A stretch of DNA of 64,000 nt from Candidatus Scalindua sp. (GTDB lineage Bacteria > Planctomycetota > Brocadiia > Brocadiales > Scalinduaceae). Location of the stretch: assembly GCA_021776915.1 (NCBI GenBank), contig JAIQZU010000074.1, forward strand, positions 1 through 64,000, written 5' to 3'. Each line of letters starts with the position of its first letter. Within the stretch, counting starts at the first letter, position 1. Of this stretch, positions 1-64,000 are shown piece by piece. The notes under the pieces were generated by a model, which saw only the letters and a program-made list of their open reading frames with translations, made no database searches and was not told the DNA's origin. The translations under genes were made by a program, and so were the position numbers.

Positions 1-741
1 CCTGTCAGTCGTTTTGGTGGTACTCCTTGAATCATGTGTCAATGTAAAAAATGATTTCCCGGCTTGCCCTTCCTCATTAAGGTTTGTCGCCTCTTCAATA
101 AGCACAAAGGCAAGTCCACCAGGAGGAAAAGCCCTGTCATCAGCAGCGATGCCCCTCATTGGGGTAACAAGTAAACCTAATGAACCAATATAGAGTGAAG
201 TTTTCCAATTCATGTCCCTTGCATATGCAAGGCTTGAACTACGTTTAACATTTTTGCCTAAAACTGGAAACCCATAACCTGTAAAGTTGACTTCGCCTCC
301 ATGTTCCTTTCCAATAGCCTGAAACACCCTGAAATTCTTAGCAATAAATTCACTCAGTTCCTGAGGGCTTTTGGTGTTAAGGTATCCTTCCCTGAAAAGT
401 TTTAATGTCTCTACCTGCTTTTCCGGAGTAAAACCTATTGATTCAAAAGATTCAGGATATGACTCGACCTTTTCAAAATATTTCCTGCTATTGTCTATCG
501 CGTAAAGCAATTCTATACTGCCATAATCATCTTTAAAGTTGGGAATTTGATTAGGATCGGTAATTTCTAACATGTTTACTCCCACTTCAATTGGTGTAGG
601 AGATACCGGTTTCGCCACCTCTTCTGTTGGCAATGATATTTCTTTCACTGTAGTTGTAGTTGTTGCGCACCCTGCCTGTAAGATAATAATCAAAAATGCA
701 ACTGCCAGTAAACTGTTAAGTGTGTTATTCTTTGGTTTCAT
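1..741 (-). CDS. MltA/3D-domain-like lipoprotein (partial, runs off left edge)
   Basis: Only the first 247 codons are visible; the frame is open to the window edge. The ATG is preceded by GGAAAGGAG. Residues 8-24 are hydrophobic and end in LQAGC, a lipobox-like site, so an outer-membrane lipoprotein is likely. Residues with AIDNSRKYF, FTGYGFPVL, LGLLVTPMRGIAADDR and FPPGG resemble the barrel and 3D domain of membrane-bound lytic transglycosylase A, which cleaves peptidoglycan glycan strands; a THDS follows where MltA has its catalytic aspartate. The segment between the two halves of the barrel is only about 25 residues, much shorter than in MltA, so this is a compact or non-canonical member. 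It lies just downstream of purH on the same strand, with about 50 bases between them. Confidence 0.6.
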   Translation of the reverse strand, partial: MKPKNNTLNSLLAVAFLIIILQAGCATTTTTVKEISLPTEEVAKPVSPTPIEVGVNMLEITDPNQIPNFKDDYGSIELLYAIDNSRKYFEKVESYPESFESIGFTPEKQVETLKLFREGYLNTKSPQELSEFIAKNFRVFQAIGKEHGGEVNFTGYGFPVLGKNVKRSSSLAYARDMNWKTSLYIGSLGLLVTPMRGIAADDRAFPPGGLAFVLIEEATNLNEEGQAGKSFFTLTHDSRSTTKTTDR

Positions 742-789
742 AAAACTATTACTCCTTTCCAGTAATATTGATTTTGTATTGAAAGTGCT

Positions 790-2361
790 TTAGTGCTTAA
801 AGTGCCGTTCCCCTGTCAAGACCATTGCGATTCCATGTTCATTTGCAGCATCTATCGACTCCTGATCCTTTTTGGAGCCGCCGGGCTGTATCACGGCAGT
901 TATTCCGGCCTTAGCCGCAATGTCTATACAATCCCTGAAAGGGAAAAAAGCGTCAGAGGCCATAACTGATCCGGAAACCCTATCACCTGCTTTATTAATT
1001 GCTAAATTAGTAGAGTCAACACGGCTCATCTGGCCTGCTCCTACACCGACTACCATCTCACTCTTTGTGAAAACTATTGCATTAGATTTAACGTGTTTGC
1101 AGACCTTCCACGCAAACAGCAACTCTTCTATCTCGTCTTCGGACGGAGTCTTTTGTGTAACCACCTTTAGTTGATCTCTGTCACCGGAAAGCATATCTTT
1201 ATCCTGAACCAATAAACCGCCGACTACCCCCCTGCAATCATTTATTTTTTTATGTACGGAAGCTTCACCCAAAGAATCCAACTTCAACAATCGAAGATTC
1301 TTTCCCCAGCCTCGTTTTGTAGTCAGAATTTCAATAGCCTTATCGTCGAATCCCGGCGCTGCGATCGCCTCAACAAAATGACCCGGTTCGGTAATGGCCT
1401 CAGCAGTCTTCTCGTCAACTGTTCTGTTTAAGCTCAGTATACAACCAAAAGCGGAGACAGGATCGGAACTGTAAGCTTTTGTAAAAGCCTCACTGAGGTC
1501 ATCGGCGCTCGCCGCACCACAGGGATTTGCATGTTTGATTACTACTGCAGACGGCTTTTCAAATTCCTTTACTATTTCGATAGCAACATCGGTATCCAAT
1601 ATGTTATTAAAAGAGAGTGCTTTACCATGCAACTGTTCCGCATTTGAGATGCAGGGAATCTCAATGTTTTTACGAACATAAAATGCCGCCGTCTGGTGGG
1701 GATTTTCGCCATATCTTAAATCCTGCTTTTTATTCAGATCAAGGCTTAATGTTTCAGGGTAGGCATCTTCACTGCCCCTGTTGAAATAATTAAAGATTAC
1801 CTTATCGTACCGGCTGGTATGCTCGAATGCCTCGGTAACTAGTTTATAACGTGTCTCGTACGAGAGATCACAGCCTCCTTCATTTAATTCCTTTAAAAGT
1901 GCTTCATAACGCTCAGGATTTACTACAACTGCTACATGTTTAAAATTTTTGGCCGCAGACCTTATCATGGATGGCCCGCCAATATCAATATTTTCAACAG
2001 CCTCTTCCTGAGATACATTCTCTTTACTGATAGTCTTCTCAAACGGATATAGATTAACAACAACAAGATCAATAGTACCAATCCCTAACTCCTCAATCTG
2101 CTTCATGTGGCTTTCGTTATCTCTTACAGCAAGCAGGCCGCCGTGAATCTTGGGATGGAGCGTCTTTACCCTGCCATCCATTATTTCCGGAAAGCCTGTA
2201 TATTCAGATACATCTGTAACCTCAATACCGTTCTCTCGAATCGATTTAGCAGTACCGCCAGTTGACATAATCTTGACACCAAGGCCTGCCAGGCCTTTAG
2301 CAAGTTCTATTATTCCCGTCTTATCAGAAACGCTTATCAAGGCTGTTTCAATCTTTGCCAT
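790..2361 (-). CDS. purH: Bifunctional AICAR transformylase / IMP cyclohydrolase
   Basis: This cytosolic enzyme carries out the last two steps of purine synthesis, formylating AICAR with 10-formyl-THF and closing the ring to IMP. At 523 residues it has the usual length. The N-terminal MGS-like cyclohydrolase domain (about 1-190) contains ALISVSDKTG, STGGTA and GRVKTLHPKIHGG. The transformylase domain contains LRYGENPHQ and the catalytic KHANPCG segment. The ATG is preceded by AAAGGAGAG. It is divergent from ppdK across a 235-base spacer and is followed by the MltA-like gene. Confidence 0.97.
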   Translation of the reverse strand: MAKIETALISVSDKTGIIELAKGLAGLGVKIMSTGGTAKSIRENGIEVTDVSEYTGFPEIMDGRVKTLHPKIHGGLLAVRDNESHMKQIEELGIGTIDLVVVNLYPFEKTISKENVSQEEAVENIDIGGPSMIRSAAKNFKHVAVVVNPERYEALLKELNEGGCDLSYETRYKLVTEAFEHTSRYDKVIFNYFNRGSEDAYPETLSLDLNKKQDLRYGENPHQTAAFYVRKNIEIPCISNAEQLHGKALSFNNILDTDVAIEIVKEFEKPSAVVIKHANPCGAASADDLSEAFTKAYSSDPVSAFGCILSLNRTVDEKTAEAITEPGHFVEAIAAPGFDDKAIEILTTKRGWGKNLRLLKLDSLGEASVHKKINDCRGVVGGLLVQDKDMLSGDRDQLKVVTQKTPSEDEIEELLFAWKVCKHVKSNAIVFTKSEMVVGVGAGQMSRVDSTNLAINKAGDRVSGSVMASDAFFPFRDCIDIAAKAGITAVIQPGGSKKDQESIDAANEHGIAMVLTGERHFKH

Positions 2362-2596
2362 AGAGTCTCTCTCCTTTCAATCGTTAACTTCTTATTTGTC
2401 TTGCAGCAATGCTATCAAAGCGCCGGTTTTATGTCAAAATAATAAACAGATATTTTTCATGCTAGACATAAATGAGGTTAAATAGTATCATTAAAATCAC
2501 CCTGAAATGACAACAACTTAAGCCGTATATAAGCAACTTTTTTAAAATATCTGAATATAATTTGCGAAACATTAATTAACAAAGAGGTGTCTATTT

Positions 2597-5350
2597 ATGA
2601 AAAAAAAGTATATTTACTTTTTTGGTAACGGTAGTGCTGATGGCAATGCATCCATGAAAGATTTACTCGGCGGCAAAGGTGCAAATCTGGCAGAAATGGC
2701 AAATCTTGGGTTTCCGGTTCCTTCCGGGTTCACGATTACAACAGAGGCATGCGATGCATACAATAAGAAGAACAAAACATACCCCGCCGGTCTTCAAAGT
2801 GAAATTGGCAAAAACCTTTTACGTTTAGAACGTGAAATGGCCGCTAAATTGGGCAATGCTAAAAACCCCTTGTTGGTTTCTGTGAGAAGCGGCGCCGCTG
2901 CTTCAATGCCTGGAATGATGGATACCGTGCTGAATTTAGGATTGAACCCTGATTCTGTCCAGGGTCTTATTACAAAAACAGGGAATGAACGATTTCCCTG
3001 GGATGCATACAGGCGGTTCATAAACATGTTTGGCGATGTGGTAATGGGCATGGAACATCATGACTTTGAAGAAATAATGGACAGACACAAGAAAAAAGCA
3101 AGAGTGGAAAATGACACAGACCTTAGCGCTGAGCAATTAAAAAATGTCTGCGAGGACTTTATCGCTATTTATAAAAAGAGAACAGGGACTAACTTCCCCT
3201 TAGACCCAAAAGAACAATTGCGAAAAGCAATTGTTGCAGTGTTTGATTCATGGAATAATCCAAGGGCAATAAAATATAGAGAAATATATGGGATTAATGG
3301 TTTATTAGGGACTGCCGTGAATGTACAGGCGATGGTATATGGAAATATGGGAAATGATTCTGCAACCGGTGTGTGTTTTACAAGAAATCCCTCTACGGGA
3401 GAAAATAAATTTTATGGAGAGTTCCTTCTTAATGCGCAAGGCGAGGACGTTGTAGCAGGCATACGGACTCCGGAACAAATAAGCGATTTGAAAAAAGAAT
3501 TACCCGTGGCATATAAAGAACTGGTAAAGATAAGAGGAGACCTAGAGAAACATTACAAAGACCTACAGGATCTGGAATTTACCATACAAGAGGGAAAGTT
3601 GTTTATGCTCCAGACAAGGAATGGAAAGAGAACCATGCACGCTGCCGTAAAGATAGCCGTTGATATGGTAAAGGAAAAGCTGATAGACAAAAGGACCGCC
3701 ATCAGCAGGATAGATCCGAATCAATTAGACCAACTGCTACACCAGACATTTGATCCAAAGGCTAAAAGAAATGTGATTGCCAGAGGATTACCGGCGTCGC
3801 CTGGAGCTGCATTCGGCAGGGTTGTGTTTCATGCTGACGATGCAGAAAGATTAGCTTTAAAGGGAGAGATGGTTATACTTGTAAGGATAGAAACTTCCCC
3901 TGAAGACGTTGGAGGCATGTATGTCTCACAGGGAATCCTTACAACCCGGGGCGGCATGACCTCTCATGCTGCGGTCGTAGCCAGGGGCATGGGAACATGC
4001 TGCGTGGCAGGATGCGGCAGTATTCAAATAAATTATCAAAAAGAAGAATTTACTGTTGATGGAAAGGTTATCAAAAAAGGTGACTACATTTCACTAGACG
4101 GCACATTGGGAGAAGTAATGCTGGGAAAAGTACCCACAGTAGAACCTGCACTCAGCGGAGATTTCAACACGCTCATGAAATGGACGGATGAGATACGCAG
4201 ACTCAAGGTCAGGACAAACGCCGATACACCTGAAGATGCAAAAAGGGCTAGAGATTTTGGAGCAGAGGGAATAGGATTGTGCCGTACAGAGCACATGTTT
4301 TTTGGTGCAAATCGTATTGACTACGTCAGGCAGATGATACTTACGGCAGGCAACGTAACTAACCTTAAGACATCTGTTAATGAATCTGAATCAGAACTTG
4401 CTAATTCTCCAAAGAGAAAACTTTCTCTATTTAAAAATAATATAAAAAAAATAAAAACAAAACTGAAGGCATCTCAGAAACTATATAATGGAGCACTGAA
4501 TAAACTGTTACCCATGCAGAGGAGTGATTTTGAAAAGATTTTTAAGATTATGGACGGTCTCCCCGTAACCATAAGGCTCCTCGATCCACCATTACATGAA
4601 TTCCTGCCCAATGAAGAACCCTTGCAGATTGAACTTGCCAGGAAAATGGGAATGGACCTTAAGGAAGTCAAAGACCGGGTTAATAGTCTCCATGAAACTA
4701 ATCCTATGCTGGGGCTCAGAGGGTGCCGTCTTGGTATTATCTATCCAGATATTTATCAAATGCAGGTACAAGCAATAATTGAGGCAGCATGTTCTGTAAA
4801 GAAGAAGGGTATCAAAGTCATACCAGAGATAATGATTCCGCTTGTAGGCACAGACGGTGAAATGAGTATCCTGAAAAAGGATGTTGAAACGGTTGCGAAT
4901 AAGGTGTTAGCGAAGAAGGGTGTTAAGATAAATTATAAGATCGGCACAATGATTGAGATACCAAGGGCTGCGTTAACTGCCGACCGCATAGCCAGGCACG
5001 CCGAATTTTTCTCTTTTGGCACTAACGATTTAACCCAGATGACATTTGGATATAGCCGTGATGATGTCGGCTCTTTTGTACCTCAATTTGCCAAACTCGG
5101 AATATTGAAGAAGGACCCATTCCAGATCCTCGATCAGGTGGGAGTCGGACAGTTAATCAGGACCGGTATCAAAAAAGGGCGGCAAACACGGCCTGACCTG
5201 AAGATAGGGATTTGTGGTGAGCATGGCGGCGAGCCTTCGTCAATAGAATTTTGCCACAGGAACGCTATGGACTATGTGAGTTGTTCTCCTTTCAGGGTTC
5301 CAATTGCACGTTTAGCAACTGCTCACGCCGTAATAAAGGAAAAAATATAA
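2597..5350 (+). CDS. ppdK: Pyruvate, phosphate dikinase with a lysine-rich insertion
   Basis: The enzyme interconverts pyruvate + ATP + Pi with PEP + AMP + PPi, which suits an energy-limited or PPi-using metabolism. The N-terminal ATP-grasp domain starts with [10 protein letters not shown], the phosphohistidine domain has GGMTSHAA with His457, and the PEP/pyruvate barrel ends with the catalytic CGEHGG at Cys873. In the Clostridium symbiosum enzyme these residues are His455 and Cys831, so this protein carries about 40 extra residues between them. They lie near residues 585-630 and are rich in Lys, Ser and Asn, just before [10 protein letters not shown]. The start has AGAGGTG upstream, and TATAAT at 2556 is a possible -10 box. 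It abuts the TPR gene with no spacer. Confidence 0.96.
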
Positions 5351-7687
5351 ATGGAAAGTTTGTATTCCGAAAAAGACAAGAATATCTCGAAGTTGATTAT
5401 AGAGAACTTCCTGAAACCTGTAAGATTTGTAAAAGGATTCTTTTCCTGGCATTTTTTTCAAAGAGAAACCCTTGAGGTTAAATTAAAACAAAAGAATACA
5501 CAAATAGAGGACTTAAAGGCTCAACTGAATATTGTAAATCACATGTATGAAGAAGGAAGAAACCTTTTGAAGGAACAGAAGAGGGATCTGGAAGAAATGT
5601 TAAAGATGGAACGTGAAGGCGTAAATATCCCTTCTTTGATACAGTTAGGAAGTGAAAAGACAAAGATGTCTCAATGGTCTAAAGTAAAGATAAATAAACT
5701 GAAGGCTAAGATAGAAAGACTGACAAAAGCCGGAATCCCTACTACCCCTGAGGGCTATTATGAATTAGGGCTTGTCGCATATTACCATGATAAGATTGAT
5801 GATGCAATCAAGCAATGGGAGACAGTAATAGCGTTGGACAAAAACAACATGGACGCCAGCCACAATCTGGGAATAGTTTATTATACAATTGGAATGTATG
5901 ATGAAGCTATTTCCAAACTATACAAAGTTGTAAAGAATAATCCCAAAGATCACTCTCCTTATTATTGCCTTGGACTCGCTTATAACGAAAAGCAGAATTA
6001 TGGCTCTGCAATTCCCGAATTTAAAAAGGCATTGACATATAATGCTGATGACGACGCCATATACTACAATCTCGGTTTATCTTACGACCATAACGGTGAA
6101 ACGGATGAAGCGATTGATACTTACAATAAAGTAACAGAACTTAATCCCAAACACATTAATGCGACTTATAATCTTGGTGTACTTTATAGAAAGAAAGGAT
6201 TAATTGATCAATCAATTACTGAGTTCAAGAAGGTCATAGACGCTAATGCTTCTGATGTAAATGCTCACTGCAATCTTGGGCTTTGTTACAAAGAAAAAGG
6301 AATGATTACAAATGCAAAGAAAGAATTTGATGATGCCTTACAAGCTGATCCCACAAACGTTAATTCACTTTACAACCTTGGCATCATTTACAAAGAAAGT
6401 GGACATAATAAAAAAGCGGCTCTAAATTTTAAAGCAATCCTGAACATGGACTCTAAAAACCAGGATGCACATTACAATATGGGACTTCTTTATTATAATG
6501 AAGAGAAATATGATGAGGCTATTGCAGAATTTAAGGAAGCATTAGCTGACAACAGTGACAATGCAGAGATTTATTACAATCTGGGACTCTCTTATTGCAA
6601 AAAGAAGTTATTTGAAGATGCAATCCCAGCCTACAAGAGTGCACTAAAGGTTGATAGTAAGTATGTAGAAGCCCTGTTTGAATTGGGTAGCTCATACAAT
6701 AATACAGGAAAACACGAAAAAGCCATTTCTCTTTTCAAAAAGGTTTTAACACATACTCCCAATAATGCATCTTGCTATTTTAATCTTGGCATTGCTTACA
6801 GGGCAAATAGAAAACTGACTGAAGCATACGATGCACAAAAAAAAGCACTGGAACTAAACTCAAACCACGCTGAAACATGGAATGCTCTCGGTATTGTCTG
6901 CAGAGAACGAGGGAATCACGATGAAGCTACCCATGCACACAAAAAAGCCTTAGAGATTAATCCTTCCTATGCAGAAGCGCATAATAATCTTGGTATCATA
7001 TGCGATGACAATGGAAAATTAGAAGATGCCATTACAAACTATAAGAAGGCCATTAAGATTAGACCTGGTTACGCCGAAGCACACAATAATCTTGGAGTAG
7101 TATATTCTAAACAGGGCAAGACAGATAACGCAATATCATTTTACAAGACTGCCCTGGATTTAAATCCACATTATGCAGAGGCACATAATAACCTGGGCGT
7201 AGCATACGATAGCAAGAAAATGTTCGATGATGCAATCGAACAATATAAGTTGGCAATTGAGAATAACCAAGAATACGCTGCGGCATACAATAATCTTGGC
7301 ACTACTTATGGAAGAAAAGTAATGTTCACACAGGCAATTTCACAATACAAGAAAGCGATCAAGATTAATCCCGAATATGCAGAAGCTCATTTTAATATCG
7401 GTATTGCTTATAACAAAAAGAAGATTTATGACAGCGCTATTGCTTCATTCAGAAAAACCCTGGAATTAAACCCCGATGACGAATCCGCTCATTACAACCT
7501 GGCTATAGTTTACAGCAAGAAGAGAATGTACGATGACGCAATACTTGAATATAAGAAAGTGATTGAGTTGAACCCGGGTTTACCTGATGTTCATTATAAT
7601 CTGGGAGTCGTCTACCGTGAAAAAGGAATGTTCATGCAGGCAAAAAGAGAAGTGTCTCTATATAAGAAACTAAGTAGCCGTAAATAG
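5351..7687 (+). CDS. TPR protein with 19 tandem repeats
   Basis: The ATG follows the ppdK stop codon directly, so the two genes are probably translationally coupled; no separate ribosome site is visible. Residues 35-125 are charged and predicted coiled coil. From about residue 134 the protein is an unbroken array of 34-residue tetratricopeptide repeats; I count 18 full units and a final partial one, each with the N-x-LG-x-x-Y and A-x-x-x-x-x-x-A pattern and ending in a NP or DP-like turn. Units 12-16 are most alike (AHNNLG), suggesting recent duplication. No signal peptide or membrane segment is visible, so a cytosolic scaffold is inferred. Partner proteins are unknown. Confidence 0.9.
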   Translation: MESLYSEKDKNISKLIIENFLKPVRFVKGFFSWHFFQRETLEVKLKQKNTQIEDLKAQLNIVNHMYEEGRNLLKEQKRDLEEMLKMEREGVNIPSLIQLGSEKTKMSQWSKVKINKLKAKIERLTKAGIPTTPEGYYELGLVAYYHDKIDDAIKQWETVIALDKNNMDASHNLGIVYYTIGMYDEAISKLYKVVKNNPKDHSPYYCLGLAYNEKQNYGSAIPEFKKALTYNADDDAIYYNLGLSYDHNGETDEAIDTYNKVTELNPKHINATYNLGVLYRKKGLIDQSITEFKKVIDANASDVNAHCNLGLCYKEKGMITNAKKEFDDALQADPTNVNSLYNLGIIYKESGHNKKAALNFKAILNMDSKNQDAHYNMGLLYYNEEKYDEAIAEFKEALADNSDNAEIYYNLGLSYCKKKLFEDAIPAYKSALKVDSKYVEALFELGSSYNNTGKHEKAISLFKKVLTHTPNNASCYFNLGIAYRANRKLTEAYDAQKKALELNSNHAETWNALGIVCRERGNHDEATHAHKKALEINPSYAEAHNNLGIICDDNGKLEDAITNYKKAIKIRPGYAEAHNNLGVVYSKQGKTDNAISFYKTALDLNPHYAEAHNNLGVAYDSKKMFDDAIEQYKLAIENNQEYAAAYNNLGTTYGRKVMFTQAISQYKKAIKINPEYAEAHFNIGIAYNKKKIYDSAIASFRKTLELNPDDESAHYNLAIVYSKKRMYDDAILEYKKVIELNPGLPDVHYNLGVVYREKGMFMQAKREVSLYKKLSSRK

Positions 7688-7703
7688 GAGATTCTTAACA
7701 GCC

Positions 7704-7748
7704 GCTCTTTCAAGGAGGATTCCAGTTGGAGTCCTCTCGAAAGAGAGG
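7704..7748. repeat. Palindromic repeat, family 1 (copy a)
   Basis: An imperfect inverted repeat whose right arm contains CCTCTCGAAAGAGAGG, a six-base-pair hairpin with a GAAA loop, flanked by TGGAGT; the left arm is a degenerate copy. It lies between the convergent TPR and HEPN genes and may also act as a transcription barrier for both. Other copies are at 21538, 23035, 25555, 26836 and 49529. Confidence 0.8.
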
Positions 7749-7759
7749 TCTGTCTATGG

Positions 7760-8143
7760 CTAAATTTTAAACCGTCCTATTATATCTTCCATTAAACTGC
7801 TATACTCTTCCAACTTTCCATACATAATTTGTGCAACCTCTTCTTTATAGGTATGGCTTGTCATATTTCTGTCGTCAGTCATTTCAAGAAGTTTGATTGT
7901 TTCATCCTCGTTTATCGTGCCTACAGTAAATACTTCCCGGAAACAAGACTTTGGTGAATTGCAGATTATTCCTTCTTTTATCTTTAAGTACTCTTTAATA
8001 AATTTCCAGTATGCCTTAAAGGTATATTCAAATCTTTGTATTGATGCATCCCTTACTATTGTAGAAAATGATTCCAACAATATTTCCCTTAGTGTCCATA
8101 TAGCTCTTTTTGCATCTTTATGTCTGGCTTCTAATCTTTCCAA
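7760..8143 (-). CDS. HEPN-family nucleotidyltransferase partner (HI0074-like)
   Basis: A 127-residue helical protein of the nucleotidyltransferase substrate-binding family. It has the HEPN R-x4-H motif as RNMTSH near residues 90-100, the feature of HEPN RNase toxins that are silenced by a partner MNT adenylyltransferase. The start is TTG, supported by GGAGG seven bases upstream, and it overlaps the end of the MNT gene by 13 bases. Together they form a MNT-HEPN (type VII-like) toxin-antitoxin pair. The toxin role is inferred from the family and motif. Confidence 0.85.
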   Translation of the reverse strand: MERLEARHKDAKRAIWTLREILLESFSTIVRDASIQRFEYTFKAYWKFIKEYLKIKEGIICNSPKSCFREVFTVGTINEDETIKLLEMTDDRNMTSHTYKEEVAQIMYGKLEEYSSLMEDIIGRFKI

Positions 8144-8442
8144 ACTATCGCCTCCTTTAAAGCCATCTTCTTAAATTCTTCAGACACGGTAGAGAAATCT
8201 ACAATTTCCACCTTATATGGGATATTCATCTCCTCTATATATTCACGTAGTAAGATCAACTTTCTCCTGTCAACACCATCTCCTATAACTAGACCCACAT
8301 CAACATCAGAGGTATTTACAAACTCTCCTCTCGCCCTGGAACCAAACAACACGACCTTTACCTCCTCATCTTTAAGAAATTCTAAAAAAACTTCTTTTAG
8401 TTCATTAAGAGGATTTGAAACTTTATCTATCGTATCGCTCAT
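8131..8442 (-). CDS. MNT-type minimal nucleotidyltransferase (antitoxin)
   Basis: The 103-residue protein has the pol-beta nucleotidyltransferase signature LFGSRARGEF followed by SDVDVG, with a third acidic residue near VEIVDF. In MNT-HEPN pairs this protein adenylylates and silences the HEPN toxin. It is first in the operon, overlapping the HEPN gene by 13 bases. There is no clear Shine-Dalgarno; instead a perfect 12-base palindrome sits eight bases upstream of the ATG and may be an operator. Confidence 0.88.
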   Translation of the reverse strand: MSDTIDKVSNPLNELKEVFLEFLKDEEVKVVLFGSRARGEFVNTSDVDVGLVIGDGVDRRKLILLREYIEEMNIPYKVEIVDFSTVSEEFKKMALKEAIVWKD

Positions 8443-8450
8443 TTTTCCAT

Positions 8451-8462
8451 ACTTTATAAAGT
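8451..8462. promoter_or_regulatory. Palindrome ACTTTATAAAGT upstream of MNT-HEPN operon
   Basis: A perfect 12-base palindrome eight bases before the MNT start codon. Its position fits an autoregulatory operator of the toxin-antitoxin operon, which is common for such pairs. This is inferred from symmetry and location only. Confidence 0.35.
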
Positions 8463-8491
8463 CAGGTAGAAGTGGTTACCTCTGTGATATC

Positions 8492-8525
8492 AAAAAAAGC
8501 GTCTTCACGCTTATGTAAAGACGCT
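8492..8525 (-). terminator. Rho-independent terminator of iscU operon
   Basis: On the minus strand an eight-base-pair stem (AGCGTCTT pairing with AAGACGCT, 12-base loop) is followed by a run of seven T residues. It lies 50 bases beyond the iscU stop and ends the leftward stress-defence island. Confidence 0.8.
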
Positions 8526-8573
8526 ATATACTTTTGGTCACCCACCTGAAGTTATGCCAGATACCACCTTTTA

Positions 8574-8960
8574 TTACTTCTTCTCCTTATAATTCTTAAT
8601 GGCAGCCTCTATAGCTTCCTGGGCCAGAACCGAGCAATGCATCTTATTCGGCGGCAAGCCATCCAGCGCTTCAGCTACTGCTTCGTTTGTAACTTTTGAG
8701 GCTTCCTCTAATGACTTATCTTTAATCATCTCAGTAGCCATGCTGCTTGTCGCAATGGCGGCGCCGCAACCAAAAGTTTTAAACTTCGCTTCTGTTATTT
8801 TGTCGCCATCTACTTTTATGTACAACCTCATTACATCACCACAAGCGGGATTACCCACTGTACCAACAGCATCTGCATCTTTTATATCTCCCATATTCCT
8901 GGGTTCCATAAAATGGTCCATCACCTTTTCGCTATATGGCCCGTTCATATCATCAGACAT
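8574..8960 (-). CDS. iscU: IscU/NifU-like Fe-S cluster scaffold
   Basis: The protein assembles 2Fe-2S clusters and hands them to apoproteins. The three cluster cysteines are visible as Cys40 (NPACGD, with Asp42), Cys65 (FGCGAAIA) and Cys109 (MHCSVLA). The LPPNK at 102-106 matches the LPPVK site bound by the HscA chaperone in IscU. Length (128 aa) is normal. AAAGGAG precedes the ATG. No iscS is adjacent, so cysteine desulfurase must be encoded elsewhere. It is the last gene before a terminator and follows genes for iron-protein peroxide defence. Confidence 0.95.
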   Translation of the reverse strand: MSDDMNGPYSEKVMDHFMEPRNMGDIKDADAVGTVGNPACGDVMRLYIKVDGDKITEAKFKTFGCGAAIATSSMATEMIKDKSLEEASKVTNEAVAEALDGLPPNKMHCSVLAQEAIEAAIKNYKEKK

Positions 8961-9050
8961 AATTCAAACTCCTTTCAACTGAAAAAAAATTGGAGACTTT
9001 ATTAATTATTTACATATTTCTTTTAATCTTTTATACGAGGTATTCTCAGC

Positions 9051-9875
9051 TTATTGAAAACTTACAGTTGATTTACTATAATCAATCTTCTGATGCTTCA
9101 TTCTTCTATTCTCAAACGTTACAAATCCCTGATATCCCGCCTTCGTGGCAAGTGATACGGCTTTATCAAAATCTCTACCCACATCATCAGGAGTGTGGGC
9201 ATCCGAACCGAAAACAATTGGTATATCGTATTTCCGATATACCTTAAGAATTTCAAGTGACGGATAAATTTCACCCACCGGCTTTCTCAAGCCAGAGGTA
9301 TTTATCTCTACAGCAACACCACATTCTTTAAAGACTTTCGCTGTATCATCTAAATCCTTTGATATCTCTCCAGATGGACGGTTGCCAAACTTCTTCACGA
9401 GATCACAATGTCCGATTATGTCAAAAAGCAAAGTACGCGCAGACTTACGTAATAATTCAAAATATTCCTTATAAACGGTATCCACATCCCTGCTATCCCA
9501 TTCCTTGCGTTCTCCCGGATGGTCGAATGCCCATTCACCAATGTAATGCACAGAACCCATTACATAATCAAAACTGTATCTTGTTAAAAGCTCCCTGGTA
9601 TAAGACTCAGTACCTGGAGTAAAGTCGGCTTCTATGCCTAACTTAATTCGAATCTCAGGAAATGATTTACGCAGGCTCGTAACCTCATTTACATAATGCG
9701 GGAGTTCATCAAGTGTCATTGAAAGGTTCTGTTCCTTACCACTGTCGCCATTCAAAGGCAAATGGTCATTAAAACCTATTTCGTCAAGACCAGAACTTAT
9801 TGCCTCCTTAACGTAATCGGCCATTTCTCCAACTGCATGGCCACACAAATTTGTATGTATATGGTAGTCTATCAT
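9051..9875 (-). CDS. PHP-domain histidinol-phosphatase (HisJ/HisK type)
   Basis: A 274-residue PHP phosphoesterase. Metal ligands are visible as HIH at residues 5-7, GHAVGE, FNDHLP, MGSVHYIGEW, GHCDLVKKFG and SDAHTPDDVG near the C-terminus, the pattern of Bacillus-type histidinol-phosphate phosphatase, which makes histidinol in histidine synthesis. No other his gene is nearby, so its placement after rubrerythrin genes (six bases after the ferritin-like gene) may be incidental or point to a related phosphoester substrate. The spacer of 90 bases to iscU holds the iscU ribosome site. Confidence 0.85.
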   Translation of the reverse strand: MIDYHIHTNLCGHAVGEMADYVKEAISSGLDEIGFNDHLPLNGDSGKEQNLSMTLDELPHYVNEVTSLRKSFPEIRIKLGIEADFTPGTESYTRELLTRYSFDYVMGSVHYIGEWAFDHPGERKEWDSRDVDTVYKEYFELLRKSARTLLFDIIGHCDLVKKFGNRPSGEISKDLDDTAKVFKECGVAVEINTSGLRKPVGEIYPSLEILKVYRKYDIPIVFGSDAHTPDDVGRDFDKAVSLATKAGYQGFVTFENRRMKHQKIDYSKSTVSFQ

Positions 9876-9881
9876 AAAATC

Positions 9882-10343
9882 TTAACGATACATTACTTCC
9901 CAGAACAAGGCCTCGATATCCTCTTTGTGTTTCGACTCTTCATGTGCCAGCCAGACAAAAAGTTTTTTCAATTCGGCATCATCCACATTCTTCGACATAC
10001 TATCGTAAAAGGCAAAAGCCTTTTTTTCTCTTTTAGCAGCATAAACAAGAACATCCCTAAAGTCTGAATCTTCTCCGATACCTTCATGCGCATCTACCAG
10101 AAACTCTGATATCCCCTGCCGATGCTCGTCTTCTGTTATATCTATTTTCTGGTCCTTTAACTCCCCTATGTCAAACTCTTCCAATATTTGTTTATGTTTC
10201 AACTCTTCCTCGGCAAACTTAACCAGAACGGCCTTTGTTTGTGCATCGTGCGCATTATCTGCAGCATTCTTATAAAGCAAATAAGTGCCATTCTCCTTGT
10301 CAGCCGCTTTCTTTAATATTGATTCTACTGTCTCATTTTTCAT
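9882..10343 (-). CDS. Rubrerythrin/ferritin-like diiron protein 1
   Basis: A 153-residue four-helix protein with two E-x-x-H ligand sets (EEELKHK and HEESKHK) and the KREKKAFAFY helix that supplies a further glutamate, as in the diiron domain of rubrerythrin. Such proteins reduce peroxide using electrons from rubredoxin, and no rubredoxin domain is fused here; the preceding gene encodes separate iron domains. A TTG seven codons upstream would lengthen the frame, but the ATG is preferred; neither start has a strong ribosome site. It resembles the protein at 12034. Confidence 0.85.
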   Translation of the reverse strand: MKNETVESILKKAADKENGTYLLYKNAADNAHDAQTKAVLVKFAEEELKHKQILEEFDIGELKDQKIDITEDEHRQGISEFLVDAHEGIGEDSDFRDVLVYAAKREKKAFAFYDSMSKNVDDAELKKLFVWLAHEESKHKEDIEALFWEVMYR

Positions 10344-10366
10344 TGTATTTTCGAGATAAAACAAAT

Positions 10367-10600
10367 TTACTTTAACACCATAATCTGGTCACAACATTTA
10401 AGGAAGCCGCCACCGTCATTAACAACCCTGACTTCTGTACCACACACCTTACACATGCATGTTCTATCGGTCCTATCCATTTTAGGGACATAATTTGTAA
10501 CATCTACAAATTCACAGTCCTTACCACATGAAGGGCAGGTTTCATGTGGTTCCATTGCATCATGTTGATAACCACATTCAGCACATTTCCAGCTATTCAT
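10367..10600 (-). CDS. Rubredoxin-like / desulforedoxin fusion
   Basis: A 77-residue protein with two metal sites. The first 30 residues have CAECG and CPSCG, as in the rubredoxin-like tail of rubrerythrin. The second half has CKVCG, GGGF and CC in the spacing of desulforedoxin, the FeS4 domain also found at the N-terminus of desulfoferrodoxin. It probably carries electrons from the flavoprotein encoded upstream to the two flanking rubrerythrin-like proteins. There are 56 bases to the flavoprotein gene on one side and about 20 to the next rubrerythrin start on the other, so co-transcription is likely. Confidence 0.85.
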   Translation of the reverse strand: MNSWKCAECGYQHDAMEPHETCPSCGKDCEFVDVTNYVPKMDRTDRTCMCKVCGTEVRVVNDGGGFLKCCDQIMVLK

Positions 10601-10656
10601 ATAATTTTACTATAGTGAAAAAGTTTTAGAAATGCTTTGAACAGATGATAATGCTA

Positions 10657-12030
10657 TCACTTCAGCATCCGTTCAGTTACCTTAAGTTCTATACCGCAGG
10701 CAGGACACACAATCTTATCCCCAACCGTTGCATCAGGTGGAATATTAAGTTCAAGTTTACACACCGGACACAGAAAACCGCGAAATGGACTCCCCGGATA
10801 ATTGAAATCAAACATCTGTTTCAAAAGAGTCTCATTAATGTCAGAATATTTTGTTTTGTTTCTGATGACCTTTGTTATCTCTCCGGCCTCCAGTACATTG
10901 CCAACAAACAAAGCACCGACTACCGCATCATTCTTCAGGACTAACTTCTTATAAACATCAATTTCAGGATGAGGATAATCACCTCTCATTATTTTATAAC
11001 CACCATTTAGCGGATTTGAAATCCCTATGGAAATCAGGTCAACCCCGCATACTTGTGTTGAACTAACACACGAGATATCATCATATACGGCATCTTTGCC
11101 TGTCATATTCGCACCTGCAACCTGTCCCTGCTTCCAGGCCTTCAGCCATCTGATATTAATCTTTGGAATATCATTCTCCCCATCGTTTGACAACTGAGCA
11201 ACATCACCGGCAGCATAGATGTTATCAACATTAGTACGCATATTATTATTTACCAGAACACCATCGCTGACATTCACACCACTATCACTCAAGAAATCCA
11301 TGTCAGGTTTCAGTTTATCTATAGCGCCAACAATTTGACATTCTACAAATACATCATTTGTGGTAATAACACCCTGAACAGCTTTATCTTTAATAACAAT
11401 TTCTTTTATATCAGTTTGATGCTCTATTTTGATACCCTTCTCACCCAGCTTAATCTCAAGAACCTTAGATGCATCTTTATCCATCACATCAGGCCATAGC
11501 CTGTCCCCTCGCAGCAAGTATGTAACTCCAATACCGCTTTTATTCAACGCTTCTACCAGAGACAGTGTCAGGAAATCTTCACCGACTACTACAGCATTTT
11601 TTGCATTCTTAATTCTTTCTTTTATATTTTTCGCATCATCTATCGTCTTTAATTGAACTATTCCGTCATTTAAATCGCTACCCGGATATTCCCTGCTTTT
11701 AATAGAACCACCTGTTGCAATCAACAACGAATCATATGCGATTACAGTTTCATCACTTAAAACAACTTCATTTTTACTGTCATTAACCTTTACAGCCTTC
11801 TTTCCAAGGAGTAAAACAACGCCGTTATCTTCATAAAAACTCTTCTTTTTCCCCCATAATCTTCCCTCATCGACTGAACCGCAGACATACCCCGGGAGTT
11901 GAGGTCTATAGTAAAATGGATAATTCTCTTCCCCTACTATTGTTATTTTACTATCACTATCAGACTTCCTGATTTGCTCGACTGCTTTTATACCGGCAAC
12001 ACCATTACCAATGATAACGTATTCTGCCAT
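10657..12030 (-). CDS. NADH:rubredoxin oxidoreductase-like flavoprotein with C-terminal Zn ribbon
   Basis: A 457-residue pyridine-nucleotide-disulfide oxidoreductase-type protein. The FAD site is intact (IIGNGVAGIKAVE at 6-18, and TNVDNIYAAGDVA). The second Rossmann site, which should bind NAD(P)H, is degenerate: it reads VVVGEDFLTLSLVEAL where relatives have GGGxxGxE, so its glycines are mostly lost. After residue 420 there is an extra CPVC...CPACG ribbon. It lies four bases downstream of one rubrerythrin-like gene and upstream of the rubredoxin fusion, so it is a likely reductase of the peroxide-defence chain; the electron donor is uncertain. Confidence 0.85.
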   Translation of the reverse strand: MAEYVIIGNGVAGIKAVEQIRKSDSDSKITIVGEENYPFYYRPQLPGYVCGSVDEGRLWGKKKSFYEDNGVVLLLGKKAVKVNDSKNEVVLSDETVIAYDSLLIATGGSIKSREYPGSDLNDGIVQLKTIDDAKNIKERIKNAKNAVVVGEDFLTLSLVEALNKSGIGVTYLLRGDRLWPDVMDKDASKVLEIKLGEKGIKIEHQTDIKEIVIKDKAVQGVITTNDVFVECQIVGAIDKLKPDMDFLSDSGVNVSDGVLVNNNMRTNVDNIYAAGDVAQLSNDGENDIPKINIRWLKAWKQGQVAGANMTGKDAVYDDISCVSSTQVCGVDLISIGISNPLNGGYKIMRGDYPHPEIDVYKKLVLKNDAVVGALFVGNVLEAGEITKVIRNKTKYSDINETLLKQMFDFNYPGSPFRGFLCPVCKLELNIPPDATVGDKIVCPACGIELKVTERMLK

Positions 12031-12033
12031 TTA

Positions 12034-12492
12034 TCAAAACTCCTTATAAATTACATCATCGTATTCTGTCTCAATCCTTCCTTTGTGGTCTAATTCTTCT
12101 GCCGCCAGATCTTCAAAGAGATTTTTTACTTCAACGCTGCTCACAACCTTAGCCATATCTTTAAAAAACTGGTATGCCTTGTGTTCTCTCTTCATTGCAT
12201 GAATCATTATATCCTGAATAGATGAATCCGGAGCAATCTCTTTATCAAGAAGATAATCACTTAAGTGTAAGTCGTGTGCTTCTTTAACGGTATGGTGCTC
12301 TTCATCAACAGTGCTTAAATCAAAATTCTCCAATAAAGTCTTATGTTTCAATTCAATTGCTGCAAATTCATTAAGTAATACTTTCGCGGAAGGGTCATTC
12401 ACCGTATTTGCCGCTTGAGAATAAAACCGATTAGCTTCGTCTTCATTCTGAATAGCCTGATCCAGTATTTCCTTTAACGTTTTAAATGACAT
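12034..12492 (-). CDS. Rubrerythrin/ferritin-like diiron protein 2
   Basis: A 152-residue paralogue of the protein at 9882. Ligand motifs are NEDEANRFY, AAIELKHK, MKREHKAYQFF and AAEELDHK, consistent with a diiron four-helix bundle. AAAGGAGG is present shortly before the ATG. Four bases separate it from the flavoprotein gene, so they are one transcript. Its predicted role is peroxide reduction or iron handling. Confidence 0.87.
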   Translation of the reverse strand: MSFKTLKEILDQAIQNEDEANRFYSQAANTVNDPSAKVLLNEFAAIELKHKTLLENFDLSTVDEEHHTVKEAHDLHLSDYLLDKEIAPDSSIQDIMIHAMKREHKAYQFFKDMAKVVSSVEVKNLFEDLAAEELDHKGRIETEYDDVIYKEF

Positions 12493-12582
12493 AATCCATT
12501 CCTCCTTTTAATGTCAATGAGTAGGCGCTACTTAAACAAATATAATTTACAGAACCAACAAGGTTGCCTTAAGGTAATTAAC

Positions 12583-13122
12583 TTACAATAAGCTTTTTAA
12601 AAACTCTTTGCCCGGCGGTTTGTTTTCTTTGTATACTATTACCCCATTCTTATCCAGGATAATGTTTAAGGGTATACCCACAACCTTATATAGCCTGGCA
12701 ATGTCAGCACGGGAATCAAGAACCACAGGATAATTTATCTGCATCTTCTCAATAAAAGATTTGACTTTTTTTACACTTTCCTGAATATCGATACCTAACA
12801 CATTTAAACCATCATCTTTAAGCTCACTGTAATATTCCTTTAGGATCGGTATTTCATGTCTGCATGCAGGACACCATGTAGCTCCAAAAACAAGTAATGT
12901 GACCTTATCTTTAGCAAATGTTCCCAACTCTATCTCCTTGCCGTCTACAGTCAACAGTTTAAACGGAGATGCTTTTTTTCCCACATCTACGCCGGTCTCT
13001 ACCCCAGCAAATACTAAATCCTCTGTGATGCTGAACGTAAGAGAGAACACCACAAATGTACTTAACAATAAAATCACAAACGGCCTTATAACTATATTCA
13101 TATTGAGTCCCGTCTCTTTCAA
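12583..13122 (-). CDS. TlpA/ResA-like extracytoplasmic thioredoxin
   Basis: A 179-residue membrane-anchored or secreted thioredoxin-fold protein. Residues 8-40 form a signal-anchor, and the fold contains the active-site CPAC in FGATWCPACRHE and the cis-proline segment VGIPLN. TlpA relatives keep cytochrome or metal-centre cysteines reduced outside the membrane. The frame opens with TTG, which has AAAGGA six bases upstream; an ATG at 13101 is an alternative and leaves the signal intact. It sits between the PerR-like gene and the rubrerythrin operon. Confidence 0.85.
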   Translation of the reverse strand: MKETGLNMNIVIRPFVILLLSTFVVFSLTFSITEDLVFAGVETGVDVGKKASPFKLLTVDGKEIELGTFAKDKVTLLVFGATWCPACRHEIPILKEYYSELKDDGLNVLGIDIQESVKKVKSFIEKMQINYPVVLDSRADIARLYKVVGIPLNIILDKNGVIVYKENKPPGKEFLKSLL

Positions 13123-13197
13123 ATAATTCCTTTAAATCACGCAACCTTCAGGCTGCGGATACTTTTCTTTTAAAATACATTTACTGATGGGAATTAC

Positions 13198-13240
13198 CAA
13201 ATTATACTATTTTTTCTCTTTAAATTGAAACAAATTATAC
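13198..13240. promoter_or_regulatory. Direct repeats CAAATTATAC upstream of the TlpA gene
   Basis: Two identical ten-base copies start at 13198 and 13231, 33 bases or about three helical turns apart, between the PerR-like regulator and the TlpA gene. They are A/T-rich and could be regulator sites; this is unproven. Confidence 0.3.
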
Positions 13241-13259
13241 AAGTTAGATTCAAGCCTGT

Positions 13260-13682
13260 TTATTGTTTATTTAAACAATCTTTACAAGTACCATAGAAAG
13301 AGACGTGATATCTGGAAGGTGTAAACTCATTTAGAATTCCGTCCGGCAATGTCGGGTTTATGTGATCACCCTCAATGTCAGAGATTTTGTTGCATCCTAA
13401 ACAGATAATATGATGGTGGGTGGCCGTATTGGGGTCGTAGTGCTTTCTTTCATCATCTATAGTAATCTTTAAGACTTCGCCCATCTTTTCTAAAATATCC
13501 AGCGTTTTGTAAACAGTGGTAAAAGATATGGTAGGATAAATCTTCTTTATTTTGGCGAATATATCCTCTGCTGAAGGATGCTCAAGATTACCCTCAAGAA
13601 TCTTAAATATCCCCATTCGTTGCGGTGTAATCTTAAAATTCTTATTCCTGAACTTTTCTATTAAATTATCAGCTGTATCCAA
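13260..13682 (-). CDS. Fur-family regulator, PerR-like
   Basis: A 140-residue metalloregulator. The winged-helix part is residues 10-80. The dimer domain has HHHIICLGC (His89-91, Cys94, Cys97) and a second pair Cys133/Cys136 for structural zinc. Residues at the regulatory metal site are His35, Asp83, His89/91 and Asp102; aspartates rather than glutamates there favour peroxide-sensing PerR over iron-sensing Fur, which fits the rubrerythrin genes downstream. The start is TTG with GGTGAT just upstream. PerR function is inferred. Confidence 0.85.
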   Translation of the reverse strand: MDTADNLIEKFRNKNFKITPQRMGIFKILEGNLEHPSAEDIFAKIKKIYPTISFTTVYKTLDILEKMGEVLKITIDDERKHYDPNTATHHHIICLGCNKISDIEGDHINPTLPDGILNEFTPSRYHVSFYGTCKDCLNKQ

Positions 13683-13982
13683 TTCATCACCATAAAAAAT
13701 TATAAATTTATGTTATACGTATTATTAAACAACAATCATTACAGATTGTCAAATCTAAATTTGCCATGCTTTCTAAGAATTCCCAGACGCTGATTGGCAC
13801 AGATGGAACACAGATGTAGCTTAAAAGATGGATTGTGAAAAAGTGAGAAATGATTTATTGTTGGGGTTAACCGGCTCGTAGTAGTAAAATTCTTTACATT
13901 GTGGCACCATAGGTGATCCTATTTTTCTGAATAACTGCTTTAAAGTAATATAAATCATGTCTATGATATTGGAAATATACAG
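13683..13982. other. Gene-free stretch between PerR-like gene and unknown ORFs
   Basis: About 300 bases, AT-rich. It holds the candidate operator at 13732 and the PerR-like promoter region. I see no further gene, hairpin or repeat that I can support. Confidence 0.5.
13732..13749. promoter_or_regulatory. Inverted repeat ACAATC-N6-GATTGT upstream of PerR-like gene
   Basis: A six-base perfect inverted repeat with six-base spacer about 50 bases before the regulator start. Position suggests an autoregulatory operator; it does not match a textbook Per or Fur box exactly. Confidence 0.35.
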
Positions 13983-14318
13983 ATGCCGTCTATTTCGAAT
14001 AGCATAGTTGCAGTCTATTTAACTGTAGAGGTAAGTATGAATGAGGCATTAAGTAAAAAATTAAATTTGAGGGTAAATGGGTATTCGATTACATTGAATG
14101 GGATTTTAATTGATTCAGAGCTTTATAAATATAGCATCAAAAAGTTAGGATTCTTTCAAAGACTAATTATTAAACCCTCCAACGATGAAATTGTTTTTTG
14201 GGCAAAGAACTGTGATTTTCATTACATCAATGACGATTATAAAAATTCAATTGTGCCAATATTGCATAAAAAAATTGGTACTCATATGATGTATGGCACG
14301 TCTGCATATCTGTGGTAA
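13983..14318 (+). CDS. Hypothetical protein, possibly the N-terminal part of a frameshifted gene
   Basis: A 111-residue frame I do not recognise; Met19 (MNEALSKKL) may be the real start. It has no signal peptide or clear motif. It ends inside the start of the next frame (+1), with 26 bases of overlap, and the two products could be one protein of about 180 residues broken by one base near 14310. The base composition is more AT-rich than that of neighbours, suggesting acquired DNA. Confidence 0.4.
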   Translation: MPSISNSIVAVYLTVEVSMNEALSKKLNLRVNGYSITLNGILIDSELYKYSIKKLGFFQRLIIKPSNDEIVFWAKNCDFHYINDDYKNSIVPILHKKIGTHMMYGTSAYLW

Positions 14319-14538
14319 AAATGATTCGTTATCAAAATTTACTTTCCAAATCATTCAAAATGAATATGCTGCTAAATTAAACCTAGAGAAATTAGAAGAT
14401 AAGGTAAAAAGTGTAATTGGAAGTCCATCATCATCCGAAGGTTCTGGTAGAATATGGGAAGTGGGAAAAGAAAAATTAGTTATAGAATTTCCTTGCAATA
14501 TACAACATGGTTACGTTCATTTCATGGTTAGTGATTAA
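14293..14538 (+). CDS. Hypothetical protein, possibly the C-terminal part of the preceding gene
   Basis: An 81-residue frame without recognised domains. Its ATG follows an in-frame TGA at 14287 and lacks a clear ribosome site, which supports the idea that it is the second half of a frameshifted gene rather than an independent one. The segment IWEVGKEKLVIEFPCN looks like ordinary beta-rich protein sequence. Confidence 0.4.
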   Translation: MARLHICGKNDSLSKFTFQIIQNEYAAKLNLEKLEDKVKSVIGSPSSSEGSGRIWEVGKEKLVIEFPCNIQHGYVHFMVSD

Positions 14539-14740
14539 ATATACTCTTAACCAAAGCATAAACCTGACGCGAAAACAACAGTTATTTATAACTTTCAAGA
14601 TTATCTAACCCGGCATTAGTTGTAACGCAGCATCGGTATGGCTCAGGTTATACCAGTCGTTACGGCGATGAGCCACTGAAGTCATATGAGACTACATGTA
14701 AAGTAAGAATAAACTTCAACCAGCTATTACCGAAAATCTT

Positions 14741-15562
14741 ATGGTCAAAATTGGTAGAAATGATCCATGTCAGTGTGGTAGCGGTAAAAAGTATAAAAAT
14801 TGCTGCCTCAATAAGAAACCACGAGAGCAAATTGTAATGGTGGGGTCGCCTGAGCGTCTTCGCGGCATTCACTACGACAAAGATAAAATGGAGTTAATGG
14901 GATTGACCCTCGACGGCCGTTTAATTAAACCTGACGTAACCTTTAGTCAAACCCATTATATTGGCCAATCAGGGAAGGAAAAAGCCATCACCCGAGTCCA
15001 AGAGAAGGTTATCCCTAATGAAGCCGATCTAATAAGACACTTGTCATCATCGTTCGATATGATCATCGCTGTCGATACAAACTCAAAAATCATTGAATCC
15101 AAAACTGTGTCAGTAACTGGTGTTATCCATTGCATTATTCAAAAAACGCCTGATCCTGACGTATATGATGTGGACTTCCCGTGGCACGGGGCTATTCTGT
15201 TTCGGAACTGCCCAAGTGAGTTGCCTTCCGAAAAATTCGGATGGATGACCGTGATAAGAAGATTTAATCGCGAACCTCGAAATAAAACGAAAAGGTTTGC
15301 TATAGTAACAGATCACGATTTGGATAATCACACATCATATAATAGCAAACAAATATCGATTTTCAGGGATTTCTACTTGCCTGACAATTTTACACTAATG
15401 TATGGGAGAGGCGATGGGCCGAGCCAAAACATCTTGAATTATGTGGTAAAGCAATGCGATAAGAAATCATCAGAGCTGCTCAAAGAAATCGAGGAAAAAG
15501 GTTATTACCAGCATAATGACAAGAAATTTTCAATCAACCAAATTCCTGTGCCAGGTTTGTAG
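14741..15562 (+). CDS. SEC-C motif protein of unknown function
   Basis: A 273-residue protein that begins with the zinc-binding SEC-C motif ([18 protein letters not shown], residues 5-22), known from the SecA tail and many stand-alone proteins. The remaining 245 residues are not recognised; IIAVDTNSK near 110 and [12 protein letters not shown] near 170 look conserved in style. No membrane segments are visible. It lies in an accessory stretch between unknown ORFs and a REP transposase. A second SEC-C protein is at 30385. Confidence 0.7.
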
Positions 15563-15649
15563 GCAGTCAGAGGGATTTGGCACTGACAAAGAATATTGCC
15601 TAATCAGGAACAGACACAATTAATTTGTACTTCACTCCTTAGATCATGG

Positions 15650-15722
15650 CTCAGGTTTTCTGTTCGATATCAAACAGAGGTCCCTGTATCCATTTACCAT
15701 AACATTTCGGGCACTTGCCGGG
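15650..15722 (-). pseudogene. Remnant of a Zn-ribbon regulator gene (3' end only)
   Basis: About 73 bases match the 3' end of the gene at 17311-17592 with roughly 65 identical positions. Read on the minus strand it still encodes KCPKCYGKWIQGPLFDIE and ends at the same stop codon. The rest of the gene is missing; the REP transposase begins nine bases beyond the break. It is the relic of a diverged paralogue interrupted or replaced by the transposase element. Confidence 0.75.
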
Positions 15723-15730
15723 GAATTATA

Positions 15731-16342
15731 ATGGTTTTATATAAAAACAGATACCGCGTTGAATCAAGCCGCCTGAAAGATTGGGATTATTCGTCAAGCG
15801 GATATTATTACATAACAATTTGCACCAAAGGCCGGATATGTCATTTTGGAGATATTGTAAATGGTGAAATGATTTTATCGGCAATCGGCGAAGCCGTCCA
15901 TCAATATTGGCAGGAAATCCCAAATCATTTCCCATTTGTCAGATTGGATGAATTCATCATAATGCCCAATCATGTACATGGCATAATTATTATTGATAAA
16001 TCGGATGCGGGTGATGAAAACGCGAAAACGCCGGTACACAACGTAGAGACGCAAGGTGTAGAGACGCAAGATTTTGCGTCTCTACGTTATAAAAATGATA
16101 TGGATTTGCAAAAATCAAATGAACCCCAAAATAAATTCGGACCGCAATCAAAAAATATTGCATCCATAATTCGCGGGTTTAAAATCGGGGTTACAAAATT
16201 TGCCAAAAACCAGAATATGTCTTTCGGATGGCAGCCCAGATTTTATGATCATATCGTCCGTAACGAAAATGATCTCAACAGGATACGTCAATACGTAATC
16301 AATAACCCGGAAGACTGGGATAAAGATGATTTTCATCCATAA
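15731..16342 (+). CDS. REP-associated tyrosine transposase (Y1 HUH family)
   Basis: A 203-residue single-strand transposase of the IS200/RAYT type. The HUH motif is visible as MPNHVHGIIII, and the typical C-terminal FYDHIVRNENDLNRIRQY followed by NNPEDW is present. The start at 15731 is chosen because the frame upstream is the translated gene remnant at 15650. Codons around 16041-16087 encode a palindromic GTAGAGACGCAA repeat, of the kind these enzymes mobilise. No target repeats flank the gene clearly. Confidence 0.9.
   Translation: MVLYKNRYRVESSRLKDWDYSSSGYYYITICTKGRICHFGDIVNGEMILSAIGEAVHQYWQEIPNHFPFVRLDEFIIMPNHVHGIIIIDKSDAGDENAKTPVHNVETQGVETQDFASLRYKNDMDLQKSNEPQNKFGPQSKNIASIIRGFKIGVTKFAKNQNMSFGWQPRFYDHIVRNENDLNRIRQYVINNPEDWDKDDFHP
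16041..16087. repeat. GTAGAGACGCAA repeats forming a hairpin inside the transposase gene
   Basis: Two direct copies (16043 and 16058) are followed by an inverted copy (to 16085), so either direct copy can pair with the third. This resembles bacterial REP/BIME palindromes. It is in frame with the host gene and encodes a variable linker. Confidence 0.75.
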
Positions 16343-16374
16343 GATTGTTAACCAATGAGCGCCAAACAAAATAA

Positions 16375-17052
16375 TCATTCGAAAGGATTTGTAAAATTCA
16401 TGTTCTTTCTTGTAATTACCTGCATAGATAAAATTGAAAAAATGCAGTATCCAAGGAAGAAATAGAAACCAAATTCAAATCTAGCTCCCAATTCCATTAA
16501 CCCTCCCATAGTGGAGGCATTGGCCGCCATGAATGCAACAATAATGGCTACTACGAATACGTCAGCCATTGACCACTTACTTATCGCACTGCTTATTAAG
16601 AATGCTTTCCTGCTATTCTTCGAGTCATAAAAATAAGCACCCAACAACATCAGCAGGAGCTTAGTAACCGGAATTATTATACTGAAAAGCATCACCAGAA
16701 AGCCGACAAAACCGTTACCGGTGCGGAAAAGCTCTTTGACTGTCCCCGCTATACTTCTTGTCTCATTGTAGGCCTCAAATTCTCCTTCGATGTCATTAAG
16801 CCCTAGCATTCCGGTAACCATGCCTATCATTCGTTTGGCTTTACCTTGTTCGTCTTTTTCTGATTTCCCTTTACCATTCTGCATTGACTTCTCAACCATG
16901 GAATCGACAATAATGTCTATCCCCTTATCAGTCATCCTGGCTTTATCTATCGTCCCGGTCAGAGTAAGCATGGGCTGCGTGACTCCGGGAATCAGCAGTG
17001 CAAGGGAAATTATGGTAATAATTAAAACCGTAGAAAGCTTTGGAGTTTCCAT
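16375..17052 (-). CDS. PqiA-like inner-membrane protein
   Basis: A 225-residue protein with four predicted membrane segments (about residues 9-27, 120-145, 160-185 and 195-215). The KWSMADVFVVAIIVAFM segment is the hallmark of the paraquat-inducible protein A domain, part of MCE-type lipid transport systems in Proteobacteria. A lysine-rich loop near residues 60-75 faces out of the membrane. ATG at 17052 is chosen because AAAGGG lies at good spacing; the longer frame starts with TTG too close to it. No pqiB/MCE gene is adjacent. Confidence 0.8.
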   Translation of the reverse strand: METPKLSTVLIITIISLALLIPGVTQPMLTLTGTIDKARMTDKGIDIIVDSMVEKSMQNGKGKSEKDEQGKAKRMIGMVTGMLGLNDIEGEFEAYNETRSIAGTVKELFRTGNGFVGFLVMLFSIIIPVTKLLLMLLGAYFYDSKNSRKAFLISSAISKWSMADVFVVAIIVAFMAANASTMGGLMELGARFEFGFYFFLGYCIFSILSMQVITRKNMNFTNPFE

Positions 17053-17172
17053 ACTAAACAATCCCTTTCATTTAACTTTAAAATATTTGACACATTTGAA
17101 ATGCTGCCGTCTCCCAGTGGGCAATTGCTGAGCATATACAACAGACACCATTAAATTGAGCGATTTTGTAGC

Positions 17173-17207
17173 CGCAACCTCAAAGCTGAGCTTAGCTCTG
17201 TGAGGTT
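17173..17207. repeat. Intergenic hairpin
   Basis: CAACCTCA pairs with TGAGGTTG around an inner AGCT stem. It lies between the Zn-ribbon regulator and pqiA, both leftward, and may be a transcription or processing signal. Confidence 0.5.
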
Positions 17208-17250
17208 GTGTAACTTGATCATATGAGGAATTTCAATGTTGTAACAAAAT

Positions 17251-17305
17251 GTGGGGCGTAAAGTCCTCGGCGCAGTTTGTCCGAGGATAATTATACGCCC
17301 CCTAC
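17251..17305. repeat. Palindrome GGGGCGTA...TACGCCCC with nested inner module
   Basis: Outer arms at 17253-17260 and 17294-17301 enclose GTCCTCGGCGC-AGTTT-GTCCGAGGA, itself an inverted repeat. The inner part closely matches the module found inside family 1 repeats at 23078, 25598 and 49545, but the outer arms differ. Confidence 0.75.
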
Positions 17306-17310
17306 TCAAC

Positions 17311-17592
17311 TCAGGTTTTCCGTTCGATATCGAACAGAGGTCCCTGTATCCACGTACCCTGGCATTTCGGACACTTGCCGGGCTTGTGCAATTTATCTTT
17401 ATTAAATTGAAAATCACACTTCCGGCAGTTTGCGGGTGTAACAACCAGACGATCATCGGCATGCTTAAGGCTCTTGATAAGATGCCTGATATCATCCTCC
17501 GCATCCTTCTGCGGCACCTCGAGATGCCTTGCAATTTCCACCAGATCCATAGAATCGTTCCGGAGTAGTTCAATCAGATCCTTACGTAACAT
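17311..17592 (-). CDS. Predicted regulator: HTH fused to Zn ribbon
   Basis: A 93-residue protein of the COG3357 type. Residues 1-50 form a winged-helix-like segment (LVEIARHLEVPQKDAEDDI), and the C-terminal half carries CRKC and CPKC, a zinc ribbon ending in WIQGPLFDIE. ATG at 17592 is preferred over a TTG two codons earlier. The target is unknown. A degenerate copy of its 3' end lies at 15650, so the genome once held two. Confidence 0.8.
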   Translation of the reverse strand: MLRKDLIELLRNDSMDLVEIARHLEVPQKDAEDDIRHLIKSLKHADDRLVVTPANCRKCDFQFNKDKLHKPGKCPKCQGTWIQGPLFDIERKT

Positions 17593-17632
17593 GTGCAACT
17601 TTCCAAATCAAATTTCAATATTGACTCCTGTA

Positions 17633-17854
17633 CTACCTCATGTAAGTGCTTCGGTTACAATCTGTCACGGTACGATTAACTTGTTTTTCACACGCTTCCC
17701 GGTAGAAATTATCAATCTCAGCAGCCAGCTTTACAGACGGTCTTTCAAGTGTTTTGAACAAATCAGCCATGGACTCCGTAACATTTCTAATGGCTTTGGC
17801 TAGTTTTGCTATTTCAGCAATTTTTTTCTTTTCAGGTTGTTCTTCTTTTTTCAT
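17633..17854 (-). CDS. Small hypothetical protein
   Basis: A 73-residue charged, probably helical protein (lysine/glutamate-rich start, then AEIAKLAKAIRNV and MADLFKTLE). No domain is recognised and no signal peptide is present. It lies between the MotB-like gene and the Zn-ribbon regulator on the same strand, so it may belong to either operon. Confidence 0.5.
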   Translation of the reverse strand: MKKEEQPEKKKIAEIAKLAKAIRNVTESMADLFKTLERPSVKLAAEIDNFYREACEKQVNRTVTDCNRSTYMR

Positions 17855-17922
17855 TTTTCATCCACTAACTGTTTAACTTCAGTATTTAACATTCCTTGCA
17901 CAGAATGTAAAGTTTTCAATAT

Positions 17923-19581
17923 TTATTTGTCTTGAATATGCTTTGACATCTTTTGCACGGAAATGTCATTTATTGAAAATTCACGCCAACCTTTCAGGTT
18001 ATCAATACGCAGAATTTTATTCTTTTTATATGCGAATCCAATAAAGTTACCCTCCAGATCAACAATCTGATCGCCCTTTACAATATATTCTGCATAGTTG
18101 CCGGTACCGCGAAATCCCTCATTATCAAAATATAACTCATCTCCTGTGATCATTAATAGATGGTCTCTTTTGAAAATAAAAAAATCACGGCTAATACCAC
18201 GAATCCTGTCCATAACTCCCAATTGCTTTTGACTGCGTATGGAAAACAATACAGGCATGTACGATGAAAATTTATTTGTTTTACCAACAGGTAAACAGTA
18301 CTTGACGCCGGCATTAATCACCAACGCTGCGATTTCCGCATCTCCTGGCTTAATGTAAACCTTTGTAACAGGTTTGCCATTAGCAATTATGCTATATGAA
18401 GCATAATGATCGGGTGTTAACAACGAGCCTAATCCAATCCGGTCTAATGGTACAAAGATTACATGGTCATCTCCCATCTTGACCGGAAGCCCCTGCATAG
18501 TGAACACTTTCCTGCTAACGCTTTCTAAGCGGTTACCATAGTCAATTGTTATAGTAAACTGTGTTAATTTATCTAAAATATTTTCACTATAAGCTTTGTC
18601 AGAGGTTTGTGTAATACTCTTTATTGTTGATATTACCTTTGCGGTTTCACTTTTAGCAACGCTTGCAACCTTTAAAGCACTTGCTTCTGCCTTCCTGGCT
18701 TTTTCTTCATTTCTCCGTGCGATCTCCTTTAAGCTCTCGGCTTTTTCTGCTAATTTGAGTGCGATAGTTTCACTTTCCTTAGCTTTTTCAGCTTTTAACC
18801 TCTCATCCTTCGCAATTCTTCTGGCAATCTCTTCGTTTTTCTCAGCCTCTTCTGCTTTCAGCCGGGCCTCTTCCGCAATTCTACGAGCTATCTCTTCATT
18901 TTTCCTGGCCTCCTCTGCTTTTAATTGAGCCTCCCTTGCAATTCTTCTCAACTCCTCCTCATTGTCTTCAGCTTTTTCCGCCTCTAATTTAGCCTCTTCT
19001 ACAATTTTGATCACAAACTGTTCCTTCTTCTTCGCTTCTAATCGTAACTCCTCAGCAGTTATTAAGGCTTTCTGCTCATTCTTCTTAGCCTTTTCTGCTT
19101 CTAACTGCATTTCCTCAGCAGCTTTTAACGCTCTCAGTTCGCTCTCCCTGGCCTTTTCAGATTCCACTTGTGTCTCTTTCGCAATTTTCAAAGCGTTTTG
19201 CTCTTTCTCCTGAGACTTCTGTATTAGCTTATCTAACTCCTCCTTTCTGTTGATAGTCTTTGACAATGCAATTTCAGTCTGCGACGCCTTTTCCTTTTCA
19301 ACATTTACCAATTGCATTGCTTTTTCGGTCTCAGTTTCAGCAGTCAAGATTAATTGCAAGGCTTGCTCCTTTTCCTTATCCAATACAGAAACTCTGTTTT
19401 TTAATTCCAGGACATGTCCTTTAGATATTTCCGAATCCTGGTCTGCCTGAATCTTAGCCTCTTTTAATTTATTATAATCATCAACGGTTAAAAAACTGTT
19501 ATTAAATGGGTTAACCTGGCTAAGTGTGGTCAGGTATAGAATCAAGAAGATGTCACACATTCCGACAAGAAACATTCTCAT
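17923..19581 (-). CDS. MotB/ExbD-like single-span protein with long coiled coil
   Basis: A 552-residue protein. Residues 3-22 form one membrane span with an aspartate at position 10 (GMCDIFLILYLTTLSQ), as in the proton-channel helix of MotB and ExbD. Residues about 45-330 are continuous coiled coil with repeated EEARLKAEEAEKNEE-like units of 22-30 residues. The last 210 residues are a beta-rich domain I do not recognise; it is not an OmpA-like peptidoglycan-binding domain. AGGAGGT before the ATG overlaps the end of the MotA-like gene, so translation is coupled. It probably works with that protein as an ion-driven complex; this is inferred. Confidence 0.65.
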   Translation of the reverse strand: MRMFLVGMCDIFLILYLTTLSQVNPFNNSFLTVDDYNKLKEAKIQADQDSEISKGHVLELKNRVSVLDKEKEQALQLILTAETETEKAMQLVNVEKEKASQTEIALSKTINRKEELDKLIQKSQEKEQNALKIAKETQVESEKARESELRALKAAEEMQLEAEKAKKNEQKALITAEELRLEAKKKEQFVIKIVEEAKLEAEKAEDNEEELRRIAREAQLKAEEARKNEEIARRIAEEARLKAEEAEKNEEIARRIAKDERLKAEKAKESETIALKLAEKAESLKEIARRNEEKARKAEASALKVASVAKSETAKVISTIKSITQTSDKAYSENILDKLTQFTITIDYGNRLESVSRKVFTMQGLPVKMGDDHVIFVPLDRIGLGSLLTPDHYASYSIIANGKPVTKVYIKPGDAEIAALVINAGVKYCLPVGKTNKFSSYMPVLFSIRSQKQLGVMDRIRGISRDFFIFKRDHLLMITGDELYFDNEGFRGTGNYAEYIVKGDQIVDLEGNFIGFAYKKNKILRIDNLKGWREFSINDISVQKMSKHIQDK

Positions 19582-19587
19582 ATTATC

Positions 19588-20145
19588 TCACACCTCCTCT
19601 AAAACAACAGGAGCTGACGCCTCAGGTAAAGGAACAATAATCATATATTTTGCAAATAAATGCAATAGAATGCCGGTTATAGTGGAAATATATGCCAGTG
19701 GAGCAGATAGCGTACCGGTCATAAACTGAGTTAAACATACGCCCAGCAAAGACCCAAGCAATCCAAAGTACATAGGCATTTCACATAAGAATGTGATCTC
19801 TCTCATTTGTTTCCGGTTTAGGCGTTTCCTCTTTGCTTTTTGTGAAGCAACAAGTACTGGAAACGTTTGTAACGCCCCAAATGCAGCAAGTAGTATCAAA
19901 ATCCATTTAGAAGTAACGAATGAAGAATTGCTTGTACTTTGTGGATTTGTATCTATGAGAAATTGAGACTTAGTGTCTGTCTGAGGTTTAAAATCTGAAG
20001 TTGGCCGCGGTGAGATTACAAGATAACCGATAGACCCCAGCAGCAATACAAAAATTATTAAAAGAGGTACAAAAATATGGGCCGTCCCTGAACTGGCGTC
20101 AGTTGAGGTTATATTTTTTTTAACATTATCTGTATAATTAGCCAC
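19588..20145 (-). CDS. MotA/TolQ/ExbB-like membrane protein
   Basis: A 185-residue protein with four predicted membrane spans (about 24-46, 82-100, 124-143, 149-172) and a basic cytoplasmic loop between spans 2 and 3. The last two spans, with MYFGLLGSLLGVC and APLAYISTITGILLHL, resemble the channel-lining helices of MotA/ExbB (a GLLGTxxG turn, then a small-residue and threonine-rich helix). It starts with GTG after AAAGGAG. The partner gene starts six bases after its stop. It lacks the large cytoplasmic domain of MotA. Confidence 0.6.
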   Translation of the reverse strand: MANYTDNVKKNITSTDASSGTAHIFVPLLIIFVLLLGSIGYLVISPRPTSDFKPQTDTKSQFLIDTNPQSTSNSSFVTSKWILILLAAFGALQTFPVLVASQKAKRKRLNRKQMREITFLCEMPMYFGLLGSLLGVCLTQFMTGTLSAPLAYISTITGILLHLFAKYMIIVPLPEASAPVVLEEV

Positions 20146-20222
20146 TGTTTGTTCTCTCCTTTCCTTAGTTATAGAAGAAAATAATGCAACTGAATAATTG
20201 TACCTTTTTCGCTGACTATTTC

Positions 20223-20240
20223 AAACTGTTAAAACAGTTT
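20223..20240. promoter_or_regulatory. 18-base palindrome upstream of MotA/B-like operon
   Basis: AAACTGTT-AA-AACAGTTT lies about 78 bases before the GTG start of the MotA-like gene and 49 bases beyond the glcF stop. It could be an operator or a transcription end signal for glcF, though no T-run follows. Confidence 0.35.
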
Positions 20241-20288
20241 CTCCTTTTATTTTAGTAATTAGCGTGCGCACAAAACAACTCCATTTTG

Positions 20289-21533
20289 TCATTTTTCTTT
20301 ATTAATACCACTGTCTACCAGCGCCTTTTGAAGTATTTGTATTGAATGGGTAGTTTTTATTTTAGAATTCTTGCCGGCAAATCCATCTGCTATCTGCATT
20401 ACACAACCCGGGCAGTTAGTCGCAACGGTATCTGCCCCGCTTCTTTCAATCGAAGCCACTTTCCTCTCAAGCATCTTCAGTGTTAAATCATAATGGATTA
20501 TGGTAAATATTCCGCCGCCGCCACAGCACGCACCGGCCTGATCCATCTCAACAAAATCAGAAGATTTCTTCAAGACATTTCTTGGCTCATCTGATATTCC
20601 GCGTACCCACAAAAGATGGCAGGGATCATGATAGGTCACTTTTTCGTCAATAGGCTTTGTTTCGTATTCATCACCACAATATTTGTCAATAAACTCTGAT
20701 ATATCATATATCTTATCTGACATAGACTGCCATGACGGACCCAGCGTACGCAGGTAATCCATTTTAATAGCCTTGGTACAGGTTGCACAGGCGGTCACTA
20801 TTGCATCGAGCTTCTGTGATTCAAACACCTCTTTATTTACGTCGGCCAGTTTCTTGGTGGATTTAAAATCCCCCATTGTAGATGAAGGAGTGCCGCAACA
20901 CAACTGGCCTTGTGGCACAACCACCTCTATGTTCATCCTGTTAAGTACATCAACTACCGCTTCCGCTATATCAACATAAATATAATTAATTAAGCATCCC
21001 GTGAACAGGCCTACCCGCATCTTAGGGTTCTTTAATTTCTTTGTCTTACGAAATTTTTGCAATGCAGTCTTCTTAGCTAAAGTAGGTATCCACCTCTTAC
21101 CCATAAAGAGGAGCGGTAGATGGCGCATCTGTCCTCTCCTTTTCATAGGTATGAGCCACTGGATTTTAGAGCTTACTTTCAGCATCAGGTCAAATAGTAT
21201 CCTTCTTGGTAATATGTATCTGAAGATTATCCTTGGCAACAAAGGTATGCCCATATTCTCAGCTACTCCGCTGAGCAAGGCCGAAATGATTACCTCATAA
21301 TCTACTCCTGAAGGACAAACCGTTCGGCATCTCATACACTTTTTGCAGGAATACACATAGTCACGCAGCTTGTCAGTGTAAACTATCTGTTTATCTCGCA
21401 GGGCCTCGGCAAGGCTGATGCGGCCGCGCGAAACCATTGACTCATCACCGGTTTCCAGAAAAACCGGGCAAACGGTATGACACTTACCACATTTCGAACA
21501 TTTATCGACTTCTGTTTTCCAATCTGTACTCAT
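20289..21533 (-). CDS. glcF: Glycolate oxidase iron-sulfur subunit-like protein
   Basis: A 414-residue electron-transfer subunit. Two 4Fe-4S motifs (CSKCGKCHTVCP near residue 10 and CKKCMRCRTVCPSG near 60) are followed by two CCG domains (CCGTPSS and CCGGGG). It should accept electrons from the FAD subunits encoded upstream during oxidation of glycolate, lactate or a related 2-hydroxyacid. ATG at 21533 is the start: the ten codons before it are repeat sequence, and that repeat supplies AAGGAG eight bases upstream. The exact substrate is unknown. Confidence 0.9.
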   Translation of the reverse strand: MSTDWKTEVDKCSKCGKCHTVCPVFLETGDESMVSRGRISLAEALRDKQIVYTDKLRDYVYSCKKCMRCRTVCPSGVDYEVIISALLSGVAENMGIPLLPRIIFRYILPRRILFDLMLKVSSKIQWLIPMKRRGQMRHLPLLFMGKRWIPTLAKKTALQKFRKTKKLKNPKMRVGLFTGCLINYIYVDIAEAVVDVLNRMNIEVVVPQGQLCCGTPSSTMGDFKSTKKLADVNKEVFESQKLDAIVTACATCTKAIKMDYLRTLGPSWQSMSDKIYDISEFIDKYCGDEYETKPIDEKVTYHDPCHLLWVRGISDEPRNVLKKSSDFVEMDQAGACCGGGGIFTIIHYDLTLKMLERKVASIERSGADTVATNCPGCVMQIADGFAGKNSKIKTTHSIQILQKALVDSGINKEK

Positions 21534-21537
21534 TATC

Positions 21538-21588
21538 TGGACTCCTTGCGAAAGCAAGGTCATGTTCCTCTCTTTCGAGAGGACTCCA
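21538..21588. repeat. Palindromic repeat, family 1 (copy b, short form)
   Basis: Two small hairpins, CCTTGCGAAAGCAAGG (21544-21559) and CCTCTCTTTCGAGAGG (21567-21582), flanked by TGGACTCC and GGACTCCA. It fills the gap between glcD copy 2 and glcF and overlaps the glcF ribosome binding site. Unlike copies c, d and f it lacks the inner module. Confidence 0.85.
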
Positions 21589-21591
21589 TTT

Positions 21592-22998
21592 CTAAATAAA
21601 CATCTTGCCGGGATTCATAATCCCCTTCGGATCAAAAAAGCCCTTAAATCTTTTCATAATTGCCAATTCTTTAGGTGAAATCTCTAACTCCATAAATTGA
21701 GACTTCTTATTTCCTATTCCGTGTTCGCCTGAAATAGTTCCCCCAACCGCGACTACTTCCCTCATAATCTTATTTACAATACTCTCCGCTAACGCCGCCT
21801 GGCCGGGATCGTCATTATACATTATGTTTACGTGTATATTGCCGTCTCCTATGTGTCCAAAGTTTGCGATATAAATTGTCTGGTGTTCGTTTATCTGATC
21901 AACCTTCTGCAATATTTCCTTTATCTTACTTCTGGGCACACAGATATCTTCGTTAATTTTGTGTGGAGCAATATTGTACAATGCGGGAGAAATCGAACGC
22001 CTTACAGCCCATATAGACTCCCTCTCCCTTGGTGTTTCCGCCACTTTAGTTTTAAAGGCTTTCTTTTCCTTACACGCATTCTCGACTACAGGCAATTCAT
22101 GGCTTATACTTTCCTCGGTCCCATCAATATCAATTAATAATAACGCTTTTACGTCCTCACCAATGGGCGCTTCGCCATATCCCCGTACGGCACTAATTGT
22201 CATCTGGTCCATAAATTCCAGTGTACGCGGTAAAATATTATTATCTATAATCAGATCAGCAGCATCAATAGCATCATCTCTGTCACTGAAATAAGCAGCC
22301 AGGGTTTCAATTTTCTTAGGTTTTGGAATAAGTTTCACAGTTATTCTGGTAAAGACCCCCAACGTTCCTTCAGAACCTATAAAAAGCCTGGTCAGGTCAT
22401 AGCCGGTAACACTCCTTAATGTCTTTCTGCCTGTGTTAATCACTGATCCATCCGAAAGGACTATCTCGAGAGCAAGTATATAATCCCGCGTCACTCCATA
22501 TTTCAACCCCGTTATCCCGCCTGCACATTCAGCAACGTTACCTCCAATAGTTGAAAATGCAGCACTCGAAGGGTCTGGTGGATAGAAGAGATCAAACTTT
22601 GCAATTTCGTCCTGAAAATGTTTTGTAACTACACCCGGTTCAACCGTTGCAACAAAATCCTCAGGACAGATCTCAATTATTCTGTTCATACTCTTTAAAT
22701 CAAGAACAATCCCACCCATAAGCGGCACTGCCCCACCGGTAAGCCCTGTACCCGCCCCCCTTGCATATATCGGTATTTCATATTTATTCGCAATCTTTAA
22801 TGTATTAGAAACATCGGATGTGCAGCCTGGCCTCACGACAATATCCGGAAGCGCCTTTTGCTTAGTGCCGTCATAAGAATAGCATATCCTATCTTCAATT
22901 GCCGACAGCACCTTTTCTCCTCCTAAAACCATGATTAGTTCATTGAGTACTTTCTGATGTTTCTTGCTTTCTGTTTTAGTTTTTTTAAAATGCTTCAT
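21592..22998 (-). CDS. glcD: FAD-linked 2-hydroxyacid dehydrogenase, GlcD-like, copy 2
   Basis: A 468-residue oxidase of the GlcD/lactate dehydrogenase family. The FAD-binding loop is GAGTGLTGGAVPLMGG and the C-terminal cap ends ISGEHGIG...NPGKMFI. The start at 22998 matches the paralogue's N-terminus; a longer frame to 23139 only adds 47 residues translated from repeat DNA. It is paired with glcF 58 bases downstream. The substrate may be glycolate, D-lactate or another D-2-hydroxyacid. Confidence 0.9.
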   Translation of the reverse strand: MKHFKKTKTESKKHQKVLNELIMVLGGEKVLSAIEDRICYSYDGTKQKALPDIVVRPGCTSDVSNTLKIANKYEIPIYARGAGTGLTGGAVPLMGGIVLDLKSMNRIIEICPEDFVATVEPGVVTKHFQDEIAKFDLFYPPDPSSAAFSTIGGNVAECAGGITGLKYGVTRDYILALEIVLSDGSVINTGRKTLRSVTGYDLTRLFIGSEGTLGVFTRITVKLIPKPKKIETLAAYFSDRDDAIDAADLIIDNNILPRTLEFMDQMTISAVRGYGEAPIGEDVKALLLIDIDGTEESISHELPVVENACKEKKAFKTKVAETPRERESIWAVRRSISPALYNIAPHKINEDICVPRSKIKEILQKVDQINEHQTIYIANFGHIGDGNIHVNIMYNDDPGQAALAESIVNKIMREVVAVGGTISGEHGIGNKKSQFMELEISPKELAIMKRFKGFFDPKGIMNPGKMFI

Positions 22999-23034
22999 TG
23001 CTTTACCTGCTTTATTCTGAACTGTATTCGATTT

Positions 23035-23138
23035 CCTCTCTTTCGAGAGGATTCCAGTTTTGGACTCCTTGCGAAAAGTCCTCGGCGCTTTTTGTCCGGG
23101 GAAGCAAGGTCGCTTTCCTCTCTTTCGAGAGGACTCCA
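23035..23138. repeat. Palindromic repeat, family 1 (copy c, long form)
   Basis: Hairpin CCTCTCTTTCGAGAGG, then a CCTTGC...GCAAGG hairpin whose GAAA loop is expanded by GTCCTCGGCGC-TTTTT-GTCCGGGG, then a second CCTCTCTTTCGAGAGG. It separates the two glcD paralogues. This is the most complete copy in the window. Confidence 0.85.
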
Positions 23139-23140
23139 TC

Positions 23141-24541
23141 TTAAATAAAAATCTTTCCCGGGTTCATAATGCCTTTCGGATCAAACATCTTCTTCAGGTC
23201 TTTCATTATTTCAATCTCATGAGGCGCAAGCTCTAATCCTATAAATTCAGCCTTCGCATCTCCAACACCATGCTCTGACGTGATAGTTCCACCGATCAAT
23301 ACCACTTCCTTTAATATTTGAGATACCAGTTTGTGGACAGATAAATCCATTTCCTTTCCGTCATTATAAATTACGTTGAGGTGGATATGGCCTTCGCCAA
23401 TATGTCCGAACGCCGCCACCTGTATTGAATATGTCTTGCCGAGTTCATAAACTTTCTTTAATACCTCTCTAACCTTACTTCTCGGGACACAAAAATCATC
23501 GTTGAACTTCATCGAAGCAATTTTAAAGAGGGATGGGGAAACAGATTTCCTGACATCCCATAATGCGTCCCTTTCATCATCTGTTTTTGCAATTGAAGTT
23601 TTCAATGCACTGTTTTCCCTGCAGAGAGCTTCTATCCTGGAAATGTCATTTGCTACATTCTTTTCATTCCCGTCTACATCAATAAGCAAGAATGCCCCGG
23701 CTTCTTCCGGAATCGTTTCTTCCGCAGACCCTCTCACAGCGCCAATGCATGTTTTGTCTACAAATTCCAGTGAGCGAGGGTGTAGATGGTTTTTTACTAT
23801 TATTGAGTCTGTGGCATTCAGGACACTGTCAATATCTTTAAAATAAGACATAACGGTTCCTATCTTTGCCGGTAATGGTAACAGTTTTAATGTTATTTTT
23901 GTCAACACACCCAACGTCCCTTCAGACCCGACAAAAAATCTGGTTAAGTCGTACCCGGCTACACTCCTGAGTGTTTTACTCCCAGTATTTATGACCGAAC
24001 CATCAGGCAAGACGATTTCCAGGGCAAGGACATAGTCCCTCGTTACCCCATATTTCATCCCAGTCATCCCTCCAGTACATTCTGCCACGTTTCCTCCAAT
24101 AGTTGAGAATCCTGCACTCCCCGGTTCAGGCGGGTAAAAAAGTCGATGTTTTGCCGCTTCGTCCTGCAAATCTTTTGTAACAACACCGGGTTCTACGGTT
24201 ACTGTCAGGTCTCTTGCATTTAACTCTACTATCCTGTTCATATTTTTCAGATCCAGAGCAATGCCGCCTTTTATGGGAACAGACCCACCAGAGAGACCGG
24301 TTCCTGCTCCCCGCGGACAAATAGGAATGTTATGTTGATTTGCAATTGATACAGTATTTGATACCTGTTCTGTTGAATGAGGCCTGATCACCAGATCAGG
24401 AATAGACTTTTCCTTTGTAGCGTCAAAGGAATAACAGACCCTCTCCTCAATGTTATCAAAAACATTCTCCCTGCCAATGGCATCACAAAGTTCCTCAAAT
24501 ACCTTTGCCTGGATTTTATTATTATGGGTCTCTTGTTTCAT
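23141..24541 (-). CDS. glcD: FAD-linked 2-hydroxyacid dehydrogenase, GlcD-like, copy 1
   Basis: A 466-residue paralogue of the next gene, the same family and length. It shows CPRGAGTGLSGGSVPIKGG and TSEHGVG...NPGKIFI. Tandem duplication is likely; divergence is high enough that the two may differ in substrate or act as a GlcD/GlcE-like pair. The ATG at 24541 is preferred to a TTG one codon earlier. It is the first gene of the glcD-glcD-glcF operon. Confidence 0.9.
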   Translation of the reverse strand: MKQETHNNKIQAKVFEELCDAIGRENVFDNIEERVCYSFDATKEKSIPDLVIRPHSTEQVSNTVSIANQHNIPICPRGAGTGLSGGSVPIKGGIALDLKNMNRIVELNARDLTVTVEPGVVTKDLQDEAAKHRLFYPPEPGSAGFSTIGGNVAECTGGMTGMKYGVTRDYVLALEIVLPDGSVINTGSKTLRSVAGYDLTRFFVGSEGTLGVLTKITLKLLPLPAKIGTVMSYFKDIDSVLNATDSIIVKNHLHPRSLEFVDKTCIGAVRGSAEETIPEEAGAFLLIDVDGNEKNVANDISRIEALCRENSALKTSIAKTDDERDALWDVRKSVSPSLFKIASMKFNDDFCVPRSKVREVLKKVYELGKTYSIQVAAFGHIGEGHIHLNVIYNDGKEMDLSVHKLVSQILKEVVLIGGTITSEHGVGDAKAEFIGLELAPHEIEIMKDLKKMFDPKGIMNPGKIFI

Positions 24542-24543
24542 CA

Positions 24544-24557
24544 ACCTATTTATAGGT
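24544..24557. promoter_or_regulatory. Inverted repeat ACCTAT-TT-ATAGGT at glcD leader
   Basis: A six-base inverted repeat immediately before the first glcD start codon, overlapping its weak ribosome site. It may be an operator or a translation-control hairpin. Confidence 0.3.
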
Positions 24558-24830
24558 GGATTCGGACTGGTTGTCCTTCCTGCCAGACGGCAGACGGGAA
24601 TCTACCATACATTCATAAATAATTTCTCTCTCTCATACATAACACGACAAAAGTATTTTTTCCACATCTTTTTAAAACCATATTCGGCTAAGTAGATTTC
24701 GGGCAATTATTTATACAAAATATAACACAGACTATTTAATTGGTTTTTTAAAGTTTCATTTTATAGTATGCGTTTCTATAATTATATGAGAAATTCTTGA
24801 ACTAATCAGAGAACCTGCAGATACTATATA

Positions 24831-25550
24831 ATGAAGACAGTCGTAATATCAGATATTCATGGAAATCTGGAAGCCCTTCACAAGGTATCGGAATATATTG
24901 ACAAACTGGAAGGTGAAAAGCGAGTTGTCTGCCTTGGAGACATTATAGGTTATGGCCCAGACCCGGCTGAATGTTTCAAGGCAGTTGAATCACTCACAGA
25001 CAAAATTTGTCTCGGCAACCATGAATATGCTATCCTGAATGAAGATTTTGATTATCAAATGGTAAAATATGCGCGTGAAGCAATCAGATGGACGAGGGGC
25101 ATCCTGGGTGAAAAAATAAGAGAGGCAATCAGCAGGCTTCCTATTCAGATAGAGGAGGATAACATACTATACGTCCATGCATCACCGGACGACCCAATGC
25201 AATGGAAATATATTAGTAATGCCCGTAATGCATATTCAAGTTTGATAGAAATGAAACATTCTCTCTGCTTTGTCGGGCATTCGCATATCCCGGGGATATA
25301 TGCCTATAATGAATTACAGGGAGACAGCAATAAAGCAACTTTATCCTGGGATGATAAAACAATCATTAATGTCGGAAGTGTAGGGCAACCCCGTGACGGT
25401 TCCCCAATGCTGTCATTTGCAGTATTTGACGATGACAATTGGAGTGTAGAAATAATAAGATTAGAATATAACTATCAAGAGACAATGGCAAAAATTGAAA
25501 AAACCAATCTACCTTTATTTCTCGCCGAGAGACTTGCAAGAGGTGTATAA
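24831..25550 (+). CDS. Metallophosphoesterase (YfcE/calcineurin-like)
   Basis: A 239-residue phosphoesterase. The dimetal motifs are in order: SDIHGN (8-13), GDIIGYGPDP, GNHEYA, VHASPDD and GHSHIPG. Proteins of this type hydrolyse phosphodiesters or nucleotide polyphosphates; the real substrate cannot be read from sequence. It is divergent from the glcD operon across 285 bases, which contain a small CTGCC...GGCAG hairpin at 24580 and otherwise nothing I can name. A family 1 repeat begins five bases after its stop. Confidence 0.9.
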   Translation: MKTVVISDIHGNLEALHKVSEYIDKLEGEKRVVCLGDIIGYGPDPAECFKAVESLTDKICLGNHEYAILNEDFDYQMVKYAREAIRWTRGILGEKIREAISRLPIQIEEDNILYVHASPDDPMQWKYISNARNAYSSLIEMKHSLCFVGHSHIPGIYAYNELQGDSNKATLSWDDKTIINVGSVGQPRDGSPMLSFAVFDDDNWSVEIIRLEYNYQETMAKIEKTNLPLFLAERLARGV

Positions 25551-25554
25551 TCTT

Positions 25555-25652
25555 CCTCTCTTTCGAGAGGATTCCAGCTCTGGACTCCTTGCGAAAAGTC
25601 CTCGGCGCTTTTTGTCCGGGGAAGCAAGGTCGTGTTCCTCTCTATTCGAGAA
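25555..25652. repeat. Palindromic repeat, family 1 (copy d, long form)
   Basis: Same order as copy c, including the inner GTCCTCGGCGC module, but the last hairpin is decayed (CCTCTCTATTCGAG). It lies between the convergent phosphoesterase and dprA genes. Confidence 0.8.
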
Positions 25653-25708
25653 TTGATAAGAAAAGACATAAAAATTCGCAGCAACAATTGACAAATTGAC
25701 CTTCTTGC

Positions 25709-26809
25709 TCATGCCTTCACAAACCTCTTCCCGGAAAGCTGTTTTACCAGTCTTTTTACTTCCAGTATCATTAATATGCTTGCGACATTGGATGCCGGCA
25801 GACCGGACTTTGTAGTAATTTCATCAATAGCCCTGGGTGTGCTCGAAAGGAGTGAGAAAATCCTGTTCTCCTGAGAATTCAGCGAGAGGCTTCTAATGTC
25901 CTCGACTTTTTTATTATCCTTTATGTGTATGGCCTCGGCAAGCGGCCCCAGTTCCTCAACAATGTCATTTATGTCTTCAACGAGTTTAGCGCCATCTTTG
26001 ATGAGTTTGTTAGTGCCCCTGCTGTAATTACTGTCGATATTGCCGGGTACTGCAAATACCTCTTTCCCCTGCTCAAGCGCCCATTTTGCCGTAATGAGTG
26101 AGCCGCTCCAGAGTGTCGACTCTATTACCAGTACTCCAAGTGAAAGCCCGCTGATTATCCTGTTCCTTGGCGGGAAATTACGATTACTGGGTGGAGTAGT
26201 CATGGGCAGTTCAGAAACCACAGCGCCTTGCGAAGCTATTTTTTCAGCGAGTTCTTTATTTTCACGAGGATAAACAACTCCAAGACCGCAACCAAGTACG
26301 GCTATCGTCCTTCCCTTACCCTTAATTGCCCCTGAATGCACACTTGTGTCAATACCTCTTGCCATACCGCTTACTACACAGAAACCGGCCTGAACCAACT
26401 GTATTGCAAACCTTTCGGCCTGAGCGCTGCCATAGTAACTGCACCTGCGTGCACCAACTATGGCAAGTGCAAGTGTGTAACTCTTTAAGATATCTCCTTT
26501 AATATAGAGTACGAGAGGCGGGTCATATATCTGCTTGAGGTTGTAAGGAAATTGGTCGCTTGTGAAAGGGACAATCTTTACATTACTCTTTTCAGCCAGC
26601 TTAATCTCTTTATCAACATCTGCGGCCTTTGAGCCATTTATAATCCTGTCAGCTATTTTCGGTCCTATACCGGGAATTCTTTCCAGTTTGCCTTTTGGGC
26701 AATCCAGTACTGACTTAACAGAACCGAGATGTTCGATAAGGTTGCGATAGGTCTTAATACCTATGCCGCTGATCATATTTAAACGAAGCAGACCTTCAAA
26801 ATCATCCAT
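25709..26809 (-). CDS. dprA: DNA processing protein DprA/Smf
   Basis: A 366-residue protein that binds single-stranded DNA and loads RecA in natural transformation. An N-terminal helix-hairpin-helix region (ERIPGIGPKIADRI) precedes the Rossmann-like core with GARRCSYYG, SGMARGIDTSVHSGA, AVLGCGLGVVYP and PPSNRNFPPRNRIISG. A C-terminal winged-helix domain (residues 305-366) is present. It is downstream of aroB on the same strand, with a 25-base-arm palindrome between them. Confidence 0.95.
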   Translation of the reverse strand: MDDFEGLLRLNMISGIGIKTYRNLIEHLGSVKSVLDCPKGKLERIPGIGPKIADRIINGSKAADVDKEIKLAEKSNVKIVPFTSDQFPYNLKQIYDPPLVLYIKGDILKSYTLALAIVGARRCSYYGSAQAERFAIQLVQAGFCVVSGMARGIDTSVHSGAIKGKGRTIAVLGCGLGVVYPRENKELAEKIASQGAVVSELPMTTPPSNRNFPPRNRIISGLSLGVLVIESTLWSGSLITAKWALEQGKEVFAVPGNIDSNYSRGTNKLIKDGAKLVEDINDIVEELGPLAEAIHIKDNKKVEDIRSLSLNSQENRIFSLLSSTPRAIDEITTKSGLPASNVASILMILEVKRLVKQLSGKRFVKA

Positions 26810-26835
26810 GATTTATAATTACAAAGATTAAGAGA

Positions 26836-26889
26836 CAGCCTCTCTTTCGAGAGGATTCCAACTCTGGAATCCTCTCGAAAGAGAGGCTG
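26836..26889. repeat. Palindromic repeat, family 1 (copy e), perfect 25-base arms
   Basis: Arms 26836-26860 and 26865-26889 are perfect inverted copies with a four-base loop. Each arm itself contains the CCTCTC/GAGAGG hairpin, so the locus can form one long cruciform or two small GAAA-type hairpins. It lies between aroB and dprA. Confidence 0.9.
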
Positions 26890-26914
26890 ACAATGGTTAT
26901 GCAACGAATGATAA

Positions 26915-28012
26915 CTAATCGGCAAGGACTTTCAGGATAGTTTCTTCATTTACCCTGTCATCAATTACTACGTTTCCGATCTCGGTAGGGAGAACAAACC
27001 TCAGTTTCCCACCAATGGTTTTCTTGTCTTGATATAATATACTGACAATATCATCCGGGTTCAATTCCGTGTCTTTAAGACTCAACCCCAATTTCACAAA
27101 CAACGATTCCTGTCTTTTTAATACCTCCTCGTCTGCAAGTTTCATTTCTATTGCTATCTTTGTCGCATATATCATACCCATAGCCACCGCATCCCCATGT
27201 CTATATTTCCTGTATGATGTCAGCGCCTCCAGTGCATGTCCGATGGTATGTCCGTAATTTAAGATAGCCCTCAGGCTTTCTTCCTTTTCATCGAGTTCCA
27301 CGACGTGAGACTTAACCTTGCATGAGTTGTATATAATCTCTTCTAATACCACAGGTTCAAGTTTCATGATTTCGGGAAGATGCTTTTCTATATAGTCAAA
27401 GAATGCTGCATCCTTAATCATCCCGTATTTTATTACCTCAACCATACCTGCGGTTATTTCCTCCTTTGGTAAAGTTTTGAGGGTATCAGTATCGATGAAG
27501 ACAGCCTTTGGCTGGTAGAAACAACCTATCATATTCTTGCCTCTCGGATGGTTTACGGCCACCTTACCTCCAATGCTGCTGTCAACCTGTGCCAGGAGTG
27601 TAGTAGGGATTTGTACAAAGGGTATACCCCTCATAAATGTCGAGGCAACGAAACCCGTTAAATCTCCCAGCACACCACCCCCTAATGCAACAAGGAGAGA
27701 CTTTCTATCCATTTCATGATCGAAAAGACTTTCGTACAGTTCCTCCGCCTTTGCCATAGATTTCTGCTCTTCTCCAAGCTCCATTGAAACCAGCTTGACA
27801 TCAAATTTACATTCCGATAGGCTATCCAGTACAATATTTCCATAAAGCGGGGCTACAGTTTTGTCCGTTACAATAATGGCCTTACGGGGACTGATGACCT
27901 TTGAAATGAGGGTTCCAACTTGATTGAGGATACCCTTATCAATGATTATGTTGTAACTGTCTTTACCGAGATCAACGAAGATGTCTTTCATGTTGGTAAT
28001 TTTGTAAGCCAT
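26915..28012 (-). CDS. aroB: 3-dehydroquinate synthase
   Basis: The second enzyme of the shikimate pathway, NAD-dependent, converting DAHP to 3-dehydroquinate. At 365 residues it has the usual length. GGGVLGDLTGFVAST, QIPTTLLAQVDSSIGGK, the zinc ligands in NYGHTIGHALE and the later RHGDAVAMGM are all present. No good ribosome site precedes the ATG at 28012; Met8 is an alternative. It is divergent from folC with 56 bases between starts. Confidence 0.96.
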   Translation of the reverse strand: MAYKITNMKDIFVDLGKDSYNIIIDKGILNQVGTLISKVISPRKAIIVTDKTVAPLYGNIVLDSLSECKFDVKLVSMELGEEQKSMAKAEELYESLFDHEMDRKSLLVALGGGVLGDLTGFVASTFMRGIPFVQIPTTLLAQVDSSIGGKVAVNHPRGKNMIGCFYQPKAVFIDTDTLKTLPKEEITAGMVEVIKYGMIKDAAFFDYIEKHLPEIMKLEPVVLEEIIYNSCKVKSHVVELDEKEESLRAILNYGHTIGHALEALTSYRKYRHGDAVAMGMIYATKIAIEMKLADEEVLKRQESLFVKLGLSLKDTELNPDDIVSILYQDKKTIGGKLRFVLPTEIGNVVIDDRVNEETILKVLAD

Positions 28013-28068
28013 GCTGATTTTTTTGTCAAGGAAAAAGAGTCTATATCAAATATCAAGGAGTTATTTAA

Positions 28069-29421
28069 ATGAAATCTAAACCCTTCAATTCATATAAGCA
28101 GGCAAAAGAGTTTCTGCTAAAGACCATAGATTACGAAAAGCTGACACAGTATAAATATGACGTCTCCACCTTTGATCTCAAGAGGATGGAGGAAATGATG
28201 GCGTTTGCAGGAAATCCACACAAGAAAGGAAGGTGTGTCCATATAACAGGCACCAAAGGCAAGGGGTCTACGGCAATAATGATTGCCTCTATCCTGAAAG
28301 AGCTTGGCCTGAAGACGGGTCTTTTCACCTCACCTCATCTTATATATCTGGGGGAAAGGATGAAGGTCAATAACAGAATGATTTCACAAACAATGTTTGT
28401 ACAATTAATAAACAGGGTCAAGCCATATATAGATAGAATAATGCTCGATAATCCCACTCTTATGCCCACTTTCTTTGAAATAGTCACTGCAATTGCATTT
28501 CTCTATTTCGAAAAGAAGAAAGCAGATATATCAGTCCTGGAAGTCGGTATGGGTGGAAGGCTGGATTCTACTAATATTATATTGCCTGAAATCTCAATCA
28601 TAACACCCATTGGTTATGACCATACTGACAGACTGGGGCACACACTGGACAAGATAGCATACGAAAAGGCAGGAATAATTAAAGAAGGTGTTCCTGTTGT
28701 TTCGTCAATGCAGGAACCGGAAGCCCTCTCAGTAATTTCAAAAACATGCAGGGAAAAGAATGCCAGTCTATATCTCGTTGGAAAGGATATCCTGATTAAT
28801 GACATTAATGTAACAAAGAAGAGTGGCGTTTATGGAACTGAATGCGAAATAAGGACATGGAGAGACAAATATAAAGACATCTTTTTGCCCCTGATTGGGC
28901 GGCACCAGGTCGAAAACTGTGCTACAGCAATAGGAGCCCTGGAGGTATTATCTGAAACCGGTGTAATAAAGGCTGACAATGAAATGGTAATAAATGCACT
29001 GGCAAAGGTTAAGTGTCCGGCCAGGATTGAAGTGGTAGCACAAAGCCCATTAGTTGTACTGGACACAGCTCACACAGTCTCCTCAATGAAGATATTGAGG
29101 GAATCAATAAAAGAAAATTTTTCATTTAAGAAACTAATAATAGTAATTGGTTTGTCCGAAGACAAGGACATTGCAGGTGTGTTCAGGGAAATAGCCTGTG
29201 CTGCCGACTACCTGATTCTCACAAGAACAGGCAACCCCCGCGAGGCAGAGCCGGGGCAAATGGCTATTACAGCAAAACACTTTTACCATAAGGAACCAAT
29301 GGTTATTGAAGACATAGATGAAGCATTGAAAGAGGCGAAAAGAATCGCAAGGAAAAATGACCTGATCTGCATAACCGGTTCTTTCTTTTTAGCAGGTAAG
29401 GTGAAAGAAATACTTAATTAA
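28069..29421 (+). CDS. folC: Folylpolyglutamate / dihydrofolate synthase
   Basis: A 450-residue Mur-ligase-fold enzyme that adds glutamate to dihydropteroate or folate. The P-loop is ITGTKGKGSTA (about 60-70), followed by TSPHL, EVGMGGRLDSTN and HTDRLGHTLDKIAYEKAG. AAGGAG precedes the ATG. It shares a short divergent promoter region with aroB. The 170 bases after it hold the promoter region of the toxin-antitoxin pair. Confidence 0.95.
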   Translation: MKSKPFNSYKQAKEFLLKTIDYEKLTQYKYDVSTFDLKRMEEMMAFAGNPHKKGRCVHITGTKGKGSTAIMIASILKELGLKTGLFTSPHLIYLGERMKVNNRMISQTMFVQLINRVKPYIDRIMLDNPTLMPTFFEIVTAIAFLYFEKKKADISVLEVGMGGRLDSTNIILPEISIITPIGYDHTDRLGHTLDKIAYEKAGIIKEGVPVVSSMQEPEALSVISKTCREKNASLYLVGKDILINDINVTKKSGVYGTECEIRTWRDKYKDIFLPLIGRHQVENCATAIGALEVLSETGVIKADNEMVINALAKVKCPARIEVVAQSPLVVLDTAHTVSSMKILRESIKENFSFKKLIIVIGLSEDKDIAGVFREIACAADYLILTRTGNPREAEPGQMAITAKHFYHKEPMVIEDIDEALKEAKRIARKNDLICITGSFFLAGKVKEILN

Positions 29422-29527
29422 ATGATATTATTGCCACTTAAATTACGACTTAAATTTCTAATTGACTTAAGTGCACATCCAATTTATGATGCAAAAAAAC
29501 TTAATATCTTATATTATCGTTATGTTT

Positions 29528-29541
29528 CATTACATGTAATG
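29528..29541. promoter_or_regulatory. 14-base palindrome CATTACATGTAATG before ParE-type TA operon
   Basis: A perfect palindrome 52 bases upstream of the antitoxin start. Antitoxins of such pairs commonly bind palindromes in their own promoter, so an operator is likely but unproven. Confidence 0.4.
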
Positions 29542-29592
29542 TATATGGGTTCAAACTATAATTTTTTATACCACAAAGATGTGAGGTAAAGA

Positions 29593-29805
29593 ATGGAAAA
29601 AAGTAAATCATTATTAGAAAAAGCCTTAATGCTAAAACCACAAGATAGATTTACCATTATTGAAGGACTGATTCAAAGTCTGGATGAACCAAATAAGGAA
29701 ATAGAACAGATTTGGGCTGAGGAAGCTGAAAAGAGATTGAAGGCTTACAGAGATGGTAAATTGAAGGGAGTTCCATATAAAGAAATCTTTGGAGAAGATA
29801 TATAA
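29593..29805 (+). CDS. Antitoxin, addiction-module component family
   Basis: A 70-residue protein matching the small addiction-module family: a helical start (LLEKALMLKPQDRFTIIEGL) with SLDEPN, then the WAEEAEKRLKAYRDG and VPYKEIF tail that wraps the toxin. GAGGTAAAG precedes the ATG. The toxin gene follows after three bases. Confidence 0.85.
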   Translation: MEKSKSLLEKALMLKPQDRFTIIEGLIQSLDEPNKEIEQIWAEEAEKRLKAYRDGKLKGVPYKEIFGEDI

Positions 29806-29808
29806 AAT

Positions 29809-30105
29809 ATGGATGTGATCTTTAATGAATTGGCATTGAAAGAATTTAATGATGCAGTTTCATACTATGAATTAGAAGTCAGTGGTTTAGGGGGCAATTT
29901 CAGGAAAGAAATCAGAAAAGCTATCAAACGAATCACAGAATATCCACGAGCATGGTCTATAGAAAAAAGGGATGTAAGAAGGCATTTACTCCACAAATTT
30001 CCTTACAAAATATTATACTCCATAGAATCAGACCACATTTATATAATTGCAATAGCCCATCTCCACAGAAAACCTGATTATTGGGTTGACAGGTTCAAAA
30101 CATAA
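29809..30105 (+). CDS. RelE/ParE-type toxin
   Basis: A 98-residue ParE-superfamily protein: N-terminal helix pair LALKEFNDAVSYYELE, then RITEYPRAW, RRHLLHKFPYKILYSIE and the C-terminal YIIAIAHLHRKPDYW. Members either poison gyrase or cut mRNA on ribosomes; sequence alone does not decide. It is co-transcribed with the antitoxin, and both lie directly before truncated restriction-modification DNA. Confidence 0.9.
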   Translation: MDVIFNELALKEFNDAVSYYELEVSGLGGNFRKEIRKAIKRITEYPRAWSIEKRDVRRHLLHKFPYKILYSIESDHIYIIAIAHLHRKPDYWVDRFKT

Positions 30106-30107
30106 TC

Positions 30108-30384
30108 ATGGATGGAGAATCGTTGGACATTACAGATGAGAAGATTGAGCAGCTTAAGGCAATTATTCCCGAAGCGTTTACGGAAGGTAAGATTGGCTGG
30201 GAAAAGCTGAAGGCCGCTCTGGGTGAAGATATTGAATTCAGGAATGAACGCTATGTTTTGAACTGGGCCGGCAAATCGGATGCGTTTAGAGTACTTCAAT
30301 CTCCCACTACCGCCACACTCGTCCCCTGCAGAGAAGAATCCGTCAACTTTGACACAACGGAAAATATCTTTATTGAAGGTGAAA
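30108..30384 (+). pseudogene. N-terminal fragment of a type III DNA methyltransferase (Mod)
   Basis: The first 92 codons match the conserved start of Mod-like adenine methyltransferases ([20 protein letters not shown] and [14 protein letters not shown]-like residues). Homology ends abruptly at ENIFIEGEN, before any methyltransferase catalytic motif. The frame then runs 12 more codons through foreign sequence to a stop at 30422. It begins three bases after the toxin stop. Confidence 0.75.
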
Positions 30385-30972
30385 ACCCTTATAAAGAAGT
30401 ATCCTCATGTACCGCAATTTAAAAACTTCCTGACTGCAGTTTATGATTCTAAAGGCGACAAGAATAAAGCCTATGAGTGCAATAAACTGATACAGGAAGA
30501 ACACCCTGATTATCTGCTTGGCAAGGTCAATCTGGCTGCACAGTATTTTGAGCAGAAGGAATATGATAAAATCCCAGAGGTACTGGGAGAGCAAATGGAG
30601 ACACAGGCGCTTTATCCAGACAGGAAGGTTTTCCACGTCAGCGAGGTGATGGCTTTCAACAGGCTTGCAGTTATTTATTATTCTACCATTGGCAATCTGG
30701 AAGAGGCGGAAAGCAGGTTAAAAATAATGGAGGAAATTGATGAGGAACATCCTGATACTTATAAGGCGCTGAAATACATAATGCCGGAGAGGATGAAGGC
30801 TACTATTAAAAGAGACGAGGAAGAGGGCCAGATCAATGATGAGTTCAATGACTATGAATCTCCTGCTTTTCTGCATGAAAATATGATTAATTCAGAACCA
30901 AAAGTCGGAAGAAACAATCCATGTCCTTGCGGCAGCGGTAAAAAGTATAAGAAATGCTGCGGGCGGAAATAG
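30385..30972 (+). pseudogene. 5'-truncated SEC-C/TPR-like gene
   Basis: From the junction the other frame encodes about 195 residues: a TPR-like helical region ([56 protein letters not shown]) and a C-terminal SEC-C zinc motif ([18 protein letters not shown]). No plausible start exists in its own sequence; an ATG at 30280 lies within the Mod fragment in the wrong frame. It looks like a gene that lost its N-terminus in the recombination that joined it to the Mod fragment, though expression from 30280 cannot be excluded. Confidence 0.6.
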
Positions 30973-31005
30973 ACAACTAACCTGTCAGCATGGGTTTAAG
31001 TCGCC

Positions 31006-31089
31006 AGTCGCCTGAGGACGACCCTGTGGGTAGCTTCAGTATCCGCCATCGGCGGGAGGCGCCCCCTGGGGCTGCTACAAGATTCGACT
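31006..31089. repeat. Palindromic repeat, family 2, long form
   Basis: AGTCGCCTGAGGACGACCC...GTAGC pairs at its ends with GCTAC...CGACT. The centre holds a CCGCC/GGCGG hairpin and a GGCGCC-rich stretch absent from the copy at 36755. It lies between the SEC-C remnant and the ACT protein gene. Confidence 0.7.
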
Positions 31090-31124
31090 CTGTCGGGATC
31101 CTAAACCACTACTAAAACTCATAC

Positions 31125-31517
31125 TCACCTCTCCAGTATTTCTGATGCCTTCTTCAGGTTTGACACCCAGAATATCCCTATGGACTCTCCATCACCAGGG
31201 GGAACGCTGACATAGGCGTACTCAATATTTATTCTTGCTTTAGAGAGTTGTTTGGTTATCTCTGCCAGAGTACCAGGTTTGTGCGTCATTTTCAGAGACA
31301 ATACATCTGTCTCAATAACATTAAGCCCGGCCTCTTTAAGAGTTTTTACTGCATGTTCATGATCGTCAACTACCATACGGATGAGTCCTGAATCTATTGT
31401 GTCCAGGACTGACATCGCCAGAATATTTATATTTTTACTGGCCATGTCAGCACATACATTTGACAATGACCCGGGATTATTTGCGAGAAGAATTGTTAAT
31501 TGTTTTACGATTGGCAT
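31125..31517 (-). CDS. Tandem ACT-domain protein
   Basis: A 130-residue protein of two ACT domains (about 3-68 and 70-130), each with the ligand-binding turn (NNPGSLSNV and HKPGTLAEI). Free-standing ACT pairs of this type sense amino acids; no enzyme domain is attached. AAGGGGG precedes the ATG. The ligand is unknown. A lipoprotein gene lies 32 bases upstream on the same strand. Confidence 0.85.
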   Translation of the reverse strand: MPIVKQLTILLANNPGSLSNVCADMASKNINILAMSVLDTIDSGLIRMVVDDHEHAVKTLKEAGLNVIETDVLSLKMTHKPGTLAEITKQLSKARINIEYAYVSVPPGDGESIGIFWVSNLKKASEILER

Positions 31518-31549
31518 TTAGTTTTCCCCCTTTCTTGGTGTTCTTATTC

Positions 31550-31987
31550 TTAATGTTGTTTTTTTGAATCTTTGTAACTTATAGCAAGACCGGCCCCAAC
31601 CGGTTTTCCTTTCATCAACCAACTACCTGTTCCGTGTTTCTTTGCCCAATTAAAATCTACAAAAGCGCTTCCAAAAGATTCAAAATACCCGGAAGGCTCA
31701 ATATCTTTATACCTGGCAAAGATTATGGCGTCAGCGCCTACCTTTCCAGCCTGAGCCCTCAAACTGTCATTTATCAACTCTTTCGTTAATGTTTTTTCTC
31801 CGTAAACAAAAACTACTCCAATCCTCTCATAAATCAGATCAGAATTTCCGGAAAATACTGGCAACACATCTCTCCCACTCTTCGGCAGATACTCATTTAT
31901 AGATATTTTTGCAAAGTTGGTACTTGTACAACCACCAGACAACAACACAAATGTAAGTAATATTAATATGTACTTTTTGAAATTCAC
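31550..31987 (-). CDS. Small lipoprotein
   Basis: A 145-residue secreted protein with a clear lipoprotein signal (hydrophobic 5-17, lipobox LSGGC with Cys20). The mature part has GADAIIFARY, a pattern common in small outer-membrane lipoproteins with a YbjQ/dodecin-like fold, but I cannot name it. The start is GTG after AAGGGG. It is followed by the ACT gene and preceded by another secreted protein gene. Confidence 0.7.
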   Translation of the reverse strand: MNFKKYILILLTFVLLSGGCTSTNFAKISINEYLPKSGRDVLPVFSGNSDLIYERIGVVFVYGEKTLTKELINDSLRAQAGKVGADAIIFARYKDIEPSGYFESFGSAFVDFNWAKKHGTGSWLMKGKPVGAGLAISYKDSKKQH

Positions 31988-32035
31988 TTATCCCCTTGTA
32001 ATAAAAAAAGATATTTCCTGCTCTAAAAACAAAGT

Positions 32036-32599
32036 TTACCTGATACTTGAAAAATCAACTTCATATCTTTCTTCTCCAAAATCCTTTATAACTACTATCT
32101 CCGTCCTTGCATTCGGGTCTAGTATTGTATATGGAAAGCTTGCAACGAAGAAGCCATGCTTCTTTGGCTCATTGCCTCCCGTTTCAGGTCTCCTCATCTT
32201 TTCCGGTTCTATCAATGTTCCTCCCTGTCTTAATTTGATCATGAAAACATCATCACCGCCTCTATAGCTTATAGTCAGAACATCTGTGTTCATCATTGAA
32301 TGCGCATCTTTTTCGCTTAAAGACTTTCTTGACTTTCTCATCATGGCTGACATTACAGCAAGGTCAACCAGCTTAGTCTTAATCATACCGCTGCCGTATT
32401 CCGGCCAGTTTCCGAATATTGCCTGCTTAACGAATCCTGCTTCAAAGATTTTTTTTCCCGGATTAGATTCTCCAAGTTTAACTGTATCTTCTATCTGTTC
32501 TTTAGTCGGGTTTAACTCAATACAGTTAGAAACATTTGTGAAAGAAACGCACATAATCAATACAAACAAGAAACTAAGATAACTTAATTTCGTCTTCAT
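32036..32599 (-). CDS. Secreted hypothetical protein
   Basis: A 187-residue protein with a signal peptide (residues 1-26, ending near SNC). ATG at 32599 is chosen because AAAGGAGGTGG lies just upstream; a longer frame to 32656 would translate that ribosome site. The mature part (TYRGGDDVFMIKLRQGGT-like and FPYTILDPNARTEIVV) is not recognised. It probably shares an operon with the lipoprotein 49 bases downstream. Confidence 0.65.
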   Translation of the reverse strand: MKTKLSYLSFLFVLIMCVSFTNVSNCIELNPTKEQIEDTVKLGESNPGKKIFEAGFVKQAIFGNWPEYGSGMIKTKLVDLAVMSAMMRKSRKSLSEKDAHSMMNTDVLTISYRGGDDVFMIKLRQGGTLIEPEKMRRPETGGNEPKKHGFFVASFPYTILDPNARTEIVVIKDFGEERYEVDFSSIR

Positions 32600-32914
32600 C
32601 CCTCCCCCACCTCCTTTCAAAAATGATTTACTGCCAAGAATACAAGAAAATCTCATTAACTTTATAAACTACAGTAAATTTAAAGAAAGTGTATCACTTT
32701 GCTAATATACTGTCAACATATGATGTCAGAGTTTGTGCTGACCATCTCACGCAAACCATCAACTCTACATGCAGCTTGACAATATACTACAAATAAAATA
32801 AAATTTATTTATTAGACACCGATGCCTGTAACCGTCTGAATCGGCCTGGACAGGTTGATGAAGGATTGTTTGACGGGTGTATCATGATTAAATCTTTTTG
32901 AACAGGCGAATAAA
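32600..32914. other. Divergent promoter region, no gene
   Basis: About 315 bases between the leftward secreted-protein gene and the rightward radical SAM gene. It must hold both promoters. I see no convincing hairpin, repeat or small gene. Confidence 0.5.
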
Positions 32915-34045
32915 ATGATTTCAAGAAGAGGATTTTTAACGACTGGTATTGCCGGGACTTGTGCATTTTGCAGCGGTTTTACACCCTTTGTAACAGCAGT
33001 TAATGCTTCCGGCAGAATGAATGAAGAAGAATTTCCTGCAACAGAGGCGCTGTATTACAAGCAGCTTCCGGACATTCGTGTAGAATGCGAGCTATGCCCA
33101 AGGGGATGCCAGGTGGCAGACCTGGAACGAGGCTATTGCGGCGTAAGAGAAAATCGCAATGGCAAGTACTATACACTTGTTCACTCACGCGTATGTTCAC
33201 TGAATGCAGACCCTATTGAAAAAAAACCCCTGTTTCACTATCTACCGGGTACAAAGGCGTATTCGATAGCAACGGCAGGATGCAATATAGAATGTAAGTT
33301 CTGCCAGAACTGGCAGATTTCTCAATTCAGGCCAGAACAGATAAACAACATCAGACTCACACCCGAAGAAGTGATAAGATTTGCACAAGAGAAAAAATGT
33401 GACACTGTCGCTTATACTTATTCCGAACCTGTGGTCTTTTATGAATATATGTATGATACAGCAAGAGTGGGAAAACGCGAGGGTGTTGGAAGTGTGATGA
33501 TTTCTAACGGATATATTAAGAAGGAGCCTCTGGTTAAACTATGCAGGGAATTGAGTGCGGTCAAGATAGATTTTAAAGCATTTACGGAAAAGTTTTACAA
33601 GGAAACATGTAGTGGTGAGTTAAAGCCTGTCCTTGAAACCCTTGTCACGTTGAAAGAAATCGGAATATGGTTCGAGGTTGTTATGCTTATAGTGCCAACG
33701 CTAAATGACAGTGAAAAAGAGCTTAAGGATATGTGCTCATGGATAAACGATAATCTTGGCCCTGATGTACCCATACATTTCACACGTTTTCACCCTACAT
33801 ACAAAATTAAAAATTTGCCGCCTACTCCGATAAAGACACTGGAAAAGGCAAGAAACATAGCAATAGAATCAGGCCTGAACTTTGCGTATACCGGCAATGT
33901 ACCAGGTCATCCCGGCGAGAGCACCTACTGTCCGGACTGCAAGGAAGTAGTCATAAAACGAGTGGGATTCACAATTCTTCAGTATTCACTGAATGGTAAC
34001 AAATGTGGTAATTGCAAGCATCCAATACCCGGAGTATGGCATTAG
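32915..34045 (+). CDS. Radical SAM protein of the AmrS type with a Tat signal
   Basis: A 376-residue relative of the pyruvate formate-lyase activase-like enzyme of the AmmeMemoRadiSam group. Residues 1-33 are a twin-arginine signal (SRRGFL, then a hydrophobic stretch), unexpected for a radical SAM enzyme. CELCPRGCQ at about 60, the cluster motif CNIECKFCQNW near 129, and two late pairs (CPDC and CGNC) are present. No AMMECR1 or Memo gene is adjacent. The DUF1538 genes start 66 bases after it. Its substrate is unknown. Confidence 0.85.
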   Translation: MISRRGFLTTGIAGTCAFCSGFTPFVTAVNASGRMNEEEFPATEALYYKQLPDIRVECELCPRGCQVADLERGYCGVRENRNGKYYTLVHSRVCSLNADPIEKKPLFHYLPGTKAYSIATAGCNIECKFCQNWQISQFRPEQINNIRLTPEEVIRFAQEKKCDTVAYTYSEPVVFYEYMYDTARVGKREGVGSVMISNGYIKKEPLVKLCRELSAVKIDFKAFTEKFYKETCSGELKPVLETLVTLKEIGIWFEVVMLIVPTLNDSEKELKDMCSWINDNLGPDVPIHFTRFHPTYKIKNLPPTPIKTLEKARNIAIESGLNFAYTGNVPGHPGESTYCPDCKEVVIKRVGFTILQYSLNGNKCGNCKHPIPGVWH

Positions 34046-34056
34046 TTCGGATGCTT

Positions 34057-34090
34057 AAACTTTAGCTCACTTCACACTTTAGGCACTTTT
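34057..34090. repeat. Family 3 repeat (AAACTTTAGCTCACTTCA), single arm
   Basis: An A/T-rich element made of ACTTTAG and CACTT units, matching arms at 35748 and 39580. It lies between the radical SAM gene and the first DUF1538 gene. Confidence 0.6.
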
Positions 34091-34111
34091 AACTTCTTAC
34101 AACATATTACT

Positions 34112-34849
34112 ATGATTTCATTTCTATTAAACTTAGTCAAAAATCTGTTTAGCGTATTCTTAAATATCTTGCCACTTCTGGTTGTTGTTACTGCCTTTCA
34201 ACTCTTTGTAATCAAGCAGCCTTTCTACGACCTTGCCGCCACTATTTCCGGTTTGATTTTTGTGTTAGTGGGCCTGTTCCTCTTTATACAAGGCCTGGAA
34301 ATCGGTTTGTTTCCGCTTGGCGAGAAAATGGCCTTCCAATTCTCTGAAAAGGGAAATATCTGGTGGCTGCTCATTTTTGGATTTGCAATCGGGTTTTCCA
34401 CTACTATAGCAGAACCGGCATTGATTGCCGTCGCCAGGAAAGCCGGTGAGATTGCGGCTGAAGCAAATGCCATCCCTCATACTAACGAATCGATTACAAG
34501 TTATGCATTCTGGCTTCGTGTAACTGTCGCTCTTTCAGTAGGATCAGCCATTTCAGTAGGAGTTTTCCGTATAGTCAAGGGCTGGCCAATCCAGTGGTTT
34601 ATTATTATCGGATACATTTTTGTTGTCATTCTTACTGCTTTCGCCCCAAAAGAGATTGTTGGAATAGCATATGATTCCGGGGGTGTTACAACGTCGACTA
34701 TCACCGTACCTTTGGTAGCAGCCCTTGGGGTGGGTCTGGCTACGTGCATAAGGGGGAGGAGTCCAATTGTAGATGGTTTTGGGCTTATAGCCTTTGCAAG
34801 CTTGACTCCTATGTTTTTTGTCATGCTGTACGGAATAATTATTTATTAA
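34112..34849 (+). CDS. DUF1538 membrane protein 1
   Basis: A 245-residue polytopic protein with about seven membrane spans. It carries the two family motifs [18 protein letters not shown] and [21 protein letters not shown]1538 pairs have been reported to work as two-subunit cation/proton antiporters (UmpAB of Halomonas); that function here is inferred from the family. No ribosome site is evident. It is followed by its paralogue, a PII-like protein and a CBS protein. Confidence 0.85.
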
Positions 34850-34878
34850 ATTATGCCTTCGGCAACTTTTTACTACAC

Positions 34879-34906
34879 GTAGGGGCGTATTGCAATACGC
34901 TCCTAC
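34879..34906. repeat. 28-base palindrome GTAGGGGCGTATTG/CAATACGCTCCTAC
   Basis: A near-perfect palindrome with one G-T wobble between the two DUF1538 genes. It resembles GTAGGGGCG-type intergenic repeats seen at 17251 and 46506 and could fold in the transcript between the subunits. Confidence 0.75.
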
Positions 34907-34945
34907 ATTGTTTGTGTCAATATTAAAATTCCTGGACATAAAAAA

Positions 34946-35749
34946 ATGGATTTAATTTATCACTCAATAAATGTGCTGTTTGGCACATTCAAGGATGTGC
35001 TCCCGATTATCGGGGTGATCATGTTCTTCCAACTGGTAGTTATCAGAACAAAGATTGACAATCCCGGCAGGCTGGCATATGGGTTTTTCCTGGTAGTTAT
35101 CGGTTTAGCCATATTTATGATCGGATTGGAAGAGGGTCTTTTCCCTCTCGGAGAAGCAATGTCCAGACAACTGACAGACCCTGATTTTCTGGCAAAAGGT
35201 AACATCCCTCTACTTGAAGAGATTAAAAAGACCGGTACTGTTTATCCTTCACTTTATTTCTGGACATATATATTTGGATTCTCTATCGGTTTTTCTACTA
35301 CTATTGCGGAGCCTGCATTATTAGCGGTAGCCCTTAAGGCAGAAGAAGTCTCAACAGGGGCTATTTCATCCTGGGGGCTCCGTATTGCAGTAGCTCTTGG
35401 GGTAGCTATTGGTATTTCTCTCGGTTGCCACAGGATTGTTACCGGAACTCCCATTCACTGGTATATTATTGCAGGATACATAGTTGTCATTTGCCAGACA
35501 TACTTTGCACCTAAGATGATTATTCCTCTGGCTTATGATTCGGGAGGAGTTACTACATCCACCGTTACTGTTCCACTGGTTGCCGCACTTGGAATAGGGC
35601 TGGCATCTAATGTCCCGGGACGTTCTGTTATCGTAGACGCCTTTGGGCTTATAGCCTTTGCCTCTCTGTTCCCGATTATTACGGTACTAGGTTATGCAAC
35701 AATAGCGGAATGGATTACAAATAGAGGCAGGAGGAGAAGAAGTGTCTAA
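34946..35749 (+). CDS. DUF1538 membrane protein 2
   Basis: A 267-residue paralogue of the preceding protein, with the same motifs ([36 protein letters not shown]) and a shorter basic tail (RGRRRRSV). An extra loop near residues 75-100 separates the third and fourth spans. The two proteins probably form a heteromeric transporter. The PII-like gene follows after a repeat-rich gap of 230 bases. Confidence 0.85.
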   Translation: MDLIYHSINVLFGTFKDVLPIIGVIMFFQLVVIRTKIDNPGRLAYGFFLVVIGLAIFMIGLEEGLFPLGEAMSRQLTDPDFLAKGNIPLLEEIKKTGTVYPSLYFWTYIFGFSIGFSTTIAEPALLAVALKAEEVSTGAISSWGLRIAVALGVAIGISLGCHRIVTGTPIHWYIIAGYIVVICQTYFAPKMIIPLAYDSGGVTTSTVTVPLVAALGIGLASNVPGRSVIVDAFGLIAFASLFPIITVLGYATIAEWITNRGRRRRSV

Positions 35750-35830
35750 AGTGAACTAAAGTGTAAAGTGACTAAAGTTATGGAACAAATGCAGTTTGAA
35801 CCGTTATTTTCTTTCCAACTTTAGTCACTT
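35748..35830. repeat. Family 3 repeat, inverted pair
   Basis: AAGTGACTAAAGTT (35766-35779) and AACTTTAGTCACTT (35817-35830) are perfect inverted copies with a 37-base loop, preceded by a further AAAGTGAACTAAAGT. It lies between DUF1538 gene 2 and the PII-like gene. Confidence 0.75.
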
Positions 35831-35831
35831 T

Positions 35832-35901
35832 CCTTGCCTACCGGCAGGCAGGAGTTCACTTCGCACTTCCTGCCCGAACTGCTTGGCAGGCGGGTAGGCA
35901 C
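35832..35901. repeat. GC-rich TGCCTACCGGCAGGCA palindromes
   Basis: Two palindromic units, the outer ends GCCTACC (35836) and GGTAGGC (to 35899) pairing across the block. They adjoin the family 3 repeat. Composition is markedly more GC-rich than the surroundings. Confidence 0.6.
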
Positions 35902-35979
35902 ATAAACCTGGTTGCGGCTTTGCCGCATTATGGAATTATCAATTGTTTATCTCATTAATTTTTTTTGGAGGAAAAGTTT

Positions 35980-36324
35980 ATGCGTTTTAAAGTAATAATA
36001 GCAATGGTGGAGCAGGAACATCAGGAGGAGGTCATCTCTTCGGCGAAAGATGCCGGCGCCACAGGCGTCACAATCCTTAATGCCAGGGGAGAAGGCATAC
36101 ACGAGCAAAAAAGCTTTTTTGGTTTACAAATGGAACAACAACGGGAAGTTCTTCTGTTCATAGTAGAAGATTTCCATGCCAATTCTATCATGGACGCTAT
36201 TTACAAGGCAGGTAATTTTGAAAAAGGGCGCGGCATGGCTTTCTCCTGGATTGTTGACAGGGTCATCGGCACAGAAAGCCAGATGGAGGCCCTCGAAAAA
36301 GCAGCTCAGGAAAAATATATTTAA
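35980..36324 (+). CDS. PII-like signalling protein
   Basis: A 114-residue ferredoxin-like fold protein of the GlnB/PII superfamily: MRFKVIIAMVEQEH start, AKDAGATGVTILNARG, and EVLLFIVEDFHANSIMDAIYKAG. The uridylylation tyrosine of classic PII is not seen. GGAGG eight bases upstream fixes the ATG at 35980; an earlier TTG would translate the ribosome site. Its place beside the DUF1538 pair suggests it gates or senses for the transporter. Confidence 0.8.
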   Translation: MRFKVIIAMVEQEHQEEVISSAKDAGATGVTILNARGEGIHEQKSFFGLQMEQQREVLLFIVEDFHANSIMDAIYKAGNFEKGRGMAFSWIVDRVIGTESQMEALEKAAQEKYI

Positions 36325-36350
36325 CACACTGGAAATAAAGGAGAAGAGAA

Positions 36351-36737
36351 ATGTCACAACGAGTCAAGGACGTTATGTATGCATATGTCGCAAACATTCA
36401 CGGTATTACCAAGGTATCCGATGCCTTGAATATCATGAAGGAGGAGAATATCCAGACTATACTTGTCAGGCCACGGAACGATGAGGATGTATTTGGTTTG
36501 ATTACACTTCGGGACATAGCTCGAAAGGTTATAGCAGCAGGGAAACGATTGGATGAAGTCCATGCTTATGAGATTATGACTAAACCACTATTGACGGTTG
36601 ACGTAAACATGCCTATTATTTACGCTGCACGTTTTCTTACAAACTTCAATGTATCCTGGGCGCCGGTTATGGAAGACGGTGAATTAGTAGGAATGGTTTC
36701 CTTGATGGGTATTGTTCTGAAAGGTAAGGATATATGA
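36351..36737 (+). CDS. Stand-alone CBS-pair protein
   Basis: A 128-residue protein of two CBS domains (about 7-65 and 70-125; VFGLITLRDIARKV and LVGMVSLMGIVLKG). Such pairs bind adenine nucleotides. AAGGAG precedes the ATG, and 26 bases separate it from the PII-like gene. It is the likely energy sensor of the DUF1538 module. Confidence 0.88.
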   Translation: MSQRVKDVMYAYVANIHGITKVSDALNIMKEENIQTILVRPRNDEDVFGLITLRDIARKVIAAGKRLDEVHAYEIMTKPLLTVDVNMPIIYAARFLTNFNVSWAPVMEDGELVGMVSLMGIVLKGKDI

Positions 36738-36754
36738 CGCCTATACAAGGAGCA

Positions 36755-36797
36755 AGTCGCCTGAGGACGACCCTGTGAGCAACTTACAGATTCGACT
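36755..36797. repeat. Palindromic repeat, family 2, short form
   Basis: Shares AGTCGCCTGAGGACGACCC and AGATTCGACT with the copy at 31006 but lacks its 40-base centre. It follows the CBS gene by 18 bases. Confidence 0.75.
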
Positions 36798-36861
36798 CAG
36801 TTGGGAGGCCAGGTGTAGGATTCCCGGCTGGTTCAGGTCCAATCTTCATGATTGAACCAGT

Positions 36862-36996
36862 TAGGACGTAAGGGCGTACCCGCCTGCCCGCCCGGCAATG
36901 CCGTTCGGACGGGTACCTATTCGGGCAGGTTGCCATCCCCGGACAAACTGCGTCGAGGACATTACGCCTCCTACTTTGTGGCTACTTTGAAATTCT
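36862..36996. repeat. Composite repeat with nested modules
   Basis: Starts GGACGTAAGGGCGTAC, contains CCGCCCGGCAATGCCG-type palindromes, and then TCCCCGGACAAACTGCGTCGAGGACA, which is the reverse complement of the inner module of family 1. It ends TACGCCTCCTAC and TACTTTGAAATTC, a tail shared with 46540-46575. Confidence 0.65.
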
Positions 36997-37161
36997 ATAT
37001 AATTAAATTACTAATCATCACACAGCGATCGCCAAGAAAACTGAATTTAAAAAACAAAAGATAATAGTTTTTACCATTTGTGTTCTCTGTGGCTTCGTGT
37101 GGGAATAAAACCCAACTACAACTCTTCCAATTAACGATTGCCAATCGTCAATCTACAATCA

Positions 37162-39534
37162 TTAACCAACCCTCCTCTTCTGAGAAAAATGGTATATTAA
37201 AAATAACAGGCTCATAAAATTCAGCCATGCTATTATTACACATGACCCCGTTATTCCAAATATGGGGACAAAAAGTACGCCCGTAAGTATAGCGCCAATA
37301 AAAGCTCCTGCATGGTCTGCGCTGTCAATAGTCCCGGCGGTTACTCCCATCTCTTTTTTCCGTAGAAAATACAGCTTACTTGATATCGGAAATTCTATGC
37401 CTGTAAGTACACCGGTTGTTGCTACAAGAACCATAAACATATATTCGGAATCAAAGAACAGAAAAGAGAGATGATTCAGTACTAATGGGATTATTAAGGC
37501 ATAGACAACAATAAAAGCTTCCAAAACCATGAGTATCTTTATCCAATATTTTTCATTCCTCTCACTGACCTTTTCAGGCAACCCTTCTTCTCCGGCAGTT
37601 GTTCTCTGCAATATCAACCTGTTACTAAGACCGCCTCCCAGGGCCAGACCGAACATAAACACTGCAATGATCAGCCCTATCTTTTCATACACATATCCAT
37701 ATATATTCTGAAATGTATATATCAGAATAATCTCAAGCGCCATCCCTGCAAAACCGGTTGTTGCAACAACCGCTATACTATTGAATCTTTGCTGAGCATC
37801 CAGGCTACGCCTGAAAACAATAACGTACACTATCCTGCAGACAAGGAATACGAAGACAGGGATTAGAAATATTTTCAGATGACTTCTTTCAAGCCATTTA
37901 AGGACACTTCCCAACTGACTGCCGGAAAGCTTGTCCCATAACATGAGATTAAAGAAATAAGTAACAGGTCTTGTGTCCGTATTCACCCTGAGGCCCTTTC
38001 TACCCCTAACCTCATCCCCAATAAATTTAACCCTTCCCTGCGGCAAAAGAGTCGGGAATACATGCTCAGAAAAATATTCAGATTGAACACCACGTTCAAC
38101 ATAACGCTTAGTCAATGCCTGTATATCAAATGTGGCAGTATCAAACGAATTGCTTGCAAAAAAATAATTTGTCTGTCCCGGAGAAACAATTACGTGTGGA
38201 AATACACTATGCATGGTTTGATAAATCGAACCTACATAATTGCCCACTTCTTCTCCGAGATAATTTACTGCTGACGATACCCCTGTCGCAAAAACACCCT
38301 CCTTATCAAGGATATCATTCGCCTCCTGAAAAAACTCTAACGTATAAAACCTGTTAAGAAACGCCGTAGACGGGTCAGGAATATTTACAAATATTAAATC
38401 ATATTTGGCCGCCTTCCCCGCCCTCTTAACAAAATATCTTCCATCAACATTAAATATTTTTACCCTCTTATCCGACAATGCTTCTATTTCGTCCGGTGGC
38501 AGATACTTCCTCATTGATTCTATCAGAACATGATCCAGTTCAATGTAGTCCAGCTCATCAACCTGGTGCTTCAGCATCTCCCTGATTAGACCGCCCATCC
38601 CTCCCCCTATCAGCAATACCCGCTTTGGAGCCGGATGTTGCGTCATTACCAGATGAGCTATTTGAGAATTTTCATAATCATCAGGGAAAGCAAAGTTATA
38701 CTGGCCATTTCCAAATACACTGTATTGATCGTCCCTGACACCAATTACAATATTCTCATACCTTGAGTCTATTGATTCTAAAAGTCTTATATCAGGATTG
38801 GAGGATTTCCATCTTGCGTTTATAAAATAATTGTCAATCCTGTTTACTACACCTGAAACCAGTAAAACAAAAGCAACAGAAAAAAGTAACAGGCATGCAA
38901 AAAGCTTTCTTTTACTGAAAAAACTCTTTTCAAAGAATAAAAGCATTAAGAAGAGATTTAAAAACAGAAAACAATCAAGGATCAGCGTTATCGCAAACGG
39001 TTGAAACCTGGAAACCAGGACAAACGTAAATAATAAGCCACCTGTAAGGCTGCCAATGGACTCAAGCACATACATAAAACCAATGTCCACGGCAGAATCC
39101 CGCGTAAACCCCCGAACCACTTTACATGCAAGGGGAAATATTAAGCCAATAGTAAAACTGAATGGTGTGATAATAAGTATAGATGAAAAGAGCAATGATA
39201 ATATTGGGATGTACTGACCTGCAGGCACGTTGAGGATGTACCTTAATACCCTGATTAAGATTAATTCCAGAGGCAGGATTACACACATTAATACCAGTAC
39301 GAACGTAAATGCAGAAGCATGTTCTCTTAACCTGTCTACAATCCTTCCCCCTGTCGCCGCACCGAATGCAACACCAGAAAGCCAGGTACCGAGAATTATT
39401 CCAAGACAAAGTTCGTTACCGAAAAAGACCACCATAAATTCCCGGATTATCAATACCTGCGCAATCGTTGCGTAACATCCGATGAATACCATCGAAGACA
39501 ATACAAACAACCAAGTCCTGTTTTCACGAATCAT
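37162..39534 (-). CDS. Fused multi-span transporter-like / spermidine synthase-like protein
   Basis: A 790-residue protein. Residues 10-215 have six membrane spans, residues 245-480 form a spermidine-synthase-like methyltransferase fold (LLIGGGMGGLIREML, ELDHVLIESM and DLIFVNIPDPSTAFLNRFY), and residues 555-785 add about seven more spans. Such fusions are widespread but of unproven function; spermidine synthesis is not assured. A family 3 repeat lies upstream of its start. Confidence 0.85.
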   Translation of the reverse strand: MIRENRTWLFVLSSMVFIGCYATIAQVLIIREFMVVFFGNELCLGIILGTWLSGVAFGAATGGRIVDRLREHASAFTFVLVLMCVILPLELILIRVLRYILNVPAGQYIPILSLLFSSILIITPFSFTIGLIFPLACKVVRGFTRDSAVDIGFMYVLESIGSLTGGLLFTFVLVSRFQPFAITLILDCFLFLNLFLMLLFFEKSFFSKRKLFACLLLFSVAFVLLVSGVVNRIDNYFINARWKSSNPDIRLLESIDSRYENIVIGVRDDQYSVFGNGQYNFAFPDDYENSQIAHLVMTQHPAPKRVLLIGGGMGGLIREMLKHQVDELDYIELDHVLIESMRKYLPPDEIEALSDKRVKIFNVDGRYFVKRAGKAAKYDLIFVNIPDPSTAFLNRFYTLEFFQEANDILDKEGVFATGVSSAVNYLGEEVGNYVGSIYQTMHSVFPHVIVSPGQTNYFFASNSFDTATFDIQALTKRYVERGVQSEYFSEHVFPTLLPQGRVKFIGDEVRGRKGLRVNTDTRPVTYFFNLMLWDKLSGSQLGSVLKWLERSHLKIFLIPVFVFLVCRIVYVIVFRRSLDAQQRFNSIAVVATTGFAGMALEIILIYTFQNIYGYVYEKIGLIIAVFMFGLALGGGLSNRLILQRTTAGEEGLPEKVSERNEKYWIKILMVLEAFIVVYALIIPLVLNHLSFLFFDSEYMFMVLVATTGVLTGIEFPISSKLYFLRKKEMGVTAGTIDSADHAGAFIGAILTGVLFVPIFGITGSCVIIAWLNFMSLLFLIYHFSQKRRVG

Positions 39535-39907
39535 GCGTTTCTCCGTACTGCACTAATAACAAAGTGCCTAAAATGCCTAAAGTTTGAAGTGAGCTAAAGT
39601 TGTGGTAAAAAACAAATCTTTTATTTTTTAACTTTAGTCACTTCAAACTTGATTGCGTCTTTTCAGTAAAAGATTACGTAACTATTAAATTCTATTTTAT
39701 AAACAAGGGAGTCTATTTGGTATTACAAAAATATTTTTTCAGCCAGGCTTACTGTGCAAGTCCTTGTGAAGACGACATTTATTAACTGAACAGGTTTTTC
39801 ACTCTATAAAAAACTGGACAGTAGATTAAAAACTATTAATCTTTTCAGTCTTTGAACCGATAATAACTTAGGATTCTTTATACTTATAATAATAAAGACC
39901 ATAAATC
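39535..39907. other. Divergent promoter region with family 3 repeat
   Basis: 373 bases between the spermidine-synthase-like gene and the NtrC-type regulator. Apart from the inverted repeat at 39580-39650, the sequence is unique and AT-rich; no sigma-54 promoter pattern is seen. Confidence 0.6.
39580..39650. repeat. Family 3 repeat, long inverted pair
   Basis: Arms 39580-39601 and 39630-39650 (AAGTTTGAAGTG and CTAAAGTT units) pair over 21 bases with one unpaired base and a 28-base AT-rich loop. Confidence 0.8.
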
Positions 39908-41416
39908 ATGATACAAGAAAATATCACTACGCCTGCACTAAAAACCAAAGGATATATCCTCGTAATTGATGATGAAGATACTATCCGTTCCATGCTTGCA
40001 AGCTACCTGGAGAACTTTGGATACCAGGTCAACATGGCCAGGGATGGGAACGAGGCCAAGGCCCTGATAGATCAAAACATATATGACATAGCGCTCCTGG
40101 ATATCTGTCTGCCTGACTATAATGGCATTGATCTTTTAAAGGAGTTAAAGGAGATACATCCCACATTAGAAGTGGTAGTTTGTACCGGGCACTCAGAAGA
40201 CTACGATTTTTTTGGGGCAGTTAAGGCAGGTGCAACAGATTGGATAACAAAACCATGCAATCTTCAAGAATTACATGCAAAAATCGAACGTATCAGAAGA
40301 GAGCAAGGCCAGATTCGGGAACTGTCAAAGAAAAATCACGAGTTGGAGAGAGTCAAGAAGGAAACGGAACACGTCCTTACAGGCATGAAGGATATGCTAC
40401 AGAAACAGGATAGGTTTACCGTAAAGAAACGTACAACAAAACGGAGTGATTTCCCTGAAATCATCGGCAATTCAAAAAATATTGAGGATGTCCTGAATCT
40501 TGTGCGCCTGGTGTCGAAAACAAATTCCTCTGTTCTCGTTACCGGAGAGAGTGGAACCGGAAAAGAACTCATAGCAAACCCAATTCATACCATGAGCGAC
40601 AGGAGCAAACACCCATTTATACCTGTAAACTGCGGTGCCCTTACAGAAACGCTTCTTGAAAGTGAACTCTTCGGCCATGAACGAGGAGCCTTCACCGGCG
40701 CCTCAGCGCAGAGGCACGGATTGATAGAAGAAGCCGAGGGCGGCACGCTCTTTCTGGATGAAATAGGTGAAACGTCACCACAATTTCAGGTAAAACTACT
40801 CCGCGTCCTGCAGGAAGGAGAATTCAAGCGGGTAGGGTCATCAAAATGCAAACATGCAGATATTCGAGTAATTGCCGCCACCAATGTTTCCCTGGAAGAA
40901 AGTGTACGTAAAGGGGAATTTCGAGAAGACCTCTACTATCGTCTCAATCAGTTCCGCATTACGCTTCCTCCCCTTAGAGACCGGATAGAAGATCTTCTCC
41001 TGCTCAGTCAATATTTTCTTGAGAGGGCGTGTATGGAATTTTCCAGGCAATTAGTGGGTTTCTCTTCTGATGTAATAGAAAAGTTTTTACGCTACTCCTG
41101 GCCCGGCAACGTTAGAGAATTGGAAAACATGGTAACACAGGCCGTCATCCTGGCTAACCCGCCAATGATTGAACTCAATGACGTACCATCTCTCATCCAG
41201 AAACTGCATAAGAACCCTCGCAAGACACGACTTTCTGATATACCATTCGCCGAGGCAAAGAAGAAATTTGAAAGAAAGTATTTCCAGACTATCCTCGACA
41301 GGGCAAATGGAAATATTTCTGCTGCCTCAAGGCTTTCCAGGATTGACAGGAAACAATTCCGTGAAAAGGCACGAAAACTCGGAATACAAAGCATGTCATA
41401 CAACCAACAAGCCTGA
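39908..41416 (+). CDS. NtrC-family sigma-54-dependent response regulator
   Basis: A 502-residue regulator. The receiver domain (15-130) has VIDDED and phosphorylatable Asp65. A coiled linker (135-170) precedes the AAA+ domain with Walker A GESGTGKE, the sigma-54 contact loop GAFTGA, and Walker [13 protein letters not shown] Fis-type helix-turn-helix is at the end ([19 protein letters not shown]). No histidine kinase is adjacent. It ends before a strong hairpin and faces the c-di-GMP cluster, which it may control. Confidence 0.94.
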
Positions 41417-41470
41417 AACACGGTTTTCAAGAGAACGTCTTTTACTGTGTTGAATAACATTTAAATAGTA

Positions 41471-41500
41471 ATGCCTCTCCCTACATTCAGGGAGAGGCAT
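41471..41500 (+). terminator. Strong hairpin after the NtrC-type gene
   Basis: ATGCCTCTCCCT pairs perfectly with AGGGAGAGGCAT over 12 bases with a six-base loop, 55 bases after the stop. No T-run follows, so termination strength is uncertain. Confidence 0.6.
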
Positions 41501-41579
41501 ATATACTCCTGTCTGCAGACTCTCATGACTGCAAACCATAAAAGGCGGAGGGGGGAGCCCCACCTTGAAATTAATAACG

Positions 41580-41711
41580 CTAATTGCCTTCGATCTTACT
41601 CACTCTCATCATCTCATCTGCTCCAGGCTTGCCGTAATGAGCCTGATTTTTGGGTGGATGGCTGTGTTTGTGTCTTGTACCATCTACATGCGTATGATAG
41701 TATGAATGCAT
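41580..41711 (-). CDS. Small histidine-rich protein
   Basis: A 43-residue frame with seven histidines, including HTH and HKHSH patterns (MHSYYHTHVDGTRHKHSH...), starting at an ATG with AGGAG seven bases upstream. The frame stays open upstream to 41830, inside the end of the HD-GYP gene, with sensible-looking residues (KDCETGKATTL), so a longer product or a gene fragment is possible. Metal binding is a guess from composition. Confidence 0.4.
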   Translation of the reverse strand: MHSYYHTHVDGTRHKHSHPPKNQAHYGKPGADEMMRVSKIEGN

Positions 41712-41812
41712 TGGAATATCTCCTGTGGTTGTAGATGTTGTACCGCCGCTCTTCAATGTAGTTGCTTTACCTGTTTCACAATCCTTTACAACTACAATCC
41801 CTGAAGTGAGGT

Positions 41813-42829
41813 TTACATCTGTCTGGTAACAGACGGAACGCTATATAATGTGTTTTCTGGTCCAGGTTTCTTACGTAAATCCTTCGGTCCTAGGAAGCAA
41901 ATAAACTCCCTCAGCAGTTCCGGATCAAAGCAATTTGACATTTCATTCTTCATTTCTGCCAGTACAGGAAAAGGTTTCTTTGCAAAGGCATAAGGCCTGT
42001 CAGACGTCATTGCATCATATACATCAATTATTCTGGATATATGCGCTAATAAATGGATATCACTACCTCCAATTCCATAAGGGTATCCTGTACCATCATT
42101 GTTTTCATGATGTTGTATAATTATTTCCAAAGACTGGATGTCAATGCTGCTTATGTGATCTAAAAAATCAAGCCCTGCTTTAGGGTGCTTTTTCATTTCA
42201 TTAAACTCATCCACTGTAAGTCTACCGCGTTTGTTGATGACTGTTGACGGGACTGTTATCTTGCCTATATCATGCAGTAACAGACCTGTTCCAAGGCAAT
42301 TTAACTCTTGTGGTTTTAGAGAAAGAAAACTGCCAAATAGTAACCCAATTACTGAGGTGTTAATGGAATGGGTACATATCCGATAATCGTGGGTGATAAC
42401 CTCAAACAAACTCGAAAATGTATTATCGTCTTCAAGGATGTGGTGGACGGTGTTGCCTACCCACGCAGAGATCCGTTCGGTATGTTGGCCTGACTTTGGA
42501 TTAATCAGGAGTTCCTCCATTATATTCTCTGCAACATGATAAAGTACTTTTGATTTTTCCTTAGAACTTTTAGTATCATCCTCAATTACATGCTTGAGGT
42601 TATTTTCCTGATATTTCAGGTATTTGTCGGTGTCTTTTGTAGAAATATAAAGCTTCTGTTCATTCCTGCTTATTAACTCTTCTCTTCTTTCAGGGCTGAA
42701 TAGTTCATCTCCGCAGGAAAATAATATATAACTAGAGTGTCCGTTTGAACCGCTTTTTAAAAACAGATCAAACTCTATCTTTGTGTTCTCTATTAATGCA
42801 TTCTTTGTTATGGCTCTATATTCACTCAT
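41813..42829 (-). CDS. HD-GYP domain phosphodiesterase
   Basis: A 338-residue protein. The C-terminal half is an HD-GYP domain with LLLHDIGKI, KKHPKAG and HHENNDGTGYPYG, the set that binds metals and the GYP loop that contacts c-di-GMP. The N-terminal 140 residues resemble the DUF3391-like sensor part of such proteins. It should hydrolyse c-di-GMP to pGpG or GMP. ATG at 42829 is chosen over GTG one codon earlier; neither has a clear ribosome site. Confidence 0.9.
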   Translation of the reverse strand: MSEYRAITKNALIENTKIEFDLFLKSGSNGHSSYILFSCGDELFSPERREELISRNEQKLYISTKDTDKYLKYQENNLKHVIEDDTKSSKEKSKVLYHVAENIMEELLINPKSGQHTERISAWVGNTVHHILEDDNTFSSLFEVITHDYRICTHSINTSVIGLLFGSFLSLKPQELNCLGTGLLLHDIGKITVPSTVINKRGRLTVDEFNEMKKHPKAGLDFLDHISSIDIQSLEIIIQHHENNDGTGYPYGIGGSDIHLLAHISRIIDVYDAMTSDRPYAFAKKPFPVLAEMKNEMSNCFDPELLREFICFLGPKDLRKKPGPENTLYSVPSVTRQM

Positions 42830-42922
42830 CACTGAAGCTGTTAATTGTATTGTTATAAAGTAAATTAAAATGTTATTGTGCTTATTTCAGGATTCAACTA
42901 AGGAATTGAAACCTGTATGGTA

Positions 42923-43282
42923 TTACAGCAATCCCTGAAATTGGTCCATCTGAATATCGAGTTTATCCTTGAATTCCAGGGCTACTCCCAATCTGTTACC
43001 GTGACCGGTTACATCCTTTATGTCATTCCTGACAACAGAGCCATTTCCCTTAAGCTTGATATCTCTTGGTTCAAAACCCGGTGTGGTTGCAGATGCGTTT
43101 ATCTGAATAGGAATTGTTGTCCCCGGAGAAAATGCCTCCATATCATTTGTTATCACTTCGAAATAAACTCCGGTCGCACTAATGTTTATTGTCTCACCTT
43201 TCTGACCGGGTAACACTATCTGTAATGCCATATCTAATCGTTCACTTGCCCTATCTTCAGAATCACCTTCACTGGTTGTCAT
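42923..43282 (-). CDS. PilZ-domain protein
   Basis: A 119-residue c-di-GMP receptor-type domain. An arginine-rich start (ASERLDMAL) and the ISATGVYFE motif (D/NxSxxG) mark PilZ; the RxxxR half is weak. ATG at 43282 follows GGGGAG at good spacing, so the longer frame to 43297 is not used. It lies between the HD-GYP and MshEN-like genes. Confidence 0.8.
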   Translation of the reverse strand: MTTSEGDSEDRASERLDMALQIVLPGQKGETINISATGVYFEVITNDMEAFSPGTTIPIQINASATTPGFEPRDIKLKGNGSVVRNDIKDVTGHGNRLGVALEFKDKLDIQMDQFQGLL

Positions 43283-43353
43283 ACAATCTCTCCCCATCTA
43301 TTATGTTACAATAAGCCTCCTGCTAACAGCCCGGGAGTGCCGCTTACACTGAC

Positions 43354-43827
43354 TTACCTCAAACTATGGAATTCTTTTAATGCTTCTTCCATATCTTCCC
43401 TCGTAACAGCCCCAAACAAGACTAATACCTCTCCAATTCGTATATGTTTTCGCTCCTGCATATCAAGAAGAGTATCAACCTCATCCTTGCTTAAGAATCC
43501 CAACTCAATTGCCATTTCTCCAAAAAGCCCTTTCCCTATGAATCTCTGGTAATCCAGAACAGCACACAATTGACTGTTATCCAGAAACTTCTCCTGTACT
43601 GCTAATACGCCAAGGACAACATGTTTTTGCTCCTGGAAGTTGAGTGCCAGTTCCAGTTCGCATTCATCTATCTTTCCTTCATAAAGCAAATATTCTCCAA
43701 ATCCTATCCCGGCTTCTTTATCGCCATTATCTTCACAAATTGCTACCTTTCTTGTAAGTACATTGAATGTATCAATTCCGCCTCTTAATTCGTAATCTTG
43801 TTTTGTTTCACATAATGCAGTAGTCAT
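43354..43827 (-). CDS. Protein with two MshEN/GspE-N-like repeats
   Basis: A 157-residue protein. Two repeats have the pattern F/I-G-E-x-L-x-x-x-G-x-(5)-E-L-A-L-x-x-Q (FGEYLLYEGKIDECELELAL near 45 and IGEVLVLFGAVTREDMEEAL near 130), the type II secretion ATPase N-domain signature that in MshE binds c-di-GMP. No ATPase is attached. With PilZ and HD-GYP neighbours, a c-di-GMP effector role is plausible. AAGGGG precedes the ATG at 43827. Confidence 0.6.
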   Translation of the reverse strand: MTTALCETKQDYELRGGIDTFNVLTRKVAICEDNGDKEAGIGFGEYLLYEGKIDECELELALNFQEQKHVVLGVLAVQEKFLDNSQLCAVLDYQRFIGKGLFGEMAIELGFLSKDEVDTLLDMQERKHIRIGEVLVLFGAVTREDMEEALKEFHSLR

Positions 43828-43896
43828 AATCAAACCCCTTTTAACTGTTTAATTGTTCCGCCTGGAATTTATATTAAAAAAATTTAACTGTTTTTC

Positions 43897-44205
43897 TCAG
43901 CAGTAAGCGTTAGCAGGCAAAACCTCATCTCCGGCAGCCCCTTCTACAAGCTTTTGCGCAACTGCCTTAAATCGCATGGACCTCGATTTATATAGTGAAG
44001 CTAACCTTTTCAATACTTCAGCCCTGGTAACTAGTACATCCTTATGCGATTCTTCCAGGTTTTCAACCAGGTTGCACGATTGCGTAATAGCCTCGGCAAC
44101 TACCATCAAATCGTTACTGCATGCTGCAATCGTATCCACTGCTTCTGTAAGTACAGGCACAGATAATCCATCTTCATTGTTTGTAATCTTATTCTTAAAA
44201 AACAT
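43897..44205 (-). CDS. Hypothetical helical protein
   Basis: A 102-residue, mostly helical protein with no recognised family (VLTEAVDTIAACSNDLMVVAE, then RAEVLKRLASLYKSRSMRF). AGGAGAT precedes the ATG. It is within the c-di-GMP-flavoured cluster, 64 bases before the MshEN-like gene on the same strand. Confidence 0.6.
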   Translation of the reverse strand: MFFKNKITNNEDGLSVPVLTEAVDTIAACSNDLMVVAEAITQSCNLVENLEESHKDVLVTRAEVLKRLASLYKSRSMRFKAVAQKLVEGAAGDEVLPANAYC

Positions 44206-44299
44206 GATTTATCTCCTAATTTAGAAAACAGTCGTGTGGTACACACCCTGAATATAATAATCTTTAGTTAAATACTGCTTTAATCAGTCGTAATAACTC

Positions 44300-44337
44300 G
44301 AGACATCCACTGGCCTGTTCAGACCAGTGGATATCTC
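44300..44337 (-). terminator. Intercistronic hairpin
   Basis: GAGA-ATCCACTGG pairs with CCAGTGGAT-TCTC over 13 bases with one mismatch. It lies between the low-complexity gene and the helical-protein gene, both leftward, and may end or process the transcript. Confidence 0.6.
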
Positions 44338-44356
44338 CATCCCAGGGGATATGGGT

Positions 44357-45733
44357 TTAAGCTATTGTGCTATTGTCTGCCTCAGATCCAGTCCTTTTTG
44401 CCATAATATCCTGCACTTCTTTATATTTGTCCAGTGCACTGTTCATTCCACCAGACAGTGATGACATGAATCGTACGGCATTAAAGCTCGAGGAATGGTT
44501 TGTCTCAGAATCTTTTCCTATAGAGTTAATCTTTCCACTGCCATTCGTTGCACCATCACCTCCAAACAACTGCCTAATCTCACCCTTATTTACATAAGCC
44601 ATTCCCAGTTTGTTTGCGATATTTCCTCTATTTGACTGATGGGCAAATGTTTTATTTATGCCGGAAAACATCTTATTCAGTTTGGATGCAAACTTTTTAA
44701 GACCCTGGCCGTTGTCTTCATCATCACTATCATTGCCTTCCACTTTGCCTGCAAATCCATTGACCATCTTGTCAATATCATTGAAGAAGTTTACAATTTC
44801 GGCAAACATTTTATCCGGACTTCCATTGCCGTCTAAGCTTATAATTCCACTATCTTTGGTCTCCAATATTACTGTTTTAGATACTACCGTTGTTGAAGCT
44901 GCCTCCTCTTCTGTTTTTGCTACTACCTTTTCTTCTTTTAATATCAACTCCGAAGTTGTTGTCTCTGCTGTCGTTGTCACTTCCTTCTTTGCCAGGCCCG
45001 GAGGTAATTCTTCCTTCTTTGCCAGGCCAGGAGGTGTTGCCGCAGGCCCGTTGCCATTTTTCGCAGCCTTTTCTGTTTCCTTTTTATCATCATCGTCATC
45101 AAATTTAGTCACTACCTTTTCTGCATTATCTTCATTTGTCTTTACAACTGATGTAGAAGTCTCTTTGTCTTCAGACCCATTCCCTACTACCTGTTCCACT
45201 GCAGTTGTTGATTTGGTTTCAGCCTCAACAGATGCAATTTTCTGATCCCGCAAGCCTTTCAGGGCGGAAACTATACTATCCAACTTCTTGACTGCTGAAC
45301 CGTACAGTTTGTTCTCAAACTCACTCCTGCTGATCTTCTTTCCACTAAAGTCCTTATATGCCTGTCCTATTTCTCTGCCGATAGTCTTATTAGCTTGCCT
45401 GTTGGCAGTCCTGACCACTTTACCTATTTCACGCCTACCTACGCCAGCTTCCTTCAGGTCCTTAACGAGACCTTTAAGTTCACGCTGACCTTTCCTCATG
45501 GCTTGAAGATTGTTCTCTCTGGCATCCTTAGACTTCTCTTTGGCAGTAACCTGCTTAGTCGCCTCTTCTGCCTTAGGCTCACTCTTTGTAGCAGTCGCTG
45601 CTGCAAGAGCTTCACTCTTCTGACTGAGCTCGACTGTATCAGTCTTGGCTACTGCTGACTGAGCTACAGAGGCGTTACTATTTGCATTGTTATTAGCCGA
45701 GTTATTGGCCGCACCAATCTTTGCTACATTCAT
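44357..45733 (-). CDS. Large low-complexity protein, flagellar-type N-terminus
   Basis: A 458-residue protein of unknown function. The first 70 residues are rich in Ala, Asn and Ser and contain KTDTVELSQKSEAL, like the disordered starts of secreted flagellar proteins. Residues 75-170 are a basic helical region. The centre is acidic and threonine-rich with two PPGLAKKE repeats, and the end is glycine- and serine-rich. No signal peptide is present; if exported, a type III/flagellar route is conceivable. AAGGAGGAG precedes the ATG. Confidence 0.6.
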   Translation of the reverse strand: MNVAKIGAANNSANNNANSNASVAQSAVAKTDTVELSQKSEALAAATATKSEPKAEEATKQVTAKEKSKDARENNLQAMRKGQRELKGLVKDLKEAGVGRREIGKVVRTANRQANKTIGREIGQAYKDFSGKKISRSEFENKLYGSAVKKLDSIVSALKGLRDQKIASVEAETKSTTAVEQVVGNGSEDKETSTSVVKTNEDNAEKVVTKFDDDDDKKETEKAAKNGNGPAATPPGLAKKEELPPGLAKKEVTTTAETTTSELILKEEKVVAKTEEEAASTTVVSKTVILETKDSGIISLDGNGSPDKMFAEIVNFFNDIDKMVNGFAGKVEGNDSDDEDNGQGLKKFASKLNKMFSGINKTFAHQSNRGNIANKLGMAYVNKGEIRQLFGGDGATNGSGKINSIGKDSETNHSSSFNAVRFMSSLSGGMNSALDKYKEVQDIMAKRTGSEADNSTIA

Positions 45734-45799
45734 AACTTGCTCCTCCTTCTTCTTTAAAAAAATAAACCATTTAATTTCGGTTATTTTTTACAACTCTAT

Positions 45800-46114
45800 T
45801 CAATTCATGCTGTGATCAAAAGTCGTTTGATTCTCTAAAACAATAAAATACTCTCCAGAATCCTGATTTACATTTGGATCCATATCTACAAATAAAGGCA
45901 TACTTCCGGATGATGCATTGTTCTCTAATTGAACCAAATCCCTTAGTATTATATTGTCAATTGTTGTGTTTTCTACAGTTGAGGTAGGCATCTGCTTTAA
46001 TGCTTTCGCTACATTTGAAAGAAACCTTGCTTTTTTTACGGCTAATTCAGTTTCCATTGTTTCTTCTGTCTCCTTTCTAAACGTTTGAATAATTTGTTTT
46101 CTTTCAGTTTTCAC
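45800..46114 (-). CDS. Hypothetical protein
   Basis: A protein of 104 residues from GTG, or 85 from an ATG at 46057 that has AAAGGAG upstream. It is not recognised: helical start (LAVKKARFLSNVAKALKQM), then an acidic tail. It lies 66 bases before the low-complexity gene and is probably the first gene of that leftward operon. A GTTATAGC/GCTATAAC hairpin is at 46166-46187, within its promoter region. Confidence 0.5.
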   Translation of the reverse strand: MKTERKQIIQTFRKETEETMETELAVKKARFLSNVAKALKQMPTSTVENTTIDNIILRDLVQLENNASSGSMPLFVDMDPNVNQDSGEYFIVLENQTTFDHSMN

Positions 46115-46505
46115 AACCCTACCTATCTCAAACTATGTGCCAAAGTTACTTTATCCGTCAAAACCGTTATAGCATTTCAGCTATAACAGGTTGATGGTGT
46201 AGAACTTATAAAAGCCAGAAATATGCATTAGGAAGGTTGTTGCTGTTCCAATTTAACGTATACATGGTGGGGGGATTTCTCCCAGGCAATTTTGAGAATT
46301 GACTCTAGGATTTACGTAATTTACAGGAATATAAACAGGTTATGAAAGACGGCAGAAAAACTCCTCACCTGGGGTAATTCCACCCCACCTTTTACAAGAA
46401 AGGAATCCGCAGCTTTGTCGAATACAAAATGTTCTGATAATTCTCTTTTGCACTTCGTGGCTGGTTCTGGCTTGCCTGCCACGGCAAACGAATAACATCC
46501 CTCAA

Positions 46506-46578
46506 TGGCATACACGCCCCCTATCGCCAATGGGAGTTGGCTCCTACCGGAATACTTTGAAATTCCTCATATGACACA
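46506..46578. repeat. Composite repeat related to 17219 and 36862
   Basis: Contains GCCAAT-GGGA-GTTGGC, CTCCTAC and TACTTTGAAATTCCTCATATGA. The last part is the reverse complement of 17219-17237, and part of it recurs at 36980. Confidence 0.6.
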
Positions 46579-46692
46579 AAATCAACACATGTTATCCATT
46601 GACTTTTGGAAGGTTTATTGATAGCATAATTATCCTTATAGTAAACATCACCTACTCTGAACGATTACGCAGCCTCTCAGTTATACACATCT

Positions 46693-46780
46693 CAAAATTG
46701 TTTTCGGAAAAAATCCAAAAACAATTTTGCCCAAGTATAACAACAACCAAGATTTGGTTTTCTGAAAAGCCAAAAACCAA
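46693..46780. repeat. Two tandem hairpins
   Basis: CAAAATTGTTTT pairs perfectly with AAAACAATTTTG (46693-46729), and TTGGTTTT with AAAACCAA (46754-46780). They are 25 bases apart in an AT-rich stretch. Confidence 0.65.
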
Positions 46781-46935
46781 ACCGGTTTTAGTATATCTTA
46801 CATTTATCGTTTATCTAATTATCAGTTTTCTCAGATAACCCTTTCTTTTATGAATACAGCTTTTTGGTAGGTATTATAGTGCTGGTTCAGTAATAATAGG
46901 CAGCAATAAAGTATTTTAACCCGGAGGTAATAATA

Positions 46936-47538
46936 ATGATCAAATGTAAATGGCACTGTATGAAATTCATTTTCTTAATAATACCGGTCTTATATGGCTG
47001 CAGCAGTACACATGTATCAACGCTGCCGCCGGTTTACAAACCTGCAAAACCAAAACCTGAAATAGTTATTCCGGATTCTATTATGAGTGAACTTAATAAA
47101 TTCAAGATCAGGCCGTGGAAATATATTGTCATACATCACAGCGCTTCTGACTCAGGTAATGCTGCTTCGATTGGCAAATATCACAAAAATGAGAAGGGAT
47201 GGGTAAACGGCCTGGGTTATGATTTCTTAATTGGTAACGGAAAAGGTTCAAGAGATGGCCAGATAGAGGTCGGAAACAGATGGAATGACCAGATAGATGG
47301 CGCACACGCCGGTAACCCTGAATATAATAAATACGGTATCGGAATCTGCTTAATTGGTAATTTCGAGAATGATCATCCTACAGAATCTCAGGTTTCTTCT
47401 CTCTTGTATTTAATAAACTATCTTCAGGAACGCTGTAACATCCGGAAAGATAACGTCATAATGCACAAAACCTTTCGTAAAACGGTATGTCCTGGCAGGC
47501 ATTTCCCTTACAACAAGGTGATGGCCAGTTTGAGATAG
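46936..47538 (+). CDS. N-acetylmuramoyl-L-alanine amidase lipoprotein
   Basis: A 200-residue lipoprotein. The signal ends at LYGC with Cys22. The amidase_2/PGRP fold carries zinc ligands in VIHHSAS (about 63), MHKTF and the CPGRHFP pocket, which fits hydrolysis of the lactyl-alanine bond in peptidoglycan. GGAGGT precedes the ATG. The rhomboid gene follows after 69 bases. Confidence 0.9.
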   Translation: MIKCKWHCMKFIFLIIPVLYGCSSTHVSTLPPVYKPAKPKPEIVIPDSIMSELNKFKIRPWKYIVIHHSASDSGNAASIGKYHKNEKGWVNGLGYDFLIGNGKGSRDGQIEVGNRWNDQIDGAHAGNPEYNKYGIGICLIGNFENDHPTESQVSSLLYLINYLQERCNIRKDNVIMHKTFRKTVCPGRHFPYNKVMASLR

Positions 47539-47607
47539 ATAGCTTAGTCTGGAGAAACGGGAAGCCGGGGATAAGTTTTTTGCCTTTTATAAATTAAGAA
47601 GACGATA

Positions 47608-48303
47608 ATGATACCCATAAGAGACAGAAACCCTTCAAGTACATTCCCCTATGTTACAATAGGGATTATTATCGTAAACACTCTCATGTTTCTGTATGAA
47701 CTTTCCCTGGGAACAGGATTAGATAAATTTGTAATGAAATTCGGAATAGTACCACTTAAAGTCAGTTACTATTCCCAGGCTTCTGACTTAACATTTATAA
47801 ATGCATTTTTTCCGTTCATTTCATCAATGTTTCTGCACGGAGGGTTTATTCACCTTATCGGTAACATGTGGTTTCTCTGGATATTCGGTGATAATATTGA
47901 GGACAAACTGGGGCACTTTAAATACTTTCTCTTTTATATCCTCTGTGGAATTATTGCTTCATCCGTTCACGTCTTCTTCAACAGTCAATCAAACATTCCA
48001 TGTATCGGAGCAAGTGGTGCAATTGCAGGTGTACTTGGGGCATATATGATAACGTTTCCCCGCGCAAGGGTTGTCACCATAGTACCTCTGTTTATTTTCA
48101 TACAGGTAATGGAACTTCCGGCAATAGTCGTCCTGGGTTTCTGGTTTGTTATTCAATTCTTCAACGGTGCAGCATCTATCACGGCATCAACTTCAGGTAC
48201 CGGTGTTGCATGGTGGGCACATATAGGAGGTTTTGCTGCAGGGGTAATAATACTGTACGTCATGCGCATATTCTTTATGAGAAAACCCGTAAGACGGAGA
48301 TAG
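47608..48303 (+). CDS. Rhomboid intramembrane serine protease 1
   Basis: A 231-residue six-span rhomboid. The catalytic serine is in GASGAIAG (Ser136) and the histidine in AWWAHIGGF (His205); HLIGNMWFLW forms the oxyanion region. It cleaves membrane proteins within the bilayer; substrates are unknown. It converges with the flippase-like gene, 10 bases apart. A second rhomboid is at 55606. Confidence 0.93.
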   Translation: MIPIRDRNPSSTFPYVTIGIIIVNTLMFLYELSLGTGLDKFVMKFGIVPLKVSYYSQASDLTFINAFFPFISSMFLHGGFIHLIGNMWFLWIFGDNIEDKLGHFKYFLFYILCGIIASSVHVFFNSQSNIPCIGASGAIAGVLGAYMITFPRARVVTIVPLFIFIQVMELPAIVVLGFWFVIQFFNGAASITASTSGTGVAWWAHIGGFAAGVIILYVMRIFFMRKPVRRR

Positions 48304-48313
48304 TGTGTCTCGC

Positions 48314-49462
48314 CTACATCTGCTCCGGTACTTCCTCATCATAATGTGATATCTCTCCGAGACTCATCCCCTCTCTCCAGAGAAACAGGAGTCCTACTAT
48401 CGTAATAGGTATGATACTCAGCGCCCACAGTATTATTGCAAAACTCTGCGCAGATGATAACCCGACACCAAATATATCCAGGGTCTTTTGAATAGCAATG
48501 TGAAAAACCCCAATAAAGCCAGGCGCCTGTGGCAACGCAACTGCCAGTGCCAGACAGACCATTACGAAACATGCTCCTGCAAACGATAATTTGATATCAA
48601 ACGCATAGCATAACACGTATATAGGAGAGGCGTTGAAAAACCATATAACTAGAGAAAGGACTCCTATCCATATTAACTGTTTTTTATTATCAAAGACCTG
48701 AAGGCCTGAGATGAATGAATGAAGAAGGTTAACCAGTTTATCCTTTAGATGATGAGGGAAGAAGAAAACCAGTTTCTCAAAAACTGCCCCCGCCTTTTTA
48801 GGGTATAATGATAATAAGAAAAGTGACGTTATCGCAAGTATCCCAAGGAATGCCATTACAATTGACCATTTCCTCAATTGTTTAATTATATTTGAAGCCT
48901 CTGTCTTACTCCCCTGATTATTAACGGCAGACGAAGTTGCTCCAGGCTTTTCATTAACATATTTAGCTTTTACAACTTCTGTTGCCTCGGCATGGTTAAT
49001 CACACTAACGCTCTTGTCCTGTAATGTCTCAGCAGGCAGGAAGAATAATAGCAGTGATGCAAATACTATAATGCTTAACACATCAAAGATCCTCTCCATC
49101 ACAACCGTAGCAAATGATGCGGTTACCTTGATCTTCTCTTTCTTTGCGATCATAACAGGCCTTATAATCTCTCCAATCCTTGCCGGTAACACACTATTTG
49201 CCATAAAACCGATCATAGTTGCTGAGAACAGATTCAACACCGAGACTCTCTTTATGGGCGCAATTAATGCAGACCATCTAACCGCCCTGAAATAGTGACC
49301 CACAAAAATGAGTATTATTGTAGGTATAATATATACATATTCTGCATCCTTAAGCGCCACACTCAACTGAGACCATTCAATCTTTCTCGCAAAAAGCCAG
49401 GAGCAGATAATACTTATCAGTATCCCTGCGACAAATAATATCTTCTTCTTATCCAGTTTCAA
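48314..49462 (-). CDS. Flippase-like integral membrane protein (LPG synthase TM/UPF0104)
   Basis: A 382-residue protein with about eight spans of the lysylphosphatidylglycerol synthase membrane-domain family, typical motifs VGHYFRAVRW, NSVLPARIGEI and ERIFDVLS. There is no catalytic aminoacyl domain, so lipid translocation is the likely role. An unusual polar loop of about 50 residues (150-200) faces out. The frame starts with TTG at 49462, with a weak AAAGG upstream. Confidence 0.82.
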   Translation of the reverse strand: MKLDKKKILFVAGILISIICSWLFARKIEWSQLSVALKDAEYVYIIPTIILIFVGHYFRAVRWSALIAPIKRVSVLNLFSATMIGFMANSVLPARIGEIIRPVMIAKKEKIKVTASFATVVMERIFDVLSIIVFASLLLFFLPAETLQDKSVSVINHAEATEVVKAKYVNEKPGATSSAVNNQGSKTEASNIIKQLRKWSIVMAFLGILAITSLFLLSLYPKKAGAVFEKLVFFFPHHLKDKLVNLLHSFISGLQVFDNKKQLIWIGVLSLVIWFFNASPIYVLCYAFDIKLSFAGACFVMVCLALAVALPQAPGFIGVFHIAIQKTLDIFGVGLSSAQSFAIILWALSIIPITIVGLLFLWREGMSLGEISHYDEEVPEQM

Positions 49463-49528
49463 TATGCTTGAACCTTTCCCGGTAGATTTTCAATAAGTTG
49501 AGATAAATTTCTTTATGAATGATAAATA

Positions 49529-49703
49529 CCGGACTCCTTGCGAAAAGTCCTCGGCGCTTTTTGTCCGGGGAAGCAAGGTCTCCTCCATTTCATGAGGAAT
49601 CCAGTTTGTCCATGCTACCCTAACCTGGCCAAGCCAGAACCAAAAAGGCCTTAGACACAAATTACATGAATTGGTGGCGGACCTCTCTTTCGAGAGGATT
49701 CCA
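49529..49703. repeat. Palindromic repeat, family 1 (copy f, dispersed parts)
   Basis: The expanded CCTTGC...GCAAGG unit with inner module (49533-49579), a variant hairpin CCTCCATTTCATGAGG, and 80 bases later the CCTCTCTTTCGAGAGG unit (49682-49697). It fills the gap between clpB and the flippase gene, where no gene is credible. Confidence 0.8.
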
Positions 49704-49736
49704 ATCAAGAAAAGCAGGAAATTTTCGGCTTAGAGA

Positions 49737-52337
49737 CTAAACCGTAGTTCGATGTTCTGTTTTAAAGATCATCGAGTCTCCCTCCGTATCAACTACTACC
49801 TCACTTCCTTCCTGGAATTTCCCCTGAAGTATTTCCAGTGAAAGTGGATTCTCGATAAGTTGCTGAATTGTGCGTTTTAAAGGCCTTGCACCATAAGTAA
49901 TATCATACCCTTCGTCAATCAAATGTTTTCTGGCAGATTCTGTCACTGACAACTTCAGATTGTGCTGACTTAGCCTCTTCTTTAGTTCTGTAAGCTGAAT
50001 TTCAACAATATATCCTATTTGCTCTTTTGACAGACTGTTGAATATTATTGTCTCATCAATACGGTTCAGAAATTCAGGCCTGAATACCTCCTTTAAGGCT
50101 TTTCTGATATTTTCGTCCAGTTCTTCCCTGTTGCCATGGCCTATGAAATCCTGGATATACTGACTTCCAATATTTGAAGTCATTGCGATAATGGTATTCC
50201 TGAAATCAACTGTCTTTCCATGACCGTCTGTCAATCTTCCGTCGTCAAAGACCTGAAGCAGAATGTTAAATACATCACGGTGAGCTTTTTCTATCTCGTC
50301 AAACAGGATTACTGAATACGGCCTTCGTCTTATGGCCTCTGTCAGCCTTCCCCCCTCTTCATAACCAACATATCCCGGAGGAGCGCCAATAAGCCTGGCC
50401 ACAGAGTGCTGTTCCATGAACTCAGACATATCAATCCTTACCATCGCATTCTCGTCATCAAAGAGGAAAGATGCCAGCGCCTTGCACAATTCTGTCTTGC
50501 CCACACCTGTCGGGCCCAGAAACAGGAATGACCCTATCGGCCGATTAGGGTCCTGAAGACCGGCACGCGCGCGCCTGACAGAGTTTGAAACGGCTTCTAC
50601 TGCCTCGTCCTGACCAACTACCCTTTCTTTCAGACGCTCTTCCATCCTGATAAGTTTTTCCTTTTCACCCTCCATCATCCTGGATACAGGTATTCCGGTC
50701 CATTTGGATACAACCTCAGCTATATCATCCGGGTCAACTTCCTCCTTGAGCAAACACCTCTCTTTTTGAATATCCAGTAAGCTCTGGTGCATTTCCTTGA
50801 GATTATTTTCATAATCCCTTAATAGACTGTATCGGATTTCCGCCACCCTTTCCAGGTCACCATTCCTTTCTGCAGTCTGTTCATCTAGCCGCGCCTGGTC
50901 AATCTTTGCATTTAAATCCTGAATCTCTTTTATAACTTTCTTCTCATTATCCCACTGCAGCCTTAATGCACTGCAATCTTCTTTAAGCTCTGATAGATGA
51001 CGCTCCAGTTTTTCAACCCTCTTTTTTGACTCCGCATCAGTTTCCTTTTTCAATGCATTTCTCTCTATCTCCAGTTGAGTAATCTTACGCTCCACTTCAT
51101 CCAGTTCCGTAGGCATACTGTCTATTTCCATTCTCAGTTTGGAAGCCGCTTCGTCTATCAGGTCAATGGCTTTATCAGGCATGAATCTGTCGGAGATATA
51201 TCTGTGTGACAGTGTGGCGGCGGCAACCAGGGCAGAATCCTTGATTCGAACGCCATGATGCAGATCGTAACGTTCTTTTAGACCACGGAGGATCGCAACA
51301 GTATCATCTACTGAAGGCTCGCCAACGTATACCGGCTGGAACCTTCTTTCCAGTGCTGCATCTTTCTCAATATATTTCCTGTATTCATCCAGGGTCGTTG
51401 CGCCTATACAGCGAAGCTCTCCTCGCGCCAGAGCAGGTTTCAGGAGATTGGACGCATCTACCGCCCCCTCTGCCGCCCCTGCGCCGACAACCGTATGCAG
51501 TTCGTCTATAAAGAGTATTGTCTGCCCCTCCGATGCGTCAATATCCTTTAAGACAGCTTTTAAACGATCCTCGAACTCTCCCCTGAATTTCGCACCTGCA
51601 ATCAAAGCTCCCATGTCAAGGGATCTTAATCTTTTGCTTCTTAAACCTTCCGGCACGTCACCGTTAACAATCCTCAGCGCCAGTCCCTCTGCTATTGCCG
51701 TCTTGCCCACTCCAGGCTCACCAATCAATACGGGATTGTTTTTCGTCCTGCGGGATAATACCTGAATTACGCGCCTTATCTCATCGTCACGTCCAATAAC
51801 AGGATCTAATTTACCCTTAGTCGCCAATTCTACAAGATCTTTACTGTAGCGTTCCAGCGCCTGATATTTTTCCTCAGGGTTCTGATCAGTGATTCTCTGG
51901 CTTCCTCTTATGCCCTTGAGAGCGGCAAATATATCATCTTTGTTAACACCGGACTCAGATAGTATTCTTCCGGCAGTACCCTGTTTCTTATCTGCCAGTG
52001 CAATTAAAAGATGTTCTGTACTTACGTATTCGTCCTTTAATCTCCCGGCTTCAACAATAGCTTTGTTCAAGATATCGTTGAGATCATTACTGATATATTG
52101 CCCCTGGTCTCCGCTCACCTGAGGTAATGATTTCACGGCATCTTGAGTTTTAGCAAGGATTTCATCGCTGTTTACCCCCAGTTTTTTCAGAATAGGAACT
52201 ACCACTCCCTGTTGCTGCTGAAACAGGCACACGAGAAGATGTAAAGGATCCACCTGCTGATGACCCTTCGAAGCTGCAAATTGTTGAGCTTCCTGTATTG
52301 CCTCTTGTGCCTTTATTGTAAATTTATCCAATCTCAT
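49737..52337 (-). CDS. clpB: ATP-dependent disaggregase ClpB
   Basis: An 866-residue Hsp100 chaperone that rescues aggregated proteins with DnaK. The N-domain (1-145), first AAA+ ([15 protein letters not shown] near 208), coiled M-domain (about 405-525) and second AAA+ ([15 protein letters not shown] near 610) are all present, with arginine finger [17 protein letters not shown] precedes the ATG. It lies 112 bases downstream of dnaK, past a terminator hairpin, so it may also have its own promoter. Confidence 0.97.
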
Positions 52338-52365
52338 ACTTTAATCACCTCATTCTATCTATAAA

Positions 52366-52398
52366 ATGAAAAAGCCGGGTATATCCCGACTTTTTCAT
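52366..52398 (-). terminator. Rho-independent terminator between dnaK and clpB
   Basis: A 14-base-pair stem with one mismatch and a five-base loop, with flanking A and T runs on both sides. On the minus strand it follows the dnaK stop by about 50 bases. Confidence 0.75.
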
Positions 52399-52448
52399 TA
52401 TTAGTTCTTCAAAAGTTCCGGTAAGCAGTTGGGTAAGCCTATAACACC

Positions 52449-54380
52449 TTACTCCTTTACCTCATAATCTGCGTCAATGACATCTCCTCCTTCTTTACCT
52501 TTCTTAGAGTCCTTTCCTTCAGATTCACTGCCTTCCGTTGCTGCACCGGCATCTGCACCCGCACCCGCAGCCTGTTGCTTCTGTGCTGCCTCATACATAG
52601 CCTGTGCCAGTTTGTGGGAAGCTGCCTGCAGATCCTCTGTTGCCTTTTTGATTTCTTCCACATCACTTCCCTCTTTCGCCTTCTTAAGCTTTTCCAGCGC
52701 CTGGTCTATGTTGGCCTTCTCTGCCTCATCAACCTTATCACCGTGTTCTTTTAAGGTGTTCTCGGTCGAATATATTGCCTGATCGGCCTGATTCAACACA
52801 TCTATTAATTCTCTCTTCTTCTTATCTTCCTCAGCATGTGCTTCTGCCTCGCTCTGCATCTTTTTGACTTCTTCTTCAGATAATCCGGAAGACGATTTTA
52901 TCTGAATAGATTGTTCTTTACCCGTTCCAAGATCTTTAGCTGAAACATGAAGGATACCATTTGCATCAATATCAAAAGAGACCTCAACCTGCGGAACACC
53001 TCTTGGGGCCGGAGGAATTCCGGCTAATTGAAAACGTCCAAGTGTCCGGTTATCGGCCGCCATTGGACGTTCGCCCTGCAAAACGTGTATGTCTACAGCA
53101 GTTTGATTATCTGCCGCAGTTGAGAATGTCTCTTTTTTGTTTGTAGGTATTGTAGTATTCTTTGGAATAAGGACTGTACAAACACTCCCAAGGGTTTCAA
53201 TTCCCAGTGAAAGCGGTGTGACATCCAACAGCAGGACATCATGAAGTTCACCTCCAAGGACGGCGCCTTGAATTGCGGCACCCAGTGCAACAACTTCATC
53301 CGGATTTACGCTTTTATTTGGCTCTTTCTTGAATAGTTCTTTTACCAGTTTCTGTACAATTGGTGACCTTGTTGTTCCGCCTACAAGGACTACTTCTGCT
53401 ATGTCCGCGGGAGTTACTTTCGCATCTTCCATGGCGACTTCACATGGTTTACGGCACTTTTCAACAAGGTCACCGATTAATTGCTCAAACTTTGCCCTTG
53501 TCAAGCTCATGGTCAGATGTTTTGGCCCCGCCTGGTCTGCTGTTATAAAAGGGAGATTAATCTCCGCTGTTGTCGAAGTTGAAAGTTCGCATTTAGCCTT
53601 TTCAGCAGCTTCTCTGAGACGCTGCAAAGCCATGTGATCCTGCCTGAGTTCAATGCCCTGCTCTTTCTTAAACTCGTCAGCAATATAGTTCAGTAGTACC
53701 TGATCAATGTCATCTCCACCAAGATGTGTGTTACCATTAGTAGAGAGAACCTCAAAAACCCCTTCGCCTACTTCCAGTATTGAAATATCAAACGTTCCTC
53801 CACCGAGGTCAAAAACGGCGATCTTCTCATTTTTCTTCTTGTCAATACCGTATGCTAAAGATGCTGCGGTTGGTTCGTTAATGATACGAACCACATCTAA
53901 ACCGGCTATCGTTCCAGCATCCTTCGTTGCCTGTCTCTGACTGTCATTAAAATAAGCAGGGACAGTAATTACGGCCTTTTTTACTTCTGTACCCAGATAA
54001 TCTTCAGCCGTTTTCTTAAGGTCTTGAAGTACCATTGCAGAGATTTCCGGAGGGGTAAAACTCTTTCCCCTTGCTTCTACCTTTACTAATTCGTCAGGAT
54101 TGCCAACGATTGCATATGGTACCAGTTTTTCTTCCTGTGCAACTTCGTTATGTCTCCTACCCATAAAACGTTTAATAGAAAATACTGTATTTTTCGGGTT
54201 AATAACCGCCTGTCGTTTGGCAAGTTGTCCAACCAGACGCTCATCTTTATCAGTAAAAGCCACTACAGAAGGAGTAATCCTGTTTCCTTCAGCATTTGTT
54301 ATAACTTTTGGCTGATCACCTTCCATTACAGCTACTACAGAGTTAGTAGTTCCCAGATCGATACCTATGATTTTTTCCAT
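52449..54380 (-). CDS. dnaK: Chaperone DnaK (Hsp70)
   Basis: A 643-residue Hsp70. It shows [11 protein letters not shown] at the start, [12 protein letters not shown], the linker-like [11 protein letters not shown] and a gly/ala-rich tail. ATG at 54380 follows AGGAGG; TTG one codon earlier is unlikely. No grpE or dnaJ is adjacent and no CIRCE element lies upstream, so control is probably by another route. Confidence 0.97.
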
Positions 54381-54466
54381 CAAATTCCTCCTTAAATAAT
54401 AAATTCAGCGCTTCAGTATTCTCTGATAGTTAATTCTGTTATACACTTTATATAAATGTGAAATAG

Positions 54467-54483
54467 GCATTGTCTGACAATGC
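54467..54483. promoter_or_regulatory. 17-base palindrome upstream of dnaK
   Basis: GCATTGTC-T-GACAATGC is a perfect inverted repeat 87 bases before the dnaK start. A second palindrome, TATGCCAT-T-ATGGCATA (54649-54665), lies just beyond the dapB stop. Either could be a binding site. Confidence 0.4.
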
Positions 54484-54674
54484 AAGACAGAAATAACAAA
54501 TTTCACCTAATCACGAAAACTCTCTGTTTTGAAATACGCAAACTATATACCATATAACTTCTAAATATCATATGTAACTATTGATATATGACTTATGGTA
54601 ATTTACTTTTATCTAACTGTGGAGTTTATGCCGTTTCCACAAGCATGTTATGCCATTATGGCATAGCACATTTT

Positions 54675-55472
54675 TCAGCATTTATCTCTCAAGGCATCTT
54701 CCATGCTATAGAAACCCGGTGGTTTTCCAGACAAGAATTTTGCTGCACGAATGGCACCTATAGCAAAAGAATCCCTCGTTTGTGCTTTATGAACCAGTTC
54801 GAGCCGTTCGCCGCCACTGCAGAAAGTTATGGTATGTTCCCCTACGATGTCTCCGGATCGTATGGAATGTATACAGATTTGATCTTGTGGCCTTTCACCG
54901 GTAAGGCCTTTACGCCCATAGATTACTACATCATCCATTTTCCGATTTGTTGCAGAGCATATTTTCTCTGCAAGTTTTAAAGCTGTCCCACTCGGCGCAT
55001 CTTTCTTAAGACGATGATGCGATTCAATTATTTCAATATCAGACTCATTGCCAAGTATCTTTGAGACTGTCTCGGCAAGGTTAAAGAGCAAATTTACGCC
55101 AATACTCATGTTGGGAGAAAAAAGGCACGCTATCTTTTCAGATGCTTTGCTTATCTCCCCTTTTTGTTCACTGTCCAGACCGGTAGTACCTATTACTGCT
55201 GCAACTCCATTATCAACACAATACTTCAGCCTGGCCATGGTGGAAGCAGGAGCGGTAAAATCTATCAATACATCCGGTGAACCGCTAATCTCATGTGAAA
55301 TTACAACACCATCGTGCCCCTGACCGGTAACGGAACTTAAATCTTTCCCCATGTCAGGATGGCCTTCCATTTCAAGCGCTGTCACTAATTTCAGGCTTTC
55401 GTCTTTTTCAACAAGCCCTGCAATCCTCAATCCCATACGGCCACAGACACCATTTATTCCGATATTTATCAT
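54675..55472 (-). CDS. dapB: 4-hydroxy-tetrahydrodipicolinate reductase
   Basis: A 265-residue NAD(P)H-dependent enzyme of the diaminopimelate/lysine pathway. It has GINGVCGRMGLRIAG at the start, IGTTGL, the SPNMSIGVNLLF and ESHHRLKKDAPSGTAL catalytic region (His-His and Lys) and RSGDIVGEH. It is upstream of dnaK on the same strand but separated by almost 300 bases, so likely a separate unit. Confidence 0.95.
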   Translation of the reverse strand: MINIGINGVCGRMGLRIAGLVEKDESLKLVTALEMEGHPDMGKDLSSVTGQGHDGVVISHEISGSPDVLIDFTAPASTMARLKYCVDNGVAAVIGTTGLDSEQKGEISKASEKIACLFSPNMSIGVNLLFNLAETVSKILGNESDIEIIESHHRLKKDAPSGTALKLAEKICSATNRKMDDVVIYGRKGLTGERPQDQICIHSIRSGDIVGEHTITFCSGGERLELVHKAQTRDSFAIGAIRAAKFLSGKPPGFYSMEDALRDKC

Positions 55473-55605
55473 ATAATTATTAACCTTCTATTTCTAAAAA
55501 ATTTAATATTTGAATAAAGATATATACCGTATCCCATTTGACAGAAACCCGTATAATCAAAAACTCTTAATAAAAAATGCACATTTAATCGTGGGCATAG
55601 ATGTA

Positions 55606-56493
55606 CTATTTACCACGCATTTTTCTATACCTTTTGCTTGCATTCTTAAGATAACCTCTCTCCTTCCTCGTCAAACTCTTCATACCTGTACGGTTGACCT
55701 TATCCAGCAAAGCATCAACTCCATTTTTAACTTCTTCCTCTTTTTCATATTCCTTCTCCTTCTGTTGATTCTGCCACGATATGAGAAAGTTACTAAATCT
55801 GGGCTCATAACGAATAAACAGGAAACCATAAAGTAGTCCTCCGAGATGAGCGAAATGTGCAACATTACCACCAGTTGGGATAAGGCAGTTAACTACCGTT
55901 ATGCCGGCAAAAATCATTACAAGATACTTTGCTTTTATCGGGAATATATAGAAGATTACGGTAGTGTTCGGGAATAACATTGCAAATGCAATTTCAACGG
56001 CAAAAATTGCACCAGAAGCGCCAAGGATCGGACTATCAGGCGTGAACAAACATCCAAATATGCCGGCAAAAATACCTGCCGTAAAGTACATGGTCAAGAA
56101 TCTCCTTGTACCCATAGCCCTTTCAACTTCACTGCCGAACATCCATAAAACAAGCATGTTGAATATTATGTGCCAGGGATCGGAAACACTATGCAGAAAC
56201 ATGTATGTTACGAACTGCCATAGCCAGAGTTTTCCTATAGCAAGCGGTTGGTAGAGCCAGAAAAGAGTTGTAAATCGGTCAGGTCCCAACCGTACATGAT
56301 GAACAACTCCATCGGTTTCTGGAGATATACCCATGACCGGCATCCCCCACTGAGAACTAATAGTGGAAAATAGAAGCTGAATTATAAAAACAGTGACATT
56401 TGCAACTATCAGTATCATTATAACCCTGGTCCATTTACTTCCTATTGATACACCAAACCCGGGCTTGTAGTAACTATCATTATAGTTTGCCAT
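55606..56493 (-). CDS. Rhomboid family protease 2
   Basis: A 295-residue rhomboid with about six spans, catalytic Ser160 (LGASGAIFA) and His216 (HFAHLGG). Asn112 in HIIFNMLVLW supports activity. A 60-residue charged cytoplasmic tail (QKEKEYEKEEEV) follows, as in many planctomycete and Bacteroidetes rhomboids. It lies 133 bases upstream of dapB. Confidence 0.92.
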   Translation of the reverse strand: MANYNDSYYKPGFGVSIGSKWTRVIMILIVANVTVFIIQLLFSTISSQWGMPVMGISPETDGVVHHVRLGPDRFTTLFWLYQPLAIGKLWLWQFVTYMFLHSVSDPWHIIFNMLVLWMFGSEVERAMGTRRFLTMYFTAGIFAGIFGCLFTPDSPILGASGAIFAVEIAFAMLFPNTTVIFYIFPIKAKYLVMIFAGITVVNCLIPTGGNVAHFAHLGGLLYGFLFIRYEPRFSNFLISWQNQQKEKEYEKEEEVKNGVDALLDKVNRTGMKSLTRKERGYLKNASKRYRKMRGK

Positions 56494-56838
56494 TTCTATC
56501 AGGGATTAATATTTTGAAAATTCATAACTTGCTAATTTCAGGACCTTTAGTGTGGAACAAGGTTGAACTTTCAATATAACTAATTCAATAAAAAAGTCAA
56601 GGTTGTTATATAGGTTTCAATTGGCTCCAATCCTCATAGAGGCAATCTATCTTTTTCTGCTGAATAGAAACACTTTTAAAGAAACATGTTCACCTATTTG
56701 ATATGAAAAGCACATTATAGTTTATCTGTCATCTCTGAAAGCGAAGGATCCCTGCCATGTATTTATATAAGGATTACAGAGACGTGAAATTCTGCGTCGT
56801 TTCCATAATAAGGACAAAGCTTTGCGGCATTACAGATA
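56494..56838. other. Gene-free stretch
   Basis: 345 AT-rich bases upstream of rhomboid 2 and downstream of the LptF/G-like gene. I see no gene, hairpin or repeat worth naming. Confidence 0.6.
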
Positions 56839-58452
56839 TTATTCATTAAGTATTTTTCTAAACAGAAAAACACTGACAATGATATTAACAGCATTTGCCG
56901 CCCAAACGGAAGGAATAATTGGAAAACTCATACTATCTGCTAAAACTAATCCAGTCGCAACCAACGGGTAGTAAACAAAAAGTATTAATATAAAACTAAT
57001 CCCTAAACTAACAAGCATATTACTGCTTCTTGTCATTATACCTAATGGAATACCTATCAATATAAACGTAAGATTGGCAAGAGAAGGTGAAAGTCTCTTG
57101 TGAATGTTTATTGACAGTTCACGACTCATTTTTTGCTTTTCTGCAATCTCAACGTGTTCAGAAAGTACCAGGCGTTCTTTTTCCATATCTTCTTTGATAC
57201 GGAGAAAACCTTCTACATCTAACCCTATCTCATCAATCTTCTTATTCTCATCTTCTATCACTCTTTCAGATATCGACACCCTTCTCTTCGCTTTCTTGAT
57301 CCTGCGTTTCTCTTTCTCTATTATCTTCTCAATCAACAAAACATTTTTCTCAAATTCCTCATCACTCTTTCGATTAAACCCCATAATTTCCATGTTTTTT
57401 TCAATCTCTTTCTCTTGTGTCAACCTACTTATATTATCCCGCGCCACATTTATGTAGTTTTCAAAGATACTGATATCAAACTTTGCACGTTTTATCGTCC
57501 CTTCCTGCTTTGATATATTCGCTTTTAACTTCTTTATTTCCACTTCAGCTTTTTGCAGACGCCCTTGAACTCTTTCCTTTTTCTCATTTATAGTCGAAAT
57601 TTCTCTCATGGTAATCTTGATAGTTTCTTCCGGATCTACAACCAGCTTCTCTGAACCACTTAATTCCTCGTTAATTTCTCCCCTTTGTGCAATAAGACTT
57701 GTCAGCGTTGCATATTTAAGCGCTGTATGTCTCACGCTCTGCCTTAATGGAATTTCAAACACAGCTTCCTCAAAACTCCCCATTTTAGGAGTATCTATAC
57801 TGCTCTTAATATCAGGCTTAATAAATTCACCACGCCTTAATGTCAGCAAAACCCTATTACCAGAATCACCTACTTCTATTTCACCTTCCTCTGCCAACAA
57901 TATATTAACTATATAGTCATCAGCATACTCAAAAACTGCAATGTCTTTATAAATACCGTCTTCCAGACTACCTATGTAAATTTGATATGGATAGAAATCA
58001 ACCTTTTTTTTGGCTCTTATAAAGTGTGTCGCAAGTACTCGTTTGACTGCTTTTTCCTGAAGTTGTCTTACTTTAAAATATGACCTGGGTAATACTTCTG
58101 CATTTAGATATAAAGTTAATATACTGAAGATTACTCCGGTAACGACTATCGGAGTCACTATGTTATGAAGATGCATGCCAGCTATTCTGATTGCCGTGAT
58201 TTCATTATCAGCACTCAGCCTTCCATAAGTCATAACCGTAGCGGTAAGTAATGCAGAAGGTAAAGCATGCGGGAAGGTATATAAGGCCATGTAAGGAAGA
58301 ACTGAAACAAGACTTGGCACATCAAGCCCTTTATGAAGCAGTTGAATTGAAAACCCAAGTAACAACAAAAATTCGAGACATAACAGTGCCGGCACAAATG
58401 TCCTGAATAACTCTTTTACTAAGTATTTATGTAAGATATTGATATTAATCAT
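56839..58452 (-). CDS. LptF/LptG-type permease with coiled-coil insertion
   Basis: A 537-residue permease of the lipopolysaccharide export family, about 170 residues longer than usual. Three N-terminal spans, a periplasmic jelly-roll region (about 130-240) and three C-terminal spans (440-535; GIPLGIMTRSSN) match LptF/G. Between them, residues about 265-435 are a long charged coiled coil (KKERVQGRLQKAEVEIKKLK and similar). The partner permease and the ATPase are not in the window. It is divergent from an MsbA-like exporter, a lipid A flippase relative. Confidence 0.85.
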   Translation of the reverse strand: MININILHKYLVKELFRTFVPALLCLEFLLLLGFSIQLLHKGLDVPSLVSVLPYMALYTFPHALPSALLTATVMTYGRLSADNEITAIRIAGMHLHNIVTPIVVTGVIFSILTLYLNAEVLPRSYFKVRQLQEKAVKRVLATHFIRAKKKVDFYPYQIYIGSLEDGIYKDIAVFEYADDYIVNILLAEEGEIEVGDSGNRVLLTLRRGEFIKPDIKSSIDTPKMGSFEEAVFEIPLRQSVRHTALKYATLTSLIAQRGEINEELSGSEKLVVDPEETIKITMREISTINEKKERVQGRLQKAEVEIKKLKANISKQEGTIKRAKFDISIFENYINVARDNISRLTQEKEIEKNMEIMGFNRKSDEEFEKNVLLIEKIIEKEKRRIKKAKRRVSISERVIEDENKKIDEIGLDVEGFLRIKEDMEKERLVLSEHVEIAEKQKMSRELSINIHKRLSPSLANLTFILIGIPLGIMTRSSNMLVSLGISFILILFVYYPLVATGLVLADSMSFPIIPSVWAANAVNIIVSVFLFRKILNE

Positions 58453-58669
58453 ATTTGTAGATAGTGTTATGTTGTGAAAGATATCAGATTTATAATCTCA
58501 AAATCGATTATATCTATATGACTTTGAATCGGCCAATAATAAATATCTAATCGGACAACTACTGTAGGAAGCACAATCTTTTTATTGACAAAAACCTTTT
58601 GTGTGATAACATCATTTTGGAAATCCTACAGGTGTTTTATATACATAACAAGTCAAACTGAAGAGTCAT

Positions 58670-60553
58670 ATGTCCAGAAACAACAATACTATAAGAGAAT
58701 GTGCCAGACTGTTTTCATACGCAAAACCACATTGGAAGATATTTGTGTTAACCCTGATCTGCATGGGGCTTTTCACACTGTTCATTGGCGCTCAATTAGC
58801 ATTAATCAAACCCGTAATAGATCGTTTGATAAGTGAAGAAGCAATCAGTTCTTCACAAGCGACACACAACCTGCAAAACAAAAAAGATTCAGGGGACGTA
58901 TTAAGCAGTTTAAGCCGAAAAGCTGTCATTAGAATAAAAGAGACAACATTCATATCAAAATTTGAAGAATTGTTGAAGAAATTAACAAGCTCTTTTACTT
59001 TCATAGGCATCCTTGTTGCGATTATGGCTCCATTTATTTTTGCTTTCAGTTACCTGCAAACATACCTGAAAAACCATGTCATGTGGAGAGTACTCATGGA
59101 TATACGAAATCATCTATGTGAACATTTACTCCCACAATCACTGAGTTATTTTGAAAATAGAAAGAGTGGAGAACTGATCTCCAGACTTACCAATGATATT
59201 ACAGCAACACAATACGGACTTTCGATACTGTTTGACAGCGTTCTCCTTCAACCCATGCGTCTGTTATGCGGATTGGGACTGGCCTTTTATTTTACCTGGA
59301 AGCTGTCTCTGTTTACATTTATACTGTTCCCGATTGTCATTATTCCTGTATTGGTTTTTGGACGCAAGATAAAAAAATATGGAAGTAAAAGTTTAATGCA
59401 TTTAGGAGAACTGACCGATGCCATGCGAGAAATGTTTTCAGGAATCAGGATTGTAAAAGCCTTTAAGATGGAAGACGAAGAAATCGTAGAATTCAAATAT
59501 TTAAATTCAAGGTTATTTAAAAGAATGATGCAGACAGTCAAGGCAAAGGCCCTGAATACAAGTACTACCGAGTTTATCTATTCATTAGGATTAGCCTCAA
59601 TCATAATCGTTGGCGGTTATGTTATTACAACCAATAAAATCACTCCGGGTTCACTCGGTGGATTTGTTACCGTAACTGCATTCTTGATACTTCCATCAGT
59701 AAAGAAATTGGCTAAAAGCTATGGACAACTACAGGAATCCTTGGCTGGTGCAAGCCGGGTATTCGAGTTGCTCGACCAGCGTCCATCAATCACAGATAAC
59801 CCTGATGCCATAGAGTTGAAAAAAATAGAGAAAAACGTCTCGTTTAAAAACGTAAACTTCGCATACGACAGCATACCGGTACTCAAGAGCATCAACCTTA
59901 CGGTTGAAAAGGGACAGATAATTGCAATAGTGGGAGAAAGCGGTGCAGGCAAATCTACAATGCTCGACCTTGTCCCGCGTTTTTATGACCCTCTCAGTGG
60001 AGCTATCGAGATCGACGGCACAGATATCCGTTTAATAAAGCGTGATTCACTCCTGGAGAATATTGCAATTGTCAGCCAGCAGACATTTCTGTTCAATAGA
60101 AGCTTTAAAGACAACATCCTGTGTGGGCGTAGAGACGCAAGTTTAGAAGAGATAGAAGATGCGGCAAAGGCAGCGAACATACATGATTTCATCAAAGGTC
60201 TTCCCAAGGGCTATGATACCGCAGTGGGAGAGCAGGGAGTGAAACTATCAGGGGGACAAAGGCAGAGGGTGACTATAGCAAGGGCAATTCTCAAGAACGC
60301 GCCTATATTGATCCTGGACGAAGCCACATCATCTTTAGATTCTGAATCTGAAAAGCTTGTCCAGGAAGCATTGGATAATCTAATGAAAGGCAAGACAACT
60401 TTCGTTATCGCACATCGCTTATCAACCATACGTCATGCGGACAGAATCGTAGTCTTAAAAAACGGTTGTATTGTTGAAACCGGCACACATGATGAACTGA
60501 TAGAAAAAGAGGGAGAATATAAAAAGCTGTATAGAATACAGTTTGAGACCTGA
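58670..60553 (+). CDS. MsbA-like ABC exporter
   Basis: A 627-residue half-transporter. Residues 20-330 hold six spans with an unusually long first external loop (about 55-95). The ATPase has Walker A GESGAGKST, the Q-loop SQQTFLF, signature LSGGQRQRV and Walker B LILDEATSSLDSE. It probably flips lipid A-core or another lipid. Its divergent neighbour is the LptF/G-like permease; rfbD follows after 60 bases. Confidence 0.93.
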   Translation: MSRNNNTIRECARLFSYAKPHWKIFVLTLICMGLFTLFIGAQLALIKPVIDRLISEEAISSSQATHNLQNKKDSGDVLSSLSRKAVIRIKETTFISKFEELLKKLTSSFTFIGILVAIMAPFIFAFSYLQTYLKNHVMWRVLMDIRNHLCEHLLPQSLSYFENRKSGELISRLTNDITATQYGLSILFDSVLLQPMRLLCGLGLAFYFTWKLSLFTFILFPIVIIPVLVFGRKIKKYGSKSLMHLGELTDAMREMFSGIRIVKAFKMEDEEIVEFKYLNSRLFKRMMQTVKAKALNTSTTEFIYSLGLASIIIVGGYVITTNKITPGSLGGFVTVTAFLILPSVKKLAKSYGQLQESLAGASRVFELLDQRPSITDNPDAIELKKIEKNVSFKNVNFAYDSIPVLKSINLTVEKGQIIAIVGESGAGKSTMLDLVPRFYDPLSGAIEIDGTDIRLIKRDSLLENIAIVSQQTFLFNRSFKDNILCGRRDASLEEIEDAAKAANIHDFIKGLPKGYDTAVGEQGVKLSGGQRQRVTIARAILKNAPILILDEATSSLDSESEKLVQEALDNLMKGKTTFVIAHRLSTIRHADRIVVLKNGCIVETGTHDELIEKEGEYKKLYRIQFET

Positions 60554-60613
60554 GACAGACAATTCACAACTCTCCATATACAGCCCCCATAAAACACACA
60601 TTCAAAACAGATT

Positions 60614-61477
60614 ATGAAAATATTAATTACCGGATCACACGGCATGCTGGGAACAGATATAGTAAACCTGCTTCAAGAAAAGATGTCTTCGCCCATCCAC
60701 AATGAAGACCTGGAAGTTATAGTGGCCCCACACGAAAAACTTGATATTACACTTGAAGATGAAGTATCAAAATTTATTTCCAGTCATGCGCCGGATATTA
60801 TTCTTAATTGTGCCGCATTTACAAACGTTGACAAGTGTGAGACTGAAAGAGAAATGGCATTCAAGGTTAATGCATCAGGCCCAAAATATATCGCCTCTGC
60901 TGCAAAAGAATGTGGCGCCAGGGTTATTCACATCAGTACTGATTTCGTTTTTGACGGTAGTAATGACAGTCCATACAATGAGGACAACCGGACCAATCCA
61001 TTGTCAGAATATGGCAGGACAAAACTTGAAGGTGAAAGGAATATACAGGATTACTGCAATTCATTTCTTATAGTAAGAACTTCATGGTTGTTCGGACATC
61101 ATGGGGTCAACTTCGTGGAAAAGATGCTTGAACTGGCAGGACACAAAAAAGAACTCTCCATTGTTACTGATGAAACTGGATCTCCCACATATACTGCAGA
61201 CCTGGCCGAAGCTCTGTGGGTCTTAATAAAGAAGGGATGTGAAGGTATTTTCCATGTAGCTAATGAAGGAAGTTGTTCACGCTATGAATGGGCAAAGTAT
61301 ATCTTTGAAACGCTGAGTTACAATATTAAAGTTAACCCGATAAAATCATCTCAATACAAACGCCCTGCAAAAGTCCCTCTTAATTCAACTCTGAACTGTC
61401 AAAAGCTCACCACAATTACCGGTACACAAATGAGACCCTGGCAAGAAGCATTAAGTGCATATCTGAATAAACAATAA
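60614..61477 (+). CDS. rfbD: dTDP-4-dehydrorhamnose reductase
   Basis: A 287-residue extended short-chain dehydrogenase. NAD(P) site is ITGSHGMLG, and the catalytic SEYGRTKLEGE carries the Y-x-x-x-K pair. It makes dTDP-L-rhamnose or a related sugar in cell-surface glycan synthesis. No other rfb genes are here. It is 6 bases upstream of uvrA. Confidence 0.92.
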   Translation: MKILITGSHGMLGTDIVNLLQEKMSSPIHNEDLEVIVAPHEKLDITLEDEVSKFISSHAPDIILNCAAFTNVDKCETEREMAFKVNASGPKYIASAAKECGARVIHISTDFVFDGSNDSPYNEDNRTNPLSEYGRTKLEGERNIQDYCNSFLIVRTSWLFGHHGVNFVEKMLELAGHKKELSIVTDETGSPTYTADLAEALWVLIKKGCEGIFHVANEGSCSRYEWAKYIFETLSYNIKVNPIKSSQYKRPAKVPLNSTLNCQKLTTITGTQMRPWQEALSAYLNKQ

Positions 61478-61483
61478 ACACAC

Positions 61484-64000
61484 ATGAAGAAATCAATAAT
61501 CGCCCGTGGCATCAGGGTACACAATCTGAAGAATATTAATATAGATATTCCATTACGTAAACTGATAGTGATAACCGGCGTCAGCGGTTCCGGCAAATCA
61601 AGCCTGGCCTTTGATACACTGTATGCTGAAGGCCAGAGGAGATATGTAGAATCTTTTTCCGCTTATGCCCGTCAGTTTCTGGAAAGGATGGACAAGCCGG
61701 ATGTAGACCATATAGAGGGAATACCTCCCGCAATTGCAATCGAGCAAAAGAATCCCGTAAAGAACCGTCGATCCACTGTCGGCACTGCAACCGAGATAAA
61801 TGATTATCTCAGGCTCCTCTTTGCACGCATAGGCAAGACGTACTGCACAAAGTGCGGAGAAATAGTTCAAAACGATACAATATTCCAAATCTCAGATTGT
61901 ATACTGTCACTACCGGAAAGCACCAGATTCCTTGTTACATTTCCAATTACAATCAGTAAAAAGATAACCAGCGACATGCAGGTTTCCGCCTTGAAGGAAC
62001 GAGGTATAATAAGAGTTCTTGCAGATAATAATATCATAGACATCTCACTTCTACCGAAAGAGTTTGATATACGCAAGTATAAGTCAGTTGCCGGAATAGT
62101 AGACAGATTAGTAGTGGGTAAAAAGATTAAGGGCCGCCTTATAGATAGCCTTGAGACAGCTTACAGGCTGGGTTTTGGATATCTCAGGATCATCTTCTTA
62201 TCTGATGAAATTAAGAGAGATATAAAAGATAATATCGTTGAGCCAAATTCTTTTACAAAGAAACTTGCAGGGAAAAAGCTTAAGGCAGTCTTAATAAAAG
62301 ATTCAGAATGGTGTGAAGTATCGTATAGCGGTCACTTCTGTTGCAATAATTGTAATATAGAGTATAAAACACCCACCCACCATTTGTTTTCCTTTAATAA
62401 TCCCCTGGGGGCATGTCAGAAATGTCAGGGCTTTGGCCACACTATTGAAATCGATATGAACCTCGTCGTGCCTGACAAGTCAAAAACCATTAATGAGGGC
62501 GCAATAGCCCCCTGGAATTCACCGGCCTATTATAACCTGCTCGAAGAATTGCAGGCAGCAGCGCCAGATTACAATATCCCACTTGACATACCATTCAATA
62601 AATTAACAAAAGACCAGTTAAGATTAATTGATGAGGGAACAGACAGTTTCACAGGTATTGGTGAATTCTTTGGCTGGTTAGAGGAAAAGAAATATAAGAT
62701 GCACGTCAGGGTATTGCTCAGCAAATACAGATGCTATACCGTATGCTCAGAATGTAGCGGTACCAGGCTTAATCCATCTGCTCATAATGTAAGGATAAAT
62801 CAACTTAATATATCAGACACATGCAGCATGTCTATTGACGAAGCATACAGTTTCTTTGAAGGAATAAAGCTCTTAAAATATGAGGAGGAAGTAGCAAGAC
62901 TCCTGCTACTGGAAATAAAGAAAAGACTTGGCTACATGGTTAAAGTCGGATTGGGGTATTTGACACTGGACAGAATGACAAGGACTTTGTCTGGTGGAGA
63001 GGCGCAGAGAGTAAATCTGACCACTTCACTCGGCTCCTCGCTCGTTAATACATTATATATTCTTGATGAACCAAGCATCGGGCTGCATCCAAGAGATACT
63101 AAACGCCTGATCGATATACTGGTGCGGCTTAGAGACATCGGAAACACCGTCATAGTAGTCGAGCATGACAGAGACATGATTAAGTCCGCAGATTACCTCA
63201 TAGACCTTGGGCCTGAAGCAGGAGAGAATGGCGGTAATATTGTTTATGCCGGAGATGCAAAGAAAATACCCTCTAAAAACGGCTCATTAACAGGACAATA
63301 TTTGAAAGGCAAGAAGCAGATAGAATTGCCTTTGGCCAGAAGGAAACCAACTCATAACCATATTGAAATTACCGGCGCGACTGAAAACAACCTGAAAGAT
63401 ATTACCGTGCAATTTCCCCTCAAGGTATTTACCTGTGTAACCGGTGTATCAGGCTCCGGCAAAAGCACACTTATCCAGGATACCCTGTACGGCGCCCTTA
63501 AAAGAAGAATGGGAATCTATAATGGCCTTATAGGAAAACACAATGACCTGAACATCAATGGACACATAGACGACGTAATCATGGTTGACCAATCACCTAT
63601 TGGCAGGACGCCCAGGTCAAATCCGGTTACCTATGTAAAGGTATTCGATTTTATAAGAAAGATATTTGCTTCCACCAGGGAGGCAAGATTACACAATTAC
63701 ACTCAAAGCTCTTTCTCTTTTAATGTCAAAGGCGGCAGGTGTGATCATTGTGAGGGTTGTGGTTATATAAAGGTGGATATGCAGTTTCTTGCCGATGTAT
63801 ACGTAACCTGTGATCAATGCCACGGCAAGCGTTTCAGGAAAGATATTCTGGAAGTTTGCTTCAAAGATAAGAACATTCACGAAGTTCTGGAAATGACAGT
63901 AAGCGAAGCAATGAAGTTCTTTTCTACACATAACAAGCATGCGCCGACATCAGACATGCACAGCAGTTTTTCTAAAGCTGCATCTCATATTAAAAAGGGA
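61484..64000 (+). CDS. uvrA: Excinuclease ABC subunit A (partial, runs off right edge)
   Basis: The 839 visible codons are open to the edge. UvrA recognises DNA damage in nucleotide-excision repair. The first ATPase half has GVSGSGKSSLAFDTLYAEG; zinc sites are seen at CTKCG, CQKCQGFG and CDHCEGCG / CDQCHGKRF; the signature LSGGEAQRV and LDEPSIGLHP are present; the second Walker A is GVSGSGKSTL. It starts six bases after rfbD without a clear ribosome site. Confidence 0.95.
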   Translation, partial: MKKSIIARGIRVHNLKNINIDIPLRKLIVITGVSGSGKSSLAFDTLYAEGQRRYVESFSAYARQFLERMDKPDVDHIEGIPPAIAIEQKNPVKNRRSTVGTATEINDYLRLLFARIGKTYCTKCGEIVQNDTIFQISDCILSLPESTRFLVTFPITISKKITSDMQVSALKERGIIRVLADNNIIDISLLPKEFDIRKYKSVAGIVDRLVVGKKIKGRLIDSLETAYRLGFGYLRIIFLSDEIKRDIKDNIVEPNSFTKKLAGKKLKAVLIKDSEWCEVSYSGHFCCNNCNIEYKTPTHHLFSFNNPLGACQKCQGFGHTIEIDMNLVVPDKSKTINEGAIAPWNSPAYYNLLEELQAAAPDYNIPLDIPFNKLTKDQLRLIDEGTDSFTGIGEFFGWLEEKKYKMHVRVLLSKYRCYTVCSECSGTRLNPSAHNVRINQLNISDTCSMSIDEAYSFFEGIKLLKYEEEVARLLLLEIKKRLGYMVKVGLGYLTLDRMTRTLSGGEAQRVNLTTSLGSSLVNTLYILDEPSIGLHPRDTKRLIDILVRLRDIGNTVIVVEHDRDMIKSADYLIDLGPEAGENGGNIVYAGDAKKIPSKNGSLTGQYLKGKKQIELPLARRKPTHNHIEITGATENNLKDITVQFPLKVFTCVTGVSGSGKSTLIQDTLYGALKRRMGIYNGLIGKHNDLNINGHIDDVIMVDQSPIGRTPRSNPVTYVKVFDFIRKIFASTREARLHNYTQSSFSFNVKGGRCDHCEGCGYIKVDMQFLADVYVTCDQCHGKRFRKDILEVCFKDKNIHEVLEMTVSEAMKFFSTHNKHAPTSDMHSSFSKAASHIKKG

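Follow-up and report, generated by a model that had tools for sequence, protein, structure and literature searches.

The gene pair considered here may be set beside four known systems, two of which are outlined first. In a recent survey of force transducers, TPH-vWA proteins are reported to pair with a lone TolQ-like gene, and their N-terminal span, which carries an Asp, is suggested to rotate within the ring and itself transmit the force (Williams-Jones et al. 2025, PMC12204202). The fusion of a MotB-type helix with a new end domain, encoded next to a solitary TolQ-like gene, is already published, and the same survey holds that more trans-envelope systems driven by 5:2 motors are still undiscovered (PMC12204202). 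The second system is GldL-GldM of type IX secretion and gliding, described as a two-protein motor without clear sequence homology to other 5:2 motors, whose axle is long, rigid, and dimeric and presumably crosses the periplasm (PMC9389320). Here we describe a pair of genes, A and B, in a 64,000-nucleotide stretch of DNA from Candidatus Scalindua sp. (the window) and read it, with a probability of roughly 0.58, as an ion-driven inner-membrane motor of the MotA-MotB/ExbB-ExbD/TolQ-TolR/GldL-GldM kind in which the in-pore helix is fused to a shaft.

Gene A (19588-20145, minus strand; 185 amino acids, GTG start) encodes a four-span protein, a divergent MotA/TolQ/ExbB-like candidate for the wheel subunit, and gene B (17923-19581, minus strand; 552 amino acids) encodes a candidate axle or shaft protein; both open reading frames (ORFs) lie where a sequence-only reading of the window had placed them. 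Both proteins are conserved in tandem in all six genomes that carry the pair, which argues against chance ORFs. The two genes had been called translationally coupled, and this is plausible, since a Shine-Dalgarno-like site and a short distance between stop and start are kept in 6/6 genomes: the A stop lies six bases from the B ATG in the window (5 to 6 bases across the six), and the last codons of A, E-E-V-stop (19588-19599, minus strand), hold the site, which reads GAGGAGGTG in the window and GAAGAGGTG or GAAGAGGTA in the relatives. The C-terminal EEV of A is invariant in the six-sequence alignment, possibly because its codons hold the ribosome site of B.

A whole-genome search found A in 6 of the 75 genomes of the class and, counting true matches only, in 6 of the 62 genomes of the order, while a sample of the phylum (392 genomes) added no A outside the order. 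Of 59 genomes searched, the same six contained B and also its C-terminal domain, and the co-occurrence in relatives that the earlier reading had proposed to look for is complete, A and B being adjacent in every genome with either gene (6/6). The holders belong to the genus of the window (the window and three other Scalindua loci) and to Candidatus Anammoxibacter (two loci). Within the window's genus (13 genomes), the pair is confined to the four largest genomes (3.8 to 4.8 Mb), and the nine without it measure 2.1 to 3.0 Mb; genome size alone is no explanation, since three genomes of 4.1 to 5.2 Mb in the same family lack the pair. Contigs were also scanned with short exact patterns or tblastn, a search depth at which distant relatives may exist: genome contigs yielded nothing with A alone and four loci, all anammox, with the A alignment; none was found among viral contigs searched with the alignments of A and of B, among plasmids with A, the first 110 residues of B, and the C-terminal domain of B, or among phages with the C-terminal domain of B only. 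Two candidate relatives were rejected as chance matches. One (G000:C80, E = 0.33) falls in a short frame on the strand opposite a coiled-coil ORF of 933 residues; the other (G048:C61, E = 3.1e-4) is by eye a sensor-kinase-like ORF, which leaves six and not seven of the 62 genomes.

The pair is kept together in surroundings that vary among the window, the other Scalindua, and Anammoxibacter, and no third conserved gene is common to all pair genomes. In the two Anammoxibacter loci a phosphopantetheinyl transferase and a ParA-type ATPase adjoin the pair. Flanking ORFs of 393 and 571 amino acids recur at the three other Scalindua loci; at the single locus scanned they encode an MFS protein and an arginyl-tRNA synthetase. 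The neighbors in the window differ from these. Downstream of the pair, the window holds a charged 73-amino-acid ORF just after B and on the same strand (17633-17854, minus strand), for which the five other neighborhoods showed no homologue, a PF0610-type zinc ribbon (17311-17598), and a single-domain PqiA-like membrane protein (16375-17061, minus strand; PF04403, E = 1.2e-18). An ORF with an MPNHVHG motif (15596-16342, plus strand) is also present; we take the motif to indicate a probable IS200/REP-type transposase.

To judge from a low-confidence AF2 model (mean pLDDT of only 61), A has helices at residues 20 to 44, 74 to 104, 111 to 143, and 149 to 170. The loop between spans 2 and 3 (residues 102 to 116) carries 5 to 8 Lys or Arg and 1 to 2 acidic residues in 6/6 members, and spans 3 and 4 are joined by a short hairpin. 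Given the strongly basic loop and the short hairpin, the positive-inside rule would place both termini of A in the cytoplasm, as in MotA. The cytoplasmic domain between TM2 and TM3 is absent, its place being taken by the basic loop of about 15 residues, and the C-terminal tail measures 14 residues. Constraint is distributed unevenly over the protein: invariant positions in the six sequences number 2/25 in span 1 and 8/25 in span 2, rising to 23/28 in span 3 (residues 116 to 143; 19717-19800, minus strand), which contains GLLGSLLG with Ser132, and 20/25 in span 4 (residues 147 to 171; 19633-19707, minus strand), which contains Y-I-S/T-T-I-T/S-G with Thr155, so that spans 3 and 4 together have 43/53 invariant residues. 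In the conserved spans of A and B, 47 to 58% of the codon pairs for identical residues differ synonymously. Since synonymous codons vary freely there, the alignments argue that the constraint acts on the protein and does not reflect recent exchange or a constraint on the DNA.

Membership of A in the MotA/ExbB family depends on the method of comparison. PF01618 (MotA_ExbB) has no match to A at E <= 5 in 6/6 members, no MotA/ExbB model of Pfam, NCBIfam, or PADLOC matches it, and a HMMER model built from 40 local MotA/TolQ/ExbB cores leaves it within noise (<=5.4 bits). The 40 cores came from 27 of 31 MotA/ExbB loci (L045, L049, L054, and L060, at contig ends, were omitted) and 13 further loci, all of which yielded a core. 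Aligned profile to profile with this pooled set, the A alignment scores 30.25 in hhalign (P = 1e-4), joining A residues 106 to 178 to core columns 2 to 83 in register, which places GLLGS opposite the GxxGT motif and T-I-T-G opposite T-x-x-G. Scores fall to 18.26 for the reversed A alignment and 8.96 for the first half of A. None of 360 local shuffles, made by permuting columns in blocks of 12 that preserve local hydropathy, reached 30.25; the maximum was 20.98 in a set of 60 and 29.78 in a set of 300 (mean 14.6, standard deviation 3.4), where one shuffle thus came close. Taken singly, each of the six A members (24.2 to 26.1) outranks 52/52 unrelated forward membrane ORFs (54 less two true MotA/ExbB proteins), while one reversed ORF beat single A members, over 33 columns. 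The match depends on the pooled core, single sub-families giving 11.9 to 24.8: the highest score, 24.8, comes from a mini-ExbB of 148 residues belonging to the same order, ExbB/TolQ reaches 19.7 and MotA 17.6, and a ZorA-like local pair, labeled by eye, is the worst (11.87).

When A is mapped via a local ExbB onto the solved TolQ, Ser132 falls on TolQ Thr145 and Thr155 on TolQ Thr178; both residues are invariant in 6/6 members, Ser standing for Thr at the first ring position. We take TolQ T145 and T178 to be equivalent to ExbB T148 and T181. In one study, ExbB T148 and T181 are called essential together with ExbD Asp25 (PMC12905483). Among the Foldseek and VIA-align matches listed for the A model (AF2 pLDDT 61) there was no MotA/ExbB protein, which, with so poor a model, does not count against the fold. 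Because the match of TM3-TM4 is in register and beats the shuffles, the decoys, and, as described below, NuoJ, we classify A with moderate confidence as a divergent MotA/ExbB-type subunit. The sequence-only reading had likened A to MotA/ExbB and let this stand or fall with a profile match to that fold; the likeness survives in the profile-profile comparison of TM3-TM4 (30.25, unmatched by any shuffle) and fails against Pfam MotA_ExbB, which misses all six members.

B has one hydrophobic span (residues 3 to 21; mean Kyte-Doolittle hydropathy of 1.93 to 2.07) in 6/6 members, with Asp10 inside it in each, and beyond residue 30 the mean hydropathy never exceeds 1.28; the single N-terminal span holding Asp10 was thus correctly recognized. 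The N-terminal segment (residues 1 to 23; 19513-19581, minus strand; Asp10 codon at 19552-19554) is invariant at 22/23 positions over six sequences, compared with 31/277 in the coil and 73/235 in the C-terminal domain. That Asp10 is invariant adds nothing to the evidence, because the whole span is invariant. We compared the span with those of 15 of 19 MotB/ExbD proteins (three without an Asp in register and one near-duplicate were dropped); the score of 9.28 was equaled or exceeded by 117/200 shuffles of this very short span, and the best alignment, which sets Asp10 on the MotB/ExbD Asp, is accordingly not beyond chance. Of the proposal that Asp10 is the equivalent of the MotB/ExbD channel aspartate, the location in a membrane span holds; a match of that span to MotB/ExbD was not significant in either of two forms of the comparison, although the span is too short for such a score to be decisive. 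On the partner side, PF02472 and PF13677 are presumably the families that accompany PF01618 (MotB/ExbD/TolR).

The span is followed by a coil of 293 residues in the window (residues 34 to 326; 18604-19482, minus strand), slightly longer than the 285 or so first proposed, and of 233 to 331 residues in the family, which corresponds to 35 to 49 nm if fully helical and straight. With A, V, I, L, M, and F taken as core residues, its periodicity has a power of 5.37 at 3.5 residues, and none of the 14 other periods tested exceeds 0.81. Given this sharp period and a 21-residue repeat, the helical region of B is a real heptad coiled coil and not merely charged sequence. Open frames run opposite the coil (18596-18928 and 18962-19213, plus strand; up to 357 amino acids in L021); they seem to arise from the heptad repeat and not to be genes, and could mislead an annotator.

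The remaining 235 residues of B (318 to 552; 17926-18630, minus strand) form a C-terminal domain that, as anticipated, resists assignment and stands in place of OmpA. Neither B nor any of the six C-terminal domains has a Pfam match to an OmpA-like or ExbD periplasmic domain, no peptidoglycan-binding domain was recognized in B, and vWA is likewise without a Pfam match in the six C-terminal domains at E <= 5; the domain as a whole has no weighty Pfam match and no sequence match in the PDB. In a model with a pLDDT of 53, half of which is unreliable, the best structural matches are HtrA/DegP proteins (Foldseek E = 0.066 for DegQ; VIA-align Z = 6.7 for DegP, with an rmsd of 4.2 Å over 143 aligned residues, a level that the tool grades as middling). 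A trypsin profile (31 of 36 loci passing the motif filter) scores 19.84 in hhalign, below the maximum of 21.45 among 40 shuffles. The SGG motif of the catalytic serine is absent from the last 235 residues in 6/6 members, and the stretch aligned with trypsin SGGPLx reads KGDQIV. A noncatalytic trypsin/HtrA-like fold may therefore be entertained for this domain as a lead only.

In the motor that we favor, several copies of A (five, by analogy) would form a ring with spans 3 and 4 as its lining, and two B spans would sit within it, with Asp10 facing the ring of Ser132 and Thr155; the pattern of constraint is as expected if the B span packs in a pore of A spans 3 and 4. Ions moving down their gradient would protonate and release Asp10 in turn, setting ring and axle in rotation against one another. 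As the in-pore helix of B continues directly into the coil, the 35- to 49-nm coil, if exported to the periplasm, could carry this movement across the envelope to the C-terminal domain, which would grip a partner, perhaps through a trypsin/HtrA-like fold used for binding instead of cutting. The useful output would be expected on the B side, since A has almost nothing that is cytoplasmic, as proposed for GldLM (PMC9389320) and TPH-vWA proteins (PMC12204202). A bolder reading, which we hold tentatively and rate somewhat below even odds, is that the pair represents an unnamed lineage of 5:2 motors confined to large-genome anammox bacteria, with a near-minimal wheel devoid of a cytoplasmic domain, an axle continuous with a 35- to 49-nm shaft, and a noncatalytic protease-like grip, B acting as a shaft for torque, neither anchoring nor pulling like a rope.

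The strict conservation of surfaces presumed to be in contact could also arise without a motor, if A were a scaffold or assembly partner and B an envelope tether or sensor on a long stalk, in a static complex with neither ion flow nor turning. The absence of a Pfam match for A and of a sequence match between the B helix and MotB/ExbD would fit such a complex; against it, spans 3 and 4 of A match the MotA/ExbB core in register, both ring positions included, and burying an Asp in a single span would be costly unless it were used; we consider this explanation less likely than the motor. In TolA, a single N-terminal span is followed by a long helix and then a C-terminal domain, and B, with its N-terminal span, long A/K/E-rich helix, and C-terminal domain, could on this layout be a TolA/TonB-like transducer outside the motor ring, pulling and not rotating, with A as the TolQ-like protein and a TolR/ExbD supplied from elsewhere. 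No member has a His among B residues 1 to 25 (6/6), and hence none has the SHLS motif of TolA/TonB; B has an intramembrane Asp instead, and none of the 10 neighboring proteins scanned is ExbD/TolR-like, so that we find a transducer of this kind quite improbable.

The identity of A itself has one competitor, a complex I subunit or a relative of it, as the NCBIfam NuoJ model, the sole lead from that collection, matches the A of the window (E = 9.4e-4, 18.7 bits). This match concerns one of the six members and lies far under the 174-bit cutoff, and hhalign of A against 21 NuoJ sequences (from 22 loci above the cutoff, of which 21 gave a usable ORF) gives 12.25, less than the average of 15.96 for shuffles, on which grounds we rejected NuoJ as having next to no chance of being correct.

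Set beside the described systems, the favored motor combines known features with new ones. Like TPH-vWA proteins, it has a TolQ-like subunit without a separate TolR/ExbD and a partner whose span carries the Asp. Unlike in those systems, A is recognized only by profile-profile comparison, the shaft of B is a heptad coil of 233 to 331 residues, and its end domain is without a Pfam match to vWA. It shares with GldL-GldM the format of a two-protein motor with a long axle and no clear sequence homology to other 5:2 motors; GldL, however, has a long cytoplasmic tail, whereas A has a tail of 14 residues and a loop of 15, and B is a coiled coil. No gld/por-type genes were recognized among the neighbors of the pair that were scanned. 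A resembles MotA, ExbB, and TolQ in having a first pore span with GLLG[ST]xxG, a second one with T-x-x-G, and a short hairpin between the two, and the gene next to it, as with MotB, ExbD, and TolR, encodes a single span with an Asp. The distance from GLLG to the S/T-T pair, counted by eye, is 26 residues in A versus 31 to 36 in local MotA/ExbB proteins, and in contrast to these systems, A is without a cytoplasmic torque domain and B without a recognized peptidoglycan-binding domain. Zorya ZorA-ZorB, a defense motor, belongs to the same superfamily and has unusual extensions; the PADLOC ZorA and ZorB models match neither A nor B at E <= 1.

The pair had been put forward as a new ion-driven machine. 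Since its theme of a fused helix is already present in PMC12204202, we describe it more narrowly as a variant of that theme; the A-B architecture itself was not found in the portions searched of the PMC literature on anammox bacteria and 5:2-type motors, including a survey of MotAB diversity (PMC12505986). Should the motor reading be correct, wheel, axle, and shaft might suffice as a two-gene system, which could then be made and tested alone, and the pair would illustrate how much reduction the MotA/ExbB core tolerates. It would also add an unrecognized consumer of the ion gradient in anammox bacteria, whose envelope and organelle are energized unusually.

Other MotA/ExbB-type loci collected during this work have features of their own. 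Four anammox loci (L079-L082, in genomes G010, G010, G014, and G015) encode a mini-ExbB of 148 to 168 residues beside a short ExbD-like gene, and this mini-ExbB is the sub-family nearest to A by profile. Eight loci (L034, L042, L044, L047, L048, L051, L054, and L055) have two unequal MotB-like ORFs beside MotA, one of which has its Asp about seven residues before the usual register. A MotA/ExbB protein of a GLMGTxIPM type occurs at seven loci (L085-L091), and a short protein of 95 to 124 amino acids whose span begins LFD or IFD is found nearby at five of them (L085, L087, L089, L090, and L091) and likewise at L068, on the contig of L086, so that the GLMGTxIPM-type protein and the short protein are possibly another two-gene pair.

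Follow-up and report, generated by a model that had tools for sequence, protein, structure and literature searches.

A previously undescribed REP/REPIN family in Candidatus Scalindua and a second hairpin element nested in some of its loops

Palindromic repeats between the genes of the window

The window, a 64-kb stretch of a 3.79-Mb Candidatus Scalindua MAG (genome G000), carries two genes for FAD-linked oxidases, glcD2 and glcD1, separated by an array of short palindromes (Table 1). An ATG at 23139, within this array, opens the glcD2 frame (21592–23139), and gene prediction may therefore extend glcD2 by a spurious leader of 47 aa. Repeats are present at all six places at which the earlier note had located a palindromic family (7704, 21538, 23035, 25555, 26836 and 49529), all of them between open reading frames, and an additional half-copy lies at 49682–49702.

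Each half-unit comprises a 5′ tag, TGGAnT, followed by a 6-bp stem and a C(GAAA)G loop. Searching the window with a stem-free pattern (GGANTCCNNNCGAAAGNNNGG, at most two mismatches) returned 10 half-units, compared with 0.22 in shuffled sequence, and 0 of 100 shuffles reached 10. Further copies in the genome had been proposed as a check on the family; the stem-free half-unit pattern with at most one mismatch finds 137 half-units genome-wide, as against 1 for the reversed pattern used as a control. The CCTTGC/GCAAGG hairpin described earlier retains its GAAA loop at 21539–21559 only, since at 23035, 25555 and 49529 the loop is split by a 27-nt insert. This insert is a second, nested element (C) that the earlier note had overlooked.

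Other repeats also occur in the window. One family, AACTTTAGCTCACTTCA...AAGTGCCTAAAGT, is found at 34058–34089, 39570–39601, 35759–35789 and 39620–39650, and a similar repeat fills the glcD2/glcF gap in genomes G010, G012 and G013. Two 63-nt repeats (30998–31060 and 36747–36809) are 73% identical and contain GTCGCCTGAGGACGACCCTGTG.

Table 1. Repeats and neighbouring genes in the window
Feature	Position	Strand	Remark
REP half-unit, stem CCTCTC/GAGAGG, loop GAAA	7728–7748	+	degenerate inverted partner at ~7709–7723
Isolated C element	17263–17287	+	within another palindrome, GGGGCGTA...TACGCCCC (GTAG-type REP)
REP half-unit, stem CCTTGC/GCAAGG	21539–21559	+	GAAA loop intact
REP half-unit	21567–21587	−	directly after glcD2 stop codon
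glcD2, FAD-linked oxidase	21592–22998	−	right edge of the slot holding the RAYT in Ca. Scalindua arabica
REP half-unit	23035–23055	−	glcD1/glcD2 gap, glcD2-proximal
REP half-unit, TGGACT + CCTTGC/GCAAGG	23063–23111	+	loop split by 27-nt C; C absent from the orthologous copies of G002 and G008
C element, 27-nt nested hairpin	23076–23102 (core 23078–23102)	+	
REP half-unit	23117–23137	−	directly after glcD1 stop codon
glcD1, FAD-linked oxidase	23141–24544	−	left edge of the slot
REP half-unit	25555–25575	−	part of second whole-composite copy, 95% identical to 23033–23140
C element core	25598–25622	+	nested in CCTTGC hairpin
Complete inverted doublet (REPIN)	26839–26886	.	48-nt near-perfect palindrome, 4-nt centre
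Isolated C element	36936–36960	−	adjoins GTAGGAGGCGTA half-palindrome
C element core	49547–49571	+	in CCTTGC hairpin (49531–49580), followed by decayed REP (49582–49602)
REP half-unit	49682–49702	−	solitary

Stem pairing, loops and doublets

In a set of 24 distinct genotypes drawn from the window's own genome and its relatives, pairing extends to 95.8% of stem cells, compared with 82.5% after shuffling. The stem covariation score is 0.467 as against 0.190 when shuffled, and none of 500 shuffles reaches the observed value; the genotypes were collected with a pattern in which the loop and three of six stem pairs were invariant, so that only the other three pairs, left free, inform this test. Loop and pairing are kept while the stems change, which supports the modular palindromic family of the earlier note and the stem compensation on which it was to be judged. 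With the stem required and the loop left free, the loop is GAAA in 206 of 219 copies, GAGA in 5 and GGAA in 2, a count biased upward for GAAA because many of the loci were fetched with GAAA patterns. C-GAAA-G is indeed a GNRA tetraloop in RNA, as had been pointed out, but an RNA loop is unnecessary here, because the same motif also forms an extra-stable single-stranded DNA mini-hairpin (Hirao 1989, as cited in PMC4686876). Such a mini-hairpin suits the substrate of an HUH single-strand transposase.

The even spacing of the parts, likewise noted earlier, was borne out: −/+ doublets with a fixed 6 nt between the 21-mers account for 54 of the 73 adjacent pairs sampled. Paired copies mostly form inverted doublets around an invariant 4-nt centre, an arrangement known among REP elements as the REPIN. 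Folded as DNA, the 48-nt doublet reaches −25.5 kcal/mol (z −11.9). The commonest doublet centres, AATTCT and AATACT, place CT immediately ahead of one unit's GGA tag. TnpAREP proteins cut at a CT adjoining the REP (PMC8266576), and our guess is that this CT could be the cut site.

These structures could also reflect RNA elements under selection, such as 3′ mRNA stabilisers, processing sites or terminators at gene ends, whose spread is incidental. Several copies lie within a few nucleotides of stop codons, both strands fold as RNA, and the minor loops GAGA and GGAA are both GNRA. Such a role is nevertheless highly improbable as the explanation, given that the window contains 0 Rfam matches above the gathering threshold and that species lacking copies at orthologous sites retain the same gene order; an RNA effect could coexist with mobility. 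Intrinsic terminators were rejected as candidates: single units are followed by no T-run, and the region has 6 terminator-like sites compared with 4.9 in shuffles. The doublet at 26839 is one of the six terminator-consensus matches.

The glcD1/glcD2 slot and its RAYT transposase

In Ca. Scalindua arabica (G001), glcD1 and glcD2 are separated by a gene for a REP-associated tyrosine transposase (RAYT) of 175 aa, bracketed by the focal repeats in inverted orientation (+ upstream, − downstream). The protein passes the NCBIfam model NF047646 (103.5 bits, cut-off 80) and matches the TnpAREP structure 4er8 (E 3.5e-6). The window's glcD2 and glcD1 are the same genes, and 23035–23138 fills the RAYT slot. 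The gap is empty (16–22 nt) in G011, G012 and G015, and it holds one REP in G014, decayed REPs in G010, three REPs in G008 and four in G002 (all without C), three in G000 (the middle one with C), and the RAYT plus REPs in G001. The first unit of the array carries GGAGT and the last GGAAT in G000, G001, G002 and G008, with stems that differ and stay paired, as an array passed down by inheritance would show. Of 10 genomes compared at site 25553, only G000 and G001 carry the repeat, and the eight other species are free of it. The S. arabica glcD2 has lost its stop codon, and ~28 residues are read from REP sequence (L134 3900–4151).

Among the 49 short RAYT-like ORFs examined in the family, focal REPs lie within 450 nt (exact pattern) of the S. 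arabica gene alone, and 18 of the 49 have some other hairpin common to both flanks. A RAYT at locus L168 has one single-mismatch focal unit upstream, yet the repeat on both its sides is another one, TGGAGTGCATCGTCCGTGACGATGCG, that likewise starts with TGGAGT. A RAYT of the S. arabica type was found in only 1 of 17 family genomes, the nearest relative among them being 39% identical. Searches of the window's own genome did not reveal it, though at 95% completeness the gene may have been missed. That genome has ten Y1 transposase matches, none with a focal REP within 1.5 kb, and other REPs accompany several of its short RAYTs; the focal REPs are apparently orphaned there, without a cognate RAYT. 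Several other short RAYTs in the family have REP families of their own, many of them GTAG-tagged (L007–L010, L139, L147, L149 and L168), and the genomes of the family hold many coexisting REPtrons. A Y1 transposase of 324 aa, whose C-terminal region is DnaA-like, lies 4.7 kb beyond the window end (L005 889–1863, G000:C72), with no REP found near it, and similar genes of 290–340 aa recur in the family.

High copy number (137), the position of all window copies between ORFs, a short palindrome with a tag at one end, fixed-gap inverted doublets, compensatory stem changes and, in Ca. S. arabica, a RAYT lying between inverted copies of these REPs are all features of REP elements. The doublets, the covariation and the RAYT slot thus identify the repeats as a new family of a known class and not as an unnamed RNA element. 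Although the earlier note knew of no named family with such a make-up, it matches the REP/BIME/REPIN class with its RAYT. The repeats are a previously undescribed REP/REPIN family in the marine anammox genus Scalindua, and we found no prior description in the openly accessible literature on anammox and repetitive extragenic palindromes. They resemble the REPINs of PMC3116915 in their inverted doublets of constant spacing, intergenic location, compensatory changes, single-unit remnants and a RAYT adjoining a REP cluster, but differ in the 4-nt centre, the 48-nt total length, the TGGA tag and the lack of the RAYT in most carriers. With the GTAG/CGTC-tagged REPs treated in the accessible part of PMC3733652, whose listed carriers include Planctomycetes, they share high copy number, the occurrence of dimers and a palindrome of 20–40 nt marked at one end by a conserved tag. 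The tag of every unit found is TGGAnT, however, which fits neither the GTAG nor the CGTC super-family, and the focal family was not found in that part of the source. S. arabica resembles the RAYT/TnpAREP REPtrons of PMC2817692 and PMC8266576 in having a model-passing RAYT and inverted flanking REPs, but it differs in the extra-stable C-GAAA-G loop, and the activity of its RAYT is predicted.

Very probably, the repeats are non-autonomous mobile REPs, with the doublets as REPINs, spread by a RAYT that is likely the S. arabica one; the 175-aa protein of the glcD slot is most likely their cognate. This reading builds on copy number, doublet form, covariation, presence and absence at orthologous sites, and a RAYT flanked by REPs in one species, from which we infer that the S. 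arabica RAYT moved the focal REPs. By analogy with TnpAREP biochemistry, from which the cut-and-paste steps are taken, the RAYT, an HUH/Y1 transposase, would recognise tag and hairpin on single-stranded DNA, cut beside the REP and re-insert it, often just after stop codons, and single units would be remnants of doublets.

The slot array is also present in species without this RAYT, so the RAYT may have landed in a pre-existing array, and the RAYT is confined to one genome. The focal REPs could accordingly have been moved by a different transposase and the S. arabica RAYT have arrived in an old array. We consider this unlikely, as the hairpin repeats at other short RAYTs of these genomes are different ones, the focal REPs are the only recognisable repeats at the S. 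arabica RAYT, and RAYTs are described as non-self-mobile (PMC3116915).

The window's own genome has 108 exact half-unit copies, all 12 sampled congeners have between 1 and 47 apiece, and two sister genera have 23 and 118; a fourth genus (g4) has 0, and genomes outside the family show background only, with at most 1 match in any genome. Named records with the CCTCTC form belong to Candidatus Scalindua and to MAGs labelled Brocadiaceae or Planctomycetota, plus one stray. The latter is a single exact half-unit in the betaproteobacterium Solimicrobium silvestre (L250 2914–2935), isolated in an 8-kb stretch. E. coli REP/BIME sites bind gyrase, IHF and the like, according to work cited in PMC1525189, and the focal repeats might similarly be BIME-like recombination or protein-binding sites for chromosome organisation. 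A copy number that ranges from 1 to 118 among relatives, with none in g4, argues against an essential role, as does presence or absence at orthologous sites, and we give such a function hardly any credence.

The nested C element

C is a 27-nt hairpin that splits the REP loop, CGAA[AAGTCCTCGGCGCTTTTTGTCCGGGGA]AG, at 23035, 25555 and 49529. Its sequence, GTCCTCGGCGNNNTTTGTCCGGGGA, has 139 copies in the genome (at most two mismatches), compared with 0 for the reversed pattern, and comparison of the middle REP of the glcD slot with G002 and G008 reveals a clean 27-nt gain. The positions of C are fixed, whether in the loops of focal REPs, in those of GTAG-type REPs or in several other repeats, and each host repeat apparently carries it in a single orientation. 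Most of the family has C, and so does genus g4 within it (105 and 49 copies), which lacks the focal REP. Across 392 genomes sampled from the whole phylum, C was not found outside the family. Tandem 27-nt arrays of C exist as well, with six copies at L355 (G000:C76:9300–10000) 317–476. When the flanks of C are joined, 28 of 86 form a stem of at least 6 bp, as against about 5 expected. The remaining flanks lie in non-hairpin repeats or weaker stems, and the idea that C is always in hairpin loops was rejected. A search for a mobiliser revealed no enrichment of C near RAYTs and no RAYT associated with it; G011 has 25 copies of C and no detected Y1 transposase (94% complete).

Tentatively, C could be a gene-less mobile hairpin in its own right, entering single-stranded loops, chiefly those of REPs of several families, and its mobiliser may be a non-Y1 enzyme; this is a possibility to which we give somewhat less than even weight. 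If so, one miniature element parasitises another. IS1397, ISKpn1 and ISPsy8 (PMC1525189) are likewise second mobile elements lodged precisely inside REP units, but C differs from them in being a 27-nt gene-less hairpin that also occurs in non-REP repeats and in 27-nt tandem arrays. The nested C is the only surprising part of these repeats and the part worth following; if its movement were confirmed, it would be among the smallest known mobile units.

The focal repeats add a new REP family with a non-canonical tag to an environmentally important anammox genus. One gene boundary provides a natural series of empty slot, REP array, and REP array with RAYT, which is useful for asking what becomes of REPs after the loss of their RAYT.
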